In this document: positions 1 through 64,000 of the stretch, in pieces
How the letters are laid out: each line of letters starts with the position of its first letter
Numbering within the stretch: the stretch's first letter is position 1
Source of the DNA: Salipiger sp. IMCC34102
GTDB lineage: Bacteria; Pseudomonadota; Alphaproteobacteria; Rhodobacterales; Rhodobacteraceae
DNA: 64,000 nt
Direction: 5' to 3'
NCBI RefSeq assembly: GCF_004145405.1
Contig: NZ_SELQ01000002.1
Location: forward strand, 620,001-684,000
The notes under the pieces: generated by a model
Told to the model about the DNA's origin: nothing
Database searches by the model: none
Seen by the model: only the letters and a program-made list of their open reading frames with translations
Program-made: the position numbers and the translations under genes

Positions 1-1
1 G

Positions 2-718
2 AACGATACGCAGATCGCCCCCTTGGGACAGGACGGCGTACTCGTGCGGTTCGGCGACGGGGCCACGGCGCATCCGGCGAAGGCGCGCAGTTTCGGTGCC
101 ACGGTGCGCGGCGCGGGCCTGGACGGCATCGGTGAAGTGGCGACCTCGCTTGCTTCTACCCTCGTGCGATTCGACCCCCGTGCCGTCTCCCGCGCGACGG
201 TGGAGGTCCACTTGCGCGCCCTGCTCGCCACCCCGCGAGAAATCGCGGCGACCGAAAGCCGGCTATGGACGATCCCTGCCAGTTTCGGCGGGGACGACGG
301 CCCACAACTGGCCGATGCCGCGGGGCTCGCGGACCTCTCCCCCGAGGCGGCCATCGCCGAGATCGCCGAGACGGAGCTGTCGGTCCTGACCATCGGTTTC
401 GCGCCCGGGCAGCCCTACCTTGGCCACTTGCCCGAGCGTTGGGACCTGCCGCGGCAGACCGACCTGACGCCACGGGTGCCGGAAGGCGCGCTGGTCGTGG
501 CCTTGCGGCAGATCGTGCTCTTCGCGAACCCCAGCCCGACCGGATGGCGACAGGTCGGACGGACCGCCTTTCGCCCCTTTCGTCCGGACCGCGCCGAGCC
601 CTTCGCCCTGCGCGCCGGGGACCGGATCCGCTTTTCACCGGTCGATGCCCGGACGCTGCGGGATCTCGGGCAGGCGCCCGACGGGCTGGGCGGCGCCATT
701 TGTGAGGGCGAAGCATGA
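2..718 (+). CDS. pxpB: 5-oxoprolinase subunit PxpB (KipI-like), 5' end missing
   Basis: Subunit B of the prokaryotic ATP-dependent 5-oxoprolinase, which opens 5-oxoproline (pyroglutamate) to glutamate in the cytoplasm. The reading frame is open to the window edge and the first visible residues (TQIAPLGQDGVLVRFGD) already align with the family N-terminus, so the true start lies upstream; an internal TTG at 23 is unlikely to be the start. The family hallmark GFAPGQPYLGHLPE and the PNPTGW-like segment (NPSPTGW) are present. Its stop overlaps the pxpC start by four bases (ATGA), and pxpC and pxpA follow, the classic pxpBCA order. Older names are allophanate hydrolase subunit 1 and KipI. Confidence 0.9.
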   Translation, partial: NDTQIAPLGQDGVLVRFGDGATAHPAKARSFGATVRGAGLDGIGEVATSLASTLVRFDPRAVSRATVEVHLRALLATPREIAATESRLWTIPASFGGDDGPQLADAAGLADLSPEAAIAEIAETELSVLTIGFAPGQPYLGHLPERWDLPRQTDLTPRVPEGALVVALRQIVLFANPSPTGWRQVGRTAFRPFRPDRAEPFALRAGDRIRFSPVDARTLRDLGQAPDGLGGAICEGEA

Positions 719-1740
719 CGGCGGTGCTGACCATCCGGCAGGCCGGCCCCTTGATGACGGTGCAGGACCTCGGCCGACCGGGGCACCTGGCGGAAGGGCT
801 TTCGCCGGGCGGCGCCATGGACCGTGTGGCGCTGATCGAGGCCGCCGCCTTGCTGGGCCTCGACACCCCGGCCGCCGCGATCGAGATGGCGGGCCTCGGC
901 GGGCAGTTCGTGACCGACGCACCGATCCGGTTCGCATTGACCGGCGCGCGGATGCAGGCGCTGATCGACGACGCCCCGCTGCGCTGGAACGCGACCCACA
1001 CGCTCCACCCCGGCCAGGTCCTGACCATCGGCGGCGCGCGGGACGGCACCTACGGCTATCTTACCCCGGCGGGCGGCATCACGGGTGAACCCGTGCTGGG
1101 CAGCGTCGCCGCGCATCTCTCGATCGGGTTGGGCGCGGCCCTCAAAGACGGCGAGACCTTGCCCATCGGTCCCGATCCCTCCCCCGACCGGCCGCAGATG
1201 ACCTTGCCCCAGGACGACCGGATGGGGGGCGGTCTGCTGCGCCTGATGCCCGGCCCGCAGACTGACCGCTTCGACGAGCAGACGCGGGCCCGGCTGGCCG
1301 CCACACGCTTTCACCGCAGCCCGCGGGCCAGCCGCACCGGCCTGCCCTTGCGGCACGAGGGCGATCCGTTCGCCATGATCGACCCCGCGGCCCCCATTTC
1401 GGACTTCATCCTGAGCGGGGATCTGCAGATCACGGGCGACGGCTCTCCTTTCCTGATGCTGGCCGAGTGCCAGACGGTCGGAGGCTATCCCCGGATCGGC
1501 TCCGTCATCGCGACGGACCTGGCCCGGGCGGCGCAGGCGCCGGTCACCGCACCGCTGCAGTTTGCCTGGATCACGACCGAGGAGGCCGACGCCCTTCACG
1601 TCCCTCCCGCGCGGATGCTGGACGACCTTTCGGCCAAGGTTCGACCGCTGATCCGTGACCCCGCCCGGATGCGCGATCTTCTGTCCTATCAACTGATCGG
1701 CGGCGTCACCGCCGGCCGCGAGCTGGAGCCCTCCTCATGA
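715..1740 (+). CDS. pxpC: 5-oxoprolinase subunit PxpC (KipA-like)
   Basis: Biotin-dependent-carboxyltransferase-fold subunit C of 5-oxoprolinase, 341 aa, a normal length. It begins LTIRQAGPLMTVQDLGRPG, the conserved N-terminus of the family, and contains GGAMDRVAL and the C-terminal AECQTVGGYPRIGSVI motif. Its ATG overlaps the pxpB stop and its own stop overlaps the pxpA start (ATGA both times), so the three subunits are probably translationally coupled. Some family members are annotated as urea amidolyase or allophanate hydrolase subunit 2; the adjacent pxpA gene favours the oxoprolinase role. Confidence 0.9.
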   Translation: MTAVLTIRQAGPLMTVQDLGRPGHLAEGLSPGGAMDRVALIEAAALLGLDTPAAAIEMAGLGGQFVTDAPIRFALTGARMQALIDDAPLRWNATHTLHPGQVLTIGGARDGTYGYLTPAGGITGEPVLGSVAAHLSIGLGAALKDGETLPIGPDPSPDRPQMTLPQDDRMGGGLLRLMPGPQTDRFDEQTRARLAATRFHRSPRASRTGLPLRHEGDPFAMIDPAAPISDFILSGDLQITGDGSPFLMLAECQTVGGYPRIGSVIATDLARAAQAPVTAPLQFAWITTEEADALHVPPARMLDDLSAKVRPLIRDPARMRDLLSYQLIGGVTAGRELEPSS

Positions 1741-2501
1741 CCCGGACCATCGATCTCAATGCCGACATGGGCGAAAGCTTCGGGCCCTGGCCCATGGGCA
1801 GCGACGCCGCGCTTCTGAAGATCGTGAGTTCCGCCAATATCGCCTGCGGCTTTCACGCGGGCGATCCCGACACGATGGCCCGGACGATGACGCTCGCGGC
1901 CCGATCGGGGGTGTCGCTCGGCGCGCATCCGGGCTTCGCGGACCTGCAAGGCTTCGGACGTCGCCGCATCCCGCTGTCGGGCGACGAGCTGACCCACATG
2001 ATCCAGTACCAATTGGGCGCGGCCCAGGCCCTGGCCGCGGCCCGGGGGGCGCGGATCAAGCACTTCAAGCTGCACGGCGCGCTGTCGAACATGGCCTGCG
2101 AGGATCTGGAGATGGCGACCACCTGCTTTCGCGCGGCCCTGGCCGTCCAGCCCGACCTGCGGCTACTCGCCCTGCCCTGTACGGCGCTCGAACAGGCCGC
2201 GGTCGACTTGGGCGCCAAGGTCTCGCGCGAGATCTTCGCCGACCGCACCTATGCCGAGACCGGGCTACTCACCGACCGCGGTCAGCCCGACGCGATGGTT
2301 CACGACCCCGAGGAGGCCGCCACCCGCATCCTTGCCATGTTGCGAGATGGCGGAATCCGCACCACCGGCGGCACGCTTCTACCCACGCCCATCGACACGA
2401 TCTGCGTACATGGCGACGGCGCCGAAGCGCTGGCCATCGCCACGCGCCTGGCCCAGGCCCTGACTGACGCAGGCTACCGCATCGCGGCCCCGACGGACTG
2501 A
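1737..2501 (+). CDS. pxpA: 5-oxoprolinase subunit PxpA (LamB/YcsF family)
   Basis: LamB/YcsF-family subunit A of 5-oxoprolinase, 254 aa. It starts with the family signature IDLNADMGESFGPW and carries NIACGFHAGDP, GAHPGFADLQGFGRR and the C-terminal CVHGD segment. It overlaps pxpC by four bases and is the last gene of the operon. A hairpin at 2558-2587, which ends the ribosomal protein operon arriving from the other side, may also stop transcription from this direction. PxpABC degrades the pyroglutamate that forms spontaneously from glutamine. Confidence 0.93.
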   Translation: MTRTIDLNADMGESFGPWPMGSDAALLKIVSSANIACGFHAGDPDTMARTMTLAARSGVSLGAHPGFADLQGFGRRRIPLSGDELTHMIQYQLGAAQALAAARGARIKHFKLHGALSNMACEDLEMATTCFRAALAVQPDLRLLALPCTALEQAAVDLGAKVSREIFADRTYAETGLLTDRGQPDAMVHDPEEAATRILAMLRDGGIRTTGGTLLPTPIDTICVHGDGAEALAIATRLAQALTDAGYRIAAPTD

Positions 2502-2557
2502 GATACGCCGGATCGCTGAACGCGCGGCAGCACCCGCGGCGCCCCCCCCACGGCATG

Positions 2558-2587
2558 AAAAAAGGCGCGACCGAAGCCGCGCCTTTT
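2558..2587 (-). terminator. Rho-independent terminator of rplM-rpsI, probably bidirectional
   Basis: AAAAGGCGCG (2560-2569) pairs perfectly with CGCGCCTTTT (2578-2587) across an 8-nt loop. Read on the minus strand, the stem runs into six Ts just downstream of the rpsI stop. The plus-strand reading also ends in TTTT, so it could serve pxpBCA as well. Confidence 0.8.
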
Positions 2588-2611
2588 CGCAAGGTTCGAA
2601 GGTCTGGAAGA

Positions 2612-3127
2612 TCAGCGCTTCGAGAACTGGAAGCTCTTGCGGGCCTTCGCACGGCCGTACTTCTTGCGCTCGACCACGCGGCTGTCGCGGGTCAGGAAGC
2701 CGGCGGCCTTCAGCGCGGGACGCAGCGACGGATCGTAAAGCTGCAGCGCCTTGGAGACACCGTGCTTGACCGCGCCGGCCTGGCCGGAGAGGCCGCCGCC
2801 CTTGACGGTCGCGACCACGTCGAACTGACCGGTCACACCGGCGACCGAGAACGGCTGCGCCAGGATCATCTGCAGCACGGGACGCGCGAAATAGGCGTTC
2901 ATCTCCTTGCCGTTGACGGTGACCTTGCCGGAGCCGGGCTTGATCCAGACGCGGGCGACCGCGTCCTTGCGCTTGCCGGTGGCGTAGGAGCGGCCCTGCT
3001 CGTCGCGGACAGGCTCGCGCGGTTCGGCCTGGGGCATGTTGTCGGGGTCGGTGCCCTGCACGCCGCCGATTTCGGCCGTGACGGCATCGCCGAGGTCTTC
3101 GAGGGAGTTGATCTGGTCGGCCATCAT
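2612..3127 (-). CDS. rpsI: 30S ribosomal protein S9
   Basis: Small-subunit ribosomal protein S9, 171 aa. The core [20 protein letters not shown] and the C-terminal [18 protein letters not shown] tail, which reaches towards the P-site tRNA in known ribosomes, are intact. It carries an acidic N-terminal extension of about 45 residues before the core, common in alphaproteobacterial S9. The start overlaps the rplM stop by four bases, the usual rplM-rpsI coupling. Two adjacent Met codons (3127 and 3124) are possible starts; the outer one is reported. Confidence 0.97.
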
Positions 3128-3585
3128 GCAGTCCTCGTGTTCTTCTTGTTCATGGACGCGACGTCCAGGATCTCGGGCTTCTGGGCTTCCATGCCGTGCT
3201 CGGCACCGGCGAAGATGCGCAGGTTGGTCAGCTGCTTGTTGCGCAGCTTGTTGCCGGGCAGCATGCGCTTGACGGCCTGGAAGACCACCCGCTCGGGGTG
3301 GGCGCCGGTCAGGATCTCGTCCTTGGTCTTGGACTTGATGCCGCCGGGGTGGCCGGTGTGCCAGTAGAATTTCTCGTCGCGCTTCTTGCCGGTCAGCTGG
3401 ACCTTGTCCGCATTGATCACGATGACATTGTCACCCATGTCCATGTGGGGCGTGAAGGACGGCTTGTGCTTGCCACGCAGGCGCATGGCGACGACCGAGG
3501 CAAGACGGCCCAGGACGAGGCCTTCGGCGTCGACGAGGATCCATTTCTTCTCGATATCCGCCGGAGTAGCGGTAAATGTTTTCAT
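3124..3585 (-). CDS. rplM: 50S ribosomal protein L13
   Basis: Large-subunit protein L13, 153 aa from the Met at 3585 ([15 protein letters not shown]), the standard start. A GGTGGA ribosome-binding site sits just upstream, so the longer in-frame extension to 3627 is rejected. [16 protein letters not shown] and the [16 protein letters not shown] segment identify the family. It is first in the rplM-rpsI operon, behind a good sigma-70-type promoter at 3640-3667. Confidence 0.96.
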
Positions 3586-3639
3586 TGTTCCACCAGAGGT
3601 TTCGGGGGCCCCTTGCGGACCCGTCATCAGGATGGCCGG

Positions 3640-3667
3640 GTTATACGGGTGCCGAAGCGCAGGTCAA
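3640..3667 (-). promoter_or_regulatory. Predicted promoter of rplM-rpsI
   Basis: Minus-strand TTGACC (3667-3662), a 16-bp spacer and TATAAC (3645-3640), each hexamer 5/6 to consensus. It would give an untranslated leader of about 45-50 nt before rplM. Confidence 0.65.
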
Positions 3668-3694
3668 GCGCGCGTGGCACCAAATTTACACGTA

Positions 3695-3723
3695 ATTACA
3701 ATGGACTGAAATTATGGTATTAT
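3695..3723 (+). promoter_or_regulatory. Possible promoter of the 2H phosphoesterase gene
   Basis: ATTACA (3695-3700), a 17-bp spacer and TATTAT (3718-3723) lie in a conspicuously AT-rich patch (about 3685-3730) in an otherwise GC-rich region, 33 bp before the GTG start at 3757. The -35 match is only moderate. Confidence 0.4.
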
Positions 3724-3756
3724 TTTACCCCAAAACATTCGGCCGGATGACCTTCC

Positions 3757-4281
3757 GTGTCTGACCCGCTGATCCTGACCCTCGCGATGGACGAGGAGAG
3801 CTTTGCCTGGCTCGACGGTTTGCGGCAGGCCCATTTCCCCGACCGCGGCTATCGCCTGCCGGCCCACCTGACGCTGTTTCATCATCTTCCCGGCGACGCG
3901 CGCGCGGATATCGATGCGCGGCTCGAGGCGCTTTGCGACAAGACCGCCCCCTTCGGGATGCAGGCCGTCAAGGTCATGGATTTCAACCCCGGCGCCGCGA
4001 TCCGGGTCGAAAGCGATCAGCTCAAGCGTCTGCGCAAGGACCTGGCGAAATCGTGGTCGGACTGGCTGACGCCGCAGGATCAGCATTTCCACAGCCATGT
4101 CACCGTCCAGAACAAGGTCGCGGCCAAGGACAGCGTCTGGGCCGAGCTCGACGCCGCGTTCGAGCCGTTCGAGGTGACGGCGACCGGCCTGCTTTTGTGG
4201 CACTACCGGCAAGGCCCGTGGGAGCGGGCGGCCCGGTTCGACTTCACCGGTCCTCAGACGGAGATTCGCGCCGAAGGCTGA
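3757..4281 (+). CDS. 2H phosphoesterase (2'-5' RNA ligase/LigT-like) family protein
   Basis: A 174-aa protein with the two H-x-T/S motifs of the 2H phosphoesterase superfamily: HLTLF near residue 27 and HSHVTV near residue 112. Members hydrolyse or form 2',5'- or cyclic phosphodiester bonds in RNA or small nucleotides; the substrate here cannot be read from the sequence. The start is GTG, supported by the AT-rich promoter-like region upstream. Its 3' end overlaps the 3' end of the convergent MocR gene by 28 bp. Confidence 0.75.
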   Translation: MSDPLILTLAMDEESFAWLDGLRQAHFPDRGYRLPAHLTLFHHLPGDARADIDARLEALCDKTAPFGMQAVKVMDFNPGAAIRVESDQLKRLRKDLAKSWSDWLTPQDQHFHSHVTVQNKVAAKDSVWAELDAAFEPFEVTATGLLLWHYRQGPWERAARFDFTGPQTEIRAEG

Positions 4282-5654
4282 TCCATGACCGCGCGCAGAT
4301 CTGCCATTCCGGCGGCGAAGCGTGCGTGCGGGACGGTTCCGTTCACGGCGATGCGCACCGCGTGAACCGGAGGGCTGTCGCGGGTCAGGAAACTTTCCGA
4401 GGCCCGCAGGATCACGCCGCGTGACTTTGCGGCCTCCACGAAATCACCAGACCGCCACGGCGCCGGCAAGGGCAGCCAGACGAACGGCACGCCGGGAGCG
4501 GCCCCCGGCCCGCAATCGGCGAAAATCTCGGTCGCCACCGCCACGTCCCGGTCGATCCGGTCCCGCACGGCCCGAAGGACCGCGGCCTGGTCCGGATGGC
4601 GATAGAGCCGGGCGTATAGATCGGTCACGAGCGGCGAGACACCGAAGGCATGGCCCGCCGCCGTTCGAACGAGTGCACCGGACCAGCCTTCCGGTGCCAC
4701 CGCATAGCCCAGCCGCAAAGCGGGAGAGAACGTCTTGGACGGGCTGCCCACGTGCCAGCCCAGGTCCGGCAGCAAGGACCGGAAGGAGGCACCGACCCGG
4801 GTCGGGCGCGTGTAGCAATCGTCGTCGATCACATGCACGCCGTGACGCGCGGCGATGGCCGCGATCTCCTGCCTGCGGGACGGGGCGATCGGTCGCGCGG
4901 TGGGATTGTTCACCTCCGAGGCGGTACAATAGGCCTGCGCCCCGTGCTTGCGCACGAGGCTTACGAAGACATCCGGCACCGGGCCCGCGTCGTCCCAGGG
5001 CACCGTCACGAGGTCAGCGCGACTGACCTCCGCCGCGTTGCGGAACCCGTTGTAGCTGATTGCGTCGGTCAGGATGGTCGGCCGCGGACCGTTCAGGACG
5101 GTCTGCAGGATCATCACGATCGCGTTCTGCCCGCCGTAGGCCAGCACCACGTCCTCCAGCGTCGCGGGGCCGACCAGCGGATCGAGGCCTGCCAGCACGA
5201 TCTCGCGCGCGGGGCGGTCGGTAATGCGGCTGGGGTAGCGGGTGAGCACGTCGGAGGGCATCTGCGCCAGGGTCGTCTGCATGACTCGGGCGATCAGCGC
5301 AGTCTGGCCAAGGTCGGGCATGCGCGGACCGGTCAGGTTCAGGACGGAATCGTTGTCCGGGCCCGCTTCGGCGCTGAGGACCTGCCGGGACACCTCCTCC
5401 GCCTCGGCCACGAAGGTGCCACGTCCGACGCCGGCCGTCAGAACCCCGGCATCGGTCAGCAGGCGATAGGCCCGCGACACGGTGCCCGGCGTCACACCGA
5501 CTTTCCACGCCAGATCGCGGACCGGCGGCAACTTCTGCCCCGGCGCCAGGGAGCCGCTGGCGATCCGGTCGCGGATCGCTTGAGCGAGCCGGTCGTACTT
5601 CGCGCGCCCGACGGCTGCGGCGACCGTGCTTTCGGTCCAAATTGTATCGGTCAC
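4254..5654 (-). CDS. MocR-type regulator: GntR HTH fused to an aminotransferase-like domain
   Basis: A 466-aa MocR/PdxR-type transcription factor. Residues 15-80 form a GntR winged helix (YDRLAQAIRDRIASGSLAPG, LPPVRDLAWKVGVTPGTVSRAY); the rest resembles a fold-type I PLP aminotransferase, with DDDCYTRP and the PLP-lysine-like segment GSPSKTFSPALRLGY. Such proteins sense amino acids, amines or PLP. It starts at GTG and is divergent from the DUF1127 gene; the 86-bp gap holds two matching TATTGTG...ATACAA sites, one overlapping this start codon, suggesting autoregulation. The effector is unknown. Confidence 0.85.
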   Translation of the reverse strand: MTDTIWTESTVAAAVGRAKYDRLAQAIRDRIASGSLAPGQKLPPVRDLAWKVGVTPGTVSRAYRLLTDAGVLTAGVGRGTFVAEAEEVSRQVLSAEAGPDNDSVLNLTGPRMPDLGQTALIARVMQTTLAQMPSDVLTRYPSRITDRPAREIVLAGLDPLVGPATLEDVVLAYGGQNAIVMILQTVLNGPRPTILTDAISYNGFRNAAEVSRADLVTVPWDDAGPVPDVFVSLVRKHGAQAYCTASEVNNPTARPIAPSRRQEIAAIAARHGVHVIDDDCYTRPTRVGASFRSLLPDLGWHVGSPSKTFSPALRLGYAVAPEGWSGALVRTAAGHAFGVSPLVTDLYARLYRHPDQAAVLRAVRDRIDRDVAVATEIFADCGPGAAPGVPFVWLPLPAPWRSGDFVEAAKSRGVILRASESFLTRDSPPVHAVRIAVNGTVPHARFAAGMADLRAVMDQPSARISV

Positions 5655-5658
5655 AATA
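5642..5658 (-). promoter_or_regulatory. Candidate operator, copy 1 (overlaps the MocR start)
   Basis: The minus strand reads TATTGTGACCGATACAA, which contains an ATTGT...ACAAT inverted repeat and covers the GTG start of the MocR gene. It matches copy 2 at 5714-5729 in both half-words. Function is inferred from the match and position. Confidence 0.45.
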
Positions 5659-5713
5659 AAAGAATGGCCTCTCGGTCAGCGAACTTGTAGCAATAACATG
5701 GCTGACAAACCAA

Positions 5714-5729
5714 TATTGTGTCAATACAA
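5714..5729 (+). promoter_or_regulatory. Candidate operator, copy 2 (upstream of the DUF1127 gene)
   Basis: TATTGTGTCAATACAA shares TATTGTG and ATACAA with copy 1, with a 3-nt rather than 4-nt centre. It lies 11 bp before the DUF1127 start, faces copy 1, and would suit a GntR-type dimer. Confidence 0.45.
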
Positions 5730-5740
5730 AGGATCGAACC

Positions 5741-5968
5741 GTGGCACAGATCTTCACACCCGACCGTATCTCGCTGCTGGACGCGCCAGCGCATCTGCCC
5801 AAGCCTGCGCAACTGTGTCTCGCGCTTGCCGTGACCCTGACGGTATGGGACTTGCGCCGCCGCACGCGCAAGCATCTGGCGACCTGCGAGGGCCAGGCTC
5901 TCGCGGACGTCGGATTGACCGCGGTCGAGGCACGGGCAGAAGCGGCCAAGCCGTTCTACCGGGCCTGA
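5741..5968 (+). CDS. DUF1127 domain-containing small protein
   Basis: A 75-aa protein with a GTG start and an AAGGA ribosome-binding site. The first 35 residues are mildly hydrophobic. The C-terminal 40 carry a DUF1127-like Arg-rich segment: WDLRRRTRKHLA, then LADVGLTAVEARAEAAKPFYRA, matching the 'L.DIGL....A..E..KPFWR' end of the family. Small DUF1127 proteins in alphaproteobacteria have been linked to RNA turnover and phosphate or stress responses, but the family role is not settled. The divergent MocR gene and shared operator-like sites make it a likely MocR target. Confidence 0.65.
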   Translation: MAQIFTPDRISLLDAPAHLPKPAQLCLALAVTLTVWDLRRRTRKHLATCEGQALADVGLTAVEARAEAAKPFYRA

Positions 5969-5976
5969 CCCGACGC

Positions 5977-6405
5977 TCACCGGGTGGGCGGGATGGCGTA
6001 GGTCAGCGTCGCCCGCGCAAGCGCCTCGTCGCCCCCGTCCGAGAAGATCAACGCATCCCCCACGGCCAGCAGCTTTCCCAGCTTCAGCAGGCGGCAGCGG
6101 CAGATCAGGTCCACCCCCGCCGCAGGCTTTCGCATGAAGTCGATGGAGCAATTCGTGGTCACCGCCAGCGCCACCGGCCCCAAGCGCGCCAGCACCGCGA
6201 GATAGACCGAGACGTCCGCCAGAGCGAACATCGACGGGCCGGAGACGGTACCACCCGGGCGTAGGTGCCTATCCGCCACCTTCAGACGCACCTCGAGCAG
6301 ATCCGCCGACAGACTTTCTATCGCGAAGTCCGCGCCCACTTGCGGGAACTCACGCGCCAGGAACGCCTCGAGCGTGCTCGCGTCCATCTTCAGTTCCCTG
6401 TCCAT
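5977..6405 (-). CDS. PaaI-type hotdog-fold thioesterase family protein
   Basis: A 142-aa single-hotdog protein of the PaaI/YdiI acyl-CoA thioesterase type: LRPGGTVSGPSMFALADVSV around residues 48-67 is the substrate and catalytic helix region (an Asp in ALAD), followed by TTNCSIDFMRKPAAG. The usual HGG motif is replaced by RPGGTVSGP, typical of this subgroup. The Met at 6405 is chosen because GGGAGG precedes it; a second Met lies six codons in. The acyl-CoA substrate is unknown, and no obvious partner gene adjoins it. Confidence 0.8.
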   Translation of the reverse strand: MDRELKMDASTLEAFLAREFPQVGADFAIESLSADLLEVRLKVADRHLRPGGTVSGPSMFALADVSVYLAVLARLGPVALAVTTNCSIDFMRKPAAGVDLICRCRLLKLGKLLAVGDALIFSDGGDEALARATLTYAIPPTR

Positions 6406-6563
6406 CCCAGTCCCTCCCGTTTTGCCGTCAGGCAAGCACGCAGGGCGGATCGATACAATCCTGAACCAGTCGGCAAACGCCATCCAAGGGCTGAGATTGC
6501 AGTGCGGCGAAACGGAACCCCCCGCGATCCCGCAGGGCGAGGGAGACCCGAGAGCGACACGTC

Positions 6564-7043
6564 CTATCTGGACGCATCCAGCAGAACCGTATCCCCCACC
6601 GCAATCTCTCCCGGCGTGACGACGGAAGCATACCAGCCGCCATGCCCCCGCACCGCATTGTAACCGCCCGGGCCGAAGGTCTCTTCCATGCGCGAACAGG
6701 GCGGGCACGGGCCTTCGATCTGCAGGACGACGGCGCCGATCTGAACGCGGTCCTTGCGCAGGCCCGCCAGGTTGATGCCCGACACCACGAGGTTTCGGCG
6801 AAGGTCTTCCGGCGCAACGGGGCGGCCTAGCAGTTCCGCGATCACCGGCAGATGCTCGGCCTGGATCAGGGTGACGGCGCGCTTGCCCGGGCGTCCGTGA
6901 TCGCCCGCGAGACCTGCGTCCTCCACCTGCACCCGTTCGGCACTCTCGACACCGGCGCGCCGTTCGGCCCGCAGGCCGATCCAGTCGAGCCGCCCCGGTC
7001 TCGCATGCCGCGCCATCATCTGGGCCAGCGATGCCGGGCTCAC
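6564..7043 (-). CDS. MOSC domain-containing protein
   Basis: A 159-aa stand-alone MOSC (molybdenum cofactor sulfurase C-terminal) domain. Visible hallmarks are AGLAGDHGRPGKRAVTLI, LRRNLVVSGINLAGLR and the Cys-containing EGPCPPCSRMEE loop, which in the family carries the reactive cysteine for sulfur or metal chemistry. It starts at GTG and overlaps the DUF1330-like gene by four bases, so it is the last gene of an alaS-led transcript. Its acceptor or substrate is unknown. Confidence 0.85.
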   Translation of the reverse strand: MSPASLAQMMARHARPGRLDWIGLRAERRAGVESAERVQVEDAGLAGDHGRPGKRAVTLIQAEHLPVIAELLGRPVAPEDLRRNLVVSGINLAGLRKDRVQIGAVVLQIEGPCPPCSRMEETFGPGGYNAVRGHGGWYASVVTPGEIAVGDTVLLDASR

Positions 7044-7324
7044 GATTCTTCGACGATGACCAATTCGCGCTGGGCGGCACCCTTGGCGTGGGACAGCGCC
7101 TCCTGGTAGGCGTCGGAGCGGTAGCAGGCCTCTGCCGCTTCGAGGGACGGGAACCGCGCGACGACATTGCGCGGCCGGTCGGGGCCTTCCAACTGCACGT
7201 AAGCCGTGGCCCGCGCAAGAAAGACCCCGCCGTGATCGGCAATGGCCCCGGTCGCGAGCTTCGCGTAGCGGCCGTAGGCCTCTTCATCCGTGACCAGGAC
7301 GTGGGCGATCCAAAGCGCGCTCAT
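7040..7324 (-). CDS. DUF1330-like small protein
   Basis: A 94-aa dimeric alpha/beta-barrel (ferredoxin-like) protein of the DUF1330 type: [20 protein letters not shown], then [24 protein letters not shown], the typical 'F.s..aA.ah..SpeYq.a' helix. No enzymatic activity is established for the family. It overlaps alaS (4 bp) upstream and the MOSC gene (4 bp) downstream, so all three genes are tightly coupled. Confidence 0.8.
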
Positions 7325-9978
7325 GCCACACCCCCGATCACGGTCCGTGCGGCGGCGAGGGCCGCGTCGGCATTCTCGGTCGAGGCGCCGCCGCCCTGGG
7401 CCATGTCGGGCCGGCCGCCGCCGCCCTTGCCGCCGAGCTCCGCCACAGCAGCGCGCAGCACGTCGACGGCGGAGACGCGGTCCGTCAGGTCCTGCGTCAC
7501 GCCGCAGGCCACCGCCGCCTTGCCACCCGCATCCGCGATCAGCAGCACCACACCCGACCCCAGCCGGTCCTTGAACTGGTCGATGAGCGCGGGCAGATCC
7601 TTGCCGGACACGCCGTCCATCACCCGGCCGAGAAAGCTCACCCCGCCCACGTCCTCGCCATCGGGGGCTGCGGAGCCGCCGCCGCCCATGGCCGCGTCAC
7701 GCCGCAACTGCGCGACCTCGTTTGCGAGCGCCTTGCGTTCCTCCATCAGCGCCTTCACCCGGGTTGCGACCTCACCCGCGGGCACCTTGAGCGCCGCGGC
7801 GGCCTGGCCCAGCAACGCCCCCTGCTCCGTCAGGTGGTCAAGCGCCGCCTGCCCTGTCAGCGCCTCGATCCGACGCACCCCGGCGCTGGAGGCACTGTCG
7901 CCCAGAAGTACGAAGGCCCCGATCCGGCCCAGCCGGTCGACATGGGTGCCGCCGCACAGTTCCAGCGAGTAGGTCTGTCCGTCGACCCCCTTGCCGGAGT
8001 CGGCCTTGGTTCCCATCGAGACGACGCGCACCTCCTCGCCGTATTTTTCGCCGAAGAGCGCCTGCGCCCCAAGGGCACGCGCATCGTCGGGGGTCATGAT
8101 CCGCGTCTCGACCCGGGTATTCTGGCGGATGAGCCGGTTCACGTCGCGTTCGACCTGGGCCATCTCCGCATCACTAAGCCCGTTCTGGTGGCTGAAATCG
8201 AAGCGGAGCCGGTCAGGCGCGTTGAGCGAGCCGCGCTGCGCGATGTGATCGCCCAAGGTCTCGCGCAGGGCTTCGTTCAGCAGGTGCGTGGCCGAATGGT
8301 TCGCCTCGATCGCGGCGCGGCGGTCTTCGTCGACGGACAACACGGCGCCCTGGCCCGTGCGGACCTCCCCCATCGTGACCTCGCCGATGTGGATGAAAAC
8401 GCCCGCGACCTTTTTCGTGTCGGCGATCTGGACCAGCCCGGTGTCGGTCTTCAGCGTGCCCGCATCGCCCACCTGGCCGCCGCTTTCGGCATAGAACGGG
8501 GTCTGGTTCAGCACCACCTGCACGGCGCCGGTGCCCGCGTCGGCGGGGCTGCCATCCACGACGATGCTGACGATCTGGCCTTCGGCGGTCAGGGTCTCGT
8601 AGCCCAGGAAATCCGTCAGCCCCTTCGTTTCGGCGATGTCGAACCAGACGCTCGCGTCGGCCTGCTCGCCACTGCCCGACCAGGCGGCGCGGGCCTTGGC
8701 CTTCTGCGCGGCCATGGCGGTGTCGAACCCTTCGGTGTTCACGCCCCGGCCCTTCTCACGCAGCGCATCCTGCGTGAGGTCCAGCGGGAAACCGTAGGTG
8801 TCGTAAAGCTTGAAGGCCGTTTCGCCCGGCAGATCGACGCCTTCGGCCAAGGCCGCGAGTTCATCGTCCAAGAGCTTCAGACCGCGATCTAGGGTCTGGC
8901 GGAAGCGCACCTCCTCGTTCTTCAGCGTCTCTTCGATCAGGCTCTTGCCCTGCCCCAGCTCGGGGTAGGCCGCGCCCATTTCCTGCACCAGCGCCGGCAC
9001 GAGGCGATGCATCAGCGGATCGGCGGCGCCCAACTGGTGGGCATGGCGCATCGCGCGCCGCATGATCCGCCGCAAGACGTAACCACGCCCCTCGTTGCTG
9101 GGCAGGACGCCTTCGGCGATCAGGAAGGAGGTCGCGCGCAAATGATCCGCGATGACCCGGTGATGCACCTTGCCCGGACCGTCCGGATCGGAGGAGGTCG
9201 CATGGGCCGAGGCCTCGATCAGCGCGCGCATGAGGTCGGTGTCGTAGTTGTCGTGCTTGCCCTGCAAGAGCGCGCCGATCCGCTCCAGCCCCATGCCGGT
9301 GTCGATCGACTGCATGTCGAGCGGGCGCATGGTGCCGTCCTCGAACTGCTCGTTTTGCATGAAGACGAGGTTCCAGATCTCGATGAACCGGTCGCCGTCT
9401 TCCTCAGCCGAGCCCGGAGGGCCGCCCCAGATCTTGTCGCCGTGGTCGTAGAAGATCTCGGTGCAGGGGCCGCAGGGGCCGGTCGGGCCCATCCGCCAGA
9501 AGTTGTCGTCGGTGGGAATGCGGATGATCCGGTCGTCGGAGAGACCCGCGACCTTCTTCCAGATGTCCGCCGCCTCGTCGTCGGTGTGGTAGACCGTGAC
9601 CAGAAGCTTGTCCTTGGGCAGGTCGAAATCCTTGGTCAGAAGCTCCCAGGCGAAGGCGATGGCCTCGTCCTTGAAATAGTCGCCGAAGCTGAAGTTCCCC
9701 AGCATCTCGAAGAAGGTGTGATGGCGCGCGGTATAGCCCACGTTGTCCAGATCATTGTGCTTGCCGCCGGCGCGGACGCATTTCTGGCTGGTGGTCGCGC
9801 GCTGGTAGTCGCGTGTCTCGACCCCGGTGAAGAGGTTCTTGAACTGCACCATGCCCGAGTTGGTGAACATCAGCGTCGGATCGTTGCGCGGCACCAGCGG
9901 ACTGGAGGCCACAACCTCGTGCCCATTGCGCCCGTAGTAATTCAAGAACGTCGAACGGATGTCGGAGAGAGAAGTCAT
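7321..9978 (-). CDS. alaS: Alanyl-tRNA synthetase
   Basis: Full-length AlaRS, 885 aa, which charges tRNA-Ala and edits mischarged Ser/Gly. It has the class II catalytic core (residues 1-240, starting [19 protein letters not shown]), the editing domain with the zinc-binding HSATH (about 565-570) and CGGTH (about 665-670) motifs, and a Gly-rich C-Ala tail ([13 protein letters not shown]) ending ARTVIGGVA. The start at 9978 has no strong Shine-Dalgarno sequence. It lies downstream of the recA terminator and leads the alaS-DUF1330-MOSC transcript. Confidence 0.97.
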
Positions 9979-10042
9979 GGCGCGCGCTTTCGGATCGGAA
10001 GGTCGGCGGAGAAATAGCCGCCCCGCCCCTCAGGGTCCAGAA

Positions 10043-10073
10043 CGAAACAAGGCGCAGGCTTGGCACCTGCGCC
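10043..10073 (-). terminator. Rho-independent terminator of recA
   Basis: GGCGCAGG (10051-10058) pairs with CCTGCGCC (10066-10073) across a 7-nt loop. On the minus strand the stem is followed by TTGTTTCG, about 90 bp past the recA stop. Confidence 0.7.
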
Positions 10074-10161
10074 CTGTCCCAGATATTGTCCCTGCACATC
10101 GCACAGGTCAGGCGTTTATCGCGGACGCCCCGCGCGGACTGCAACGCCGGATTCCGTCGGA

Positions 10162-11232
10162 TTACATCTCGACCAGATCATCCTCGTCACCGGGGGCCGC
10201 GTCGAAGTCGAGCCCGTGGGACGCGCGGATCTTGTCCTCGATCTCCATCGCGATCTGGGGATTTTCCTTGAGAAACGTCTTGGAGTTTTCGCGCCCCTGC
10301 CCGATCCGCTCGTCCCCGTAGGAGAACCAGGCGCCCGACTTCTCGACCACGCCGGCCTTCACGCCCAGGTCCAGAAGTTCACCGGTCTTGGAGATCCCTT
10401 CGCCATACATGATGTCGAATTCGACCTGCTTGAATGGAGGCGCGACCTTGTTCTTCACGACCTTCACGCGGGTGGAGTTGCCGACGACCTCGTCGCGGTC
10501 CTTGATCGCGCCGATCCGACGGATGTCCAGCCGGACGGAGGCGTAGAACTTCAGTGCGTTGCCGCCCGTCGTCGTCTCGGGGCTGCCGAACATGACGCCG
10601 ATCTTCATGCGGATCTGGTTGATGAAGATCACCATGCAGCCCGAACGATTGATCGAGCCGGTCAGCTTGCGCATCGCCTGGCTCATCAGGCGCGCATGCA
10701 CGCCGACGGAACTGTCGCCCATGTCGCCCTCGAGCTCGGACTTCGGCGTGAGCGCCGCGACCGAATCGACGATGACCATGCTGACAGCGCCAGAGCGAAC
10801 CAGCGTGTCCACGATCTCAAGCGCCTGCTCGCCCGTGTCGGGCTGCGAGATCAGCAACTCGTCCAGGTTCACGCCAAGCTTCTTGGCATACTGCGGATCG
10901 AGCGCATGTTCGGCATCGACGAAAGCGCAGACGCCGCCTTTCTTCTGCTCTTCGGCGATGGCGTGCAGCGTCAGGGTCGTCTTGCCCGAGGATTCGGGGC
11001 CGTAAATCTCGATCACGCGCCCCTTGGGCAGGCCGCCGATGCCAAGGGCGATGTCCAGCCCCAGCGAGCCGGTGCTCGTCGCCTCGATATCGGGCATAGC
11101 ACCGCCCTTGCCGAGGGTCATGATCGACCCCTTGCCGAACTGGCGTTCGATCTGCGCCAGCGCGCTGTCGAGCGCCTTTTGCTTGTCGGCGGTTTTCTTG
11201 TCGGCCATTTTGAGAAGCTCTGCGGTTGCCAT
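10162..11232 (-). CDS. recA: Recombinase RecA
   Basis: RecA strand-exchange ATPase and LexA coprotease, 356 aa from the Met at 11232 ([18 protein letters not shown]), with AAGGACG upstream. The frame is open further to 11472 but that extension crosses the SOS box and is rejected. Walker [11 protein letters not shown] and the [15 protein letters not shown] loop (L2) are intact; the C-terminus is acidic ([12 protein letters not shown]). A perfect GTTC-N7-GTTC box and a degenerate second one precede it, so LexA control is expected. It has its own terminator. Confidence 0.98.
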
Positions 11233-11281
11233 GTCTGCCGTCCTTATGTCACGTCGCTGTCTAGGCGGCAACGCCGCCTGC

Positions 11282-11296
11282 GTTCTTGTTGTGTTC
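11282..11296. promoter_or_regulatory. SOS (LexA) box of recA
   Basis: GTTCTTGTTGTGTTC is an exact GTTC-N7-GTTC, the direct-repeat LexA site established for alphaproteobacteria. It lies 50-64 bp upstream of the recA ATG. Confidence 0.85.
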
Positions 11297-11312
11297 TTGA
11301 ACTCAGATATGG

Positions 11313-11327
11313 GACCGAAACAAGAAC
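11313..11327. promoter_or_regulatory. Degenerate second SOS-like box
   Basis: GACCGAAACAAGAAC matches GAAC-N7-GAAC at 7 of 8 defined positions and matches the reverse complement of the first box at 12 of 15 bases. The two boxes face each other 16 bp apart. Confidence 0.4.
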
Positions 11328-11342
11328 ATTGCAAGAGTTTTG

Positions 11343-11375
11343 TTAACCACTCTACCCTGACGCGGGAGTGGTTAA
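11343..11375. promoter_or_regulatory. Perfect 10-bp inverted repeat between recA and the sulfotransferase gene
   Basis: TTAACCACTC (11343-11352) and GAGTGGTTAA (11366-11375) are exact reverse complements separated by 13 nt. Each arm begins with TTAACC read inwards, close to the TTAACCAT-type CtrA half-site. No T-run follows, so an operator fits better than a terminator. Confidence 0.5.
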
Positions 11376-11426
11376 GAATTCGTTGATGACCTAGTGTCGC
11401 TTCGAAACGATCACGAGGAGGCTGCC

Positions 11427-12023
11427 ATGCTGGTGTTCTGGAAGCAAAACCTGGTCTTTCTCGCGGTGCCAAAGACCGGCACGACCGCTTTGGAGGGGGC
11501 GTTGGCCCCGCAGGCCGCGATGGTCCTGCGCGATCCGCCGCAGATCAAGCATGCGCCGATCTACCGCTACCGGCGGTTTCTCAAACCGCTCTTCGTGCAG
11601 GCTGGCGGGAAAGAGCCGGAGTTGATGGCGGTCCTGCGCCACCCCGTGGACTGGCTGGGAAGCTGGTACCGCTACCGCTCGCGCGAGGATCTGGTCGGGC
11701 ACCCCAACAGCACCCGGAGTGTCAGTTTCGACGATTTCGTCGACGAATATTGCAAAGGCAAGCCTGCGCCGTTCGCCAATGTCGGCGCGCAGTCGAAATT
11801 CGTCCTCGATGGCGACGGCAATCGAGCCGTGGAACACCTGTTCCGCTACGAGGATCAGCCTCGCCTGATCGCCTTCCTGGAGGATCGGCTGGACTGCACG
11901 ATCGACCTCAAGCAGCTCAACGTCTCGCCCGCGCGGGACACGCCGCTCAGCCCGAAGGTCGAGGAGAAATTGCGCGACAAGCGGGCCGAGGAATTCGCGG
12001 TCTGGGAGATGGCGGGAAGCTAG
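11427..12023 (+). CDS. Sulfotransferase family protein
   Basis: A 198-aa P-loop protein. [13 protein letters not shown] near the N-terminus is the 5'-phosphosulfate-binding loop of PAPS-dependent sulfotransferases (PKTGTT). [19 protein letters not shown] around residues 72-90 contains the 3'-phosphate-binding Arg-x-Pro and Ser region. The Met at 11427 is chosen for its GAGGAGG ribosome-binding site. Family members move sulfate to polysaccharides or lipids; the acceptor is unknown. It is divergent from recA, and its TAG stop shares the CTAG palindrome with the stop of rlmE. Confidence 0.75.
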
Positions 12024-12739
12024 GCCGCGCCCTTGAACCCCGTCGCGACGACGAACTTCTCGGAGCTGTCGGCGCGGGATGCGGGCGGCTTCACGTTGGC
12101 GACCTTGGCAAATCGGGTCTTCAGCAGTTTCTGCAATTCCCCCTCCGCCCCGCCGGCGAGGACCTTGGCGACGAAGGTGCCGCCTTCCTCCAGCACGTCG
12201 AAGGCGAAGTAGGCGGCGGCCTCGCAAAGGGCGATGATGCGCAAGTGGTCCGTCTGCTTGTGACCCGAGGCGCTGGCGGCCATGTCGGACATGACCACGT
12301 CGGCCTGTCCGCCCAGCCAGTCCTTCACCAAATCGTCCGCGCCATCGTCGAGAAAATCAAGCTGGTGGATCTCCGCCCCCGGGATCGCCTCGACCTCCTG
12401 CAGGTCGATGCCCAGCACGGTGCCCTGCGCCTTGGAGGTGCGCTCCCCCAAGGCGTTCACGCGTTTCACCGCGACCTGGCACCAGCCGCCGGGGGCACAG
12501 CCCAGGTCGACCACGCGGGCACCGGGGACGAGAAAGCGGAACTTGTCGTCCAACTCGAGGATCTTGTAGGCGGCGCGCCCGCGATAGCCGTCTGCCTTGG
12601 CCTTCTTGACGTAAGGATCGTTGAGCTGCCGCTGCAGCCAGCGCGTCGACGAGGTCGAGCGGCCCCGCGCGGTCTTGACCTTCACGGTCAGATCGCGCTG
12701 GCCGCGGCCGGAAGTGTTCTTGGTGGGTTTCTTCGCCAT
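12020..12739 (-). CDS. rlmE: 23S rRNA 2'-O-methyltransferase RlmE (FtsJ/RrmJ)
   Basis: Cytoplasmic SAM-dependent enzyme that 2'-O-methylates a uridine of the 23S rRNA A-loop (U2552 in E. coli). It is 239 aa with a basic N-terminus, then [14 protein letters not shown]-like text ([17 protein letters not shown]), the SAM-binding [32 protein letters not shown] (the catalytic Asp region) and [11 protein letters not shown] (catalytic Lys). The annotated start follows a G-rich ribosome-binding site. It lies 16 bp downstream of the Ppx/GppA gene, probably in one transcript. Confidence 0.93.
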
Positions 12740-12755
12740 GAGGCCCCCCTTAGAC

Positions 12756-13868
12756 CTAATAGGGCGCGTCTTCCAGCACCCCGTCCGCGGACATCTGTGC
12801 GTAAAGCAGCCCTTCGCGCAGGCCCCGGTCCGCCACGGACAAGCGGTCGGTGGGCCACAGCCGCATCAGCGCCTGCAGGATCGCAGAGCCCGACATGATA
12901 AGCGCCTGCCGGTCGCGCCCGATGCGCGGATCCTGCCTGCGGCCCACGGGCCCCATCGCAAGGTAGCGGCGGATCACCGTGTCGATCTGGTCGGTGGTCA
13001 TGCGCAGACCGTCGACCTTGGTCCGGTCGTAGCGCTTCAGCCCGAGGTGCGAGGCCGCCACGGTCGTTACCGTGCCGCTGGTGCCCACGATCTGGAAGCC
13101 CTCGCGCGCCTGTTCGGATTCGTAAGGCGCGAAGTCGGACAGGTTCTCCTCGAAGAACCAGCTCATCAGCGCGAAGCGTGCCGCGTCGTCGTCCACGTCC
13201 GCGAACTGGTCGCGCAAGGTGGCGACGCCGAGCGGGACAGAGATCCAGTCCACAACCTTGGCCGCCGCGAAGGGGCCGGGATCGGCCTTGAAGCCCGCGT
13301 GCAGCCGCATGATCGCCCGTGGCCGTTCGCGGGCCGGCACGTGGGAGATGTCGATCCACACAAGCTCTGTCGAGCCGCCGCCGATGTCGACGACCAGCAA
13401 CTGCTCGGTCTTGGTGCTGACCAGCGGCGCGCAGGAGATCACGGCCAACCGGGCCTCCTCCTCGGGCTTGATGATCTCGAGTTGCAGGCCGGTTTCGCGC
13501 CGCACCTGCGACACGAAGTTCGCCCCATTGCGCGCGCGGCGGCAGGCCTCCGTCGCGACGAGGCGCATGCGCGTCACGCCGTGGCGGTCCAGCTTCTGCT
13601 TGCAGATCCGAATGGCCTGGATCGTCCGCTGCATCGAGGCGCGGCTGAGCTTGCCGGTGCCTTCCAGGCCCTGTCCCAACTGGACGGACTTGGAAAAGCT
13701 GTCGACCACGTGAAACTGGCTGCCCTTGGGCTGGGCAATCAGCATCCGGCACGAGTTGGTGCCCAGGTCCAGCGCGGCATAAAGCTGCGCCGGATCGGGC
13801 GAATTTGGCGCGGGGGTATCGACCGCCTTGGGGAACGCGCCCGCACCATGGGGACGCATGGGCGTCAT
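12756..13868 (-). CDS. Ppx/GppA phosphatase family protein
   Basis: A 370-aa exopolyphosphatase/guanosine-pentaphosphatase family protein with the ASKHA fold: [15 protein letters not shown] (phosphate 1 motif), then [17 protein letters not shown] (phosphate 2) and [11 protein letters not shown]. It lacks the C-terminal HD domain of long Ppx enzymes, so it could hydrolyse polyphosphate or pppGpp; sequence alone does not decide. The start follows GGAGGGCG. It is upstream of rlmE and divergent from the one-carbon operon at 14099. Confidence 0.88.
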
Positions 13869-14098
13869 CTGAACGCCCTCCGATTTCGAGTTGGCTTCAA
13901 CCTAGGGACAAGCGGCGATCCGCGCAAGCGACATGAAGGGTCTTCACCAAGATCATGTGAACTTCGGGCCGCCCGGGGGCTGGTCATGGACAGGCCGCGC
14001 GGGCGATACCCGTCGCGGTCACGCGGCGGAATGTCGAAAACGGGCGATGCCCAGGCCTGCGGACTGTTATCAAGCGCGAATACAAGCGAGGAACCACC

Positions 14099-14398
14099 AT
14101 GCCGGACGTCACCATCATCTACTGGCGCGACATGCCCGCGCAGGTCATGGTCGGCCGCGGCCGCAAGGCGGTGAAGGTCCAGCTTCCCGAGCGGTTCGAA
14201 CAGGCCATCGACCGCGCGGCGATGAAATCGGGGGCCGCCGAAAGCGACGATTACCTGTCCGGCATGCGCCGCGGCACGCCCTACCCGGTCGACGGCCCCG
14301 ACGACGCCACGGTGGCGCAGGCCGAGGCCGACCGCCTGGATGCCGAATACACCCCCGATCGCCTGCGCGCGCTCATCGCCGCGGACGGGCACGCGTGA
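14099..14398 (+). CDS. PF13769-type ('virulence factor') small protein
   Basis: A 99-aa protein starting MPDVTIIYWRDMPAQVMVGRG, followed by a VKVQLPERFEQAIDRAAMKSG segment, typical of the short family historically called 'virulence factor'. That name carries no demonstrated function. It overlaps the methylene-THF reductase reading frame (GTGA at 14395) and begins a compact one-carbon operon, so a role as an accessory or assembly partner of that pathway is plausible. A GAGGAACC ribosome-binding site precedes the ATG. Confidence 0.65.
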   Translation: MPDVTIIYWRDMPAQVMVGRGRKAVKVQLPERFEQAIDRAAMKSGAAESDDYLSGMRRGTPYPVDGPDDATVAQAEADRLDAEYTPDRLRALIAADGHA

Positions 14399-14439
14399 GC
14401 GAACCGCCTTCCCTGCCCTCTCGTCTCAAGGAGTCCGTC

Positions 14440-15384
14440 GTGTCCCTTCTGCCATTCCTCAAGAAAAAGCCGGTCGAAACCGACGGTCGGGTCGATCCGC
14501 GCGTCGACCGGTTCCTCAAGGACTACTCGATCGAGGTGATGCCCCGCACGGCGGCCAAGGTCGAGGATTTCACCCACCTGCTACCCGCCGGCACACGGGT
14601 CTACATCGCCCATATCGACGGCACGCCGATCGAGGACATGGTCGCCACCGCCGCGCGCCTGAACGCGCAGGGCTATCCGGTCATGCCGCATTTTCCCGCC
14701 CGCATTATCAAGGATCGCGCGACGCTGGCCGACTGGATCGCCCGCTACCAGGGCGAGGCGGACGTGAAGCAGGGCCTGCTGCTGGCCGGCGGCGTGGCGC
14801 AGCCGCACGGCGAGTTCAGCGATTCCATGCAACTGATGGAAACCGGGCTCTTCGACGAGGCCGGCTTCACCCGGCTGCACGTCGCGGGCCACCCGGAGGG
14901 CAACCGCGACATCGACACCGACGGCGCGCGGCTGAAGGTCGACGCAGCGCTGGCGTGGAAGAACGACTTCCAGTCCCGCACCGACGCCGAGATGGCCATC
15001 GCCACCCAGTTCTGCTTCGAGGCGCAGCCGATCATCGAATGGGCTGACAGCCTGCGGCACGCGGGCATCACCCTGCCCATCCACATCGGCATCGCGGGCC
15101 CCGCCAAGCTGCAGACGATGATCAAGTTCGCCATGGCCTGCGGTGTGGGACCCTCGCTGAAGGTCCTGCAAAAGCGCGCGGCGGACGTCACCAAGCTGCT
15201 CTTGCCGCACGAACCCGACGAGGTTATCCACGACCTCGCGATCCACAAGTCACAGAACCCGGAGTTCAACGTGACTCACGTTCATTTCTTCCCGCTGGGC
15301 GGCATCAAGACGAACGCACAGTGGGCCATGACCCACGGTGGCGCCTCGACCGTTCCCGCAAACCCGCAGAAAGAGGCCCAATGA
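14440..15384 (+). CDS. Methylenetetrahydrofolate reductase family protein
   Basis: A 314-aa TIM-barrel protein of the MetF-like family, predicted to make 5-methyl-THF from 5,10-methylene-THF. IEVMPRTAAKV, YIAHIDGTPIEDMVATAARL, GVAQPHGEFSDSMQLMETG and HVAGHPEGNRDIDTD fit a short, divergent methylene-THF reductase clade found with corrinoid methyltransferases. The GTG at 14440 is chosen because AAGGAG sits six bases upstream; a GTG at 14395 overlapping the previous stop is the alternative. Its stop overlaps the next gene by four bases (ATGA). Confidence 0.8.
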   Translation: MSLLPFLKKKPVETDGRVDPRVDRFLKDYSIEVMPRTAAKVEDFTHLLPAGTRVYIAHIDGTPIEDMVATAARLNAQGYPVMPHFPARIIKDRATLADWIARYQGEADVKQGLLLAGGVAQPHGEFSDSMQLMETGLFDEAGFTRLHVAGHPEGNRDIDTDGARLKVDAALAWKNDFQSRTDAEMAIATQFCFEAQPIIEWADSLRHAGITLPIHIGIAGPAKLQTMIKFAMACGVGPSLKVLQKRAADVTKLLLPHEPDEVIHDLAIHKSQNPEFNVTHVHFFPLGGIKTNAQWAMTHGGASTVPANPQKEAQ

Positions 15385-16448
15385 CCCGCACCGTCGTCGA
15401 ATCCAAGACCAAGACCGCCATCATCGGCTTTGACCAGCCGTTCTGCGTGATCGGCGAGCGGATCAATCCCACGGGGCGCAAGATCCTCTCCGAAGAACTC
15501 GAACGCGGCGATTTCAGCCGGGTGGAGGCCGACGCCATCGCCCAGACCGCCGCGGGGGCGACCGTGCTGGACGTGAACTCGGGCGCCGTCTTCTCCAACA
15601 AGATGGCCGAGGACCCGCGTTACGCCGACAACAATTTCGTCGAGCCGACGTTGATGCCGGAGCTCATCAAGATCGTGCAGAACGTCGTCGACACGCCGCT
15701 GTGCATCGACAGCTCGGTCCCCGGCGCGCTGGAGAACGGCCTCGCCGCCGCCGAAGGCCGCCCGCTGCTGAACTCCGTCACCGGGGAAGAAGAGCGGTTG
15801 GAGCTCGTCCTGCCACTGGTCAAGAAATACAACGTGCCGGTCGTGGCGATCTCCAACGACGACACCGGCATCTCCGAGGATCCCGAGGTCCGCTTCGCCG
15901 TCGCCAAGAAGATCGTGGAGCGCGCCGCCGACTTCGGCATCCCCGCCCACGACATCGTGGTCGACCCGCTGGTCATGCCGATCGGGGCCATGTCGACCGC
16001 CGGTCTGCAGGTCTTCACCCTCGTCCGGCGCCTGCGCGAAGAGCTTGGCGTGAACACCACCTGCGGGGCGTCCAACATCAGCTTCGGCCTGCCGAACCGC
16101 CACGGGATCAACAACGCCTTCCTGCCGATGGCCATGGCCGCCGGCATGACCAGCGCCATCATGAACCCCGTCGCCCTGCCCATCGGTCCCAAGAAGATCG
16201 CCGAGAAGAAGGCCGAACTTGCCGCCGCGGGCATCATCATCCCCGAGGACATGGACGACGAGGCCTTCGTGACGCTGATGGGCATGGGCTCGACCAAGCC
16301 GCGCGCGGGCTCCGAGATGGCGGCCATCCGGGCCGCGAACTTCCTGACCGACAACGACCCCGCCGGGTCGGACTGGATCCGCTTCAACCGCGCCCCTGCG
16401 AAAGAAGGCGAAGGCCGCGCCCGCACCGGCCGCCGCAAGCGCGGCTGA
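15381..16448 (+). CDS. Methyltetrahydrofolate:corrinoid methyltransferase (pterin-binding domain protein)
   Basis: A 355-aa stand-alone pterin-binding TIM barrel, equivalent to the methyl-THF-binding module of cobalamin-dependent methionine synthase. It shows CVIGERINPTGRKIL, TVLDVNSGAVF, PLCIDSSVPGALENGL and TTCGASNISFGLPNR. Predicted to pass the methyl group of 5-methyl-THF to a corrinoid protein. No B12-binding or homocysteine module is fused to it, and none lies in this window, so partners must be elsewhere. The C-terminus is basic (GRARTGRRKRG). It is last in the operon, with a strong terminator 28 bp after the stop. Confidence 0.85.
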   Translation: MTRTVVESKTKTAIIGFDQPFCVIGERINPTGRKILSEELERGDFSRVEADAIAQTAAGATVLDVNSGAVFSNKMAEDPRYADNNFVEPTLMPELIKIVQNVVDTPLCIDSSVPGALENGLAAAEGRPLLNSVTGEEERLELVLPLVKKYNVPVVAISNDDTGISEDPEVRFAVAKKIVERAADFGIPAHDIVVDPLVMPIGAMSTAGLQVFTLVRRLREELGVNTTCGASNISFGLPNRHGINNAFLPMAMAAGMTSAIMNPVALPIGPKKIAEKKAELAAAGIIIPEDMDDEAFVTLMGMGSTKPRAGSEMAAIRAANFLTDNDPAGSDWIRFNRAPAKEGEGRARTGRRKRG

Positions 16449-16475
16449 CCCCGCGCCCCTTGGGCGAAAATGCGA

Positions 16476-16503
16476 GGGCGGCACCCGACCGGTGCCGCCC
16501 TTT
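16476..16503 (+). terminator. Rho-independent terminator of the one-carbon operon
   Basis: GGGCGGCACC (16476-16485) and GGTGCCGCCC (16491-16500) form a perfect 10-bp stem with a 5-nt loop, followed by TTT. It lies between convergent genes and may also stop the GH13 transcript. Confidence 0.8.
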
Positions 16504-16508
16504 CGTGT

Positions 16509-18170
<1,662 letters not shown>

Positions 18171-18304
18171 GCGGATCGCTTTCGGTATCGCAAAACTGCG
18201 CATCGCCCTAGCCGCGCGGACCTCTCTTGGCAACGGGGCGGACTTGCCAGCCTGGCGGAAGAATGCAAATTGCGAGCGGTAACATGGCCGATGGAGCGAC
18301 CCTC

Positions 18305-19633
18305 ATGAAACTGTCCCGCGCGGATTTCCCCCAAGGCTTCCAGTTCGGGGCCGCCACCGCCGCCTACCAGATCGAAGGGCACAGGTTCGGCGGCGCGGGG
18401 CCGTGCCACTGGGACAGTTTCGCCGCCACCCCCGGCAACGTCATCCGGGCAGAGGACGGGGCGCTGGCCTGCGATCACTATCACCGGATGGAGGCAGACC
18501 TCGACCTGCTGCGCGATGCAGGCATGGATGCCTATCGCTTCTCGACCAGCTGGGCGCGTGTCCTGCCCGAAGGGCGTGGCACGCCCAACGCCGAAGGACT
18601 CGACTTCTACGACCGGCTCGTCGACGGTTGCCTCGAACGGGGTCTGAAGCCCTACCAGACGATCTATCACTGGGAACTGCCCTCGGCGCTGTCGGACCTG
18701 GGCGGCTGGACCAACCCGGACGTGGCCGACTGGCTGGCGGATTTCGCGGAAGTCATCTGCGGGCGCATCGGCGACCGGGTGCACTCCATCGCCACAATCA
18801 ACGAACCGTGGTGCGTGGCCTGGCTGTCGCATTTCATCGGTCACCACGCGCCCGGCCTGCGCGACATTCGCGCCGCGGCCCGCGCCATGCACCACGTGAA
18901 CAAGGCCCACGGCCGCACCATGACGCGCCTGCGCGATATGGGTCACGACACTTGCGGGATCGTCCTGAACTTCGAGGCGACGGCCCCCGCCAGCGACGCC
19001 GCCGCCGACATCCGCGCCGCCGCGACGCAGGACGCCATCAACAACCGCTGGTTCATCGAAGCCATCGCCAAGGGCAGCTACCCCGCCGAAGCGCTGGAGG
19101 GTCTGGAGCCGCACCTGCCCCGGGGCTGGCAGGACGACATGGCCGAGATCAGCCAGCCCATCGATTTTCTGGGCGTGAACTACTACACGCGCAACCACGT
19201 CCAGGCCGTCGAAGGCGTCCCCTGGCCCTCCTCGACGGTCGTGGACGGCCCGCGCGACAAGACCCAGATGGGATGGGAGATCTTCCCCGAGGGCCTTCAC
19301 GGCACCCTCACGCGGATGTCGCGGGACTACGTGGGCGACCTGCCGATCTTCGTCACCGAAAACGGCATGGCCTGGCCGGAAGAGCCGGACCACGCCGACG
19401 GCGTCCGCATCGATTTCATCGAACGTCACCTTCAGGCGATGCACGCCGCAATCGCTGACGGCACCAACCTGCAGGGGTTCTTCTACTGGTCGCTGCTCGA
19501 CAATTACGAATGGGCCTTCGGCTACGAAAAACGCTTCGGGCTGGTCCACGTCGACTTCGACACGCTGGAACGTACACCCAAAGCCTCCTACCATGCGCTC
19601 GCAGATGCCATCGCGCGAAAGGACGGCGCATGA
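18305..19633 (+). CDS. GH1 beta-glucosidase
   Basis: A 442-aa GH1 enzyme starting MKLSRADFPQGFQFGAATAA after GGAGCGA. TINEPW carries the acid/base Glu and VTENGM the nucleophile Glu; YWSLLDNYEWAFGYEKRFG is the conserved C-terminal substrate-binding region. It has no signal peptide, so it is cytoplasmic, cleaving imported beta-glucosides to glucose. Its stop overlaps the glucokinase start by four bases, matching a product-to-kinase flow. No sugar transporter is encoded nearby. Confidence 0.94.
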   Translation: MKLSRADFPQGFQFGAATAAYQIEGHRFGGAGPCHWDSFAATPGNVIRAEDGALACDHYHRMEADLDLLRDAGMDAYRFSTSWARVLPEGRGTPNAEGLDFYDRLVDGCLERGLKPYQTIYHWELPSALSDLGGWTNPDVADWLADFAEVICGRIGDRVHSIATINEPWCVAWLSHFIGHHAPGLRDIRAAARAMHHVNKAHGRTMTRLRDMGHDTCGIVLNFEATAPASDAAADIRAAATQDAINNRWFIEAIAKGSYPAEALEGLEPHLPRGWQDDMAEISQPIDFLGVNYYTRNHVQAVEGVPWPSSTVVDGPRDKTQMGWEIFPEGLHGTLTRMSRDYVGDLPIFVTENGMAWPEEPDHADGVRIDFIERHLQAMHAAIADGTNLQGFFYWSLLDNYEWAFGYEKRFGLVHVDFDTLERTPKASYHALADAIARKDGA

Positions 19634-20610
19634 CCGTGAAAGAGGCGAATACCTACAACCTCGTGGCCGACATCGGCGGGACCAACACGCGGATCGCGCT
19701 GGCCTCGGGCGAACGCGTGCTGCCCGCCACCGTGCGCCGCTACCGCAACGCCGATTTCGCGGGTCTGGAAAGCGTGATCCGCCGCTACATGAGCGACGAG
19801 GGCAACGTCGATCCCGCCGCCGCCTGCATCGCCGTCGCGGGCCCCGTGCGGGACGGGCGTGCGGCGATGACCAATCTCGACTGGACCATCGACACCGCGA
19901 CCCTCGCGCGCGCCACCCTGTCCGAGCGGGTGGCGATCCTGAACGATCTGCAGGCGCAGGGCCACGCGCTGGGTCACATCGCCCCCGATCACCTGCGAGA
20001 GGTGCTGAGAGGCCAGCCCGCCTCTCCCGAGGCGACCCGCCTGGTGATCGGCGTCGGCACCGGTTTCAACGCGGCCCCCGTCTTCACCACGCCGCGCGGG
20101 CGGATCGTTACCCCTTCCGAAAGCGGGCACGCCAACCTGCCGATCCGCACAGAGCAGGAGTTGCGCCTGTGCCAATATGTCTCCACCGCGCATGGTTTCC
20201 CGGCCGTCGAGGACGTGCTGTCGGGCCGCGGCCTGGAACGGGTCTATGCCTTCCTGGGGGACGAGGCGAATGATCCCCGCGACAAGACCGCTCACGACCT
20301 GATGGCGGCCCTCGAAGACGGGAGCGATCCGCGCGCGACCGATGCCGCGCGACTTTTTACCCGACTGCTGGGGACCGTCGCGGGCAACCTGTCGCTGATC
20401 CAGCTGCCGTTCGGCGGCATCTACCTCGTGGGCGGTGTGGCGCGCGCCTTCGGGCCCTACCTGTCGCAGTTCGGCTTTGCCGAGGCGTTTCGCGACAAGG
20501 GGCGGTTCGGCGGCTTCATGGGCAACTTCGCGGTTTCGATCATCGAGGACGATTATGCCGCCCTGACCGGCTGCGCCAATTTCCTGCGCGAAGGGGACGG
20601 CGCTCCCTGA
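19630..20610 (+). CDS. glk: Glucokinase
   Basis: A 326-aa ATP-dependent glucokinase of the Glk family. VADIGGTNTRIALASG is the phosphate-binding loop, LDWTIDTATL and LNDLQAQGHAL contain the glucose-binding region, and VIGVGTGFNAAPVF, ESGHANLP and YLVGGVARAF complete the fold. The start overlaps the GH1 stop (ATGA). It phosphorylates the glucose released by the neighbouring glucosidases. It is convergent with cckA, with a 211-bp gap in which I see no terminator. Confidence 0.92.
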   Translation: MTVKEANTYNLVADIGGTNTRIALASGERVLPATVRRYRNADFAGLESVIRRYMSDEGNVDPAAACIAVAGPVRDGRAAMTNLDWTIDTATLARATLSERVAILNDLQAQGHALGHIAPDHLREVLRGQPASPEATRLVIGVGTGFNAAPVFTTPRGRIVTPSESGHANLPIRTEQELRLCQYVSTAHGFPAVEDVLSGRGLERVYAFLGDEANDPRDKTAHDLMAALEDGSDPRATDAARLFTRLLGTVAGNLSLIQLPFGGIYLVGGVARAFGPYLSQFGFAEAFRDKGRFGGFMGNFAVSIIEDDYAALTGCANFLREGDGAP

Positions 20611-20821
20611 TCGAAACTTGTTGAACCGCATCCGCTACACCCGGCCAGGCGCGATCGCCTTCGACAGAACGATCAACCGAACGAACGAGAGATGCGAAAT
20701 TCGCGCCAATCGTCATGACCGGCGCGCCCACATTGGATCGCGCGTCGCTTGAGCGGTTCTTCACCCCCCTGCCCTTGTTGTCTCGACGCGCAGGGACTTG
20801 GTGCAGGCGATTTTTCTAAGT

Positions 20822-23221
20822 TCAGATCGGCGCGGCGGCGACCTTGCTGGCAAGCTGATCGTTCACCGTGTCGGTCAAGGCGTTGAGGGAGAAAGGCTTG
20901 GCCAAAAATACCGCGTTCGGAACGGGCGCCTGGCCATCGTTGAACGCATCTTCCGAATATCCCGAGACGAATACGACGGGCGTCTCGGGACGGTCCACCA
21001 GAGCCTCCCGCACCCAGGAGGGACCGTCCTTGCCCGGCATGATCACGTCCGTGACGAAGATGTCCACGACCAGATCCTTGTCGGACAGCAGTTCAAGCGC
21101 CACTTCCGCGCAATCGGCTTCAAGGACGGTGTAACCGCGCAGGCGCAGCGCGCGCGAGGCGAAGGCACGGACCGGCGCCTCGTCCTCGACCAGCAGGACC
21201 ACGCCGTCGCTTTGTTCCAGCGAGGTGTTGCGGGACTGGACGGGGGGCTGTCGGGTGTCGGCCACGGGAAGGGACTGGCTGGGAAAGAACACCTCGAACT
21301 CGGTGCCGTTGTCCGGCTCGCTATGGGCGAAGATATAGCCCCCCGATTGCTTCACGATGCCGTAGACCGTCGACAGGCCAAGGCCGGTGCCCTCCCCCGT
21401 GCGCTTGGTCGTATAGAAGGGTTCGAAAATCTTCGGCAGCCGGTCGGGCGGGATTCCGCAGCCTTCGTCCATCACGCGGATCACGACGTAATCCCCCGCC
21501 GGAACCGTGACGCGCTCTCTCTGCTCCGGCTCGGCGAGCTTCACGCTTTCCGTCTTGATGCGGATCTCTCCGCCCTGGGCCATGGCATCGCGCGCGTTGA
21601 CGACGAGGTTCATGATCACCTGTTCCAACTGACGCCGGTCGGCCTTGATCGCCGCGAGATCCATTTCATGCTCGACCGTAAGCGTGACCTTCTCGCCGAC
21701 GAGCCGGTTCAGAAGGTGTGCGAGATCGGAGAGGATGTCGCGCAGGTCGATCCGTTCGGGCTGCAGGTTCTGCTTGCGCGAAAAGGCCAGAAGCTGGCCC
21801 ACGAGGCTTGCCGCGCGGTTCGCGTTCTGGTGGATCTGGATAAGGTCCCCGTAGTCGTGATCGCCTTGGTCGTGCCGCAGCAGAAGCAGGTCGCAATGCC
21901 CCGAGATCGCCGTCAGCAGGTTGTTGAAATCATGCGCGACGCCGCCGGCGAGCTGCCCGATCGCCTGCATCTTCTGGCTTTGGACAAACTGCGCCTCCAG
22001 CGTCTTGAGTTCGGTCACGTCGTTGAGCACGGCGATCAGGTGACGCCCCTCGGGTCCCTCGGCGGTGTTCAGGGTGACCTGCACGAACGTCTCCTGCCGA
22101 CCGCCGCGGCCGCGCAGGAACTGCGAGACATGCCCACCCTTCCCGGCCAACGCTTCCTTGATCCAGTCGCCGATCGGGCGCCCCAGACCGTCCAGCACGT
22201 CCGCGACCCGCGTGTCTTCCGTCGTGTCGAGGCCGAGCAATCCCCGCGCCTCCCGGTTGGAGGCCGCGACGCGCCCCTCCTTGTCGATCTTCAGAAGCGG
22301 GACCGGAAGATCCTCGATCGCGTTCCACCCGCCGGAAAGCGGTACCGGCTGATCGGGGCCCACCGTTCCTTCGGCACCGGGCGACAGAAGAAAGATCTCC
22401 CGGCGGCCGGCGGGGCCCTGGACCACGCCCAGCACGAAGGTCCGGTCGCCGCCGGTGGTATTCAGCGTGTAGCGCTGGCCGGAAACGAGAGGTCGGTCGC
22501 CGAAAACCTCGGCCACCGTCTTCGGGCGCGCCCCCAGAAGCTTTCGGAATGCCTCGTTGAGGAACAGGATCGAATCCGACGAGCCGGCGGTCATCATCGG
22601 CAAGGTCAAATGATCGGCGGCGCGGCCGATATTGCGGCTGGTGCGCCCGATATCCTCGAGCCGCCAGAGCAGGTGAGCGGCGTCCAGGCCGACCACCGAC
22701 AAGCGGTACTGCCCCGATCGGGTGACGATGTCCTCCCGCCCCGGCTGATCCTGCTCCAACTGCTCCTGCAGGCGGACCATCACGTCCTCCGGCGCGGCGA
22801 GGATCTGGCCGAGCGCCGTTGCCAGGTGCCGGTCGGCGACCTTCCCGAAGCGTTCAAGTGCCGCGCGGTTGGCGAAACTGATCGACCCGTCCGGATCGGT
22901 GACATAGGCGATGGTGGCATCGAGGTTCAGGACCGTCTGGACCTTCACATCGACCGATCCCCCTTCGCTGGCCACGCCTAGCTTGGCGGAGGTGTCTTCG
23001 TCGCCGCGTTGAAACGTCAAAAGCGCCAGCCCTACGAGGACGCAGATCATTCCCCCCGCCAGCGCCGCCATCTGCAGCGTGCTGCCCGGAACCATCATCG
23101 CGAGCGCGCCGCAGGGAGCCGCACCGGCCAGCGCGATCCATCCGCGCATCCGATGTGAACCGGGGTCGGATCCTGTGTTTGATCCCCCCTTGCCGTCCAC
23201 GCGTACCTCGAGCGATGTCAT
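20822..23221 (-). CDS. cckA: Cell-cycle hybrid histidine kinase CckA
   Basis: A 799-aa hybrid kinase. Two membrane segments lie around residues 27-71, PAS-like domains at about 95-200 and 300-405, a HisKA domain with [11 protein letters not shown] (His430), HATPase_c ([28 protein letters not shown]) and a C-terminal receiver ([10 protein letters not shown], Asp725; Lys775 in FLAKPF). This layout and the HDFNN H-box are those of CckA, which drives CtrA phosphorylation through ChpT. A TTAA-N7-TTAA CtrA-type box lies 24 bp upstream of the start, suggesting feedback control. Confidence 0.93.
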
Positions 23222-23245
23222 CTCCCGACGGTAGCCTCGAAAAGG

Positions 23246-23260
23246 TTAAGAACTGGTTAA
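23246..23260. promoter_or_regulatory. CtrA-type box upstream of cckA
   Basis: TTAAGAACTGGTTAA is an exact TTAA-N7-TTAA, the full CtrA consensus. It sits 24 bp before the cckA start, in a region where TTAA is rare because of high GC. Confidence 0.6.
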
Positions 23261-23288
23261 TTCCGCCAGCGCGACTGTGGCCGAGGGT

Positions 23289-26020
<2,732 letters not shown>

Positions 26021-26075
26021 TCACAGGCGCGGAAAATGACTAGGGTGCGCCCAAACGACCGCAAGGACGCCTGTC

Positions 26076-28118
26076 ATGAGCACCGATCCCCTCGTCATCT
26101 TCACGCCGTCCGGCAAGCGCGGGCGCTTCGCCAAGGGCACGCCGGTGCTGACCGCGGCGCGCCAGCTTGGCGTGGACCTCGACAGCGTCTGCGGCGGTCG
26201 GGGAATCTGCTCGAAATGCCAGGTGGCGCCCTCCTACGGCGAGTTCCCGAAACACGGGGTCACGGTGCGCGAAGGCGCGCTGTCGGAGTGGAACAGCGTC
26301 GAGCAGCGCTACGACGACATCCGCGGCCTGCCCAAGGGCCGGCGGCTGGGCTGCCAGGCCACGGTGCAGGGCGACATCGTGGTCGACGTCCCCCCTGAAA
26401 GCCAGGTGCACCGCCAGGTCGTGCGCAAGGCTGCGAGCCTGCGCCAGATCGTCATGGACCCCGCCACGAAGCTCTACTTCGTGCATGTGACGGAACCCGA
26501 CATGCACGAACCCTCCGGCGATCTGGAACGGCTGGCGGTCGCCCTGAAGGACGAGTGGGGAATCGAGGATATCCACGCCCCCCTGCCCGTCCTCGCCAAG
26601 CTGCAGAAGGCCCTGCGCAAGGGCAACTGGGAGGTCACGGTCGCGGTCCACCGCGGATCGCTCGACACCCGTCACCGGATCGTCGATGTCTTCCCGGGCT
26701 TTCACGAGGCGCGGATCTTCGGCCTCGCCATCGACCTGGGCTCCACCACGATCGCCGCGCACCTATGCGATCTGCGCACCGGAGAGGTCGCCGCCAGCGC
26801 GGGCGTCATGAACCCGCAGATCCGCTTCGGCGAGGACCTGATGAGCCGCGTGAGCTACGCGATGATGAACCCCGGCGGAGAGGTCGAGATGACGGCGTCC
26901 GTCCGGGCCGCCATCGACGATCTGACCGACCAGATCGCGACCGAGGCCGGCATCGAGGCCGACCAGATCCTGGAGGCGGTCTTTGTCTGCAACCCGGTGA
27001 TGCATCACCTTCTTCTGGGCGTGGACCCGGTGGAGCTGGGCCAGGCCCCCTTCGCGCTCGCGACCTCGGACGCGATGGAGCTTCAGGCGCGCGATCTGGA
27101 CCTTACGCGCATGAACGACGCGGCGCAGGTTTTCGTCCTGCCCTGCATCGCGGGCCACGTAGGCGCGGATGCCGCCGCCGTGGCCCTGTCGGAGGAGCCG
27201 GGCAAGTCCGAGGACCTCGTGCTGATCGTGGACGTGGGCACCAACGCGGAGCTGCTTTTGGGCAACACGACCCGCGTGCTGGCCTGCTCCTCCCCCACCG
27301 GGCCCGCCTTCGAGGGGGCGCAGATCAGTTCGGGCCAGCGTGCGGCCCCCGGCGCCATTGAGCGGGTCGAGATCGACCCCGAGACCAAGGAACCGCGCTT
27401 CCGCATCATCGGCAACGAGCATTGGTCCACCGACGAAGGCTTCGGTCATCCCCGGATCACCGGCATCTGCGGCTCCGGCATCATCGAGGCGGTGGCGGAA
27501 ATGCGCATGGCTGGCATCCTAGACGACAAGGGGTTGATCGGATCGGCGGAACAGACCGGCACGCCGCGCTGCGTGGCGACCGGGCGGACCCATGCCTACG
27601 TGCTTTACGACGGCGCGCGTTTCGGCGGGCCGCTCATCACGGTGACGCAGGGCGACATCCGCGCGATCCAGCTGGCCAAGTCCGCGCTTTACGCCGGCGC
27701 GCGCCTGCTGATGGACGAGATGGGCGTCGACCGCGTGGACCGGATCACGCTCGCCGGGGCCTTTGGCGCACATATCAGTCCCAAGCACGCGATGGTGCTG
27801 GGCATGATCCCCGACGCACCGCTGGACCGCGTCCGGTCTGCCGGGAACGCGGCGGGCACGGGCGCGCGCATCGCGCTGTGCTCCGTCACCGCGCGCCGCG
27901 ATATCGCGCGGATCGTGCGGCAGATCACCAAGGTGGAAACCGCCGTCGCGCCGAAGTTCCAGGAGCATTTCGTCAACGCCAACGCGATCCCGCATGCCAC
28001 CGACAAGTTTACCGAGCTTGCGCAGATCGTGACCTTGCCCGATGTCAGCTTCAACACCGGCGGCGGCGGGTCCATGGGCGAGGACGGTCGCCGACGGCGG
28101 AGGGCGCGGGCGAAATGA
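26076..28118 (+). CDS. RamA-like corrinoid activation protein (2Fe-2S ferredoxin domain plus ASKHA domain)
   Basis: A 680-aa protein combining an N-terminal plant-type [2Fe-2S] domain (Cys39, Cys45, Cys48 and Cys93; CGGRGICSKCQV) with a C-terminal ASKHA domain (LAIDLGSTTIAAHL, LIVDVGTNAELLLGN, GICGSGIIEAVAEM, ITLAGAFGAHI). This is the RamA/corrinoid-reactivation architecture, which uses ATP and reductant to bring inactive Co(II) corrinoid back to Co(I). With the methyl-THF:corrinoid methyltransferase at 15.4 kb it suggests a split, corrinoid-dependent methyl transfer. AAGGACG precedes the ATG. The C-terminus is basic (GRRRRRARAK). Confidence 0.85.
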   Translation: MSTDPLVIFTPSGKRGRFAKGTPVLTAARQLGVDLDSVCGGRGICSKCQVAPSYGEFPKHGVTVREGALSEWNSVEQRYDDIRGLPKGRRLGCQATVQGDIVVDVPPESQVHRQVVRKAASLRQIVMDPATKLYFVHVTEPDMHEPSGDLERLAVALKDEWGIEDIHAPLPVLAKLQKALRKGNWEVTVAVHRGSLDTRHRIVDVFPGFHEARIFGLAIDLGSTTIAAHLCDLRTGEVAASAGVMNPQIRFGEDLMSRVSYAMMNPGGEVEMTASVRAAIDDLTDQIATEAGIEADQILEAVFVCNPVMHHLLLGVDPVELGQAPFALATSDAMELQARDLDLTRMNDAAQVFVLPCIAGHVGADAAAVALSEEPGKSEDLVLIVDVGTNAELLLGNTTRVLACSSPTGPAFEGAQISSGQRAAPGAIERVEIDPETKEPRFRIIGNEHWSTDEGFGHPRITGICGSGIIEAVAEMRMAGILDDKGLIGSAEQTGTPRCVATGRTHAYVLYDGARFGGPLITVTQGDIRAIQLAKSALYAGARLLMDEMGVDRVDRITLAGAFGAHISPKHAMVLGMIPDAPLDRVRSAGNAAGTGARIALCSVTARRDIARIVRQITKVETAVAPKFQEHFVNANAIPHATDKFTELAQIVTLPDVSFNTGGGGSMGEDGRRRRRARAK

Positions 28119-28240
28119 GGTACGCCAAGCGCCTGCGCGCGTGACCTCTCAGACGACCGTGCAAGGCTCGTGCGAAGTCGGCAGAGGCCTGACCGCGCGG
28201 GCTTTTTCAAGGCAGGGATAGGCCCGCAGCTTGCGGTGAG

Positions 28241-29935
28241 TCAGTCCAGCTCGCCGCGTCTTGCCGCGGCTTCGATCCGGGTGATCTCGTCCTCGGTCAG
28301 ACCGTAGACCTCGGCGGCGGTGCCTGCGGTGATGTAGCCCAGCGCCAGATCGCGGCGCACCTGTGCGGGATCGCGCTCTGCCGCCGGTCCGTAGCCACCG
28401 CCGCCCGGAAAGCCCATCAGCGCGCGCCGTCCTTCGGGCACCGCCTGGCGACCCTTGCCGCGCAACGCGGTCCCGTCGTCGAGCGCCACCACCGTGGCCC
28501 CGCCGCAAGCCCCGCCGCGACGGCCCCGCGCGGGGTGATCCACCCGGTCGAACATGGCCGAGAGCGTCATCTCGTGCCCCGCTCGCGGGCCCACGTCCAT
28601 CCACTGGCCCAGGCCGCCGCGACGGCGTCCCGCGCCGCCCGAATCGGCACGCAACTCCTTGCGCCAGATCACCACCGGGCCCGTCTGCTCGGTCGCTTCC
28701 ACCGGCATGGTCATCACGCCTGACGGAAAAGCCGTCGCGTTCATCCCGTCGAGTCCGGGCCGCGCGCCCGTCCCGCCAGAGTTGAAGACCAGCACCTCGG
28801 CACGGCGGCCCTTTGGCCCCGCGCCCGCCACGGGCCGGACCGACATCTGGAAATTGCACAGGCAACCCGCACCTTCCGCCGGGACGGTGCCGGGCAGAAG
28901 CTGGTCGAGGGCGGCGAAGATCGTGTCCGGGACCAGGTGCCCGATGACGTGGCGCAGCGCCACCGGCGCGGGGTGGACCGCGTTGACGATGGTATCCTCT
29001 GGCGCCGTGACCACGAACGGAGCGAGGCTGGCGGCATTGTTCGGGATATCCGGTGCGATGGCGCATTTGAGCGCGTAGCAGGCGTAAGCTTTGGTATAGA
29101 CCAGCGGCACGTTGATCCCCTTGGGATCGGGCGCACTGGTGCCCGTCCAGTCGCAGGTGACGCGGTCGCCTTCGAAGTCCACGGTCACCACCAGGTCCAC
29201 GGGGGCCGAGTAGCCGTCCACGCGCATCTGTCCCTTCGCCCGGCCCTGGGGCAGGGCCGCGATCCGCTCCAGCGTGGCGCGGCGCGAATTGTCGAGGATG
29301 AAGGCCGCGACGCTTTCCAGGTTCGCCAAACCGAACTCGTCCAGCATCGCGACGAGCCGCCGCTGGCCGATCTCGTTGCAGCTGGCCAGCGCAAAGAGGT
29401 CCCCGACCAGCTGGTCCGGCGCACGCACGTTGGCCCGCAGGATCTGCAAAAGCGTCCGGTCGACCTCTCCTTCGCTGGCGAAACGCATGATCGGCAGGTG
29501 CAGGCCTTCCTCGTAGACCGAATCCGCATCCGCCCCGAACCCGCGCCCGCCGATGTCGGTCACATGCGCGGTGCAGGCGAAGAACCCCACGAGCGCGCCT
29601 TGGTGGAACGTGGGCGTGCAGACGGTGATGTCATGAAGGTGCCCGGTCCCCTTCCAGGGGTCGTTGGTCAGGTAGATGTCGCCGGGGCGCATCGTCTCGA
29701 TGCCGATGTCGGCGATGAAATGCGGCACGGCGTCGGCCATGGCGTTCACGTGCCCGGGCGTGCCGGTGACCGCCTGCGCCAGCATTCGGCCACTTGCGTC
29801 GTAGACCCCAGCGGACAGGTCGCCCGCTTCCCGTACGGATGTGCTGAAGGCGGTGCGCACGAGCGCCTGGGCCTGCTCCTCGACGATCGAGATCAGGCGG
29901 TTCCACATGATCTGGTGGGCGACGGTGGTGGTCAT
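28241..29935 (-). CDS. Hydantoinase B/oxoprolinase family protein (HyuB)
   Basis: A 564-aa HyuB-type subunit. The start MTTTVAHQIMWNRLISIVEEQA overlaps the HyuA stop (ATGA). LTNDPWKGTGHLHDITVCTP and the Gly-rich FNSGGTGARPGLDG and MGFPGGGGYGP segments are family hallmarks. With HyuA it forms an ATP-dependent cyclic amide hydrolase acting on N-methylhydantoin, hydantoin or 5-oxoproline; the substrate cannot be told from sequence. It is distinct from the unrelated PxpABC oxoprolinase at 0-2.5 kb. Confidence 0.88.
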   Translation of the reverse strand: MTTTVAHQIMWNRLISIVEEQAQALVRTAFSTSVREAGDLSAGVYDASGRMLAQAVTGTPGHVNAMADAVPHFIADIGIETMRPGDIYLTNDPWKGTGHLHDITVCTPTFHQGALVGFFACTAHVTDIGGRGFGADADSVYEEGLHLPIMRFASEGEVDRTLLQILRANVRAPDQLVGDLFALASCNEIGQRRLVAMLDEFGLANLESVAAFILDNSRRATLERIAALPQGRAKGQMRVDGYSAPVDLVVTVDFEGDRVTCDWTGTSAPDPKGINVPLVYTKAYACYALKCAIAPDIPNNAASLAPFVVTAPEDTIVNAVHPAPVALRHVIGHLVPDTIFAALDQLLPGTVPAEGAGCLCNFQMSVRPVAGAGPKGRRAEVLVFNSGGTGARPGLDGMNATAFPSGVMTMPVEATEQTGPVVIWRKELRADSGGAGRRRGGLGQWMDVGPRAGHEMTLSAMFDRVDHPARGRRGGACGGATVVALDDGTALRGKGRQAVPEGRRALMGFPGGGGYGPAAERDPAQVRRDLALGYITAGTAAEVYGLTEDEITRIEAAARRGELD

Positions 29936-32013
29936 GGTGTGGCCCTCGCGTGAATGTCGATGCAGCCGTCGGCCAGCACGCGCAAGCCGCGGCTCGCAGG
30001 CACGACGAGGGTGGTCTCCTCCTCGGTCACCAAGGCAGGTCCCAGGGCTGTCGCTCCCGCCGCCAGATCGGCGCGGCGGTGGACACCGGCCGAGACCACC
30101 CTGCCTGATCCCGCGTCGAAGAGGTCGCGCTGTAGAGAGGCTTGCATGTCCGCTCCGTCCGGCAACGGGTCCAACGGGGCGACGGGCGGCCCGGGCGTCG
30201 CGGCGTTTACGGACCAGACGGTGATCTCGACCTCCATCCCCTGCACGGTCCGCCCGAAGAGCGCCGCGTAGGCCGCCTCGAACCGTGCGAGGTAGGTGGC
30301 GGCGTCGGGGGCACGCGCCTCCGCCTCGTCCAGCGTGACCGGAATCTCCCACCCCTGCCCGCTGTAGCGCATGTAGACCTTGTGCTCGGATCCGATGGGG
30401 GCGTCGGCGTCGCAGGATCGGACGAAGGCCCGCGCCTCAGCCGCCATCTCCGCGAACAGGGCCGCTACCGCCGCAGGGTCGAAATCGCCCATTCGCATGA
30501 AGACCGAGCGCGTCGCCTCGAAGCTGAAGGGCGCACGCAGGAACCCGATGGCCGAGCCCACGCCGGCGCCGGGAGGCACGAGGCAGCGGTCGATGCCGAG
30601 CTTCTCGCACAGGCGCGCGGCGTGCAGCGGGGCGGCGCCGCCGAAGGCGATCATCGTGTAGACCGTCAGGTCCTCGCCGTTCTCGACCGCGTGGACGCGG
30701 GCGGCGTTGGCCATGTTCTCGTCCACCACTTCCGCGAGACCATGGGCGGCCTCCAGCGTATCCAGACCCAGCGGCGCGCCAAGGTCGCGGTCCAGCGCTG
30801 CGGCGGCGGCCGCAGGATCGAGCGGGATGCGTCCGCCCGCGAACCCCTCCGGGTCCAGCTTGCCCAGTGCGAGGTCCGCGTCCGTCACCGCGGGCCGGTC
30901 GCCACCGCGCCCGTAGCAGGCCGGTCCCGGCTCGGATCCCGCACTTTCCGGTCCAACGCGGATCTGGCGCAGCGCGTCGACCTGCGCCAGCGACCCGCCG
31001 CCCGCGCCAATTTCCACCATGTCGATCACCGGGATCGAGATCGGCATGCCTGAGCCCTTCTTGAACCGGTAGGTGCGCGCGACCTCGAAGACGCGCGCGG
31101 TCTTGGGGCTTTGGTCGCGGATCAGGCAGATCTTGGCCGTGGTCCCGCCCATGTCGAAGGACAGCACCCGGTCGAGCCCGTGCCGGGCCGCGATGTCGGC
31201 GGCGAAGACGGCGCCCCCCGCCGGGCCCGATTCCACCAGCCGGACGGGAAAGTCCGCCGCCGTCCGAAGGTCCATGATCCCGCCGCCGGAGTGCACCAGG
31301 AAGACCGGGCAATCGGCCCCCTCGTCGCGCAGGCGCGTCTTCAGCCGGTCGAGGTAGGATTTCATCAGGGGCTTGATGTAGGCGTTCGCCACCGTGGTGT
31401 TGAACCGCTCGTATTCGCGCATCTGCGGGCTGACCTCGCAGGAGAGCGAGACCATGACCCCCGGCAGCCGCTCGGCCAGCACATCGCGGACCAGCCGTTC
31501 GTGGGCGGCGTTCACGTAGGAATGCAGGAAGCCCACGGCGATGCTGTCGTACCCCCCATGCGCCAGATCGTCGGCCAGGGCTTCTATATCGGCGCGCGCG
31601 AGCGGGATCAGCACGCCGCCGTCCGCGTCCATCCGCTCGCGCAGCGTATAACGGCGATGACGCGCCACCAGCGGTTCCGGCAGCGTCAGGTTCAGGTCGT
31701 ATTGCTCGAAACGCGACTCGGTGCGCATCTCGATCACGTCGCGGAAGCCTTCGGTGGTGATAAGCGCCGTGCGCGCGCCCCGCCGCTCGATCAGCGCATT
31801 CGTGGCGAGCGTCGTACCGTGGATGATCTGACCGATGGCGGAGACGGTGATCCCCGCCGCGGCACAGACCCGGTGCATCCCTTCGACGATGGCATCCTCG
31901 GGTGCGGCGTAGGTCGTCAGAACCTTGGTCGACTGCCGGGGCCCGGCCCCTTCCAGCACCACGTCGGTGAAGGTGCCGCCGATGTCCACGCCCAACCGTA
32001 TGCCGTCCGCCAT
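29932..32013 (-). CDS. Hydantoinase/oxoprolinase family protein (HyuA)
   Basis: A 693-aa HyuA-type subunit of the ASKHA superfamily, the ATP-using half of the HyuAB enzyme. It has LGVDIGGTFTDVVLEG (phosphate loop), IIHGTTLATNALIERRGART, DMGGTTAKICLI and GAGVGSAIGFLRAPFSFE. It is the usual length for an A subunit that is separate from B, whereas in eukaryotic 5-oxoprolinase the two are fused. It overlaps hyuB by four bases and has no transporter or regulator in its immediate transcript. Confidence 0.9.
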   Translation of the reverse strand: MADGIRLGVDIGGTFTDVVLEGAGPRQSTKVLTTYAAPEDAIVEGMHRVCAAAGITVSAIGQIIHGTTLATNALIERRGARTALITTEGFRDVIEMRTESRFEQYDLNLTLPEPLVARHRRYTLRERMDADGGVLIPLARADIEALADDLAHGGYDSIAVGFLHSYVNAAHERLVRDVLAERLPGVMVSLSCEVSPQMREYERFNTTVANAYIKPLMKSYLDRLKTRLRDEGADCPVFLVHSGGGIMDLRTAADFPVRLVESGPAGGAVFAADIAARHGLDRVLSFDMGGTTAKICLIRDQSPKTARVFEVARTYRFKKGSGMPISIPVIDMVEIGAGGGSLAQVDALRQIRVGPESAGSEPGPACYGRGGDRPAVTDADLALGKLDPEGFAGGRIPLDPAAAAAALDRDLGAPLGLDTLEAAHGLAEVVDENMANAARVHAVENGEDLTVYTMIAFGGAAPLHAARLCEKLGIDRCLVPPGAGVGSAIGFLRAPFSFEATRSVFMRMGDFDPAAVAALFAEMAAEARAFVRSCDADAPIGSEHKVYMRYSGQGWEIPVTLDEAEARAPDAATYLARFEAAYAALFGRTVQGMEVEITVWSVNAATPGPPVAPLDPLPDGADMQASLQRDLFDAGSGRVVSAGVHRRADLAAGATALGPALVTEEETTLVVPASRGLRVLADGCIDIHARATP

Positions 32014-32074
32014 GTCCGCCCTTTCCCGTTGGGGTCAGTCAACGCGGCGGGGCGGAAATGTCAAACGCCGTGAC

Positions 32075-33037
32075 CTAGTCCTCGTGGTGAAAATCCGCGA
32101 CCGTCTCTCGGGTTCCCAGCAGCATCGCGTCGGCGACGTGCCGGAAGGGACGCAGGTCGACGTCGGACTGGCCGGTCTCGATCAGCTCGGCGAAGCGGTG
32201 GTAGACGCCACCATATTCGGTCTGGTCGGGCAGCGCCTGTTCCTGGCCGTTTACGATCATCTTCGTCGCGGCATCCAGAAGCTTGAGCGGCCCGTCGGTG
32301 GTGTCGATCTCCATGTCCCAGGTGGGCGGATCCTCGTGGCGGAAATCGAAATCTGCGGTGACCTTCATGTCGCCCGGCCCCGCGAAGTCGAGCTTGGCTG
32401 CGATGGGCATCTGGCGGTTGCCGGGCACCTTCAGGTCCGCTTCGCGCAGGTGCACCTCCACCGGCAGGATCTCGACCATGATCGACAGCGCGTTCACGCC
32501 TGTGTCGAAGACGCCGAGGCCCGCGGGCTCCCAGATCCAGTCCTGGCCGGGGTGATGCACGCGCACGTCCTCGTGCCAGGTGATGCGCATTCCCGTCACG
32601 GTGCGATCGCGCAGCCAGGCCCGCGCCGCGGCCACCCCCGGCGCATGCTTGACGTGCCAGGAGGCGTAGAGCGTCACGCCCTTGGCCTGTGCCAGCCGCT
32701 GCAGCTTGTGCACCTCGGACAGGGTCGCCCCGGGAGGCTTTTCCAGCATGACGTGCTTGCCCGCCGCCAGCGCCTTCATCGCGTAGTCGAAACGCGGCAG
32801 GGGCGGCATGGTCAGGCTGACGATCCCGATGTCGGGTCGATCGGCGATCAGGTCTTCGATTTCCGCGTGATTCTCCATCCCGTCCAGCCCGCCGGAATGG
32901 CTGACGGTCGCCGCGAGGGTGAACGCCTCGCTGGTCTCGATGGCGGGGACGTGCTGGTCGCGGGCGATCTTGCCGATGCCCGCGAGGGCGAGATCGGCAC
33001 CGATCAACTGGCGGCCCGAAGAGGAGGTGGCGGTCAT
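32075..33037 (-). CDS. Gfo/Idh/MocA oxidoreductase, D-galactose (or L-arabinose) 1-dehydrogenase-like
   Basis: A 320-aa NAD(P)-dependent sugar dehydrogenase. LALAGIGKIARDQHVPAI is the Rossmann dinucleotide-binding loop, variant GxGxxA. HVMLEKPPGATLSE is the EKP motif with the catalytic Lys. GQDWIWEPAGLGVFDTGVNALS holds the Asp and downstream active-site residues. Resemblance is strongest to the bacterial galactose/arabinose 1-dehydrogenases that start a non-phosphorylating route to sugar acids. No other gene of that route adjoins it, so the sugar is uncertain. Confidence 0.72.
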   Translation of the reverse strand: MTATSSSGRQLIGADLALAGIGKIARDQHVPAIETSEAFTLAATVSHSGGLDGMENHAEIEDLIADRPDIGIVSLTMPPLPRFDYAMKALAAGKHVMLEKPPGATLSEVHKLQRLAQAKGVTLYASWHVKHAPGVAAARAWLRDRTVTGMRITWHEDVRVHHPGQDWIWEPAGLGVFDTGVNALSIMVEILPVEVHLREADLKVPGNRQMPIAAKLDFAGPGDMKVTADFDFRHEDPPTWDMEIDTTDGPLKLLDAATKMIVNGQEQALPDQTEYGGVYHRFAELIETGQSDVDLRPFRHVADAMLLGTRETVADFHHED

Positions 33038-33088
33038 GTCGTGTCTTCCGAAAGGATCAATCGGAAGGGCACCTAGAGCGCGCGTCGT

Positions 33089-33349
33089 TCAGGACATCCC
33101 CAGGGCGGCCATATACATCTCGAGCACGGCCTCTTCCTCGGCGATGTCGTCCTTGTCGCGCTTGCGCAGGCTGATGATCTTGCGCAGGACCTTCACGTCG
33201 TAGCCGCGGCCCTTGGCCTCGGCCATGATCTCCTTCTGGCCGTCGGCGATGTCCTTCTTCTCGGCCTCGAGGCGCTCGTAGCGCTCGATGAACTGGCGCA
33301 GTTCTTCGCCGGCGACGTTTTCGGTCGGGTTGGTCGAGGTATCGGACAT
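33089..33349 (-). CDS. gapR: GapR family (DUF2312) DNA-binding protein
   Basis: An 86-aa all-helical protein: ELRQFIERYERLEAEKKDIA, DGQKEIMAEAKGRGYDVKVL, RKIISLRKRDKDDIAEEEAV. This is the DUF2312 family, whose Caulobacter member GapR encircles overtwisted DNA ahead of replication and transcription forks and helps topoisomerases. The Met at 33349 follows a GGAGAG-type ribosome-binding site (minus strand) and begins MSDTSTNPTENVAGEE; the longer frame to 33463 is not supported. It is divergent from a small membrane protein gene. Confidence 0.9.
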   Translation of the reverse strand: MSDTSTNPTENVAGEELRQFIERYERLEAEKKDIADGQKEIMAEAKGRGYDVKVLRKIISLRKRDKDDIAEEEAVLEMYMAALGMS

Positions 33350-33461
33350 CGGGGACTCTCCGGGCTTGGGTTCGGGACAGGGTCCTAGCGGGCCGCTCCG
33401 ACCCTTGCAAGGTGCAGGCCAAGCGGGTAGCGGAAGGACCGGCAACTTGGAAGGTGCATCC

Positions 33462-33677
33462 ATGACGATACTGATCTGGGCCGGAATCGTGCTGTCGCTG
33501 ATCGGCTTGAGCGGCGTCGTCTATTCCATCGTCGGCGTCAGCCGCGCGAAGAAGGCGAAGCTTCCCGACGCGGAGCTGCGCGCGCGGATCGCGAGGATGA
33601 TGCCGGTGAACCTCGCCTCGTTCTTCGCCGCGATGCTGGGGCTGATGATGGTGCTCGTGGGCACGCTTCTGGGCTGA
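33462..33677 (+). CDS. Small two-helix membrane protein, unknown function
   Basis: A 71-aa protein. TILIWAGIVLSLIGLSGVVY (residues 2-21) and LASFFAAMLGLMMVLVGTLL (51-70) are strong membrane segments, joined by a basic, probably cytoplasmic loop (VSRAKKAKLPDAELRARIAR). A GGAAGG ribosome-binding site precedes the ATG. I do not recognise a named family. It is divergent from gapR and its stop lies 3 bp from the end of the convergent E1 gene. Confidence 0.65.
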   Translation: MTILIWAGIVLSLIGLSGVVYSIVGVSRAKKAKLPDAELRARIARMMPVNLASFFAAMLGLMMVLVGTLLG

Positions 33678-33680
33678 CCC

Positions 33681-35864
33681 TCAGCGCCCCGTCAGCGCGC
33701 GCGCGGCCTGCACGATATCCGGCACCGAGGGCATGGTCGCGGCATAGGCCGGACCCGTCGCGATGAAGCTGTCATGCGCCGTCAGCCGTGCGAGCCGCGC
33801 CGTGCCGGTTTCCGACAGATGCGCCATCACCGCCTCGGCCACCCCGCCCGAATGTCGGGTCTCGTCCACGATCAGCACATGCTTGCAATCCGCCACGGCG
33901 GCGGTCAAAGCCTCTTTCGGCAGGGGCGAGAGCCAACGCAGATCGACGATCCGCAAGCCGATCCCCGCCGCCTCGAGCGCCGCGCGCGCCTTGTGGGACA
34001 GGTAGACGCCGTTGCCGAAGGTGACGATGGCAAGGTCCGTGCCGTCTCCGCTCACCCCGACCTCGCCCATGCTGAGCCGTCGCGTGGGATCGGGATAGCG
34101 GCGCATCCAGCCGCCGTCCCCCTCCTGGGCGAGGTCGCGCATCGGGTAGAGCGCGATGGGCTCGACCACGACCACCACGCGCTGCTCCTCGCGCGCGAGG
34201 CGCACCGCTTCGCGCAGCATCATCGCGGCCTCCGCCCCGTCCGAGGGCACGCCCAGGATCACGCCCGGGATGTCGCGCAGCACCGCCAACGCGTTGTCGT
34301 TGTGGAAATGCCCGCCGAAGCCCTTCTGGTAGCCCAGCCCCGCGATCCGCAGCACCATCGGGTTGGCGAACTGCTTGTTGGAAAAGAACGGCAGCGTCGC
34401 GGCCTCCCCCCGGATCTGGTCCTCGGCGTTGTGGAGATAGGCGAGGAACTGGATCTCGGGCATGGGGACAAAACCGTTGTGCGCCATGCCGATGGCCAGC
34501 CCCAGGATCGACTGCTCGTCCAGCAGCGTGTCGATCGTCCGGTCCGCGCCTAAGCGCGCCTGCAGTTTCTGGGTGACGCCGTAGACGCCACCCTTGCGGC
34601 CCACGTCCTCGCCCATGAGCACGATTTCGGGGTGGGCCAGCATGAGGTCGGTCAGTGCCCAGTTGATCAGCCGCGACATCGGCTGCGGCGCGTCCATCGC
34701 GCGAAGGTCCGTCCCGAAGGTGGCCGCGCGATCGGCAGGCACCGGCCCGTTCGCGGCACGGTTCGCGCGCGCGTGCGGGATGAGGCTTGCCATCACGTCC
34801 CGCGCCGTCACCAGACGGGGCCGCGTCACGGCGCGTTCGGCCAGGGTGGCCACCTCCGCACAGGTGTCGGTGTAGAGGCCCAGCGCCGCGTCAGGTGTCA
34901 TTACCCCGGCCGCATCCATCAGACGCATGCTGTGCAAAAGCGGGTCCTGCGCCTCTTCCGCCTCGACCTCGGCCTTCGTGAGGTAACTCGTCGGCACGTC
35001 CGCGCCCGCGTGACCGTAAAGGCGGATGGTGCGCAGATGCAGGAAGGCGGGCTTTCGGGTCCTGCGGGTGTAGGCCGCAGCCTCCGCCGCCGCGCGAAAG
35101 GTGTCGTAGATGTCCAGACCGTCCGCCTTGAAGTAGGCAAGCCCCGGTCGCTGGGCGAAGGTCGCCTCGATCCAGCCCCTTGGGGTCTTGGTGGAAATGC
35201 CGATCCCGTTGTCCTCGCAAACGAACAGAAGCGGCATCGGCACCGATTGGTAGGCGGCCCATTGGGCTGCGTTGAAGGCGCCCTGCGCCGTCGAATGGTT
35301 GGCCGAGGCATCGCCGAAGCTCGCGACCACGATCCCGTCGGGGGCCAGGATCGCGTGTTCGGGTCGACGGCGGCGCGCGGCCCCGATGGAATAGGCGGCG
35401 CCCACGGCCTTGGGCAGGTGACTGGCGATGGTCGAAGTCTGCGGCGGGATCATCAGATCGCGGCTGCCCAGCACCTTGTGTCGCCCGCCCGAGATCGGAT
35501 CCTCCGACGACAGCGCGAAGGACAGGAGCATATCCCAGGCCGGCGTCTGCCCCGGCACCTGCCCCGCGCGCGCGATCTGGAACGCGGCATCCCGGTAATG
35601 CAGGAACGCCATGTCGTCGGGCCGCAATGCGAGGGCGACGGCCGCCATCCCCTCGTGCCCGGAGGAGCCGATGGTGTAGAACCCCTGCCCCGCCCGCTGC
35701 ATCGCCCGGCTCTGCCGGTCCAGCGCCCGGGTGAGGCAGCCCGCCCGGAAGGCAGCCTCGGCCAGTTCAGGCGAAAGCGGGCCGTCCGGCGCCCGGCCCG
35801 GAGGCAGATCCCCCGCCGCCGCGCGCGCAAGGACCGCCGCGTGCACGATCTCGCAGCGATCCAT
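33681..35864 (-). CDS. Fused 2-oxoacid dehydrogenase E1 (alpha and beta in one chain)
   Basis: A thiamine-diphosphate enzyme of the branched-chain 2-oxoacid/pyruvate dehydrogenase E1 type, about 727 aa. The alpha half has FYTIGSSGHEGMAAVALAL and the ThDP loop GDASANHSTAQGAFNAAQWA; the beta half starts near ALTDLMLAHPEIVLMGEDVG and ends with KHVLIVDETRHSGGVAEAV. No E2 or E3 gene is nearby. The start is uncertain: the Met at 35864 is given, but the frame continues to GTG at 35891 and TTG at 35963, and no candidate has a clear ribosome-binding site. Confidence 0.85.
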   Translation of the reverse strand: MDRCEIVHAAVLARAAAGDLPPGRAPDGPLSPELAEAAFRAGCLTRALDRQSRAMQRAGQGFYTIGSSGHEGMAAVALALRPDDMAFLHYRDAAFQIARAGQVPGQTPAWDMLLSFALSSEDPISGGRHKVLGSRDLMIPPQTSTIASHLPKAVGAAYSIGAARRRRPEHAILAPDGIVVASFGDASANHSTAQGAFNAAQWAAYQSVPMPLLFVCEDNGIGISTKTPRGWIEATFAQRPGLAYFKADGLDIYDTFRAAAEAAAYTRRTRKPAFLHLRTIRLYGHAGADVPTSYLTKAEVEAEEAQDPLLHSMRLMDAAGVMTPDAALGLYTDTCAEVATLAERAVTRPRLVTARDVMASLIPHARANRAANGPVPADRAATFGTDLRAMDAPQPMSRLINWALTDLMLAHPEIVLMGEDVGRKGGVYGVTQKLQARLGADRTIDTLLDEQSILGLAIGMAHNGFVPMPEIQFLAYLHNAEDQIRGEAATLPFFSNKQFANPMVLRIAGLGYQKGFGGHFHNDNALAVLRDIPGVILGVPSDGAEAAMMLREAVRLAREEQRVVVVVEPIALYPMRDLAQEGDGGWMRRYPDPTRRLSMGEVGVSGDGTDLAIVTFGNGVYLSHKARAALEAAGIGLRIVDLRWLSPLPKEALTAAVADCKHVLIVDETRHSGGVAEAVMAHLSETGTARLARLTAHDSFIATGPAYAATMPSVPDIVQAARALTGR

Positions 35865-36195
35865 CAGCACGGCGCTTTCGAAAGGGCGCACGGCAACGGG
35901 ATGAGGGGCAACGGAATGTGCATGACGGATCCTTCGGTCGCGACGTCGCGGAGAGGCTAGCAACCCCTGCGATATTGTTCGAGATGCGATCTCGCAAAGC
36001 CATGCGCCGCGTCACACGACGCGGACGCCCACCGGGCAACAGCAATTCCCGATGGACCCGCCACCAATCTGCGGGGGGCGTCAGGCGGGGTCCCTTCGGG
36101 GCCTGCCGCACAGGGTGCCGCGCGCCGTCGCATTTCGCGAAAAATCTCCTTGCAGCCCCAAGGCGGGGACGGTAAAGCCTCCCTCACTTGATGAT
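35865..36195. other. Region without a clear gene between the E1 gene and tRNA-Gly
   Basis: The first 99 bp are an open in-frame N-terminal extension of the E1 gene that may or may not be translated. Near the far end, TTGCAG (36150-36155), 17 bp, TAAAGC (36173-36178) is a weak plus-strand promoter candidate for the tRNA-Gly pair. I see nothing else in between. Confidence 0.5.
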
Positions 36196-36270
36196 GCGGG
36201 CGTAGCTCAGGGGTAGAGCATAACCTTGCCAAGGTTAGGGTCGTGAGTTCGAATCTCATCGCCCGCTCCA
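36196..36270 (+). tRNA. tRNA-Gly (anticodon GCC), copy 1
   Basis: The acceptor stem is GCGGGCG/CGCCCGC with discriminator T and encoded CCA; the anticodon loop is CTTGCCAAG and the T-loop GTTCGAATC. An 11-bp perfect inverted repeat flanks the tRNA (36183-36193 and 36269-36279, the latter starting inside CCA). Confidence 0.95.
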
Positions 36271-36292
36271 TCAAGTGAGACAGATCTGGCGC

Positions 36293-36367
36293 GCGGGCGT
36301 AGCTCAGGGGTAGAGCATAACCTTGCCAAGGTTAGGGTCGTGAGTTCGAATCTCATCGCCCGCTCCA
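36293..36367 (+). tRNA. tRNA-Gly (anticodon GCC), copy 2
   Basis: Identical over all 75 bases to copy 1 and separated from it by 22 bp, so the two are probably cotranscribed. CCA is encoded. It lacks the flanking inverted repeat seen around copy 1. Confidence 0.95.
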
Positions 36368-36480
36368 GATCGTACATATGGCCCTTGGCTCTTCCTGATT
36401 TATCGTGCTCCAGCAGCGTCTTGCACCGATCCGGAAAGGTGCGCGCCTGTCTCCGGCCGGGACGGCCGACCGCTTTTCGG

Positions 36481-36720
36481 TCAGAACGCCTTGAACGTGA
36501 GCGTCGTCAACGTCCGCTCGATCCCGTCGATGCCCGCGACGCCGTCGTTGATGAAATGGCCGACGTCCTGATCTTCGGGCACGTAGGCCTTCATCAGCAG
36601 ATCGAACTCCCCGCTCGTCGAGTAGAGTTCCGAGTGTAGCTCGCGCAGGGCGATCGCCTCGGCCACGTCGTAGGTTGTGCCGGGGCGGCAGCGGATCTGG
36701 ACGAAGACGCAGGTCGTCAT
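36481..36720 (-). CDS. Stand-alone Lrp/AsnC ligand-binding (RAM) domain protein
   Basis: A 79-aa protein consisting only of the RAM domain of Lrp/AsnC regulators: [20 protein letters not shown], then [40 protein letters not shown]. There is no HTH, so it cannot bind DNA in the usual way; such proteins may bind amino acids or modulate full-length Lrp proteins. The Met at 36720 follows AGGAG. It is divergent from hisB. Confidence 0.82.
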
Positions 36721-36842
36721 GGAAGAAGGCTCCTGTTCGCGGGTCGGGGCAAACCTGCACCAGGGCGCGGGCTTGCGCAATCGCCACCTTGGCCCAGCCG
36801 CGCACCGGGCCTATAGAAGCGCCCAAACGACAGGAGCCCGCG

Positions 36843-37430
36843 ATGCGCCACGCCACGATCACCCGCAAGACCGCAGAGACCGACATCACCGTCATGATCG
36901 ACCTCGACGGCACGGGGTCCTACGACAACCGCACCGGCGTCGGCTTCTTCGATCACATGCTCGACCAGCTGGCGCGGCATGCGCTGATCGACCTGCACGT
37001 GAAGGCGACCGGCGATCTGCATATCGACGACCACCACACGGTCGAGGACGTGGGCATCGCCATCGGGCAGGCCCTCACCCAGGCGCTGGGCGACAAGACC
37101 GGGATCCGCCGCTACGGCGATTGCCACCTGGCGATGGACGACGCACAGGTGCGCGCCGCGCTCGATCTGTCGGGACGGCCCTACCTGATCTGCAACCTCG
37201 ACCTGCCGCACGGCAAGATCGGCACCTTCGACACCGAACTGGTGCGCGAATTTTTCCAGGCGCTCGCCACGCATGGCGGGATCACGCTGCACATCGACCG
37301 GCTGCACGGCTTCAACAGCCACCATGTGACGGAGGCGGCCTTCAAGGCCGTCGCCCGCGCCCTGCGGGCCGCGATCGAACCCGACCCCCGCCGGTCGGAC
37401 GCCATCCCCTCTACCAAGGGCCGACTGTGA
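36843..37430 (+). CDS. hisB: Imidazoleglycerol-phosphate dehydratase
   Basis: A 195-aa monofunctional HisB, the manganese enzyme that dehydrates IGP in histidine synthesis. It shows [20 protein letters not shown] and [20 protein letters not shown] (metal-binding HHxxE), then [18 protein letters not shown]. There is no HisN phosphatase domain, as expected outside enterobacteria. AGGAG precedes the ATG. Its stop overlaps the hisH start (GTGA). Confidence 0.97.
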
Positions 37431-38065
37431 CCACCGTTCTGATCGACTACGACAGCGGCAATCTACATTCCGCGCAGAAAGCCTTCGAGCGCATGGCGCG
37501 CGAGGTGGATGCGGGCGAGGTGCTGGTTTCGGACCGGGCCGAGGACGTGGCCCGGGCAGACCGGCTTGTGCTGCCCGGCGACGGGGCCTTTCCGCATTGC
37601 CGCGACCAGCTATTCGGACGGACAGCACTCGCGCAGGCCATCGTGGAGGCGGTGGAACGGCGCGCCGTGCCCTTCCTGGGTATCTGCGTCGGCATGCAGC
37701 TTCTGGCCACGACGGGCCATGAATATGCAGCTACCCCGGGCTTCGGCTGGATCCCGGGCGACGTCAGCCGTATCCGGCCCTCTGACGGCGCGCTCAAGAT
37801 CCCGCACATGGGCTGGAACGACCTGGTGATCGATCGCCCGCACCCGGTGCTTGAAGGGATCGCGACCGGCGAGCATGCCTACTTCGTGCATTCCTACGCG
37901 ATGCAGCCGGCAAATCCCAACGACCTGCTGGCACACGTCGATTACGGCGGCGCCGTCACCGCGGTGGTGGGCCGCGACACGGTCATCGGCGCGCAGTTTC
38001 ACCCCGAAAAGAGCCAGGCGGCCGGTCTTCGGATGATCGCCAATTTCCTGCGCTGGACCCCGTGA
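37427..38065 (+). CDS. hisH: Imidazole glycerol phosphate synthase glutaminase subunit
   Basis: A 212-aa class I glutamine amidotransferase with a GTG start. [20 protein letters not shown] at the N-terminus, [12 protein letters not shown] (catalytic Cys) and [14 protein letters not shown] (catalytic His and Glu) are intact. It supplies ammonia to HisF, which here is encoded 2 kb away on the other strand. It overlaps both hisB and glsA by four bases. Confidence 0.97.
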
Positions 38066-38976
38066 GCGATCTGCAGGGCGTCCTCGACCGGATCGGGCTG
38101 ACCATGGCCGAGCGCACCGACCGGGGGCGCGTGGCGTCCTACATCCCGCCGCTGGCCCGCGTCGATCCGATGCAGTTCGGCATGGCCGTGGCCTTGCCCG
38201 ACGGACGGACCCTGACCACCGGCAATGCCGCGACCGGCTTCTCGATCCAGAGCATCTCGAAGGTGTTCACGCTGTCGCTGGCCCTGGGCCGCCTGGGCGA
38301 AGGCTTCTGGAGCCACGTGGGCCGCGAGCCGTCGGGGCAGGCCTTCAATTCCATCCTGCAGCTCGAACACGAGGCGGGCCTGCCGCGCAATCCCTTCATC
38401 AACGCGGGCGCCATCGCCACCACGGATGCGGCCATGGCGAACCACGAACCCAAGGTGTTCCTTGCCGAACTGCTCAGCTTCGTGCGCGCCGCGGCCGAGG
38501 ACGAGGACATCCACATCGATCAGGCCGTCGCGGATTCGGAGAAGGCGACCGGCGATCTCAACCGGGCGCTGGCGTTCTTTATGGCCTCGCACGACCGGTT
38601 GTCGAACCCGGTCGAAAAGGTTCTCGGCACCTACTTCCACCAATGCGCGATCCACATGAACTGCCGGCAACTGGCGCGGGCGGCGCTGGCCTTCGCGGGT
38701 GGCCCCGGCGTTCCGAACCTCGTCTCGGAGGCGCGGCGCAAGCGGATCAACTCGCTGATGATGCTGTGCGGGCACTACGACGCCTCGGGGGATTTCGCGT
38801 TCCGCGTCGGCCTGCCGGGCAAGTCCGGCGTCGGCGGCGGTATCCTCGTGGCGGCCCCGGGCCGGGCGGGCATCGCCGTCTGGTCGCCGGGGCTGAACGC
38901 CCAGGGCAACTCCAAGCTGGGGACCGAGGCGCTGGACATGTTCGCCACCCTCACGGGGTGGTCGGTCTTCGGGTGA
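38062..38976 (+). CDS. glsA: Glutaminase
   Basis: A 304-aa serine-dependent beta-lactamase-fold glutaminase that converts glutamine to glutamate and ammonia. [17 protein letters not shown] carries the catalytic S-x-x-K, with [24 protein letters not shown] and [13 protein letters not shown] completing the active site. The GTG start overlaps the hisH stop, so it is translationally coupled to a glutamine-using histidine enzyme, an unusual operon position. Confidence 0.93.
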
Positions 38977-39137
38977 GGCGCGCGGGACGGCCCCGTCCGC
39001 CGCGTGCGATCCGACCTTGGAACGACCTGTTCCCCCCGAGTTCGCGGCTTGTGCCGAATCTTGCCGAGCGGAACCCCGCCTGTTGCCGCCGTGGCACACC
39101 GGCGGCTAAGTGAACGCGCAACAACCGGAGTGCCCAG

Positions 39138-39641
39138 ATGCGCGTGACCACAGCGGCCCTGATCGGCCTTGGACTGACGGCCCTGGGGGCCTGTGCCGCC
39201 CCCGCCCCCGAAGCCGCGATGCAATTCGCCGAATCCCCCGCCACGTCGGTGCCCGCCTCGACGATCCCGCTTCACCCCAACGAGACACCGCAACTGCGGG
39301 CGCTCATCAACGCGACGGCGGAGCGCTACGAGATCCCCCGCAGCCTGCTGCACCGCGTCATCATCCGCGAAAGCACCCACCGCCCCGGCGCCCGCAACGG
39401 CCCCTACTACGGGTTGATGCAGATCCTGCCCGCCACCGCACGGGCCATGGGTTTTTCCGGCGCGCCCACCGACCTTCTGGATGCCGAGACCAACCTGACC
39501 TACGCAGGCAAGTACCTGCGCGGCGCGTGGCTGCTGTCCGACGGCTCCGAAGCCGAAGCGGTGAAATGGTATTCGCGCGGCTACTACTACGAGGCCAAGC
39601 GGCGCGGCATGCTGGTCGAAACCGGGCTGCGCAAGGGCTGA
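39138..39641 (+). CDS. Small lytic transglycosylase-domain lipoprotein
   Basis: A 167-aa exported protein with a signal peptide ending in the lipobox LTALGAC (Cys about 19). An SLT domain spans about residues 60-160: LLHRVIIRESTHRPGARNG contains the catalytic Glu (IRES), followed by YYGLMQILPATARAMGF and NLTYAGKYLRGA. It cleaves peptidoglycan with 1,6-anhydro-muramyl ends. It is smaller than the MltC/Slt enzymes but complete over the catalytic domain. Confidence 0.88.
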   Translation: MRVTTAALIGLGLTALGACAAPAPEAAMQFAESPATSVPASTIPLHPNETPQLRALINATAERYEIPRSLLHRVIIRESTHRPGARNGPYYGLMQILPATARAMGFSGAPTDLLDAETNLTYAGKYLRGAWLLSDGSEAEAVKWYSRGYYYEAKRRGMLVETGLRKG

Positions 39642-39673
39642 GCGGGAGGACCGGGTCCGGCCTGCGGCCGGAT

Positions 39674-39737
39674 CGGGGGCTCTGCCCCCGCCGCCGCTGC
39701 GCGACGGCTCCCCCGGGATATTTCTGGCCAGAAGAAG
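39674..39737 (+). repeat. Intergenic double-hairpin repeat, copy 1
   Basis: CGGGGGC/GCCCCCG is a perfect 7-bp hairpin with a 3-nt loop, followed by a second 7-bp hairpin with one mismatch (39691-39707) and a tail containing CTCCCC and GCCAGAAGAAG. The same architecture recurs at 49073-49133. It lies between two convergent genes. Confidence 0.65.
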
Positions 39738-39764
39738 CCGGGGATCCGCGATCCGGGGCGCGCG

Positions 39765-40079
39765 TCAAACTTTCGGGCGCGCGGCCTTTTCGGCAAGTCC
39801 GGAGGTGCCTTGGCGGCGGTCGAGCTCGGCCATGACGTCCTCGAGCGCCACGTCGCTGGCGGCGAGCATCACGAGGAAATGGTAGAGCACATCGGCGGCC
39901 TCGGTCGTGAGGGCGGCGCGGTCGCCGCGGGCGGCCTCGATGATCGCCTCGATGGCCTCCTCGCCGAATTTCTCGGCCGTCTTCGCGGGGCCTTTCGACA
40001 GGAGCTTGGCGGTCCAGCTCCCCTCGGGGTCGGCTCCCTTGCGGGACAGGATGGTGGCGTAAAGGTCGTCCAGCGTCAT
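39765..40079 (-). CDS. hisE: Phosphoribosyl-ATP pyrophosphatase
   Basis: A 104-aa all-helical MazG-like HisE, the second step of histidine synthesis (PR-ATP to PR-AMP). It shows [40 protein letters not shown] (metal-binding Glu residues) and [15 protein letters not shown]. It is separate from HisI, as is common in alphaproteobacteria. Its start overlaps the hisF stop by four bases. Confidence 0.95.
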
Positions 40080-40837
40080 TGCAGCCTCATGGGGATACCG
40101 GCGGCGGCCATGTGGTCCTTCGCGGCCTGGATCGTGTAGGTGCCGAAGTGGAAGATGGAGGCGGCGAGCACGGCGCTGGCCCCGCCCATGGTCACGCCTT
40201 CGACGAGGTGGTCGAGCGTCCCGGCCCCGCCGCTTGCGATGACCGGAATGTCCACCGCGCTCGAGACCGCGCGGGTGAGCGGCAGGTTGTAGCCGTCGCG
40301 CACACCGTCGTTGTCCATCGCCGTCAGCAGGATCTCCCCGGCACCTTTCTCGGCCATGTTGCGCGCGAACTCCACCGCGTCGATGCCGGTGGCCCGCCTG
40401 CCGCCGTGGGTAAAGATTTCCCAGCGGCCGGGTTCCACCGTCTTGGCGTCGATCGCGACCACGATGCATTGGCTGCCGAAACGCAAGGCGGCCTCCGTCA
40501 CGGCGTCGGGATTGGCCACGGCGGCGGAGTTGAAGCTGACCTTGTCGGCCCCCGCCAGCAGCAGGTTGCGCACGTCAACATGGGTCCGCACCCCCCCGCC
40601 GATGGTCAGCGGCATGAAGCAGGCCTCCGCCGTGCGGGTGGCGAGGTCGAACATGGTTCCGCGGTTCTCTTCCGTGGCCATGATGTCGAGGAAACACAGC
40701 TCGTCCGCGCCGGCGGCGTTGTAGGCGATGGCGGCGTCCACCGGGTCGCCCGCGTCGCGCAAGCCGACGAAGTTCACGCCCTTGACCACGCGGCCCTTCG
40801 CGACATCGAGGCAGGGAATGATGCGTGTCTTCAGCAT
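40076..40837 (-). CDS. hisF: Imidazole glycerol phosphate synthase cyclase subunit
   Basis: A 253-aa TIM barrel that joins ammonia from HisH to PRFAR. It starts [20 protein letters not shown] (catalytic Asp11 in CLDV), contains [20 protein letters not shown] and the second catalytic Asp in [15 protein letters not shown], and ends with the [20 protein letters not shown] tail. The extension in frame to 41056 is rejected. It is followed by hisE. Confidence 0.97.
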
Positions 40838-40923
40838 GGGTGCGTCATAGCGCGCACCCCGCCCGAGAGGAACCCCGCATCTCCCCCGGGGTTGGTCCGC
40901 CGTAAGATTGAAAAGGATACGCC

Positions 40924-41358
40924 ATGTTTCGTGCAACCGCCCTGCTTCTCGCCCTCGCCAGCCCCGCCGCCGCGGAAATCCGGACGGTCCAGTCGCTGAA
41001 ATCGGTGCCCGACACGATGGACGCGCTGGAGACCGCCGTCGAAGAGGCCGGCGCAACCGTGTTCGCCCGTGTCGATCATACCGCCGGCGCAGAGGCCGTG
41101 GACATGGAACTGGTCCCGTCGCAGCTGCTGATCTTCGGCAATCCCCAGCTTGGCACGCAGGCGATGCAGGACGATATTCAGGCAGGCCTCGTCCTGCCGC
41201 TGCGCGTACTGGTCTACGAGGGCCCCGACGGTGACGTCCATGTGGCCTACGAGGACGTCTCGGACATGTTCGAAGGTTTCGGGATCGACCCCCTGGCGGA
41301 CTACGTCAATACCATGGAAAGCGCATTGCTTTCGTTGACGGACCAGGCCTTCGAATAG
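40924..41358 (+). CDS. Exported DUF302-like protein
   Basis: A 144-aa protein with a short signal peptide ([16 protein letters not shown]). The mature part, [60 protein letters not shown], is the DUF302 fold. Function is unknown; members are often periplasmic and small. It lies on the opposite strand between hisF and hisA. The interrupted YdeI-like gene begins 3 bp after its stop. Confidence 0.85.
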
Positions 41359-41360
41359 CC

Positions 41361-41930
41361 GTGGACCCCGATCGCTTCGCGCAGGTCCCGCTCGAGACAG
41401 AGGCGCAATTGCACGACTGGCTCGACCGTCATCATGGGCAGGACGACAGCGTCTGGCTGGTCACCTGGAAGAAGGGTGCTGGCCCCCATCTCAGCCGTGA
41501 TGCTGTCCTGGACGCCCTTCTCGCCTATGGCTGGATCGACGGGCGTCGCGCGGCGCGCGACGACGGGCGCACCATGCAGCTTATCTCTCCACGTCGTCAC
41601 CAGCGCTGGACCCGGACCTACCGGAAGCGCGTCGCACGTCTGACGGAGGCGGGCAGGATGCGTCCCGCAGGGCCTGCCGCGGTCAAGGCTGCATAAGACG
41701 CCTCTACATGGATGGCCGATGCGGACGTCGATGCCCTCGTCATTCCGGCGGACCTGCAATCCGATCTGGAGGCGCGAGACGCCGCCGCGTGGTTCGCCGC
41801 CGCCGCCCCGTCCTACCGCCGCAATGTCCTGCGGTTTCTCAAGGCCGCGAAGACCGAACGAACCCGGAAGAAGCGCATCGCTCTTATCGCGGAGGCGGCC
41901 GCCGAGGGCCGGCAGCTGCCGAATTATTGA
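41361..41930 (+). pseudogene. YdeI/OmpD-associated family gene interrupted by one in-frame stop codon
   Basis: Two pieces in the same frame are split by a single TAA at 41694-41696. The first, from a GTG start, contains VWLVTWKKGAGPHLSRDAVL, LLAYGWIDGRRAARDD and LISPRRHQRWTRTYRKRVAR. After the stop the same frame continues DASTWMADADVDALVIPADL...YRRNVLRFLKAAKTERTRKK. Intact family members run straight through this point with 'AAKADGSW'-like text, so the TAA replaces one sense codon. No frameshift is needed. Reinitiation at the ATG at 41712 could make a fragment. The 3' end overlaps hisA by 7 bp. Confidence 0.75.
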
Positions 41931-42649
41931 GCGGCGCGAAGGGCCGACAGGGCGTCGCCAAGGTCGAGCGCCCCGTCGTAGAGCGCGCGGCCGGAAATCG
42001 CGCCTGCGATGACGCCGGTGTCGCGCAGGGCCTGCAGATCCGCCAGCGACGACACGCCGCCCGAGGCGATGACCGGGATATCCACGGCCCGGGCCAGGTC
42101 CGCCGTCGCGGTGACGTTCGGGCCCTTCATCGCGCCGTCCCGCAGGATGTCGGTGTAGATGATCGCGGCGATGCCCGCGTCCTCGAACGACCGGGCAAGA
42201 TCGGTCACGCGCACGTCCGTCTCCTCTGCCCAGCCGCGGGTGGCGACGAGACCGTTGCGCGCGTCGAGCCCCACCGCCACCTGGCCCGGGAAGGTGCGCG
42301 CGGCTTCGCGGACGAGGTCCGGGTCCTCCACCGCGACGGTGCCCAGGATCACGCGGGTCAGGCCGCGGTCCAGCCAGCGTTCGATCGTGGCCATGTCGCG
42401 GATGCCACCGCCAAGCTGGGTCGGCACCTTGCAGGCCGCCAGGATCGCCTCCACCGGGGCGGCGTTCACCGGGGTGCCCGCGAAGGCGCCGTTGAGGTCC
42501 ACGAGATGCAGCCATTCGCAACCCGCCTCGACGAAGCTGCGGGCCTGGGCCGCGGGGTCGTCGTTGAACACGGTCGAGCGGTCCATCTCGCCGTGGACAA
42601 GCCGCACGGCCTGCCCGTCCTTGAGGTCGATGGCGGGGTAGAGGATCAT
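41924..42649 (-). CDS. hisA: Phosphoribosylformimino-5-aminoimidazole carboxamide ribotide isomerase
   Basis: A 241-aa TIM barrel (BBM II isomerase) of histidine synthesis. It starts [20 protein letters not shown] (catalytic Asp8), has the substrate loops [17 protein letters not shown] and [14 protein letters not shown] (second catalytic Asp region), and ends with [16 protein letters not shown]. It is on the minus strand, separated from hisF-hisE by two plus-strand genes. Confidence 0.97.
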
Positions 42650-42781
42650 AGCTGAGGCCCTTGTCCAGTCGCGCTGCTTCTGGCCCGCGCAAGGCGGAAA
42701 TGCAACCGACCCCACGTTACGCTTGATCGACTCGCGGGGTTGGCCTTTGCTTGACCGGCAACACCGGGGAGGAGACCCACC

Positions 42782-43171
42782 ATGCACCGCCTGATCGCCG
42801 CCACCGCGGCCCTTCTGATCGCCACCGCCGCCCAGGCCCAGGACGCCGCCCTCGGCACCTGGCAGACCGAAGTCGACGATGGCGCCTTCGCCCATGTCGA
42901 CGTGGTCCCCTGCGGCGGCGCCGTCTGCGGCACCATCGTGCGCAGCTACCAGGCCGACGGCACGCCCTACGAATCGCCGAACATCGGCCTCCAGATCGTC
43001 CGCAACATGGCGCCAAACGGTGACGGCACCTACGCGGGACAGGTCTTCCGGCCGTCGAACGGCAAGACCTATACCGGCAAGATGCAGGTGTCCGGCAATG
43101 CGCTGCGGCTTCAGGGTTGCGTCGCGGGCGGTCTGATCTGCGCCAGCCAGAACTGGGTCCGCGTTCAGTAA
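42782..43171 (+). CDS. Exported DUF2147 protein
   Basis: A 129-aa protein with a signal peptide ([19 protein letters not shown]). The DUF2147 core begins [20 protein letters not shown]; two Cys (GGAVCG and [12 protein letters not shown]) and a final WVRVQ match the family. It is a periplasmic lipocalin-like barrel of unknown ligand. An intrinsic terminator follows 23 bp after the stop. Confidence 0.88.
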
Positions 43172-43194
43172 AGCGGACCTGTGAACGGATCAGG

Positions 43195-43219
43195 GGGCGG
43201 CCGTCGGGTCGCCCTTTTT
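43195..43219 (+). terminator. Rho-independent terminator of the DUF2147 gene
   Basis: GGGCGGC (43195-43201) pairs with GTCGCCC (43208-43214), one G-U pair, followed by TTTTT. It ends exactly at the stop codon of the convergent CoA-binding gene. Confidence 0.7.
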
Positions 43220-43728
43220 CATGACAGCTTCGACGAGATGCGTCCGGTGTTGAAGCCGCCCATCCGCAACTCTTGGAACAGGCGCTGGTACTCGATCTTC
43301 GGGCAGCGGTTCTGCACCACGGTGACGCCGCGGGCGCGGGCGGTCTCGGCCGCCGCCTCGTGGGTGACGCCGATCTGCATCCAGATCACCGACAGGTCGG
43401 GCCAGCGGGCCAGCGCCTCGTCCACGAGGGCCGGCACCGCCTCCGGCTTGCGGAAGATGTCGACCATGTCCACTTCGTCCGGGCAATCGGACAGCGTGGC
43501 CCGCACCTTTTCCCCGAACAGCTCCTGCCCTGCGAGACCGGGGTTGACCGGAATGACCCGGTAGCCGCGCAGTTGCAGATAGCGCGCGACGAAATAGCTG
43601 GGCCGCACCGGATTGGCCGAGACCCCGACGACCGCGATGGTCTTCACCGACGTGAGCAGGTCGCGCAGCGCGGTGTCGGTCAAATCAACCAAGGATCTGC
43701 GGCCAGTTGGCATCGGCGGAGGCGACAT
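43219..43728 (-). CDS. CoA-binding domain protein (YccU-like)
   Basis: A Rossmann-fold protein of up to 169 aa: TIAVVGVSANPVRPSYFVAR, YRVIPVNPGLAGQELFGEKV, DEVDMVDIFRKPEAVPALVD, WMQIGVTHEAAAETARARGV. This is the CoA-binding domain of the succinyl-CoA synthetase alpha type as a stand-alone protein, of unknown role. The start is uncertain: the Met at 43728, the Met at 43713 or TTG at 43683, none with a clear ribosome-binding site. Its 5' end overlaps the 3' end of the YHS-type gene. Confidence 0.85.
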   Translation of the reverse strand: MSPPPMPTGRRSLVDLTDTALRDLLTSVKTIAVVGVSANPVRPSYFVARYLQLRGYRVIPVNPGLAGQELFGEKVRATLSDCPDEVDMVDIFRKPEAVPALVDEALARWPDLSVIWMQIGVTHEAAAETARARGVTVVQNRCPKIEYQRLFQELRMGGFNTGRISSKLS

Positions 43729-44131
43729 GTCCGGGCACGTCCGACAGCCAGGCCTGGCGAATCAGATGGGTCTGGTTCAGGAACAGGCGATTTTCGACCA
43801 TGCTGAAGACCTCCGGATCTGACGCGACGACGATACCTTGCGACAAGGCGTAGGCGCAATATCCGCCGTAGGCCGGGGAAAGTCCCCTCGGGTTGCGCTC
43901 GAAGGCCGCAAGCCGGTCGCTGTCGGCAAAATGCCACATGGCGTCCCGCCACAGGATACGATGGGTGGGATCGCCAAGCCGCGGTTCCCCGTCGAGCCAG
44001 TAGGACAAGGGGTCGATACCGCCCAGCGCCACCCCGTCGACCGCCATCACGACGTCCGTCGCGGCAAGGACCCGCGCGGGGAGAAGGCAGGCCGCCACGC
44101 CTAGTCCCAAGGCCTTGCGCCGGTTCAGCAT
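43685..44131 (-). CDS. Tat-exported YHS-domain-like protein
   Basis: A 148-aa protein whose N-terminus LNRRKALGLGVAACLLPARV is a twin-arginine signal. The mature part, VALGGIDPLSYWLDGEPRLG, ILWRDAMWHFADSDRLAAFE, LSPAYGGYCAYALSQGIVVA, follows the exported YHS-domain pattern ('v.l.GyDPVaYf...W.F.s...r..F...P..yaP.yGGyCa'). The domain is linked to metal binding; a single Cys is present. The partner is unknown. It may be cotranscribed with the CoA-binding gene. Confidence 0.78.
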   Translation of the reverse strand: MLNRRKALGLGVAACLLPARVLAATDVVMAVDGVALGGIDPLSYWLDGEPRLGDPTHRILWRDAMWHFADSDRLAAFERNPRGLSPAYGGYCAYALSQGIVVASDPEVFSMVENRLFLNQTHLIRQAWLSDVPGHVASADANWPQILG

Positions 44132-44213
44132 GCATCGTCCCCCATCCAGATCGCGACATCCTGCCGCAGAGCGGGCGATTGCGCCACCCCCCTCGCAAAG
44201 AGGTGAAACGGCC

Positions 44214-44534
44214 TCAGTCGAAGACCTCGTCGATCACCTCGCTGAGGCCCTTCATCACGTACCAGCCAAGGCCTTTCTTACGCTTGGTCTTGCGCGGCTT
44301 CTGGTGGGTCGCGCGCAAGGTCCGCGCGGGGTGGGCGGGGCTTGCGGTGCGCGCGGGGTGGGCGGGGCTTGCGGTGCGCGCAGGAGTCCCCCCGGCCCCG
44401 CTGGGCATCATCTTCAGATCATGCAAGGGCGCGCCGCATTGTGCGCAGGCCAACTCGTGCCGGGTTTCTCCGCGCAGCACCAAGGCCGCCCGCGTGCCGC
44501 AATAGCAGCAGGTCGCGATCTTCGTTCCGCTCAT
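44214..44534 (-). CDS. Zinc-ribbon protein with an internal tandem repeat
   Basis: A 106-aa protein. Two CxxC knuckles (CYCGTR and CAQCGAP, residues 10-35) form a zinc ribbon. A low-complexity linker then repeats PARTASPAH twice plus PART, encoded by a 27-bp DNA repeat. A basic tail (QKPRKTKRKKGLGWYVMKGL) and an acidic end (SEVIDEVFD) follow. I do not recognise a named family; nucleic-acid binding is a guess from the ribbon and the basic tail. It overlaps rlmB by four bases. Confidence 0.6.
   Translation of the reverse strand: MSGTKIATCCYCGTRAALVLRGETRHELACAQCGAPLHDLKMMPSGAGGTPARTASPAHPARTASPAHPARTLRATHQKPRKTKRKKGLGWYVMKGLSEVIDEVFD
44323..44381. repeat. 27-bp tandem repeat inside the zinc-ribbon gene
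   Basis: Two identical 27-bp units (44323-44349 and 44350-44376) plus five bases of a third. They are a multiple of three, so copy-number change would keep the frame and alter the linker by nine residues. Confidence 0.85.
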
Positions 44535-45307
44535 CCGCGCACCGCGTAGAGCGCCACCGCCGCCGCGTTCGACACGTTGAGCGATCCGAATCCCCCCGCC
44601 GCGGGAAGCCGCACCAGCGCATCGCAGGTCTCGCGGCTCTTCTCGCGCAGTCCGGGGCCTTCCGCGCCCATCACCAGCGCGATGGGCCGGTCCCGCTTGC
44701 CCTCGACCGCCGTCTCGATGTCGGTCTCGGCCTCTCCGTCCAGCCCCAGAACCAGGAACCCCATGTCCCGCAGTTCGACCATCGCATCGGCCAGGTTACG
44801 CACCCGCAGGTAAGGTTGCCGCTCCAGCGCGCCGGAGGCGGTCTTGGCCAGCGCCCCGGTTTCGGGGGCGGCGTGCCGCTGCACCGCGACCACGGCGCGC
44901 GCGCCGAAGACCTCGGCCGAGCGCAGGATGGCCCCCACGTTATGCGGATCGGTCACGCGGTCCAGAAGGACGATCCGCGCGGGCAAAGGCCCCTCCCCCA
45001 GCGCGATGTCGGCCAGGCTTCCCCAATCGAGCGCCTTCACCTCCAGCGCGGCCCCCTGGTGGACCGAGCCCGGATCGATCGGCGCCGCGAATTTGCGCGG
45101 GTCGGAAATCTCGGGCTCCATCCCGCTTTGCGCGATCGCCTCCTCCAGCCGGGCGGCCGCATTGCGCGTCACCACGAGCCGCAACTTCACGCGTCGCGGA
45201 TTGGCGAGGGCATCGCGCACGGCATGCAGGCCGAACAGCCAGACGGTCTCGGCCGCTGCCGCCCGCTTGTCCTGTTCCTTGGCAATTACCCACTTCGGTT
45301 TCTTCAT
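44531..45307 (-). CDS. rlmB: 23S rRNA (guanosine-2'-O-)-methyltransferase RlmB-type SPOUT enzyme
   Basis: A 258-aa TrmH/RlmB protein. An N-terminal substrate-binding domain (VWLFGLHAVRDALANPRRVK) is followed by the SPOUT knot: ARIVLLDRVTDPHNVGAILR, LVMGAEGPGLREKSRETCDA and VRLPAAGGFGSLNVSNAAAV (motif 3). It methylates a 2'-O of 23S rRNA, G2251 in E. coli. The stop overlaps the zinc-ribbon gene start, so the latter is likely cotranscribed. Confidence 0.9.
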   Translation of the reverse strand: MKKPKWVIAKEQDKRAAAAETVWLFGLHAVRDALANPRRVKLRLVVTRNAAARLEEAIAQSGMEPEISDPRKFAAPIDPGSVHQGAALEVKALDWGSLADIALGEGPLPARIVLLDRVTDPHNVGAILRSAEVFGARAVVAVQRHAAPETGALAKTASGALERQPYLRVRNLADAMVELRDMGFLVLGLDGEAETDIETAVEGKRDRPIALVMGAEGPGLREKSRETCDALVRLPAAGGFGSLNVSNAAAVALYAVRG

Positions 45308-45387
45308 GTCCGGACCCCTCTTTGCGCCCTATCTGGCGCTTCGGACCCGCCTTCACAAGCCCGGGTCGCTTTCCCGCCATTCGGGTA

Positions 45388-45416
45388 TTGACGCCCCAAA
45401 ACCGGGCAGCTATTCC
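45388..45416 (+). promoter_or_regulatory. Predicted promoter of tRNA-Tyr
   Basis: TTGACG (45388-45393), a 17-bp spacer and TATTCC (45411-45416) lie 10 bp upstream of the mature tRNA end, which would give a very short leader. Confidence 0.5.
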
Positions 45417-45426
45417 CGCCGCCAGT

Positions 45427-45510
45427 GGGCGACAGGCCGCAAGGTGTGGCAGGGGACTGTAACTCCCTCGCGGAGACGCACGCCTGGTTCGATTCCAGGG
45501 TCGCCCACCA
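45427..45510 (+). tRNA. tRNA-Tyr (anticodon GTA)
   Basis: The acceptor stem is GGGCGAC/GTCGCCC with discriminator A and encoded CCA. The anticodon loop CTGTAAC, a long class II variable arm (CGCGGAGACGC) and the T-arm CTGGTTCGATTCCAG are all present. Length 84 nt. Confidence 0.95.
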
Positions 45511-45675
45511 CTCATTCTTTTGATGTTATAGCACTTTGCCGACGCCGATAACGCGACGACGTCCGATCGCCCCCCGTATCGGTCTTGGGCGCAGTCCGTC
45601 AGCACGGACTACCTATGGAACCCCTGCGAAACGCTCCGGGCTCAACCGAAGATCGACCACGGCCTCATTCCCGAT

Positions 45676-47049
45676 CTACCGGGTTGTTTCCTCGCCCTTC
45701 CTTTGCGGGGGAAACGACACCGTGACCCGCAATCCCGGGTTGGCATCTTCGAGGCGCAGCGGGGCGTCGTGCAGGTCCGCGATGACCGAGACGAGGCTCA
45801 ACCCCAGCCCGCTGCCCGGCTTGTTGCGACTGCGGTCCAGGCGGTAGAGGCGGCGAAGGACCTTCTCGCGTTCGTCGTCCGGGATGCCCGGCCCATCGTC
45901 CGAGACGCCAAGAACCGTGCGGCCGTCCCTTCGGTGCAGACCCAGCACGATACGGGACCCCGGCGGCGTGTGTCTGAGCGCATTCTCGATCAGGTTCGCA
46001 AGGATCTGGCCGATCAGGTCGGGGTCCCCGGTCACCTTCGCGTCGTCGATGGAGATATCGGTTTCGAGCGTCTGACCGCTCTCCGCGGCGGCGGGTTCAT
46101 AGAGATCCGCGAAGGTCTCGACCAAGGGCACCAGATCAACCGTGCGGAATCGGGACCGGGGCGTGCCCGCCTCGATCTGCGCGATCTGCAAAAGCGACTG
46201 GAAGACCGAGACCACCCCGGCGACATCCGCCTGCGCCAGTTCGACCAGCGCCTGCCCTTGGGGGTCCAGGTCGGTCTGCCCCAGCTCGTCGAGCCGGACC
46301 GAGATCCGCTGGATCGGCGTCTTGAGATCGTGCGCCACGTCGGAGGACACCTGCCGCAGGCTTTCGTGCGCGGTCTGCTGGGCGGCGGCCATGCGGTCGA
46401 TGCCGTGACCCACCCGGCGAAGGTCCTCGACCCAGGCCGGTGTCGGGCGCACCCGCGCGGACAGATCGCCGGAGGTCAGCCGGTCCAGCGTCCGCCCCAC
46501 CCGGTCCACCTGGCGCGCCGATCGGCGGGCCATGACCAGCCCCGCGCCAAGCGCTACCACCAGCGTCGGCAGAAGCGACAGCAGGGCAATGGTGCGATAA
46601 GTGCCGAAAAGCTGGTCGATTTCGGCCCGGCTGCGCGCGACGGTCAGCAGGCCGCGGTGTTCGCGCGTCGTGAGCGCGAGGTAGTTGCCGTCGATGGGCG
46701 TGACCGGGTCCTCCAGCGTGGTCAGAACGTAGCCTTCCTCGTCGCGGTCGAGCCGCCCGTTGCCGAAATGCCGGCCGCTCGGCGCGACGTAGGACAGCAC
46801 GACCCGGGCAGGATCCGTGGCCCGCGCCTCGCCCGCGACGAGCGCCGCCAGTGCGGGCGCCGAGGGCGCGGCCCGGAAACCGGCGAGGTCCTGCCGCAAC
46901 TGTTGCCGCATCTGCTGGTCGAGTGCCCGCGCGGTGGCGGTGTAGCTGGCCGCGAGCGAGGCCGCGCTGATCAGCGCGAAGAGGGCGACCAGTCCCAGCG
47001 CCAACCTCACCGGAGAGGCGCGCAGAAGGCTCGCGATGCGCTGCCTCAC
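45676..47049 (-). CDS. Sensor histidine kinase
   Basis: A 457-aa inner-membrane kinase. Membrane helices lie at about residues 14-36 and 152-174 with a periplasmic sensor between them. A HAMP segment (RQVDRVGRTLDRLTSGDLSA), HisKA (SSDVAHDLKTPIQRI, His240) and HATPase_c (LIENALRHTPPGSRI, DDGPGIPDDER, GSGLGLSLVS) follow. It overlaps the response regulator by four bases, forming an OmpR-type two-component pair. The DegQ-type protease gene upstream suggests envelope sensing, but the signal is unknown. Confidence 0.93.
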   Translation of the reverse strand: MRQRIASLLRASPVRLALGLVALFALISAASLAASYTATARALDQQMRQQLRQDLAGFRAAPSAPALAALVAGEARATDPARVVLSYVAPSGRHFGNGRLDRDEEGYVLTTLEDPVTPIDGNYLALTTREHRGLLTVARSRAEIDQLFGTYRTIALLSLLPTLVVALGAGLVMARRSARQVDRVGRTLDRLTSGDLSARVRPTPAWVEDLRRVGHGIDRMAAAQQTAHESLRQVSSDVAHDLKTPIQRISVRLDELGQTDLDPQGQALVELAQADVAGVVSVFQSLLQIAQIEAGTPRSRFRTVDLVPLVETFADLYEPAAAESGQTLETDISIDDAKVTGDPDLIGQILANLIENALRHTPPGSRIVLGLHRRDGRTVLGVSDDGPGIPDDEREKVLRRLYRLDRSRNKPGSGLGLSLVSVIADLHDAPLRLEDANPGLRVTVSFPPQRKGEETTR

Positions 47050-47717
47050 GCCTCGATCCGGTAGCCCGCGCCGCGGACGGTCTTGATCAGCTCGGTCTCG
47101 AAAGGCCGATCGACCTTGGCACGCAACCGGCTGACGTGGGTTTCCACCACGTTCGTCTGCGGATCGAAGCTGATGTCCCAGACGGCCTCCAGCAGCATGG
47201 TTCGCGTCTGCACCCGACCCTTGCGGCGCAACAGGTGTTCGAGCAGCGCAAATTCGCGGGGCAGAAGGTCGATCCGCTGGCCCGCGCGCGTGACCTCGCG
47301 CGTGACCAGATCCATCGAAAGATCGCCGGCAGTCAGCACGGTCTCCTGCGCCAGCGTGCGCGGGCGGCGGGCCAGCGCGTTGATACGTGCGGAAAGCTCG
47401 CCGAAGGCGAAAGGTTTCACGAGGTAATCGTCGGCGCCCGCGTTCAGGCCCGCGATCCGGTCCTCGACCTGGCCCATCGCCGTCAGGAACAGGACCGGCG
47501 TCCGGTTGCCCGCGCCGCGCAGGGTCTGCACCAGCGTCAGACCGTCGATTTCGGGCAGCATCCAGTCGACGATCAACACGTCGTGGTCCGACCCGGTGGC
47601 CTGCACCAGCCCGTCGCGTCCGTTGTCCACGTGATCGACGCTGTGCCCCTCTTCGCGCAGACCGCGCGCGATGTAGGATCCTGTCGTGGGATCGTCTTCG
47701 ACCACCAGAATTTTCAT
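47046..47717 (-). CDS. OmpR-family response regulator
   Basis: A 223-aa regulator. The receiver domain starts MKILVVEDDPTTGSYIARGL and has the phospho-acceptor Asp51 (LIVDWMLPE); the winged-helix domain ends ETHVSRLRAKVDRPFETELI, KTVRGAGYRI. The Met at 47717 begins the receiver directly and follows GGGACGG; an eight-residue extension to 47741 is possible. It is cotranscribed with the kinase and separated from the protease gene by a terminator. Confidence 0.95.
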   Translation of the reverse strand: MKILVVEDDPTTGSYIARGLREEGHSVDHVDNGRDGLVQATGSDHDVLIVDWMLPEIDGLTLVQTLRGAGNRTPVLFLTAMGQVEDRIAGLNAGADDYLVKPFAFGELSARINALARRPRTLAQETVLTAGDLSMDLVTREVTRAGQRIDLLPREFALLEHLLRRKGRVQTRTMLLEAVWDISFDPQTNVVETHVSRLRAKVDRPFETELIKTVRGAGYRIEA

Positions 47718-47773
47718 GTCCGTCCCGTGCATGTCCGTCACGTCTAGATGGGGGAGCCTGGGCGAAAAGCCAA

Positions 47774-47815
47774 GAAAAAGGCCCCGGCGCAGGCCCGCGA
47801 GGGCGCGCCGGGGCC
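47774..47815 (-). terminator. Rho-independent terminator of the DegQ-type gene
   Basis: On the minus strand an 11-bp perfect stem (47805-47815 with 47780-47790) is followed by TTTTTCTT. It separates the protease transcript from the two-component operon. Confidence 0.8.
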
Positions 47816-47886
47816 AGTTCGGCCCGCGTCAGTGCATCTGGGGGGCGGGCCGAGGACGCGGCGGCGCAGGAGCCGCCGCGAATGGC

Positions 47887-48963
47887 TTACATGGTGCGGT
47901 CGGTCATGTCGCCGACGGTCACCTCGATGGTTTCCTCGTCGCCGCGGCGCAGGACCACCGCCTCGACCGTGGTGTCGGGTGCGACATCGGCCACGGCGCG
48001 GGTCAGGTCGCGCACGTCGATGATCTCGGTGTCCGCGAAGTCGAGGATGATGTCCCCTTCCCGCAACCCGGCCTCGGCGGCGGGGCTGTCGTTCGAGACC
48101 ATCTCGATCACCGCGCCTGTCGGGCCGTCATAGCCCAGCACGTTGGCGATCTCCTCGGTCATCGGGCGGATCTGCACGCCCAGCCAGCCACGCGCGATGC
48201 TGCCATCGTCCACAAGGTCCGCCACCACGTCCTGCGCCAGGTCCGACGGGACAGCGAAACCGATGCCCACCGATCCGCCGCCGGAGCTGAAGATCATCGT
48301 GTTCACGCCGATCACCTCGCCATCCGCGTTGAAGAGCGGACCGCCCGAGTTGCCCCGGTTGATCGCGGCGTCGGTCTGGATGTAGTCGTCGTAGGGCCCC
48401 GAGCGGATGTCGCGCGACACCGCCGAGACGATGCCGGAGGTCACGGTCCCGCCCAGCCCGAAGGGATTGCCGATGGCCAGGGCCTCGTCACCAGGACGCA
48501 CGTCGGCGCTGGTACCCCATTCCACCGTGGTCAGATCTTCGGCCTCGATGTCCAGGACGGCCAGGTCGGTCAACGGGTCGGTGCCCAGCACCTCGGCCTC
48601 GTACTCGGTACCGTCGGCAAGCTTGACCGTGACGGTGTCGGCGTTCTCGACCACGTGGTTGTTGGTGACGATCAGGCCGTCCTCTTCGATGATGAACCCC
48701 GAGCCGAGGCCTTGCCGTGCGCGCTCCTGCCCCCGTTCGGGGAAGAGCGGGCCGAACCGGCGTTCGAGTTCCTCGCGCGGGAAACCTTCGGGCAGGCTCT
48801 CTTCCAGCGAGGGGCCGCCGGTGGTGCCGCTCACCTCGATGAAGACGACGGCGGGATTCAGCCGCTCGACGAGGTCGCCGTAACCGCCTTCGGGCACGGC
48901 GAAGGCCGTGGCGGGCAGAAGCGCGATGGCGGTGGTGCCGGCGAGGAATTTCGTGCGTGTCAT
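47887..48963 (-). CDS. DegQ/DegS-type periplasmic serine protease
   Basis: A 358-aa HtrA-family protease. It has a signal peptide (RTKFLAGTTAIALLPATAFA) and a trypsin-like domain with the triad His in VTNNHVVEN, Asp in PLTDLAVLD and Ser in NRGNSGGPLF. A single PDZ domain spans about residues 255-350 (GWLGVQIRPMTEEIANVLGY). One PDZ rather than two is DegS-like in length, but the cleavable signal makes a soluble periplasmic form likely. An unusual acidic stretch (PEGFPREELERRF) precedes the catalytic domain. Confidence 0.92.
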   Translation of the reverse strand: MTRTKFLAGTTAIALLPATAFAVPEGGYGDLVERLNPAVVFIEVSGTTGGPSLEESLPEGFPREELERRFGPLFPERGQERARQGLGSGFIIEEDGLIVTNNHVVENADTVTVKLADGTEYEAEVLGTDPLTDLAVLDIEAEDLTTVEWGTSADVRPGDEALAIGNPFGLGGTVTSGIVSAVSRDIRSGPYDDYIQTDAAINRGNSGGPLFNADGEVIGVNTMIFSSGGGSVGIGFAVPSDLAQDVVADLVDDGSIARGWLGVQIRPMTEEIANVLGYDGPTGAVIEMVSNDSPAAEAGLREGDIILDFADTEIIDVRDLTRAVADVAPDTTVEAVVLRRGDEETIEVTVGDMTDRTM

Positions 48964-49072
48964 GGGATGCTCCAGTGATCTGTTCTGAAGCGTAGATAGG
49001 CGGGCCGCCTGTCGGGAACCTGTCGGGCGCTATACAGATTTGCAATCATGGCGGAACCGGCGTGCCGCCGGT

Positions 49073-49133
49073 CGGGGCTTCGCCCCGCCGACGCCATGCG
49101 TCGGCTCCCCAGAGTTTAACTTGCCAGATGAAG
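49073..49133 (+). repeat. Intergenic double-hairpin repeat, copy 2
   Basis: CGGGGC/GCCCCG (3-nt loop) is followed directly by CCGACGC/GCGTCGG (3-nt loop), both stems perfect, then CTCCCC and GCCAGATGAAG. The layout and tail match copy 1 at 39674-39737. Confidence 0.65.
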
Positions 49134-49186
49134 AGGAGCCGCGCGCGCGTCCGGTCGAAATCCGGGTGGATGCCGGACGGGGGGCC

Positions 49187-50158
49187 TTACGAAGCTTCGG
49201 GGATCGTGATCCGGCGGCCCGCGTTCACGAAGGCGTCCATCGACATGGGCCAGACCGTCCCGGGCCAGCGGATCTCCATCTCGCGCAGGCGGGGGCGGTA
49301 GACGGCCGTGTAGAGCGTGCCGAACCCTTTCGAGAAGGACGTCGAGTAGAGCGGCGGCTTCAGGAACGCCTGGATGAAGGCGTCCTGCGGTTCGCGGTGC
49401 AGGGTCAGGCGTTGCAGCAGGAACCGTTCGCGTTCGACCGTCGCGGTGAACCTCGCATGAGAGATCCATTCGACGTTTTCCTGGTGGTTGGTCGCGACCG
49501 CGTTGTTGGTGATGACCGTCTCGCGTCCGGGACCCATCATCGCGGTCACGTAATGGCGCCCCGCATCGAGCACGGTGACGTTGTAGCTCATGTGGCTGGG
49601 GATCCGCGCCAAGGCCGCGGCGGCCTCTGCCGTGGTGGTGCAGGTCTGCAGAACGTAGCGCAGGATGAGCGGCACGCCGAAGCCGCGGCCCACCACGTTG
49701 CGCCCGCCGAAGGTGAGCGACACGGCGAGCCCTGCGTCGTTGATCCCGTCGACCAGCCCCCACAATCCGTCGGAGACTCCCATGACCACCCGCCCGTCCC
49801 AGGCGGTGCGCAGGATCAGGCTGTCGAAGTAGCGGCTGTCGTAGTCGTAGTTGCGCACCATGACCGGTTCCGGCCCTGGCCAGATCGCCTGGCTGCAGCC
49901 CGAGAGATAGGCAGGCGGGTTCCAGAACGACAGGAAGCGCGCCGCCCGGTCGCCGCCGCCCGCAAGGTCGCACAACCGGTCGTAGAGCGGCACCAGTTCG
50001 GGCATGTGCCGGGTCAGGGCGCGACGGGATTCAGTGTAGGTCGCACGCGCGTGCAGGCCCTCGCGGCTCCACCAGTCGTCGTAGGCCGGCCAATATTCGG
50101 CGAACAGCCTGGCCCATTGCGGGCCGGGCTGATCTTCTGAAAGCGCGCGCCAAAGCAT
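49187..50158 (-). CDS. C45-type autoproteolytic acyltransferase/hydrolase (Ntn fold)
   Basis: A 323-aa protein of the acyl-CoA:6-aminopenicillanate acyltransferase/C45 peptidase family. In YLSGCSQAIW, Gly87-Cys88 is the expected autoprocessing site, freeing Cys88 as the N-terminal nucleophile. VMVRNYDYDSRYFDSLILRT, GLWGLVDGINDAGLAVSLTF and TVLDAGRHYVTAMMG follow the family pattern. These enzymes make or break amide bonds. Its ATG directly follows the ATP-grasp stop (TAGATG), so the two are coupled. Confidence 0.8.
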   Translation of the reverse strand: MLWRALSEDQPGPQWARLFAEYWPAYDDWWSREGLHARATYTESRRALTRHMPELVPLYDRLCDLAGGGDRAARFLSFWNPPAYLSGCSQAIWPGPEPVMVRNYDYDSRYFDSLILRTAWDGRVVMGVSDGLWGLVDGINDAGLAVSLTFGGRNVVGRGFGVPLILRYVLQTCTTTAEAAAALARIPSHMSYNVTVLDAGRHYVTAMMGPGRETVITNNAVATNHQENVEWISHARFTATVERERFLLQRLTLHREPQDAFIQAFLKPPLYSTSFSKGFGTLYTAVYRPRLREMEIRWPGTVWPMSMDAFVNAGRRITIPEAS

Positions 50159-51619
50159 CTACATGATCTTGAAGGGCGGATCGGCCGTAACGGGACCGGC
50201 ACCGGCGACCGGCAGGGCCTTGCCCGCGACCTCCTTCTTGATGCCGTGGATCCACTTCTTGGCCCGGTCGTTGAGCTGGAAGTTCTTCGTCATCGACCGG
50301 CCGCGCGTCACCAGGATGCCGATATCGGCCCCTTCGTAACGGTAGTCGCCCGGTTGCAGGATCCGCAGGAAGAAGCATTCGTTCTCGGATTCCACCGCCC
50401 TGCGGTGATAGTCGAAGCGGTCGAAGACCACCTGCCCGTCGTCCGTCATCTTGTAGATGCCCGTCTCTGGCACCTCGGTGCAGATGTCGACTTCGTCCTT
50501 GGTATGCTTGATGACCATCTGGGACCAGCCGTCGATCATGTCGGGGTCGGACCAGCGGGCGTTGAGCTCGTCCACGTCGAGGTTGAACTTCTTGCGGCTG
50601 AATTCCAGTAGATGGAACAGGAAGAGCGGCGCATCGGCATGGGCGAAGGCCGCGTGGTTCGTCATCGACGACGCCCCGGTGATCCGCGGGTTCAACTCTC
50701 CCAGCCACAGATCGCCGGTTTTCTTGTCGATCAGGAAGTCGAGTTCGAAGTAGCCGCGATAGCCTTCCTTGCGCAGCTGTTCACCGAACTTGAAGGTCAG
50801 ATCGCGGGCCTGCTGGCGCACTTTCGGTGGGAAGGCCGTGGCCAGGATCTCGTTCCCGCACCAGCCACCGCGGTAGGGGGTGAGGTCCTTGAAACCGACC
50901 AGTTCCGTCATCAGCGGGCCGACGATGGTGCCCTGGCTAGTCGCGCAGGCCTCGATCGCGGAGCCGCGGCAGTCGATCCGCTTCATGATCTTGATCTCGC
51001 CCTCGCCCACGATCTCGTGCTCGTGTCGGCGAAAATCCTCCTCGGACTTGATGAAGAAGGTCGTGTGACCGCTGTCGCCGAACGCCGATTGCAGCACGAG
51101 GTCATGGCCGATGCCGGCCTTCTCGCAGATGGCGCGCAGGTCCTCGTAGGATTTGACCTCGGCCAGCGTGTTCGGCACCGAAGGCACGCCCGCCTTGTTG
51201 CCGATGCGCACGGTCTCGATCTTGTTGTCCATCTTGGTGCGCAGCTTGGCCTTGGGAAACCAGATCTCGCCGCCCAACTCCTTGACCAACCGCTCGGTCT
51301 CCTCGTCGAACATCAGGAAGACGAACTTCGGCTTGCCACCGCGGCGCGTGATGAGGTCCACGACCTCCTTGTGCTGCAGCAGGTAGTTGTTGATGTCCTC
51401 GATCGACTGGAACTCGGCATGCGGCTGCTCTGAGGGGCAAAACACGTTGGGATGCTTGCCGCCGTAGCAGTCGATATAGGTGATGTACTTGAAATTCTTC
51501 ACCCATTCGTCCAGCCCCAACAGGTTGAAGTTGGTGGCCGAGACGAAATAGACCGGCTCCTCGTTGCGGTGAAAGAACCGCCTGATGTCCGAGATGTTCT
51601 GTAGAACGGCTTTGGGCAT
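50159..51619 (-). CDS. ATP-grasp carboxylate-amine ligase-like protein
   Basis: A 486-aa ATP-grasp protein, of the kind often labelled 'biotin carboxylase'. FPKAKLRTKMDNKIETVRIG opens the central domain. GHDLVLQSAFGDSGHTTFFI is the Gly-rich loop, and GYFELDFLIDKKTGDLWLGE with LNPRITGASSMTNH holds the Mg/ATP-binding Glu, Asn and Arg (about 292-312). There is no biotin carboxyl carrier or carboxyltransferase nearby, so a peptide- or amide-forming ligase is more likely. AGGAGG precedes the ATG. It lies 18 bp after the decarboxylase. Confidence 0.75.
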   Translation of the reverse strand: MPKAVLQNISDIRRFFHRNEEPVYFVSATNFNLLGLDEWVKNFKYITYIDCYGGKHPNVFCPSEQPHAEFQSIEDINNYLLQHKEVVDLITRRGGKPKFVFLMFDEETERLVKELGGEIWFPKAKLRTKMDNKIETVRIGNKAGVPSVPNTLAEVKSYEDLRAICEKAGIGHDLVLQSAFGDSGHTTFFIKSEEDFRRHEHEIVGEGEIKIMKRIDCRGSAIEACATSQGTIVGPLMTELVGFKDLTPYRGGWCGNEILATAFPPKVRQQARDLTFKFGEQLRKEGYRGYFELDFLIDKKTGDLWLGELNPRITGASSMTNHAAFAHADAPLFLFHLLEFSRKKFNLDVDELNARWSDPDMIDGWSQMVIKHTKDEVDICTEVPETGIYKMTDDGQVVFDRFDYHRRAVESENECFFLRILQPGDYRYEGADIGILVTRGRSMTKNFQLNDRAKKWIHGIKKEVAGKALPVAGAGPVTADPPFKIM

Positions 51620-51637
51620 GGTGGTCCTCCTGAAGGA

Positions 51638-54442
51638 TTATTCGGCAGCGGGTTTGGATTTCGAAGCTTGCTTGGACGGCTTTTCGGACTTGCCCTCCGG
51701 CGCCTTCTCGACCCGGGCGGGCATCGCCTTGGTCAGGTTCGCCAACGCTTCGGGCGTGAAGACCCGCAGGCCGAGGTCGGCGCGGTAACCGTGGATCTCG
51801 TTCACGTCGAGCGCCCGCATGAAGGCCAGGATCTCGCGGCTGACGACCTGTCCCGGCACGAGGATCGGGAACCCGGGCGGATAGGGAATGATGAAGGAGG
51901 CCGAGACGACTTCGCGACCGTCTTCGAGTGCCTGATAAAGACTGCCGTCCAAGTCCAGGTAATCGCAAGAAGATTCGTCGTAGGCCAGGTAGTAGGCCGA
52001 ACGGATGTCGCCCTCCGGCGTGTCCTCGCTTGCGCGGAAGGCCGGGTGGAAACGGCTGAAGTCAGGGAGCGGCGGGTAGTTCTCCGTCAGGTTCTTGACC
52101 CGGCGATCGAAGCCCAGCTTCTCCATCTTGGAGGCATCGTCGAGCAGGTCGTCGAGCGACTTGGCGATCTCCACCAGAACCTCGATCAGGTAGGCGACCG
52201 AGGAGCGGGTAGTTCCGATGTTGGTCATGAACAGGACAGAGTTGCGCGAGGTCTTGTTGATCTGGATGCCGTAGCGATCCATCAGGATCTGGGTCTTGAA
52301 CGTGTCCCCGTCCCATCCCGTGCCGCCCACGGCCAGCGTCACGCGGGTCGCGTCGAGCACGAATTCGTCGTTCTGCCAGGCGTCCAGCATGTCGACCCAG
52401 CCGCGGTCGGGGTCGTAATACATCTCCGTCCCGCTTTCGCGGTATTCGGCGGGGATCATGTGACCGACGGTCAGCACCTTGAAGTACTTCGACAAGAGCG
52501 GATGGGTGGAAATCGACCGCCGCATCGCCATCGCGGCCTCGAGCTGGCGCTGGACGAATTCGAACCCCTCCAGTTCCACCTGCCGACGGCCCACGTCGAG
52601 CGAAGCGATGATCTGGTAATTGGGCGAAGTCGAGGTATGGGTCATGTAGGCCTCGTGGAAGGCCTGCTCCACCTCGCCCTTGAAGTCGCTGTCGTTGACG
52701 TGGATCATCGACCCCTGTCGCAGCGAGGTCAGCGTCTTGTGCGTCGACTGCGTGGTGTAGACCCGGACCCGGGCATCGGGCGGGGCCACCAGCCGCGTAT
52801 CCAGAAGGTCCGCGTCCGAAGCGCTGGCCAGCCGCTTTTGCTGAACCTCGTAGGCCCGCGCGTGCTCTTCGGTCTTGAACCGCGCGCGCATCTTGTTGGC
52901 CGCCCGCATGCCGGTCCGCTTGCGGTAGGTCGGGTTGAACCGCGCGAAGGCGAACCACGCCTCGTCCCACAGGAAAATGAGATCGGGCTTGATGGCGAGG
53001 CATTCCTCCATCACCCGCTCGACGTTGTAGACGATGCCGTCGAAGGTGCAGTTCGTCAGCAAGAGCATCCGCACCCGGTCGAGCTTGCCCGCCGCCTTGA
53101 GGTCCAGAAGCTGCTTCTTGATCTCGCGCAACGGCACCGCACCGTACATCGAGTATTCGTTGAGCGGATAGCTGTCGAGGTAGCAGACCTGCGCGCCCGC
53201 CAGCACCATGCCGTAGTGGTGCGACTTGTGGCAGTCCCGGTCGACCAGCACGATATCGTCAGGCCTGACAAGGGCTTGCACGACGATCTTGTTGCAGGTC
53301 GATGTGCCGTTGGTGGCAAAGAACGTCTGTTTCGACCCGAAGGCGCGCGCCGCCAGTTCCTGCGCTTCCTTGATGGGTCCGTGCGGTTCCAGCAGGCTGT
53401 CGAGGCCGCCGGACGTGGCCGAGGTTTCCGCCAGGAAGATGTTGGGCCCGTAGAAGGCGCCCATGTCCTGGATCCAGTGACTGCGGGTGATCGACTTGCC
53501 GCGGCTGATCGGCATGGCGTGAAAGACGCCGGTGGGCTGCTGGGAATACTCGGTCAGGGCCGTGAAGAAGGGGGTCTTGTAGCGGGCCTGGACACCGCGC
53601 AGGATGTTGAGGTGCAGTTCGAGGAAGTCTTCCTGGTTGTAGAAAACCCGGCGGCAGACCCCCAGTTCGGTGCCGGCGATCGCCTCCACCGACCGTTCGG
53701 TGACAAGGTAGGCGTCGAGTTCGGGGCGCACGTCGTCGATGAGCCGGCACAGCGCCGGCCCGTATTCCTGCGTCTCCAGATCGTCGAGCTGGCCGATATC
53801 GGCGATGCCTTCCAGGATCCGCCCCAGGATCGGATGCTCGCGTTCGGAGCGCAAGGTGACGCCCGGGCGCACCACGATGGCCTGGATGTTGTGGTTGAAG
53901 AGGACTGCGATCAGCGCATCCTCGACCGAGGGCACGACGACCGCCTCGTAGATGAAGGCGTCCTCCGGGCGGCGCATCGAATGGACGTTGGACTTCAGCC
54001 AGCGCTCCTGGCTGTCGTTGACCTCGTCGACGATCAGCACCTCGAAGTAAGGCTTGGTCATCGCGCGCACTTCGGGCGACAGGAGCGCCTCGTCGTCGTG
54101 CTCCTCGCGCTCGCCGGTGTCGAGGTGATCGAGCGGAATGTGCCGGGTCCGGTACGCGCCGGTGGTCAGCGCCCGCGCGCAGCGGTGCACGGCATAGGCC
54201 AGTTCGGTGAAACTATTATGCTCGAGCTGGCGGCGCATCTGGTCGAAGACCTGCATGCCCGGGAAGGCCCAGTAGGGCTCGATCTCGGAGAGCTGGTCGA
54301 AGAGCTCCTCCGCCCGGCTGCGCATGATCGGAGAGATCTTCGCCGGAGCGTCGCGCGAAAGCTGGGCCGTGACTTCCCTCAGGCTACTCCACCAGTCGGA
54401 TCGAAGCTGGATTGCGGAGTAGTAGTCGGTCACGGTCGTCAT
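51638..54442 (-). CDS. Long Orn/Lys/Arg decarboxylase (fold-type I, PLP)
   Basis: A 934-aa decarboxylase, longer than the 710-760 aa inducible enzymes. Residues 1-130 are an extra helical N-terminus, about 130-280 a receiver-like wing domain (FEVLIVDEVNDSQERWLKSN), and 285-760 the PLP domain: FFATNGTSTCNKIV, DRDCHKSHHYG (ring-stacking His), FLWDEAWFA (Asp493) and TTQSTHKTLTS (Schiff-base Lys569). A C-terminal domain (PYPPGFPILVPGQ) and a Lys-rich tail (from about 910) follow. GGGGGACG precedes the Met at 54442. Substrate among Orn, Lys and Arg is not decided by sequence. Confidence 0.88.
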   Translation of the reverse strand: MTTVTDYYSAIQLRSDWWSSLREVTAQLSRDAPAKISPIMRSRAEELFDQLSEIEPYWAFPGMQVFDQMRRQLEHNSFTELAYAVHRCARALTTGAYRTRHIPLDHLDTGEREEHDDEALLSPEVRAMTKPYFEVLIVDEVNDSQERWLKSNVHSMRRPEDAFIYEAVVVPSVEDALIAVLFNHNIQAIVVRPGVTLRSEREHPILGRILEGIADIGQLDDLETQEYGPALCRLIDDVRPELDAYLVTERSVEAIAGTELGVCRRVFYNQEDFLELHLNILRGVQARYKTPFFTALTEYSQQPTGVFHAMPISRGKSITRSHWIQDMGAFYGPNIFLAETSATSGGLDSLLEPHGPIKEAQELAARAFGSKQTFFATNGTSTCNKIVVQALVRPDDIVLVDRDCHKSHHYGMVLAGAQVCYLDSYPLNEYSMYGAVPLREIKKQLLDLKAAGKLDRVRMLLLTNCTFDGIVYNVERVMEECLAIKPDLIFLWDEAWFAFARFNPTYRKRTGMRAANKMRARFKTEEHARAYEVQQKRLASASDADLLDTRLVAPPDARVRVYTTQSTHKTLTSLRQGSMIHVNDSDFKGEVEQAFHEAYMTHTSTSPNYQIIASLDVGRRQVELEGFEFVQRQLEAAMAMRRSISTHPLLSKYFKVLTVGHMIPAEYRESGTEMYYDPDRGWVDMLDAWQNDEFVLDATRVTLAVGGTGWDGDTFKTQILMDRYGIQINKTSRNSVLFMTNIGTTRSSVAYLIEVLVEIAKSLDDLLDDASKMEKLGFDRRVKNLTENYPPLPDFSRFHPAFRASEDTPEGDIRSAYYLAYDESSCDYLDLDGSLYQALEDGREVVSASFIIPYPPGFPILVPGQVVSREILAFMRALDVNEIHGYRADLGLRVFTPEALANLTKAMPARVEKAPEGKSEKPSKQASKSKPAAE

Positions 54443-54512
54443 CGGCGTCCCCCGGCTGTCGCGGCCGATGCGCCGCGACGAGGGTCGCCGCGCAGTCGAC
54501 TGCAATCTCTTG

Positions 54513-55487
54513 TTATTGTTCGGTCCTACCTTGCGGCAGGTTGCCGCCCGCTGCAACACCCGGCTGGGGGGCCGGGTAGTCGAGCGGTGCCGCCGCCTGC
54601 GACACCGGGTCAACGTGCAGGCCGGCGCGCGACCCCTGCTGGGGAATTTCCAGCGGCCCGAGCGTGTTGAGGAAGCCGTCCACGCCGGAGGCGCGATCGT
54701 AGACCGAGAATTCGACGTCGCGGTCGCGGAACGACTTCAGCACCTGGCCCAGGCCCTTCATGCCCGTCTCGCGCTGGCGGCGGACCATGGCCATGTCGAT
54801 CTCGATCGGGAACATGTCCTCCTGCCCCGCGGACTGGTGCAGGACCATGCTGGTGGGGTCCACCACGCAGGACTTGCCCACGCCACCCGCGCCCAACCCG
54901 TTCACGTCGATGACGTAGCATTGGAACTGCGCCGCCGTCGCCCGCGCGATGGCAAGCTCCGCATCGCGGTCGGTGGTCCCCGTGAGGACCGGGTGCAGCA
55001 GCACCTCCACGCCTTGCGCGGTCAACTGGCGCGTCGTTTCGGGGAACCACATGTCATAGCAGATCGACAGGCCGAAGCGGCCGACCTCGGGCACGTCGAA
55101 GACGCAGAACTCGGTCCCCGCGGCGATGCCCGCCTCGTAGGGCCGGAACGGAAACATCTTGGCGTAGCGGCGGATCACCTCGCCCTCGGGGTTGATGACG
55201 AAGGAGGTGTTGAGGATCCGCCCGTCCTCGTGCCGGATGAACATCGAGCCGGGGATCAGCCAGACCCGGTGCTTGCGCGCGGCCTCGCAGAAGCGGTCCA
55301 GCGTCTCGTTCTCGGCCGGGACGGCGAACTTGTCCAGGGGCCCGAAAGGCGCCAGTTCCGAGAACAGCACCATCTGGGTCCAGGGAAAACGCGCCATCAG
55401 CACGTCGAGCCGCTGGATCATTCCCTCGACATTGGGCTGAAGGGCCTGGACGTACATCTGCACGCCGGCAATCGCAAAAGGTGTCAT
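54513..55487 (-). CDS. Nitrilase-family carbon-nitrogen hydrolase
   Basis: A 324-aa amidohydrolase with an intact Glu-Lys-Cys triad: Glu44 (LFSELAPFG), Lys110 (RRYAKMFPF) and Cys143 (LSICYDMWFPE). The core is 1-270. An extra Pro/Gly-rich tail (about 280-324) is not part of the fold. Family members include N-carbamoylputrescine amidase and omega-amidase, both fitting an amine pathway. The Met at 55487 starts the nitrilase fold directly. It sits 70 bp upstream of the decarboxylase gene. Confidence 0.85.
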   Translation of the reverse strand: MTPFAIAGVQMYVQALQPNVEGMIQRLDVLMARFPWTQMVLFSELAPFGPLDKFAVPAENETLDRFCEAARKHRVWLIPGSMFIRHEDGRILNTSFVINPEGEVIRRYAKMFPFRPYEAGIAAGTEFCVFDVPEVGRFGLSICYDMWFPETTRQLTAQGVEVLLHPVLTGTTDRDAELAIARATAAQFQCYVIDVNGLGAGGVGKSCVVDPTSMVLHQSAGQEDMFPIEIDMAMVRRQRETGMKGLGQVLKSFRDRDVEFSVYDRASGVDGFLNTLGPLEIPQQGSRAGLHVDPVSQAAAPLDYPAPQPGVAAGGNLPQGRTEQ

Positions 55488-55624
55488 GATCTTGTCTCTT
55501 GTCGCGCGGAATGCGCGGTGGGCACGGCATACAGCCTGCCGGGGGGAAGTTAAACCGCCACACAAGGACGACGTCGGGGCGAACCGCCAGGGTCCGCCCC
55601 GTCATCATCCGTCCGGCGGCGCCG

Positions 55625-57022
55625 TCAGGCGGTCTGTTCAGCCACCGCGGCGGTCAACGCCGCTTCGAAGATCGCGAGCCCCTCTTCGAGGATCGCGTCG
55701 GAGGCGGTGAGCGGCACCATGATCCGCAGCGCGTTGCCGTGCAGGCCGCAGGACAGCAGTACCAGCCCGCGGTCGAGCGCATGGGCCACGACCCGTTTGG
55801 TCAGGTCGGGATCGGGGGTGGCGCTGGCGAAGTCGGTCACGAATTCGACCGCGACCATGCCGCCGAGGCCGCGGATATCCCACAGCCGGTAAGGTGCGGC
55901 ACGCGCGCCGATCTCGGCAAAGCGCTGCTTGAACATCTCGCCCATCTGCGTGGAGCGGTCGAGCAGGCCCTCTTCCTCGATCGCGTCGATGGCAGCCAGT
56001 GCCGCGGCACAGGCGACGGGGTTGCCGCCATAGGTGCCGCCCAGACCGCCGGGGGCCATCGCGTCCATGACCTCGGCCCGGCCGATGACACCGGCGACCG
56101 GGTAGCCGCCCGCCATGGACTTGGCGACGGTGATCAGGTCGGGGACGACGCCGGTGTGCTCGATGGCGAACCACTTGCCGGTGCGGCCGAAACCCGCCTG
56201 GATCTCATCCGCGATCAGCAGGATGCCGTGCTGGTCGCACAGCGCACGCAACGCCTGCATCATCTCGGACGGCACGGGAACGTAGCCCCCCTCGCCCAGC
56301 ACGGGTTCGATGATGATGGCGGCGATGCGTTCGGGCTGGGCGTCGGTCAGCATCAGGTTCTTCAGCCCCGTCAGCGCGTCCTGCACGCTGATGCCGTCCC
56401 GCACGGACGGGAGCGGTGCGCGGTAGATATCCGTGGGGAACGGGCCCACGTCCTTCTTGTAGGGGCTGATCTTGCCAGTCATGCCCAGCGTGAGAAGCGT
56501 GCGGCCGTGATAGCCGCCGGTGAAGGCGATAACCCCGGGGCGGCCCGTGGCGGCGCGCGCGATCTTCACCGCGTTCTCGACCGCTTCGGCGCCGGTGGTG
56601 ACCAGCAGCGTCTTCTTGGCGTGCTCACCCGGGGCAAGGTCGTTCAGACGCTCCGCCAGCTCGATGTAGGGCGCATAGGGCATCACCTGGAACGAGGTGT
56701 GGGTGTACAGGTCTTCCTGCGCCTTGGCGGCGGCCACGACCTTCGGATGCCGGTGACCGGTGTTGAGCACCGCGATGCCGCCCACGAAGTCGATGTAGCG
56801 ATTGCCCTCGACGTCCCAGACTTCCGCGTTCTCTGCAAAGCTCGCGAAGACGGGGGCTGCCGATGCGACACCGCGCGGCACCGCGGCCTGCCTGCGGCGC
56901 AGCAACTCGGCGTTGGTCTGCGCCTCGTGCGGCATCGTGGGGACGACCTTCAGCTCCGGCGTCGCGGTCGCGTCACCTGCCTTGGATGCGGCGGTTCTGG
57001 TCTGCGTTTTCTTCTGGGCCAT
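55625..57022 (-). CDS. gabT: 4-aminobutyrate-type aminotransferase (GabT/PuuE-like)
   Basis: A 465-aa class III PLP transaminase. It shows VWDVEGNRYIDFVGGIAVLN, TGAEAVENAVKIARAATGRP, FTGGYHGRTLLTLGMTGK, LLIADEIQAGFGRTG (cofactor Asp) and TVAKSMAGGYPVAGVIG (Schiff-base Lys). It converts GABA to succinic semialdehyde, or acts on a related omega-amine. A low-complexity N-terminal tail of about 30 residues precedes the fold. It is divergent from a PuuR-like regulator, which supports a link to putrescine/GABA metabolism. Confidence 0.9.
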   Translation of the reverse strand: MAQKKTQTRTAASKAGDATATPELKVVPTMPHEAQTNAELLRRRQAAVPRGVASAAPVFASFAENAEVWDVEGNRYIDFVGGIAVLNTGHRHPKVVAAAKAQEDLYTHTSFQVMPYAPYIELAERLNDLAPGEHAKKTLLVTTGAEAVENAVKIARAATGRPGVIAFTGGYHGRTLLTLGMTGKISPYKKDVGPFPTDIYRAPLPSVRDGISVQDALTGLKNLMLTDAQPERIAAIIIEPVLGEGGYVPVPSEMMQALRALCDQHGILLIADEIQAGFGRTGKWFAIEHTGVVPDLITVAKSMAGGYPVAGVIGRAEVMDAMAPGGLGGTYGGNPVACAAALAAIDAIEEEGLLDRSTQMGEMFKQRFAEIGARAAPYRLWDIRGLGGMVAVEFVTDFASATPDPDLTKRVVAHALDRGLVLLSCGLHGNALRIMVPLTASDAILEEGLAIFEAALTAAVAEQTA

Positions 57023-57056
57023 GCGAGGAATCCTTTCGCGGGCAAAGGGCGGCGTT

Positions 57057-57084
57057 GAATATGCATGACGCCCGTTTAATATTC
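57057..57084. promoter_or_regulatory. Inverted repeat between gabT and the puuR-like gene
   Basis: GAATAT (57057-57062) and ATATTC (57079-57084) are separated by 16 bp, with outer GTTGA and TCAAC also complementary. The region is AT-rich against its surroundings. A possible operator for the divergent regulator; weak evidence. Confidence 0.3.
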
Positions 57085-57177
57085 TTGTCAACGCTTATTG
57101 CAGCGCCGCTGTTGCCCCTTGTTTTCCGGTGTCGTCTGCAGTCTGTCGGATGTCGGATCTGGACGGGGTTTCGGCAC

Positions 57178-57738
57178 ATGGACATCGGGGAACGGCTGCG
57201 CCAGCTGCGCGAGGATCACGGGCTGTCCCAGCGCGAACTGGCCAGCCGCGCGGGCCTGACCAACGGCGCCATCTCCCTGATCGAGAAGAACCGCAGCTCG
57301 CCTTCCGTCGCCTCGCTGAAATCGTTGCTCGACGCCTTCCCGATCTCGATGGCCGACTTCTTCGCGCCGCTCGAAGCCGAAGCGGGACCGCGCCATTTCT
57401 ACACCGCCGACCAGTTCCGCGAGATCGCCCCCCAGGACGGGGCCACCGGCCCGCCGGTGTCCCTGCGCCAGTTGGGCCGCGCGGCGGAGCACAGCCTGCA
57501 GATCCTGCACGAGACCTATCCCCCCGGCGCCGACACCGGACCCGAGTTCCTGCAACATACCGGCGAAGAGGCGGGCATCGTCGTGCGGGGCCGGATCGAG
57601 GTCACCGTCGATGGCGCGGTGCAGGTTCTGGACGAAGGCGACGGCTATCTCTTCGACAGCCGCCTGCCCCACCGGTTCCGCAATACCTCCGACACGGAAT
57701 GCGTGGTCATCAGCGCCTGCACGCCGCCGACCTTCTGA
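57178..57738 (+). CDS. puuR: PuuR-like HTH-cupin transcriptional regulator
   Basis: A 186-aa regulator with an XRE-type HTH (residues 1-60: IGERLRQLREDHGLSQRELA, GAISLIEKNRSSPSVASLKS) and a C-terminal cupin (about 110-185: GEEAGIVVRGRIEVTVDGAV, YLFDSRLPHRFRNTSD). This is the PuuR architecture; PuuR represses putrescine use in E. coli. It is divergent from gabT and heads away from the amine cluster, so regulation of that cluster is likely. The gene symbol reflects architecture and context, not proof. Confidence 0.78.
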   Translation: MDIGERLRQLREDHGLSQRELASRAGLTNGAISLIEKNRSSPSVASLKSLLDAFPISMADFFAPLEAEAGPRHFYTADQFREIAPQDGATGPPVSLRQLGRAAEHSLQILHETYPPGADTGPEFLQHTGEEAGIVVRGRIEVTVDGAVQVLDEGDGYLFDSRLPHRFRNTSDTECVVISACTPPTF

Positions 57739-57748
57739 CGCTCGGTCC

Positions 57749-58339
57749 TCAGTCGCGCCCGCAGATCCGCACCTGCGGGTCCAGCGCCTTGTATTCCGTG
57801 GCGGTGATGTAGACGATCTGGTCGTTGGGCACGTTCTGCCATTCCCGCTCGAACCGGTCGCGCACGCCCGCGCGCAGGTACTTGGCGATCTGCTGGTTGC
57901 CGACGAACCCGCGGTTCACGCTGGCGCTGTGGAAGCCGATGCGCAACTTGGGCCCCAGGCAGGCGTTGGGCAGCGTGGTGAAGATCACGCAGGCCGACCG
58001 GCAGGACCCGCGGATTTCCACCCGCTTGCCCCATTGGCGCAGCATCTCGCGGTCGGCCTCGGCGCTGATGATCTGACCGCCACCATCGCGAGAGATCACG
58101 TAAGGCTCCGAGGTGGGGGCAGGCCGTCGGTCGGTGCAAAGCCCGGCGCCGCACAAAAGCGAGGTCAGCGCCGCCGATTGCCCGTCGCGCGCGGCGCCCG
58201 GTCGTGCAGGGGCGTCCGGCACGGCGGCGATCCGGTTGTTGAGGGCATCGACGCTTTGCGCCGAACAGGCGGAAAGGCCCAGCGCGAGGGTGACGGCCGC
58301 CATGATCAGGCGAAGAGGCAATTGAGAAATGATGCGCAT
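57749..58339 (-). CDS. ClpP-fold exported lipoprotein (COG3904-like)
   Basis: A 196-aa protein with a signal peptide and lipobox (ALGLSAC, Cys about 26). The mature part resembles a ClpP/crotonase-fold periplasmic family: KRVEIRGSCRSACVIFTTLP (a GxCxSAC turn), LGPKLRIGFHSASV and DQIVYITATEY. In this family the SAC serine and the following GFHS His suggest protease-like residues, but no activity is established. Three further Cys (CGAGLC, CGRD) may form disulfides. It is convergent with the puuR-like gene. Confidence 0.6.
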   Translation of the reverse strand: MRIISQLPLRLIMAAVTLALGLSACSAQSVDALNNRIAAVPDAPARPGAARDGQSAALTSLLCGAGLCTDRRPAPTSEPYVISRDGGGQIISAEADREMLRQWGKRVEIRGSCRSACVIFTTLPNACLGPKLRIGFHSASVNRGFVGNQQIAKYLRAGVRDRFEREWQNVPNDQIVYITATEYKALDPQVRICGRD

Positions 58340-58388
58340 GACGCGGTCCCCGTGATTCCCGGGCGCGCGCCAGCCGCTTCGCCCGTCG

Positions 58389-60278
58389 TTACTCTGCCAT
58401 ATCCCAGGCGACCGTGTATTCCGATAGCACCGCGCTGACGTCGTCTTGCGTTGCGCCGTTTGCCGCCACCCGGGCCACGAGTCCGCGCTTCTTGTCCTCG
58501 ACGACCTCCTGGACGCGGGCGGGAACGCCCTTCGCCTCCAGCGCGGTGTCGAAGACGCGGGTGATCGCACGCTTGCGCAAATCGGGCTTGAAGATCTTGC
58601 CCACCGCCGTCTTCGGCAGCTCCGGCAGGATCTCCAGGTGCTTGGGATAGGCCGCGCGCTCGTTGATCTTGCCCTTGGCGTATTCCATCAGGTCGGCTTC
58701 GGTGACGGTCGCGCCTTCCACCAGTTCGACGTAGGCGCAAGGCAACTCGCCCGCGTGGCTGTCCGGCTGCCCGATGGCGCCCGCGAATGCCACCGCCTCG
58801 TGACCGGCGAGGGCCTCCTCGATCTCGGCGGGGTCGATGTTGTGACCGCCGCGGATGATCAGGTCCTTGGCGCGCCCCGTGATCCACAAATATCCGTCCG
58901 CGTCGATGCGGCCGAGATCACCGGTGCGCAGGTAGGTCGGCTTGCCGTTGTCGTCATCGTAGTAGAGGTTCTTGTTCTTGTCGGCTTCCGTATAGGTGTA
59001 GCCCTGCGACACCCCGGGGTTGGAGACGCAGATCTCGCCGATCTCGTCGACGCCGCAGGGCGCGTGGGTCTCGACCGACATGATCCGCACGTCCGTGTAG
59101 GGAAAGGCGAGTCCGATGGATCCGACCTTCTTCGTCCCCTCCGGCGGGTTGATCGACACGAGGCAGGTCGCCTCCGTCAGGCCGTAGCCTTCGCAGATCG
59201 TCACCCCCGCGGCCTCCTCGAACCGGCGGTAGAGTTCCAGCGGTAAAGGCGCAGAGCCGCAGAACGCCAGCTTCAGAGAGGAGATGTCGGCATCCACCTT
59301 GCGCTGCATCAGGGCGGACATGGCCGTGGGCACGGTGATCATGAAGGTCACGCGATAGCGTTCGATCAGCTTCCAGAAGTTGTCGAAGACGCCGTCGCCC
59401 CGGTAACCCTGCGGGGTCGGAAAGACGACCTGCGCCCCCGATCCCAGCGAACAGCCCAGGGAGACGATGGCCGCGAAGACGTGGAACATCGGCAAGGGAC
59501 AGATCTGCACGTCGGTCTCGTTGAACAGCAGGCGGTCGCCCAGCCAGGCGTTGTAGAGGATCCCCGAGTAGCGATGCTGCGCCACCTTGGGCATGCCCGT
59601 GGTGCCGCCGGTATGGAAGTAGGCCGCGACCCGGTCGGTCGGGCTGTCCATGAACTGCAGCTCTTTGGGCTGCTTGGCGACCGCCTTGTCCCACGCGATG
59701 ACCTTGGCCTTGTGCTCGACCGGATTCTTGGGGCGGATGAGCGGCACGATCAGCTTCTTGGCGCCCGTCAGGTAGCGGTGCAGGTCGACCTCGATCACTT
59801 GCTTGACGTTGGGCGCCAGCGCCACGGCCTCCGCCGCCTTCTGGGCCACGTCGGTCTTGGGGAAACTGCGCAGGGTCACGAGGACCTTGGCCTTGGTCTC
59901 CCGAAGGATGGCGCCGATCTGCTGCGGCTCCAGAAGCGGGTTGATCGGGTTCACGATGCCCGCGACCTGACCGCCCAGGTAGGTCTGCACGGCCTCGGAA
60001 CAATTGGGCAGCATGAAGGCCACCACGTCGCCTTCCCGGATCCCGAGGCTTCGGAACAGGTTCGCCACCTGCGCGGTGCGATCCTTGAGCTCCGACCAGG
60101 TCAGCGTGTCCTCGGGGTCCTTGGGGCCCGAGAACAACTGGAAGGTGACCGCGGCCCGGTCGGGAAACTTCGCCGCGGTGCGCGACAGCTGCTCGAAGGT
60201 GGTGGTCGCGATGTCGCGGTCGGCCCAGGGGGCTTCCTGTTCGATCGCTTCACGGTCAGAGATTCCGGCGTACCCCAT
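58389..60278 (-). CDS. Acyl-CoA synthetase (AMP-forming)
   Basis: A 629-aa ANL-superfamily ligase: YFHTGGTTGMPKVAQHRYSG (P-loop with TGGTTGMPK), CEGYGLTEATC, YLRTGDLGRIDADGYLWITG and PKTAVGKIFKPDLRKRAI (C-terminal catalytic Lys). It activates a fatty or aromatic acid to its CoA ester; the substrate is not evident. The Met at 60278 follows GGGAGG with seven bases of spacing; a five-residue longer start is possible. It runs in the same direction as the ABC exporter, 111 bp downstream of it. Confidence 0.9.
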   Translation of the reverse strand: MGYAGISDREAIEQEAPWADRDIATTTFEQLSRTAAKFPDRAAVTFQLFSGPKDPEDTLTWSELKDRTAQVANLFRSLGIREGDVVAFMLPNCSEAVQTYLGGQVAGIVNPINPLLEPQQIGAILRETKAKVLVTLRSFPKTDVAQKAAEAVALAPNVKQVIEVDLHRYLTGAKKLIVPLIRPKNPVEHKAKVIAWDKAVAKQPKELQFMDSPTDRVAAYFHTGGTTGMPKVAQHRYSGILYNAWLGDRLLFNETDVQICPLPMFHVFAAIVSLGCSLGSGAQVVFPTPQGYRGDGVFDNFWKLIERYRVTFMITVPTAMSALMQRKVDADISSLKLAFCGSAPLPLELYRRFEEAAGVTICEGYGLTEATCLVSINPPEGTKKVGSIGLAFPYTDVRIMSVETHAPCGVDEIGEICVSNPGVSQGYTYTEADKNKNLYYDDDNGKPTYLRTGDLGRIDADGYLWITGRAKDLIIRGGHNIDPAEIEEALAGHEAVAFAGAIGQPDSHAGELPCAYVELVEGATVTEADLMEYAKGKINERAAYPKHLEILPELPKTAVGKIFKPDLRKRAITRVFDTALEAKGVPARVQEVVEDKKRGLVARVAANGATQDDVSAVLSEYTVAWDMAE

Positions 60279-60389
60279 TGGTGTCCCTCCCAAGACGACT
60301 TGGCCCGGCGGCGCCGGTTTGTATCATTGTTGCAGACGATGGACGAAAGCGCGGCGCAGGTGCAAGCATGACGCCACGAAAAAGTGAGA

Positions 60390-62183
60390 CTATTCGGCAG
60401 CCATCCCTTCGGTGAACTGCAGCCGTGCGAGCCGCGCGTAAAGGCCGCCTTCGGCGACCAGGCTGTCGTGGGTGCCGGTGGCCACGATGCGGCCGGCCTC
60501 GAAGACGACGATCCGGTCGGCCTTCTTCACGGTGGCCAGCCGGTGCGCGACGATCAGGGTGGTGCGGTTGCGGGCCAGCCGATCGACGGCGCGTTGCACC
60601 AGCCGCTCACTTTCCGCGTCGAGCGCGCTGGTCGCCTCGTCCAGAAGCAGGATCGGCGCGTCGCGCAGGATCGCGCGGGCGATGGCGATACGCTGCTTCT
60701 GCCCGCCCGACAGCATCACGCCGCGCTCGCCCACGTAAGAGTCGTAGCCGTCCGGCAGGGCGGTCAGGAAATCGTGGGCGGCGGCGGCGCGGGCGGCGGC
60801 CTCGACCTCCGCATCGGTGGCGTCGGGTCGCCCGAAGCGGATATTCTCGCGCGCGGTATCGCCGAAGATCACCGGATCCTGCGGGACCAGCGCGATCTGG
60901 CGGCGGAAGTCGTCCCGGGCCATGGCGCGCAGATCCGTGCCGCCCAGCCGGATCTGCCCTTCGGTGGGGTCGTAGAACCGTTGCAACAGCTGGATGATCG
61001 TCGACTTGCCCGCCCCCGAAGGCCCAACGAGCGCCACCGTCTCTCCAGGCTCCACCGTCAGCGTGACGTCGTCGAGCGCCGCGACCGAGGGCCGGCCGGG
61101 ATAGCGGAAGGTCACCGTGTCGAACTCGATGCGGCCCTGCGTGAGGTCCCCCACGCGCGCCGGATCTGCGGGGTCGCGCACGGCGTCCTCTGAGTTGAGC
61201 AGTTCGACCAGCCGCTCGGTGGCGCCCGCCGCGCGTTGCAGTTCGGACCAGATCTCGGTCAGGGCGCCCACGGCGCCGGCGACCATCACCGCGTAGATGA
61301 CGAATTGCACCAGCTCGCCCACGGTCATCGCTTCGGTGCGGACATCGCGCGCGCCGATCCACAGGACCCCCACGACGCCCGCGAAAATGAGGAAGATCAC
61401 GATGGCCGTCATCCAGGCCCGCACCCCGATCCGCTTGCGCGCCGCGTCGAAGGATTTCTCGGTCACCTTCCAGAAGGCGCGCCGCGACAGCGCCTCGTGG
61501 GTGAAGGCCTGCACCGTCTGCACCGACAAGAGCGCCTCGGAGGCGGAGCCAGAGCTTTGCGCGATCCAGTCCTGATTCTCCCGGCTGAGCACCCGCAACC
61601 GCCGGCCCAGCAGGACGATGGGCAGGATGACGGCGGGCACCAGCAACAGCACCAGGCCCGTCAGCTTGGCGGAGGTGAACATCATCAGCACCAGACCGCC
61701 CAGCAGAAGCAGCACGTTGCGCAGCGCGACGGAGACGGACGAGCCGATGACCGACAGGATCAGCGTGGTGTCGGTGGTGATGCGGCTCAGCACCTCGCCG
61801 GTCATGATCCGCTCGAAGAAGGCGGGCGACATGCCCACGGTGCGGTCGAAGACGGCCGTGCGGATATCGGCCACGACCCGTTCGCCCAGCCGGGTCACGA
61901 AGTAATAGCGCAGCGCCGTCCCCACGGCGAGCAGCACGGCAATCCCCATGGCGGCGGCGAAATACTGGTCCAGCAAGACGGCGGAGGACCCGTCGAAGTT
62001 GTCCACGACCCGGCGCACGGCAAGCGGCATGACCAGCGAGACGACGGCCGTCAGGACCAGGGCGCCCAGCGCCAGCGCGATCATCCCGCGGTAAGGCTTC
62101 AGGAACGGCCAGAGCGCCCGCAGCGCTCCCATGTCGCGTGATTTGGCGCGTTCCGCGTCGGTCGATTTCGGAGCCTCGGCCAT
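60390..62183 (-). CDS. ABC exporter, fused permease and ATPase (MsbA/LmrA type)
   Basis: A 597-aa half-transporter. Six membrane helices span about residues 30-320 and the nucleotide-binding domain 350-590: ALVGPSGAGKSTIIQLLQRF (Walker A), VMLSGGQKQRIAIARAILRD (signature), ILLLDEATSALDAESERLV (Walker B). It is expected to work as a homodimer exporting lipid, drug or peptide; the substrate cannot be inferred. The N-terminus is charged and cytoplasmic (MAEAPKSTDAERAKSRDMG). Confidence 0.93.
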   Translation of the reverse strand: MAEAPKSTDAERAKSRDMGALRALWPFLKPYRGMIALALGALVLTAVVSLVMPLAVRRVVDNFDGSSAVLLDQYFAAAMGIAVLLAVGTALRYYFVTRLGERVVADIRTAVFDRTVGMSPAFFERIMTGEVLSRITTDTTLILSVIGSSVSVALRNVLLLLGGLVLMMFTSAKLTGLVLLLVPAVILPIVLLGRRLRVLSRENQDWIAQSSGSASEALLSVQTVQAFTHEALSRRAFWKVTEKSFDAARKRIGVRAWMTAIVIFLIFAGVVGVLWIGARDVRTEAMTVGELVQFVIYAVMVAGAVGALTEIWSELQRAAGATERLVELLNSEDAVRDPADPARVGDLTQGRIEFDTVTFRYPGRPSVAALDDVTLTVEPGETVALVGPSGAGKSTIIQLLQRFYDPTEGQIRLGGTDLRAMARDDFRRQIALVPQDPVIFGDTARENIRFGRPDATDAEVEAAARAAAAHDFLTALPDGYDSYVGERGVMLSGGQKQRIAIARAILRDAPILLLDEATSALDAESERLVQRAVDRLARNRTTLIVAHRLATVKKADRIVVFEAGRIVATGTHDSLVAEGGLYARLARLQFTEGMAAE

Positions 62184-62298
62184 CGTCGTCCCATCCGTTT
62201 TGGCAGCGGGATAGGCAGGCGCGCCGCCGATGACAAGCGTGCAGCGGCGCGACGAAAGGACCGCAAGACGCGAAAAGCCGTATCGAATGGGGGATATT

Positions 62299-62372
62299 TG
62301 GAGCGGGCGACGGGAATCGAACCCGTATCATCAGCTTGGAAGGCTGAGGTCTTACCATTACACAACGCCCGC
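62299..62372 (-). tRNA. tRNA-Gly (anticodon TCC)
   Basis: On the minus strand the acceptor is GCGGGCG/CGCCCGC with discriminator T and encoded CCA; the anticodon loop is CTTCCAA and the T-arm CGGGTTCGATTCCCG. Length 74 nt. Confidence 0.95.
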
Positions 62373-62385
62373 TCGGGCTGGGGCT

Positions 62386-62415
62386 TCTATACTGCGCAGC
62401 CTCGCGCGATGGCAA
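62386..62415 (-). promoter_or_regulatory. Predicted promoter of tRNA-Gly(TCC)
   Basis: Minus-strand TTGCCA (62415-62410), an 18-bp spacer and TATAGA (62391-62386) end 13 bp before the mature tRNA. The -35 is 5/6 and the -10 is 4/6 to consensus. Confidence 0.5.
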
Positions 62416-62665
62416 GAGCCGAGTGGGCAAGAGCTTGATCGCGAGGGCTCGGGATGAAGCTTGACCAACGCAACTCCCTCGAAACCCGTCACGAGGACCG
62501 ATCACCCGGCCCCCGGGTGAACTGGTGGCCCGTTCAACGCCCTCGACCGGTGCGAAGGCCTCGCGACACGCTCGCGGACACGTCCTCTCCCAACTCTCGC
62601 CGCATTCCGCGGGCATATCTACGATGATTTCGAACCGGTTCGATGCTCAGACGGAAGACGACCCC

Positions 62666-63106
62666 ATGCGACCCATACATGCGCTGTACACGGTGATCGC
62701 CCTGGCGACGATGCTGTTTCCGACGATGTCACAGGCGCAGGCCTGCGGACAGACGGACGAGGTTTTCGTCGTCCAGAACCGCGGCATCTTCCCGCCCAGG
62801 ATCTACCACAACGACGCGACGGGGGTTTGTTTCGTCAACGAATCGAACCGCGAGCTCTGGCTGCTCTACACGACCGACCAGGGCGCCCTGACATGGTCAT
62901 CTAGAATGCCCGTCGGAGCAGAGACGGATCAGCTTGCCCGGCTTGGCAACAACAAGGAGATCTTCGCCGTCATCCTGTACTGCGGCTACGACCGCTACGG
63001 TAATCTGAAACGATGCCGCGACGGCGAAAACCCGACGCACTACTCCCGCCTCGGCGATATGTTTCCCGCGGTCCTGTACGAAAGACCGGCCATACTGGAA
63101 TACTAA
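62666..63106 (+). CDS. Secreted Cys-containing protein, unknown function
   Basis: A 146-aa protein. Residues 1-25 are a signal peptide (MRPIHALYTVIALATMLFPT, then MSQAQA). The mature part has four Cys (ACGQT, VCFVN, YCGYD, RCRDG) that could form two disulfides, and is rich in Tyr, Asn and Trp: RIYHNDATGVCFVNESNREL, LWLLYTTDQGALTWSS. I do not recognise a family. The Met at 62666 is chosen because it begins the signal peptide. Its 3' end overlaps the SRAP gene by 4 bp, convergently. Confidence 0.6.
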   Translation: MRPIHALYTVIALATMLFPTMSQAQACGQTDEVFVVQNRGIFPPRIYHNDATGVCFVNESNRELWLLYTTDQGALTWSSRMPVGAETDQLARLGNNKEIFAVILYCGYDRYGNLKRCRDGENPTHYSRLGDMFPAVLYERPAILEY

Positions 63107-63774
63107 TCGCCGGATGCCACCTGCGCGATCAGGTCCGGTCCCTGCGCGCGATTGGAATTGACCGCGGTCGAAACGCGCCGGAACGACAATGTCCCCTTTC
63201 CCGCCGGACGCATGAGCGGCGCCGCACCATGCCCCGCCTCGCCCAGCCAGAGCGGCCAGTCGGCGGGGTCGAGGATCACCGGAAGGCGGTCGTGGATCGG
63301 GGCCATGTCCGCATTGGCCTCGCAGGTCACCACGGCGCAGCCGGTCAGGGCCGTCTCCCCGCGCGCCCAGTCCTGCCAGATCCCGGCGAAGACCATCGGC
63401 CCGCCGTCGACCCGGGTGACGTACCAGGGCTGCGGCGTCTCTCCCTTCTCGCGTTTCCATTCGTAGAACCCCGAGGCCACGATCAGGCAGCGGCGCGCGC
63501 GCACTGCTTCGCGAAAGGCAGGTTTTTTCGCCACCGTCTCCGAGCGGGCGTTTATGATCAATGGGCCGTCGGTGGGCGTGTCGTACCAATGCGGCACGAA
63601 ACCCCAGCGCATGGACCGCAGCCGCCGGGTGCCTTCGGCGCTGGTGACGGCGTGCACCTGCACGGTGGGACAGACGTTGTAGTTCGGCACGTCCGGCAGA
63701 TCGTTCGAGGCCGTGGCCTCGAAGACCTCCGTCATCGCCTGGTGAGGCAGGGTGATCGCCATGCGTCCGCACAT
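63103..63774 (-). CDS. SRAP-domain protein (YedK/HMCES family)
   Basis: A 223-aa SOS-response-associated peptidase family protein. After Met removal, Cys2 (MCGRM) is the residue that forms the thiazolidine cross-link to abasic sites. Asn in LIINARSETV, Glu in ASGFYEWKRE and His in PIHDRLPVIL complete the active site. It shields abasic sites in single-stranded DNA. Despite the family name I see no GTTC-N7-GTTC box upstream of it. Confidence 0.93.
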   Translation of the reverse strand: MCGRMAITLPHQAMTEVFEATASNDLPDVPNYNVCPTVQVHAVTSAEGTRRLRSMRWGFVPHWYDTPTDGPLIINARSETVAKKPAFREAVRARRCLIVASGFYEWKREKGETPQPWYVTRVDGGPMVFAGIWQDWARGETALTGCAVVTCEANADMAPIHDRLPVILDPADWPLWLGEAGHGAAPLMRPAGKGTLSFRRVSTAVNSNRAQGPDLIAQVASGD

Positions 63775-63871
63775 GAACCCAATCTAGCCTCGGCTCTACG
63801 AGAGCGGAAGGGCCGCAGAATTGGTGCAGGCGCAGGGATTGACAGGCACCTCCATCCCCTGCCCGGCCACG

Positions 63872-63900
63872 AAAAAGCGCGCGGGATCGCTCCCGCGCGC
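63872..63900 (-). terminator. Rho-independent terminator of the gene entering from the right edge
   Basis: GCGCGCGGGA (63877-63886) and TCCCGCGCGC (63891-63900) form a perfect 10-bp stem with a TCGC loop. On the minus strand it is followed by TTTTTC. Confidence 0.85.
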
Positions 63901-63925
63901 CTTGCGTCGTCCAGCGAAAGCCGGA

Positions 63926-64000
63926 TCAGTTCATGGTGATACGACCGTCGGTGTAGGGCGTATAGGGCCCGTTCTCGGCGATGTATTCGGCCACCACGTC
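63926..64000 (-). CDS. 3' end of an unidentified gene
   Basis: An open minus-strand frame from the window edge to a TGA at 63926-63928, giving 24 codons ending PYTPYTDGRITMN. The strong terminator just downstream supports a real gene end. The piece is too short for me to name the product. Confidence 0.5.
   Translation of the reverse strand, partial: DVVAEYIAENGPYTPYTDGRITMN

Follow-up and report, generated by a model that had tools for sequence, protein, structure and literature searches.

What do a decarboxylase, an ATP-grasp protein, two amide-acting enzymes, a GABA transaminase and a PuuR-like regulator do together in the window analysed here, a 64,000-nucleotide stretch of the Salipiger sp. 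IMCC34102 genome? A preliminary description had read the cluster as a polyamine route, in which the decarboxylase makes putrescine, agmatine or cadaverine, the ATP-grasp protein acylates it, and the C45 and/or nitrilase enzyme cleaves the amide under PuuR-like control. Its observations hold: the five minus-strand genes and the divergent HTH-cupin gene are all present as open reading frames, the gaps are 137, 70, 18 and 0 bp (in the order gabT, nitrilase, decarboxylase, ATP-grasp, C45), and profile matches (Pfam and TIGR/NF models) uphold the family assignments (Table 1). We propose a different chemistry for them, as the unit probably handles glutamate- or GABA-type compounds via an amide intermediate, rather than polyamines.

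Table 1. Features of the cluster in window coordinates; gene starts were chosen from alignments and homologues.
Feature	Position	Strand	Basis
C45 Ntn hydrolase/acyltransferase (C45)	49187-50158	-	NF040521 (C45_proenzyme) 182.3 (cut-off 85)
ATP-grasp protein annotated 'biotin carboxylase', probably an amide ligase (ATPg)	50159-51619	-	NF005096 754.6 (cut-off 684)
AAT-fold decarboxylase, OKR superfamily, close to M. tuberculosis Rv2531c (DEC)	51638-54442	-	OKR_DC_1 PF01276
Nitrilase-superfamily amidase (NIT)	54513-55487	-	CN_hydrolase PF00795
gabT-like GABA transaminase, class III aminotransferase (gabT)	55625-57022	-	TIGR00700 546.7 bits (cut-off 506.65); start MAQKKT
Operator-like box, conserved, upstream of gabT	57054-57091	-	TTGACA + two AAC-ending AT-rich repeats
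HTH-cupin regulator, PuuR-like, divergent	57178-57738	+	Cupin_2; NF007408 141.4 bits, below cut-off 211

Four of these genes, NIT-DEC-ATPg-C45, form a genuine conserved bacterial gene unit. Their order and strand are identical in 75 of 80 loci, and the remaining five stop at contig ends. Among 398 sampled Pseudomonadota genomes the ATPg gene occurs in 11, six of which belong to classes other than that of the window; all 11 carry DEC and C45 within 7.5 kb of it and nine have a nitrilase within that distance, in variable gene order (hypergeometric p ≤ 2e-14 for co-occurrence of ATPg with its partners, shared descent ignored). Genomes lacking ATPg make up 6/17 of those with DEC, 3/14 of those with C45 and 3/12 of those with NIT, and the nitrilase is absent from some lineages carrying the cassette. 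Co-occurrence beyond close relatives, by which the preliminary description would have its scheme judged, is thus found for four of its five families, with gabT as the loose member: gabT (>70% identity) is present in 31 of the 80 loci and beside NIT in six, so the product common to the loci may be something other than GABA. Both gabT and the regulator (a count of 23, which includes matches near 50% identity) are looser partners of the four-gene unit. In at least 17 of the 80 loci the gene after C45 encodes a class III aminotransferase of unassigned substrate (a lower bound, because each locus contributed its best gabT match alone; in one locus, L085, the gene lies on the opposite strand), a recurrence that would suit the polyamine route.

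That route also draws on the resemblance of the regulator to PuuR and on the presence of a GABA transaminase; in both cases the Puu equivalog models score below cut-off, with gabT at 501.5 bits against 747 for PuuE (NF007308) and the HTH-cupin protein short of the PuuR model (Table 1). The operator-like box lies in front of gabT. Its pattern, derived from some of the loci scanned, gave one match per locus in 17 of 81 loci and 0 matches in five Markov controls of equal length; in an earlier scan the box appeared in 14 of 41 sequences (window included), always upstream of gabT, and at ≤3 mismatches it is the sole match in the 3.57-Mb genome (control 0). Regulator and gabT are adjacent in 19 loci, three of which (L009-L011) have a degenerate box only and miss the pattern. 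The box was not seen upstream of NIT or TRAP genes in the loci scanned, and a promoter/terminator scan did no better than shuffles (1 versus 0.8; 6 versus 5.0). PuuR-like control, as originally proposed for the whole cluster, is borne out to the extent of a PuuR-like regulator with a conserved operator-like box at gabT, through which it may control that gene; what ties the other four genes to it is their position in the window.

Membership of DEC in the OKR superfamily likewise favours a polyamine product. DEC has an OKR_DC_1 domain and the S-x-H-K PLP-lysine motif (S567-T-H-K570, invariant), and matches PDB 9n0o (M. tuberculosis Rv2531c) with 832 bits. Against such a product, the acidic substrate-binding residue expected of Orn/Lys/Arg decarboxylases is absent from 20 of 20 DECs: the position of LdcI Glu526, proposed as substrate-binding in a passage of PMC5607190, is Asn730 in the DEC of the cluster and Asn in all of these 20, and is Glu in the three OKR enzymes whose alignments were inspected (6q6i, 6y3x, 9e0m). 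The sequence PGE is likewise PGQ in 24/24 DECs; its glutamate was rejected as the LdcI substrate residue, as Glu526 sits in VEKTG. Eight DECs that have no ATPg next to them group in a single clade (SH-aLRT 100), sister to the cassette DECs, and adjoin AspT-type antiporters (by annotation, with Pfam for one and inspection by eye for three of the eight); for L170, DEC was located by tblastn and the AspT-type gene is ~3 kb away. In another member of this clade (L115) one neighbour is an aspartate 4-decarboxylase (757.7, cut-off 435.1).

The replacement of two Glu by Asn and Gln would suit a substrate with a neutral amide end, and a second alternative builds on this. ATPg would amidate an amino acid (as a Glu gamma-amide or an N-acylated diaminobutyrate or ornithine), DEC would decarboxylate the masked product, and C45 or NIT would unmask it. 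The presence of ATPg, DEC and C45 together in every ATPg-bearing genome sampled is in keeping with this route, as are the ectoine and ornithine contexts described below. In the AspT-linked DEC clade, however, both substitutions occur with no ligase gene next to DEC, and we regard such masking as rather unlikely.

ATPg is probably an amide ligase. Ligation is the usual chemistry of the ATP-grasp superfamily, GELNPR is invariant in 18/18 aligned ATPg proteins and, in agreement with the ligation and amide cleavage first suggested for this cluster, the protein adjoins two amide-acting enzymes, both with intact catalytic residues. Were it instead a bicarbonate-dependent carboxylase, as its NCBI family name implies, the cluster would carboxylate rather than ligate. 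Its closest solved relatives by profile are indeed bicarbonate-using enzymes (biotin/pyruvate carboxylases, carbamoyl phosphate synthetase and N5-CAIR synthetase), but the best of these PDB matches reaches only ~34 bits, in the ATP-grasp region, and neither a biotin carrier nor a carboxyltransferase is found among the nine proteins scanned around the cluster. The protein has no Pfam match to the C-terminal biotin carboxylase domain at E 0.01. A literal biotin carboxylase identity was rejected, and we consider carboxylation in general very unlikely. An AF2 model of ATPg built from close homologues only had a pLDDT of 42.6.

Of the amide-acting pair, C45 has the family profile, the Gly-Cys site and the Ntn fold of the C45 Ntn enzymes, with G87, C88, R102, N103, D105 and N224 invariant in 15/15 aligned sequences; its motif suggests self-cleavage before Cys88. 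In NIT, E45, K111, C144 and E119, which we take to be the catalytic positions, are invariant in 10/10 aligned sequences, and the first three make up the Glu-Lys-Cys triad. An AguB-type N-carbamoylputrescine pathway was ruled out, NIT scoring 52.9 bits against a TIGR03381 cut-off of 410.25.

Neighbourhoods of the cassette in other genomes bear on its substrate. The Cupriavidus cassette lies beside an SDF dicarboxylate symporter and a family-3 binding protein, and Rhodobacteraceae-type loci have a TAXI binding protein (43/85) and a DctM permease (47/85; each family was defined from one representative). A glutamate-dehydrogenase-like gene in Rhizobium scores below its cut-offs. Shinella loci have Arg/Orn-catabolic genes nearby, of which an agmatinase (TIGR01230 212.3, cut-off 174.3) and a 5-guanidino-2-oxopentanoate decarboxylase (737, cut-off 500) would favour polyamines, whereas no polyamine oxidase or polyamine carrier was identified among the annotated recurrent neighbours of the cassettes. 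In XES5 the cassette lacks DEC, and the plasmid that bears it has a DEC gene at another site, with arginine genes nearby; the case for Orn-to-GABA genes as substitutes for DEC is weakened by this. An ectoine-degradation operon (L101) with EhuR, DoeA, DoeB and EutB (one of two EutB models passes) houses a NIT-ATPg-C45-DEC block, flanked by an Lrp-type gene on one side and by SSADH-like and class III aminotransferase genes on the other; L100 resembles it by BLAST and by eye. Going by this context, diaminobutyrate or aspartate is as good a candidate as glutamate.

The rest of the Salipiger genome adds to the case. A Puu-like set lies outside the cluster, with two glutamine-synthetase-type genes, an FAD oxidase, a class-I amidotransferase and a basic amino acid binding protein; every member is below its cut-offs and other models score better (glutamine synthetase, L-pipecolate oxidase), so the label 'Puu-like' reflects our reading of the layout, and the weakness of these matches makes a polyamine route for the cluster marginally more likely. 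Given this set, the earlier idea that other families replace PuuA and PuuD is not needed, and we rejected it as the main reading. Two PF02784 domains are also encoded elsewhere (one perhaps that of a diaminopimelate decarboxylase), and with the Puu-like layout they count against a polyamine role for the cluster. An SSADH over its cut-off is likewise encoded outside it. The Asn at the Glu526 position, the AspT-type antiporters beside sister DECs, the dicarboxylate/amino-acid carriers and the ectoine and Arg/Orn contexts together weaken the view that DEC makes a polyamine from Orn, Lys or Arg, and we now hold the polyamine route to be unlikely.

We tentatively prefer a scheme in which NIT, DEC, ATPg and C45 act as an 'amide module' of four enzymes and, in this cluster, gabT and its regulator provide an exit for GABA; glutamate would be the most likely DEC substrate. 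We infer its substrates, direction and order of steps as follows: (i) the DEC substrate would be a non-cationic amino acid (glutamate, most likely, or a close relative of it) and the product GABA; (ii) ATPg would couple an ATP-activated carboxylate, through an amide bond, to GABA or to the precursor of GABA; (iii) C45 would hydrolyse or transfer that amide, by analogy with its fold relative acting on isopenicillin N; (iv) the nitrilase would clear a second amide or ammonia; and (v) gabT would convert GABA to succinic semialdehyde, for the SSADH encoded elsewhere. In a further reading, which we consider improbable, an amide containing GABA (or beta-alanine) would serve as a compatible solute or nitrogen reserve, with the cassette responsible for both its synthesis and its recycling: DEC would supply the omega-amino acid, ATPg would build the amide, C45 and nitrilase would degrade it, and the GABA transaminase would drain the product. 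It would fit the occurrence of cassettes in an ectoine operon, in marine Rhodobacteraceae and alongside universal-stress-protein genes and, if true, would mean a new class of metabolite and, for the decarboxylase, a new specificity that Rv2531c might share. The amide module, if correct, would provide a function open to experiment for three families whose present names mislead or say nothing, namely the OKR decarboxylase subfamily with Rv2531c as its solved member, the ATP-grasp 'biotin carboxylase' and the C45 'peptidase', and for marine and soil bacteria the conserved unit predicts a ligation-hydrolysis detour tied to the metabolism of ectoine, arginine/ornithine and glutamate.

Common to the cluster and the E. 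coli Puu pathway (PuuA, PuuB, PuuC, PuuD, PuuE, PuuR) would be a ligation that consumes ATP, hydrolysis of an amide, transamination of GABA and a regulator of cupin-HTH type. The cluster contains neither a PuuA-type ligase of glutamine-synthetase fold nor a PuuD-type class-I amidotransferase, having an ATP-grasp candidate ligase and C45 with a CN_hydrolase nitrilase in their stead; it adds a decarboxylase, lacks an oxidase or aldehyde dehydrogenase, and its substrate is probably not putrescine. Ectoine pathways are not known to include NIT, DEC, ATPg or C45, and the window cassette, unlike that of L101, has no doe genes alongside. Isopenicillin N acyltransferase, which removes aminoadipate from isopenicillin N, has the nearest fold to C45 (Foldseek E 1.1e-12, TM 0.71) and a Gly-Cys site in common, although C45 is only ~16% identical to it. 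DEC shares the PLP fold and S-x-H-K motif of LdcI/AdiA, the AAT-fold Orn/Lys/Arg decarboxylases, and differs from them by a longer N-terminal part and by the Asn in place of LdcI Glu526; M. tuberculosis Rv2531c, the activity of which is described as not clarified in a passage of a 2026 review (PMC12910592), shares this Asn with DEC.

The conserved core of the cluster is a four-gene cassette, NIT-DEC-ATPg-C45, encoding a nitrilase-superfamily amidase, a decarboxylase, an ATP-grasp protein and an Ntn enzyme. The layout in the preliminary description was confirmed: five minus-strand genes with intergenic gaps of 137, 70, 18 and 0 bp (starts from alignments and homologues) lie beside a divergent HTH-cupin gene. 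Scanning one genome per species returned at least 583 matching stretches, at least 505 of them encoding ATPg relatives; among the best 80 of these, nearly all with Rhodobacteraceae-type names in their titles, 75 carried the cassette in this order on a single strand, and the five without the full order (L012, L015, L059, L084, L087) hit contig ends. Across 398 sampled Pseudomonadota genomes, ATPg occurred in 11, DEC in 17, C45 in 14 and NIT in 12. Every genome with ATPg, six of the 11 being from classes other than that of the window, also encoded DEC and C45, and nine encoded NIT, with cassette genes spanning 5.2-7.4 kb. Gene order was NIT-ATPg-C45-DEC in three genomes and the layout divergent in another (G007); related loci are plasmid-borne in Roseobacter, Cupriavidus, Sinorhizobium, Rhizobium and Shinella, with NIT non-adjacent in the rhizobial plasmid copies examined and DEC non-adjacent in Shinella. 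This varying order suggests that shared descent alone does not keep the cassette together and that association also plays a part. The co-occurrence anticipated for all five families thus held for these four, but was looser for gabT, the GABA transaminase gene (>70% identity in 31 of the best 80 of at least 505 loci).

Features of the cluster (assigned by family scan) and of related loci (L, compared locus; G000, the window's own genome; C, contig)
Feature	Coordinates	Assignment or context
gabT product		GABA transaminase, above family cut-off
NIT		CN hydrolase
DEC		OKR-type decarboxylase
ATPg		ATP-grasp, NF005096 ('biotin carboxylase')
C45		C45 proenzyme
Divergent regulator		PuuR-like, under PuuR cut-off
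Acyl-CoA synthetase	window 58389-60293	NF005714, 846.5 vs cut-off 632
Second C45 paralogue, own genome, beyond window	L176:7440-8558	After an ORF
C45 paralogue	L118:8989-10083	After gene annotated PHB-depolymerase-family esterase
Four-gene block	L101:5019-18747	Within ectoine-degradation operon
'Alanine racemase'	L004:15801-17588	Racemase domain fused to arginase-family domain (Pfam)
'Alanine racemase'	L110:17782-19569	Orr-like, 393 bits vs cut-off 480; length as L004 gene
Puu-like layout	L190 (G000:C41:249000-263000)	All members under equivalog cut-offs

DEC is probably not a polyamine enzyme. Among solved structures it is closest to M. tuberculosis Rv2531c (832 bits), whose activity had not been clarified according to a recent review (PMC12910592). 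LdcI Glu526, proposed as substrate-binding (PMC5607190), maps to VEKTG in the profile alignment; the position is Glu in the one ADC and two LDC sequences among the alignments listed, and Asn730 in 20/20 DECs, with Asn also in Rv2531c. A second substitution, PGE to PGQ, is present in 24/24. Eight DECs without adjacent ATPg form one clade, all beside AspT-type antiporters (four by annotation, one by Pfam, three by eye), and at L115 an aspartate 4-decarboxylase above cut-off is a further neighbour. As decarboxylase-dedicated antiporters import substrate and export product (for Arg, Orn and Lys: PMC8503589), these carriers suggest an acidic substrate. The polyamine reading, in which ATPg and C45 or NIT would stand in for PuuA and PuuD, remains a rival. 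The sister clade itself (L114-L117, L167-L170), sometimes found beside aspartate 4-decarboxylase, may represent a new type of decarboxylase paired with an antiporter and acting on an acidic amino acid.

In C45, Gly87, Cys88, Arg102, Asn103, Asp105 and Asn224 are kept in 15/15 sequences, and the fold of its predicted model (pLDDT 83.1) most resembles that of isopenicillin N acyltransferase, with a TM of 0.71 and an E value of 1.1e-12. The NIT catalytic triad is kept in 10/10; the GELNPR motif of ATPg is invariant (18/18), and its profile matches are to bicarbonate-using ATP-grasp enzymes, weakly. Cassette-free NIT relatives (40-47%) occur at L172, L173 and L171, near genes resembling, by eye, TonB receptors, TPR proteins and MFS carriers.

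We favour a route in which DEC would convert glutamate, or a closely related compound, to GABA; an amide of GABA, or of its precursor, would be built at the expense of ATP and cleaved by C45, with clearance by NIT, and GABA would exit via gabT and then the SSADH encoded at C10 (699.3 against a cut-off of 646.35). A masked-substrate order of steps remains a rival to this route.

Other partners are less constant. Among the best 80 of at least 505 loci, gabT adjoins NIT in six, a regulator relative occurs in 23 and a second class III aminotransferase lies past C45 in at least 17; with families drawn from one representative each, a TAXI binding protein occurs in 43 of 85 loci, a DctM/DUF3394 permease in 47 and a universal stress protein in 21. 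Upstream of gabT lies a 38-bp box in which TTGACA precedes two AT-rich, AAC-ending repeats; it is unique in the 3.57-Mb genome with up to three mismatches allowed. Its pattern, drawn from loci of the same set, matched once each in 17 of 81 loci and never in five Markov controls, upstream of gabT wherever positions or sequences were listed. Hence gabT is most likely under the local control of the HTH-cupin protein. The acyl-CoA synthetase gene also adjoins the regulator in four Loktanella-type loci (L008-L011).

In Cupriavidus oxalaticus, genes for an SDF dicarboxylate symporter and a family-3 binding protein come after the cassette. The ectoine operon at L101 has EhuR, DoeA and DoeB above cut-offs and EutB above in one of two models; an Lrp-type gene flanks the block on one side, SSADH-like and class III aminotransferase genes on the other. 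By eye, L100 has the same arrangement. In Shinella and 'Roseateles' XES5, ATPg-C45 lies alongside a racemase-arginase fusion, D-amino acid dehydrogenase, 5-guanidino-2-oxopentanoate decarboxylase and aldehyde dehydrogenase, a set that could convert Arg/Orn to GABA or guanidinobutyrate. For one decarboxylase of this type, from Sinorhizobium, activity was sevenfold higher on 5-amino-oxopentanoate (PMC7268258). The XES5 plasmid carries a DEC gene elsewhere, which counts against simple replacement of DEC there. Annotation places a Nif11-type RiPP precursor accompanied by radical SAM genes, and an ABC transporter together with an amidase gene, in the neighbourhood of the rhizobial plasmid copies L111 and L112.

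No papers on this gene set were found in the open-licence library searched, which covers few subscription papers. The window's genome has, elsewhere, a layout resembling the E. coli putrescine (Puu) route: two glutamine-synthetase-type genes, an FAD oxidase, a class-I amidotransferase and a basic amino acid binding protein. The two glutamine-synthetase-type genes reach 167 and 180.6 bits against the gamma-glutamylputrescine synthetase model (cut-off 650) and score better on plain glutamine synthetase models. Given this layout, the cassette need not replace Puu, although it still may.
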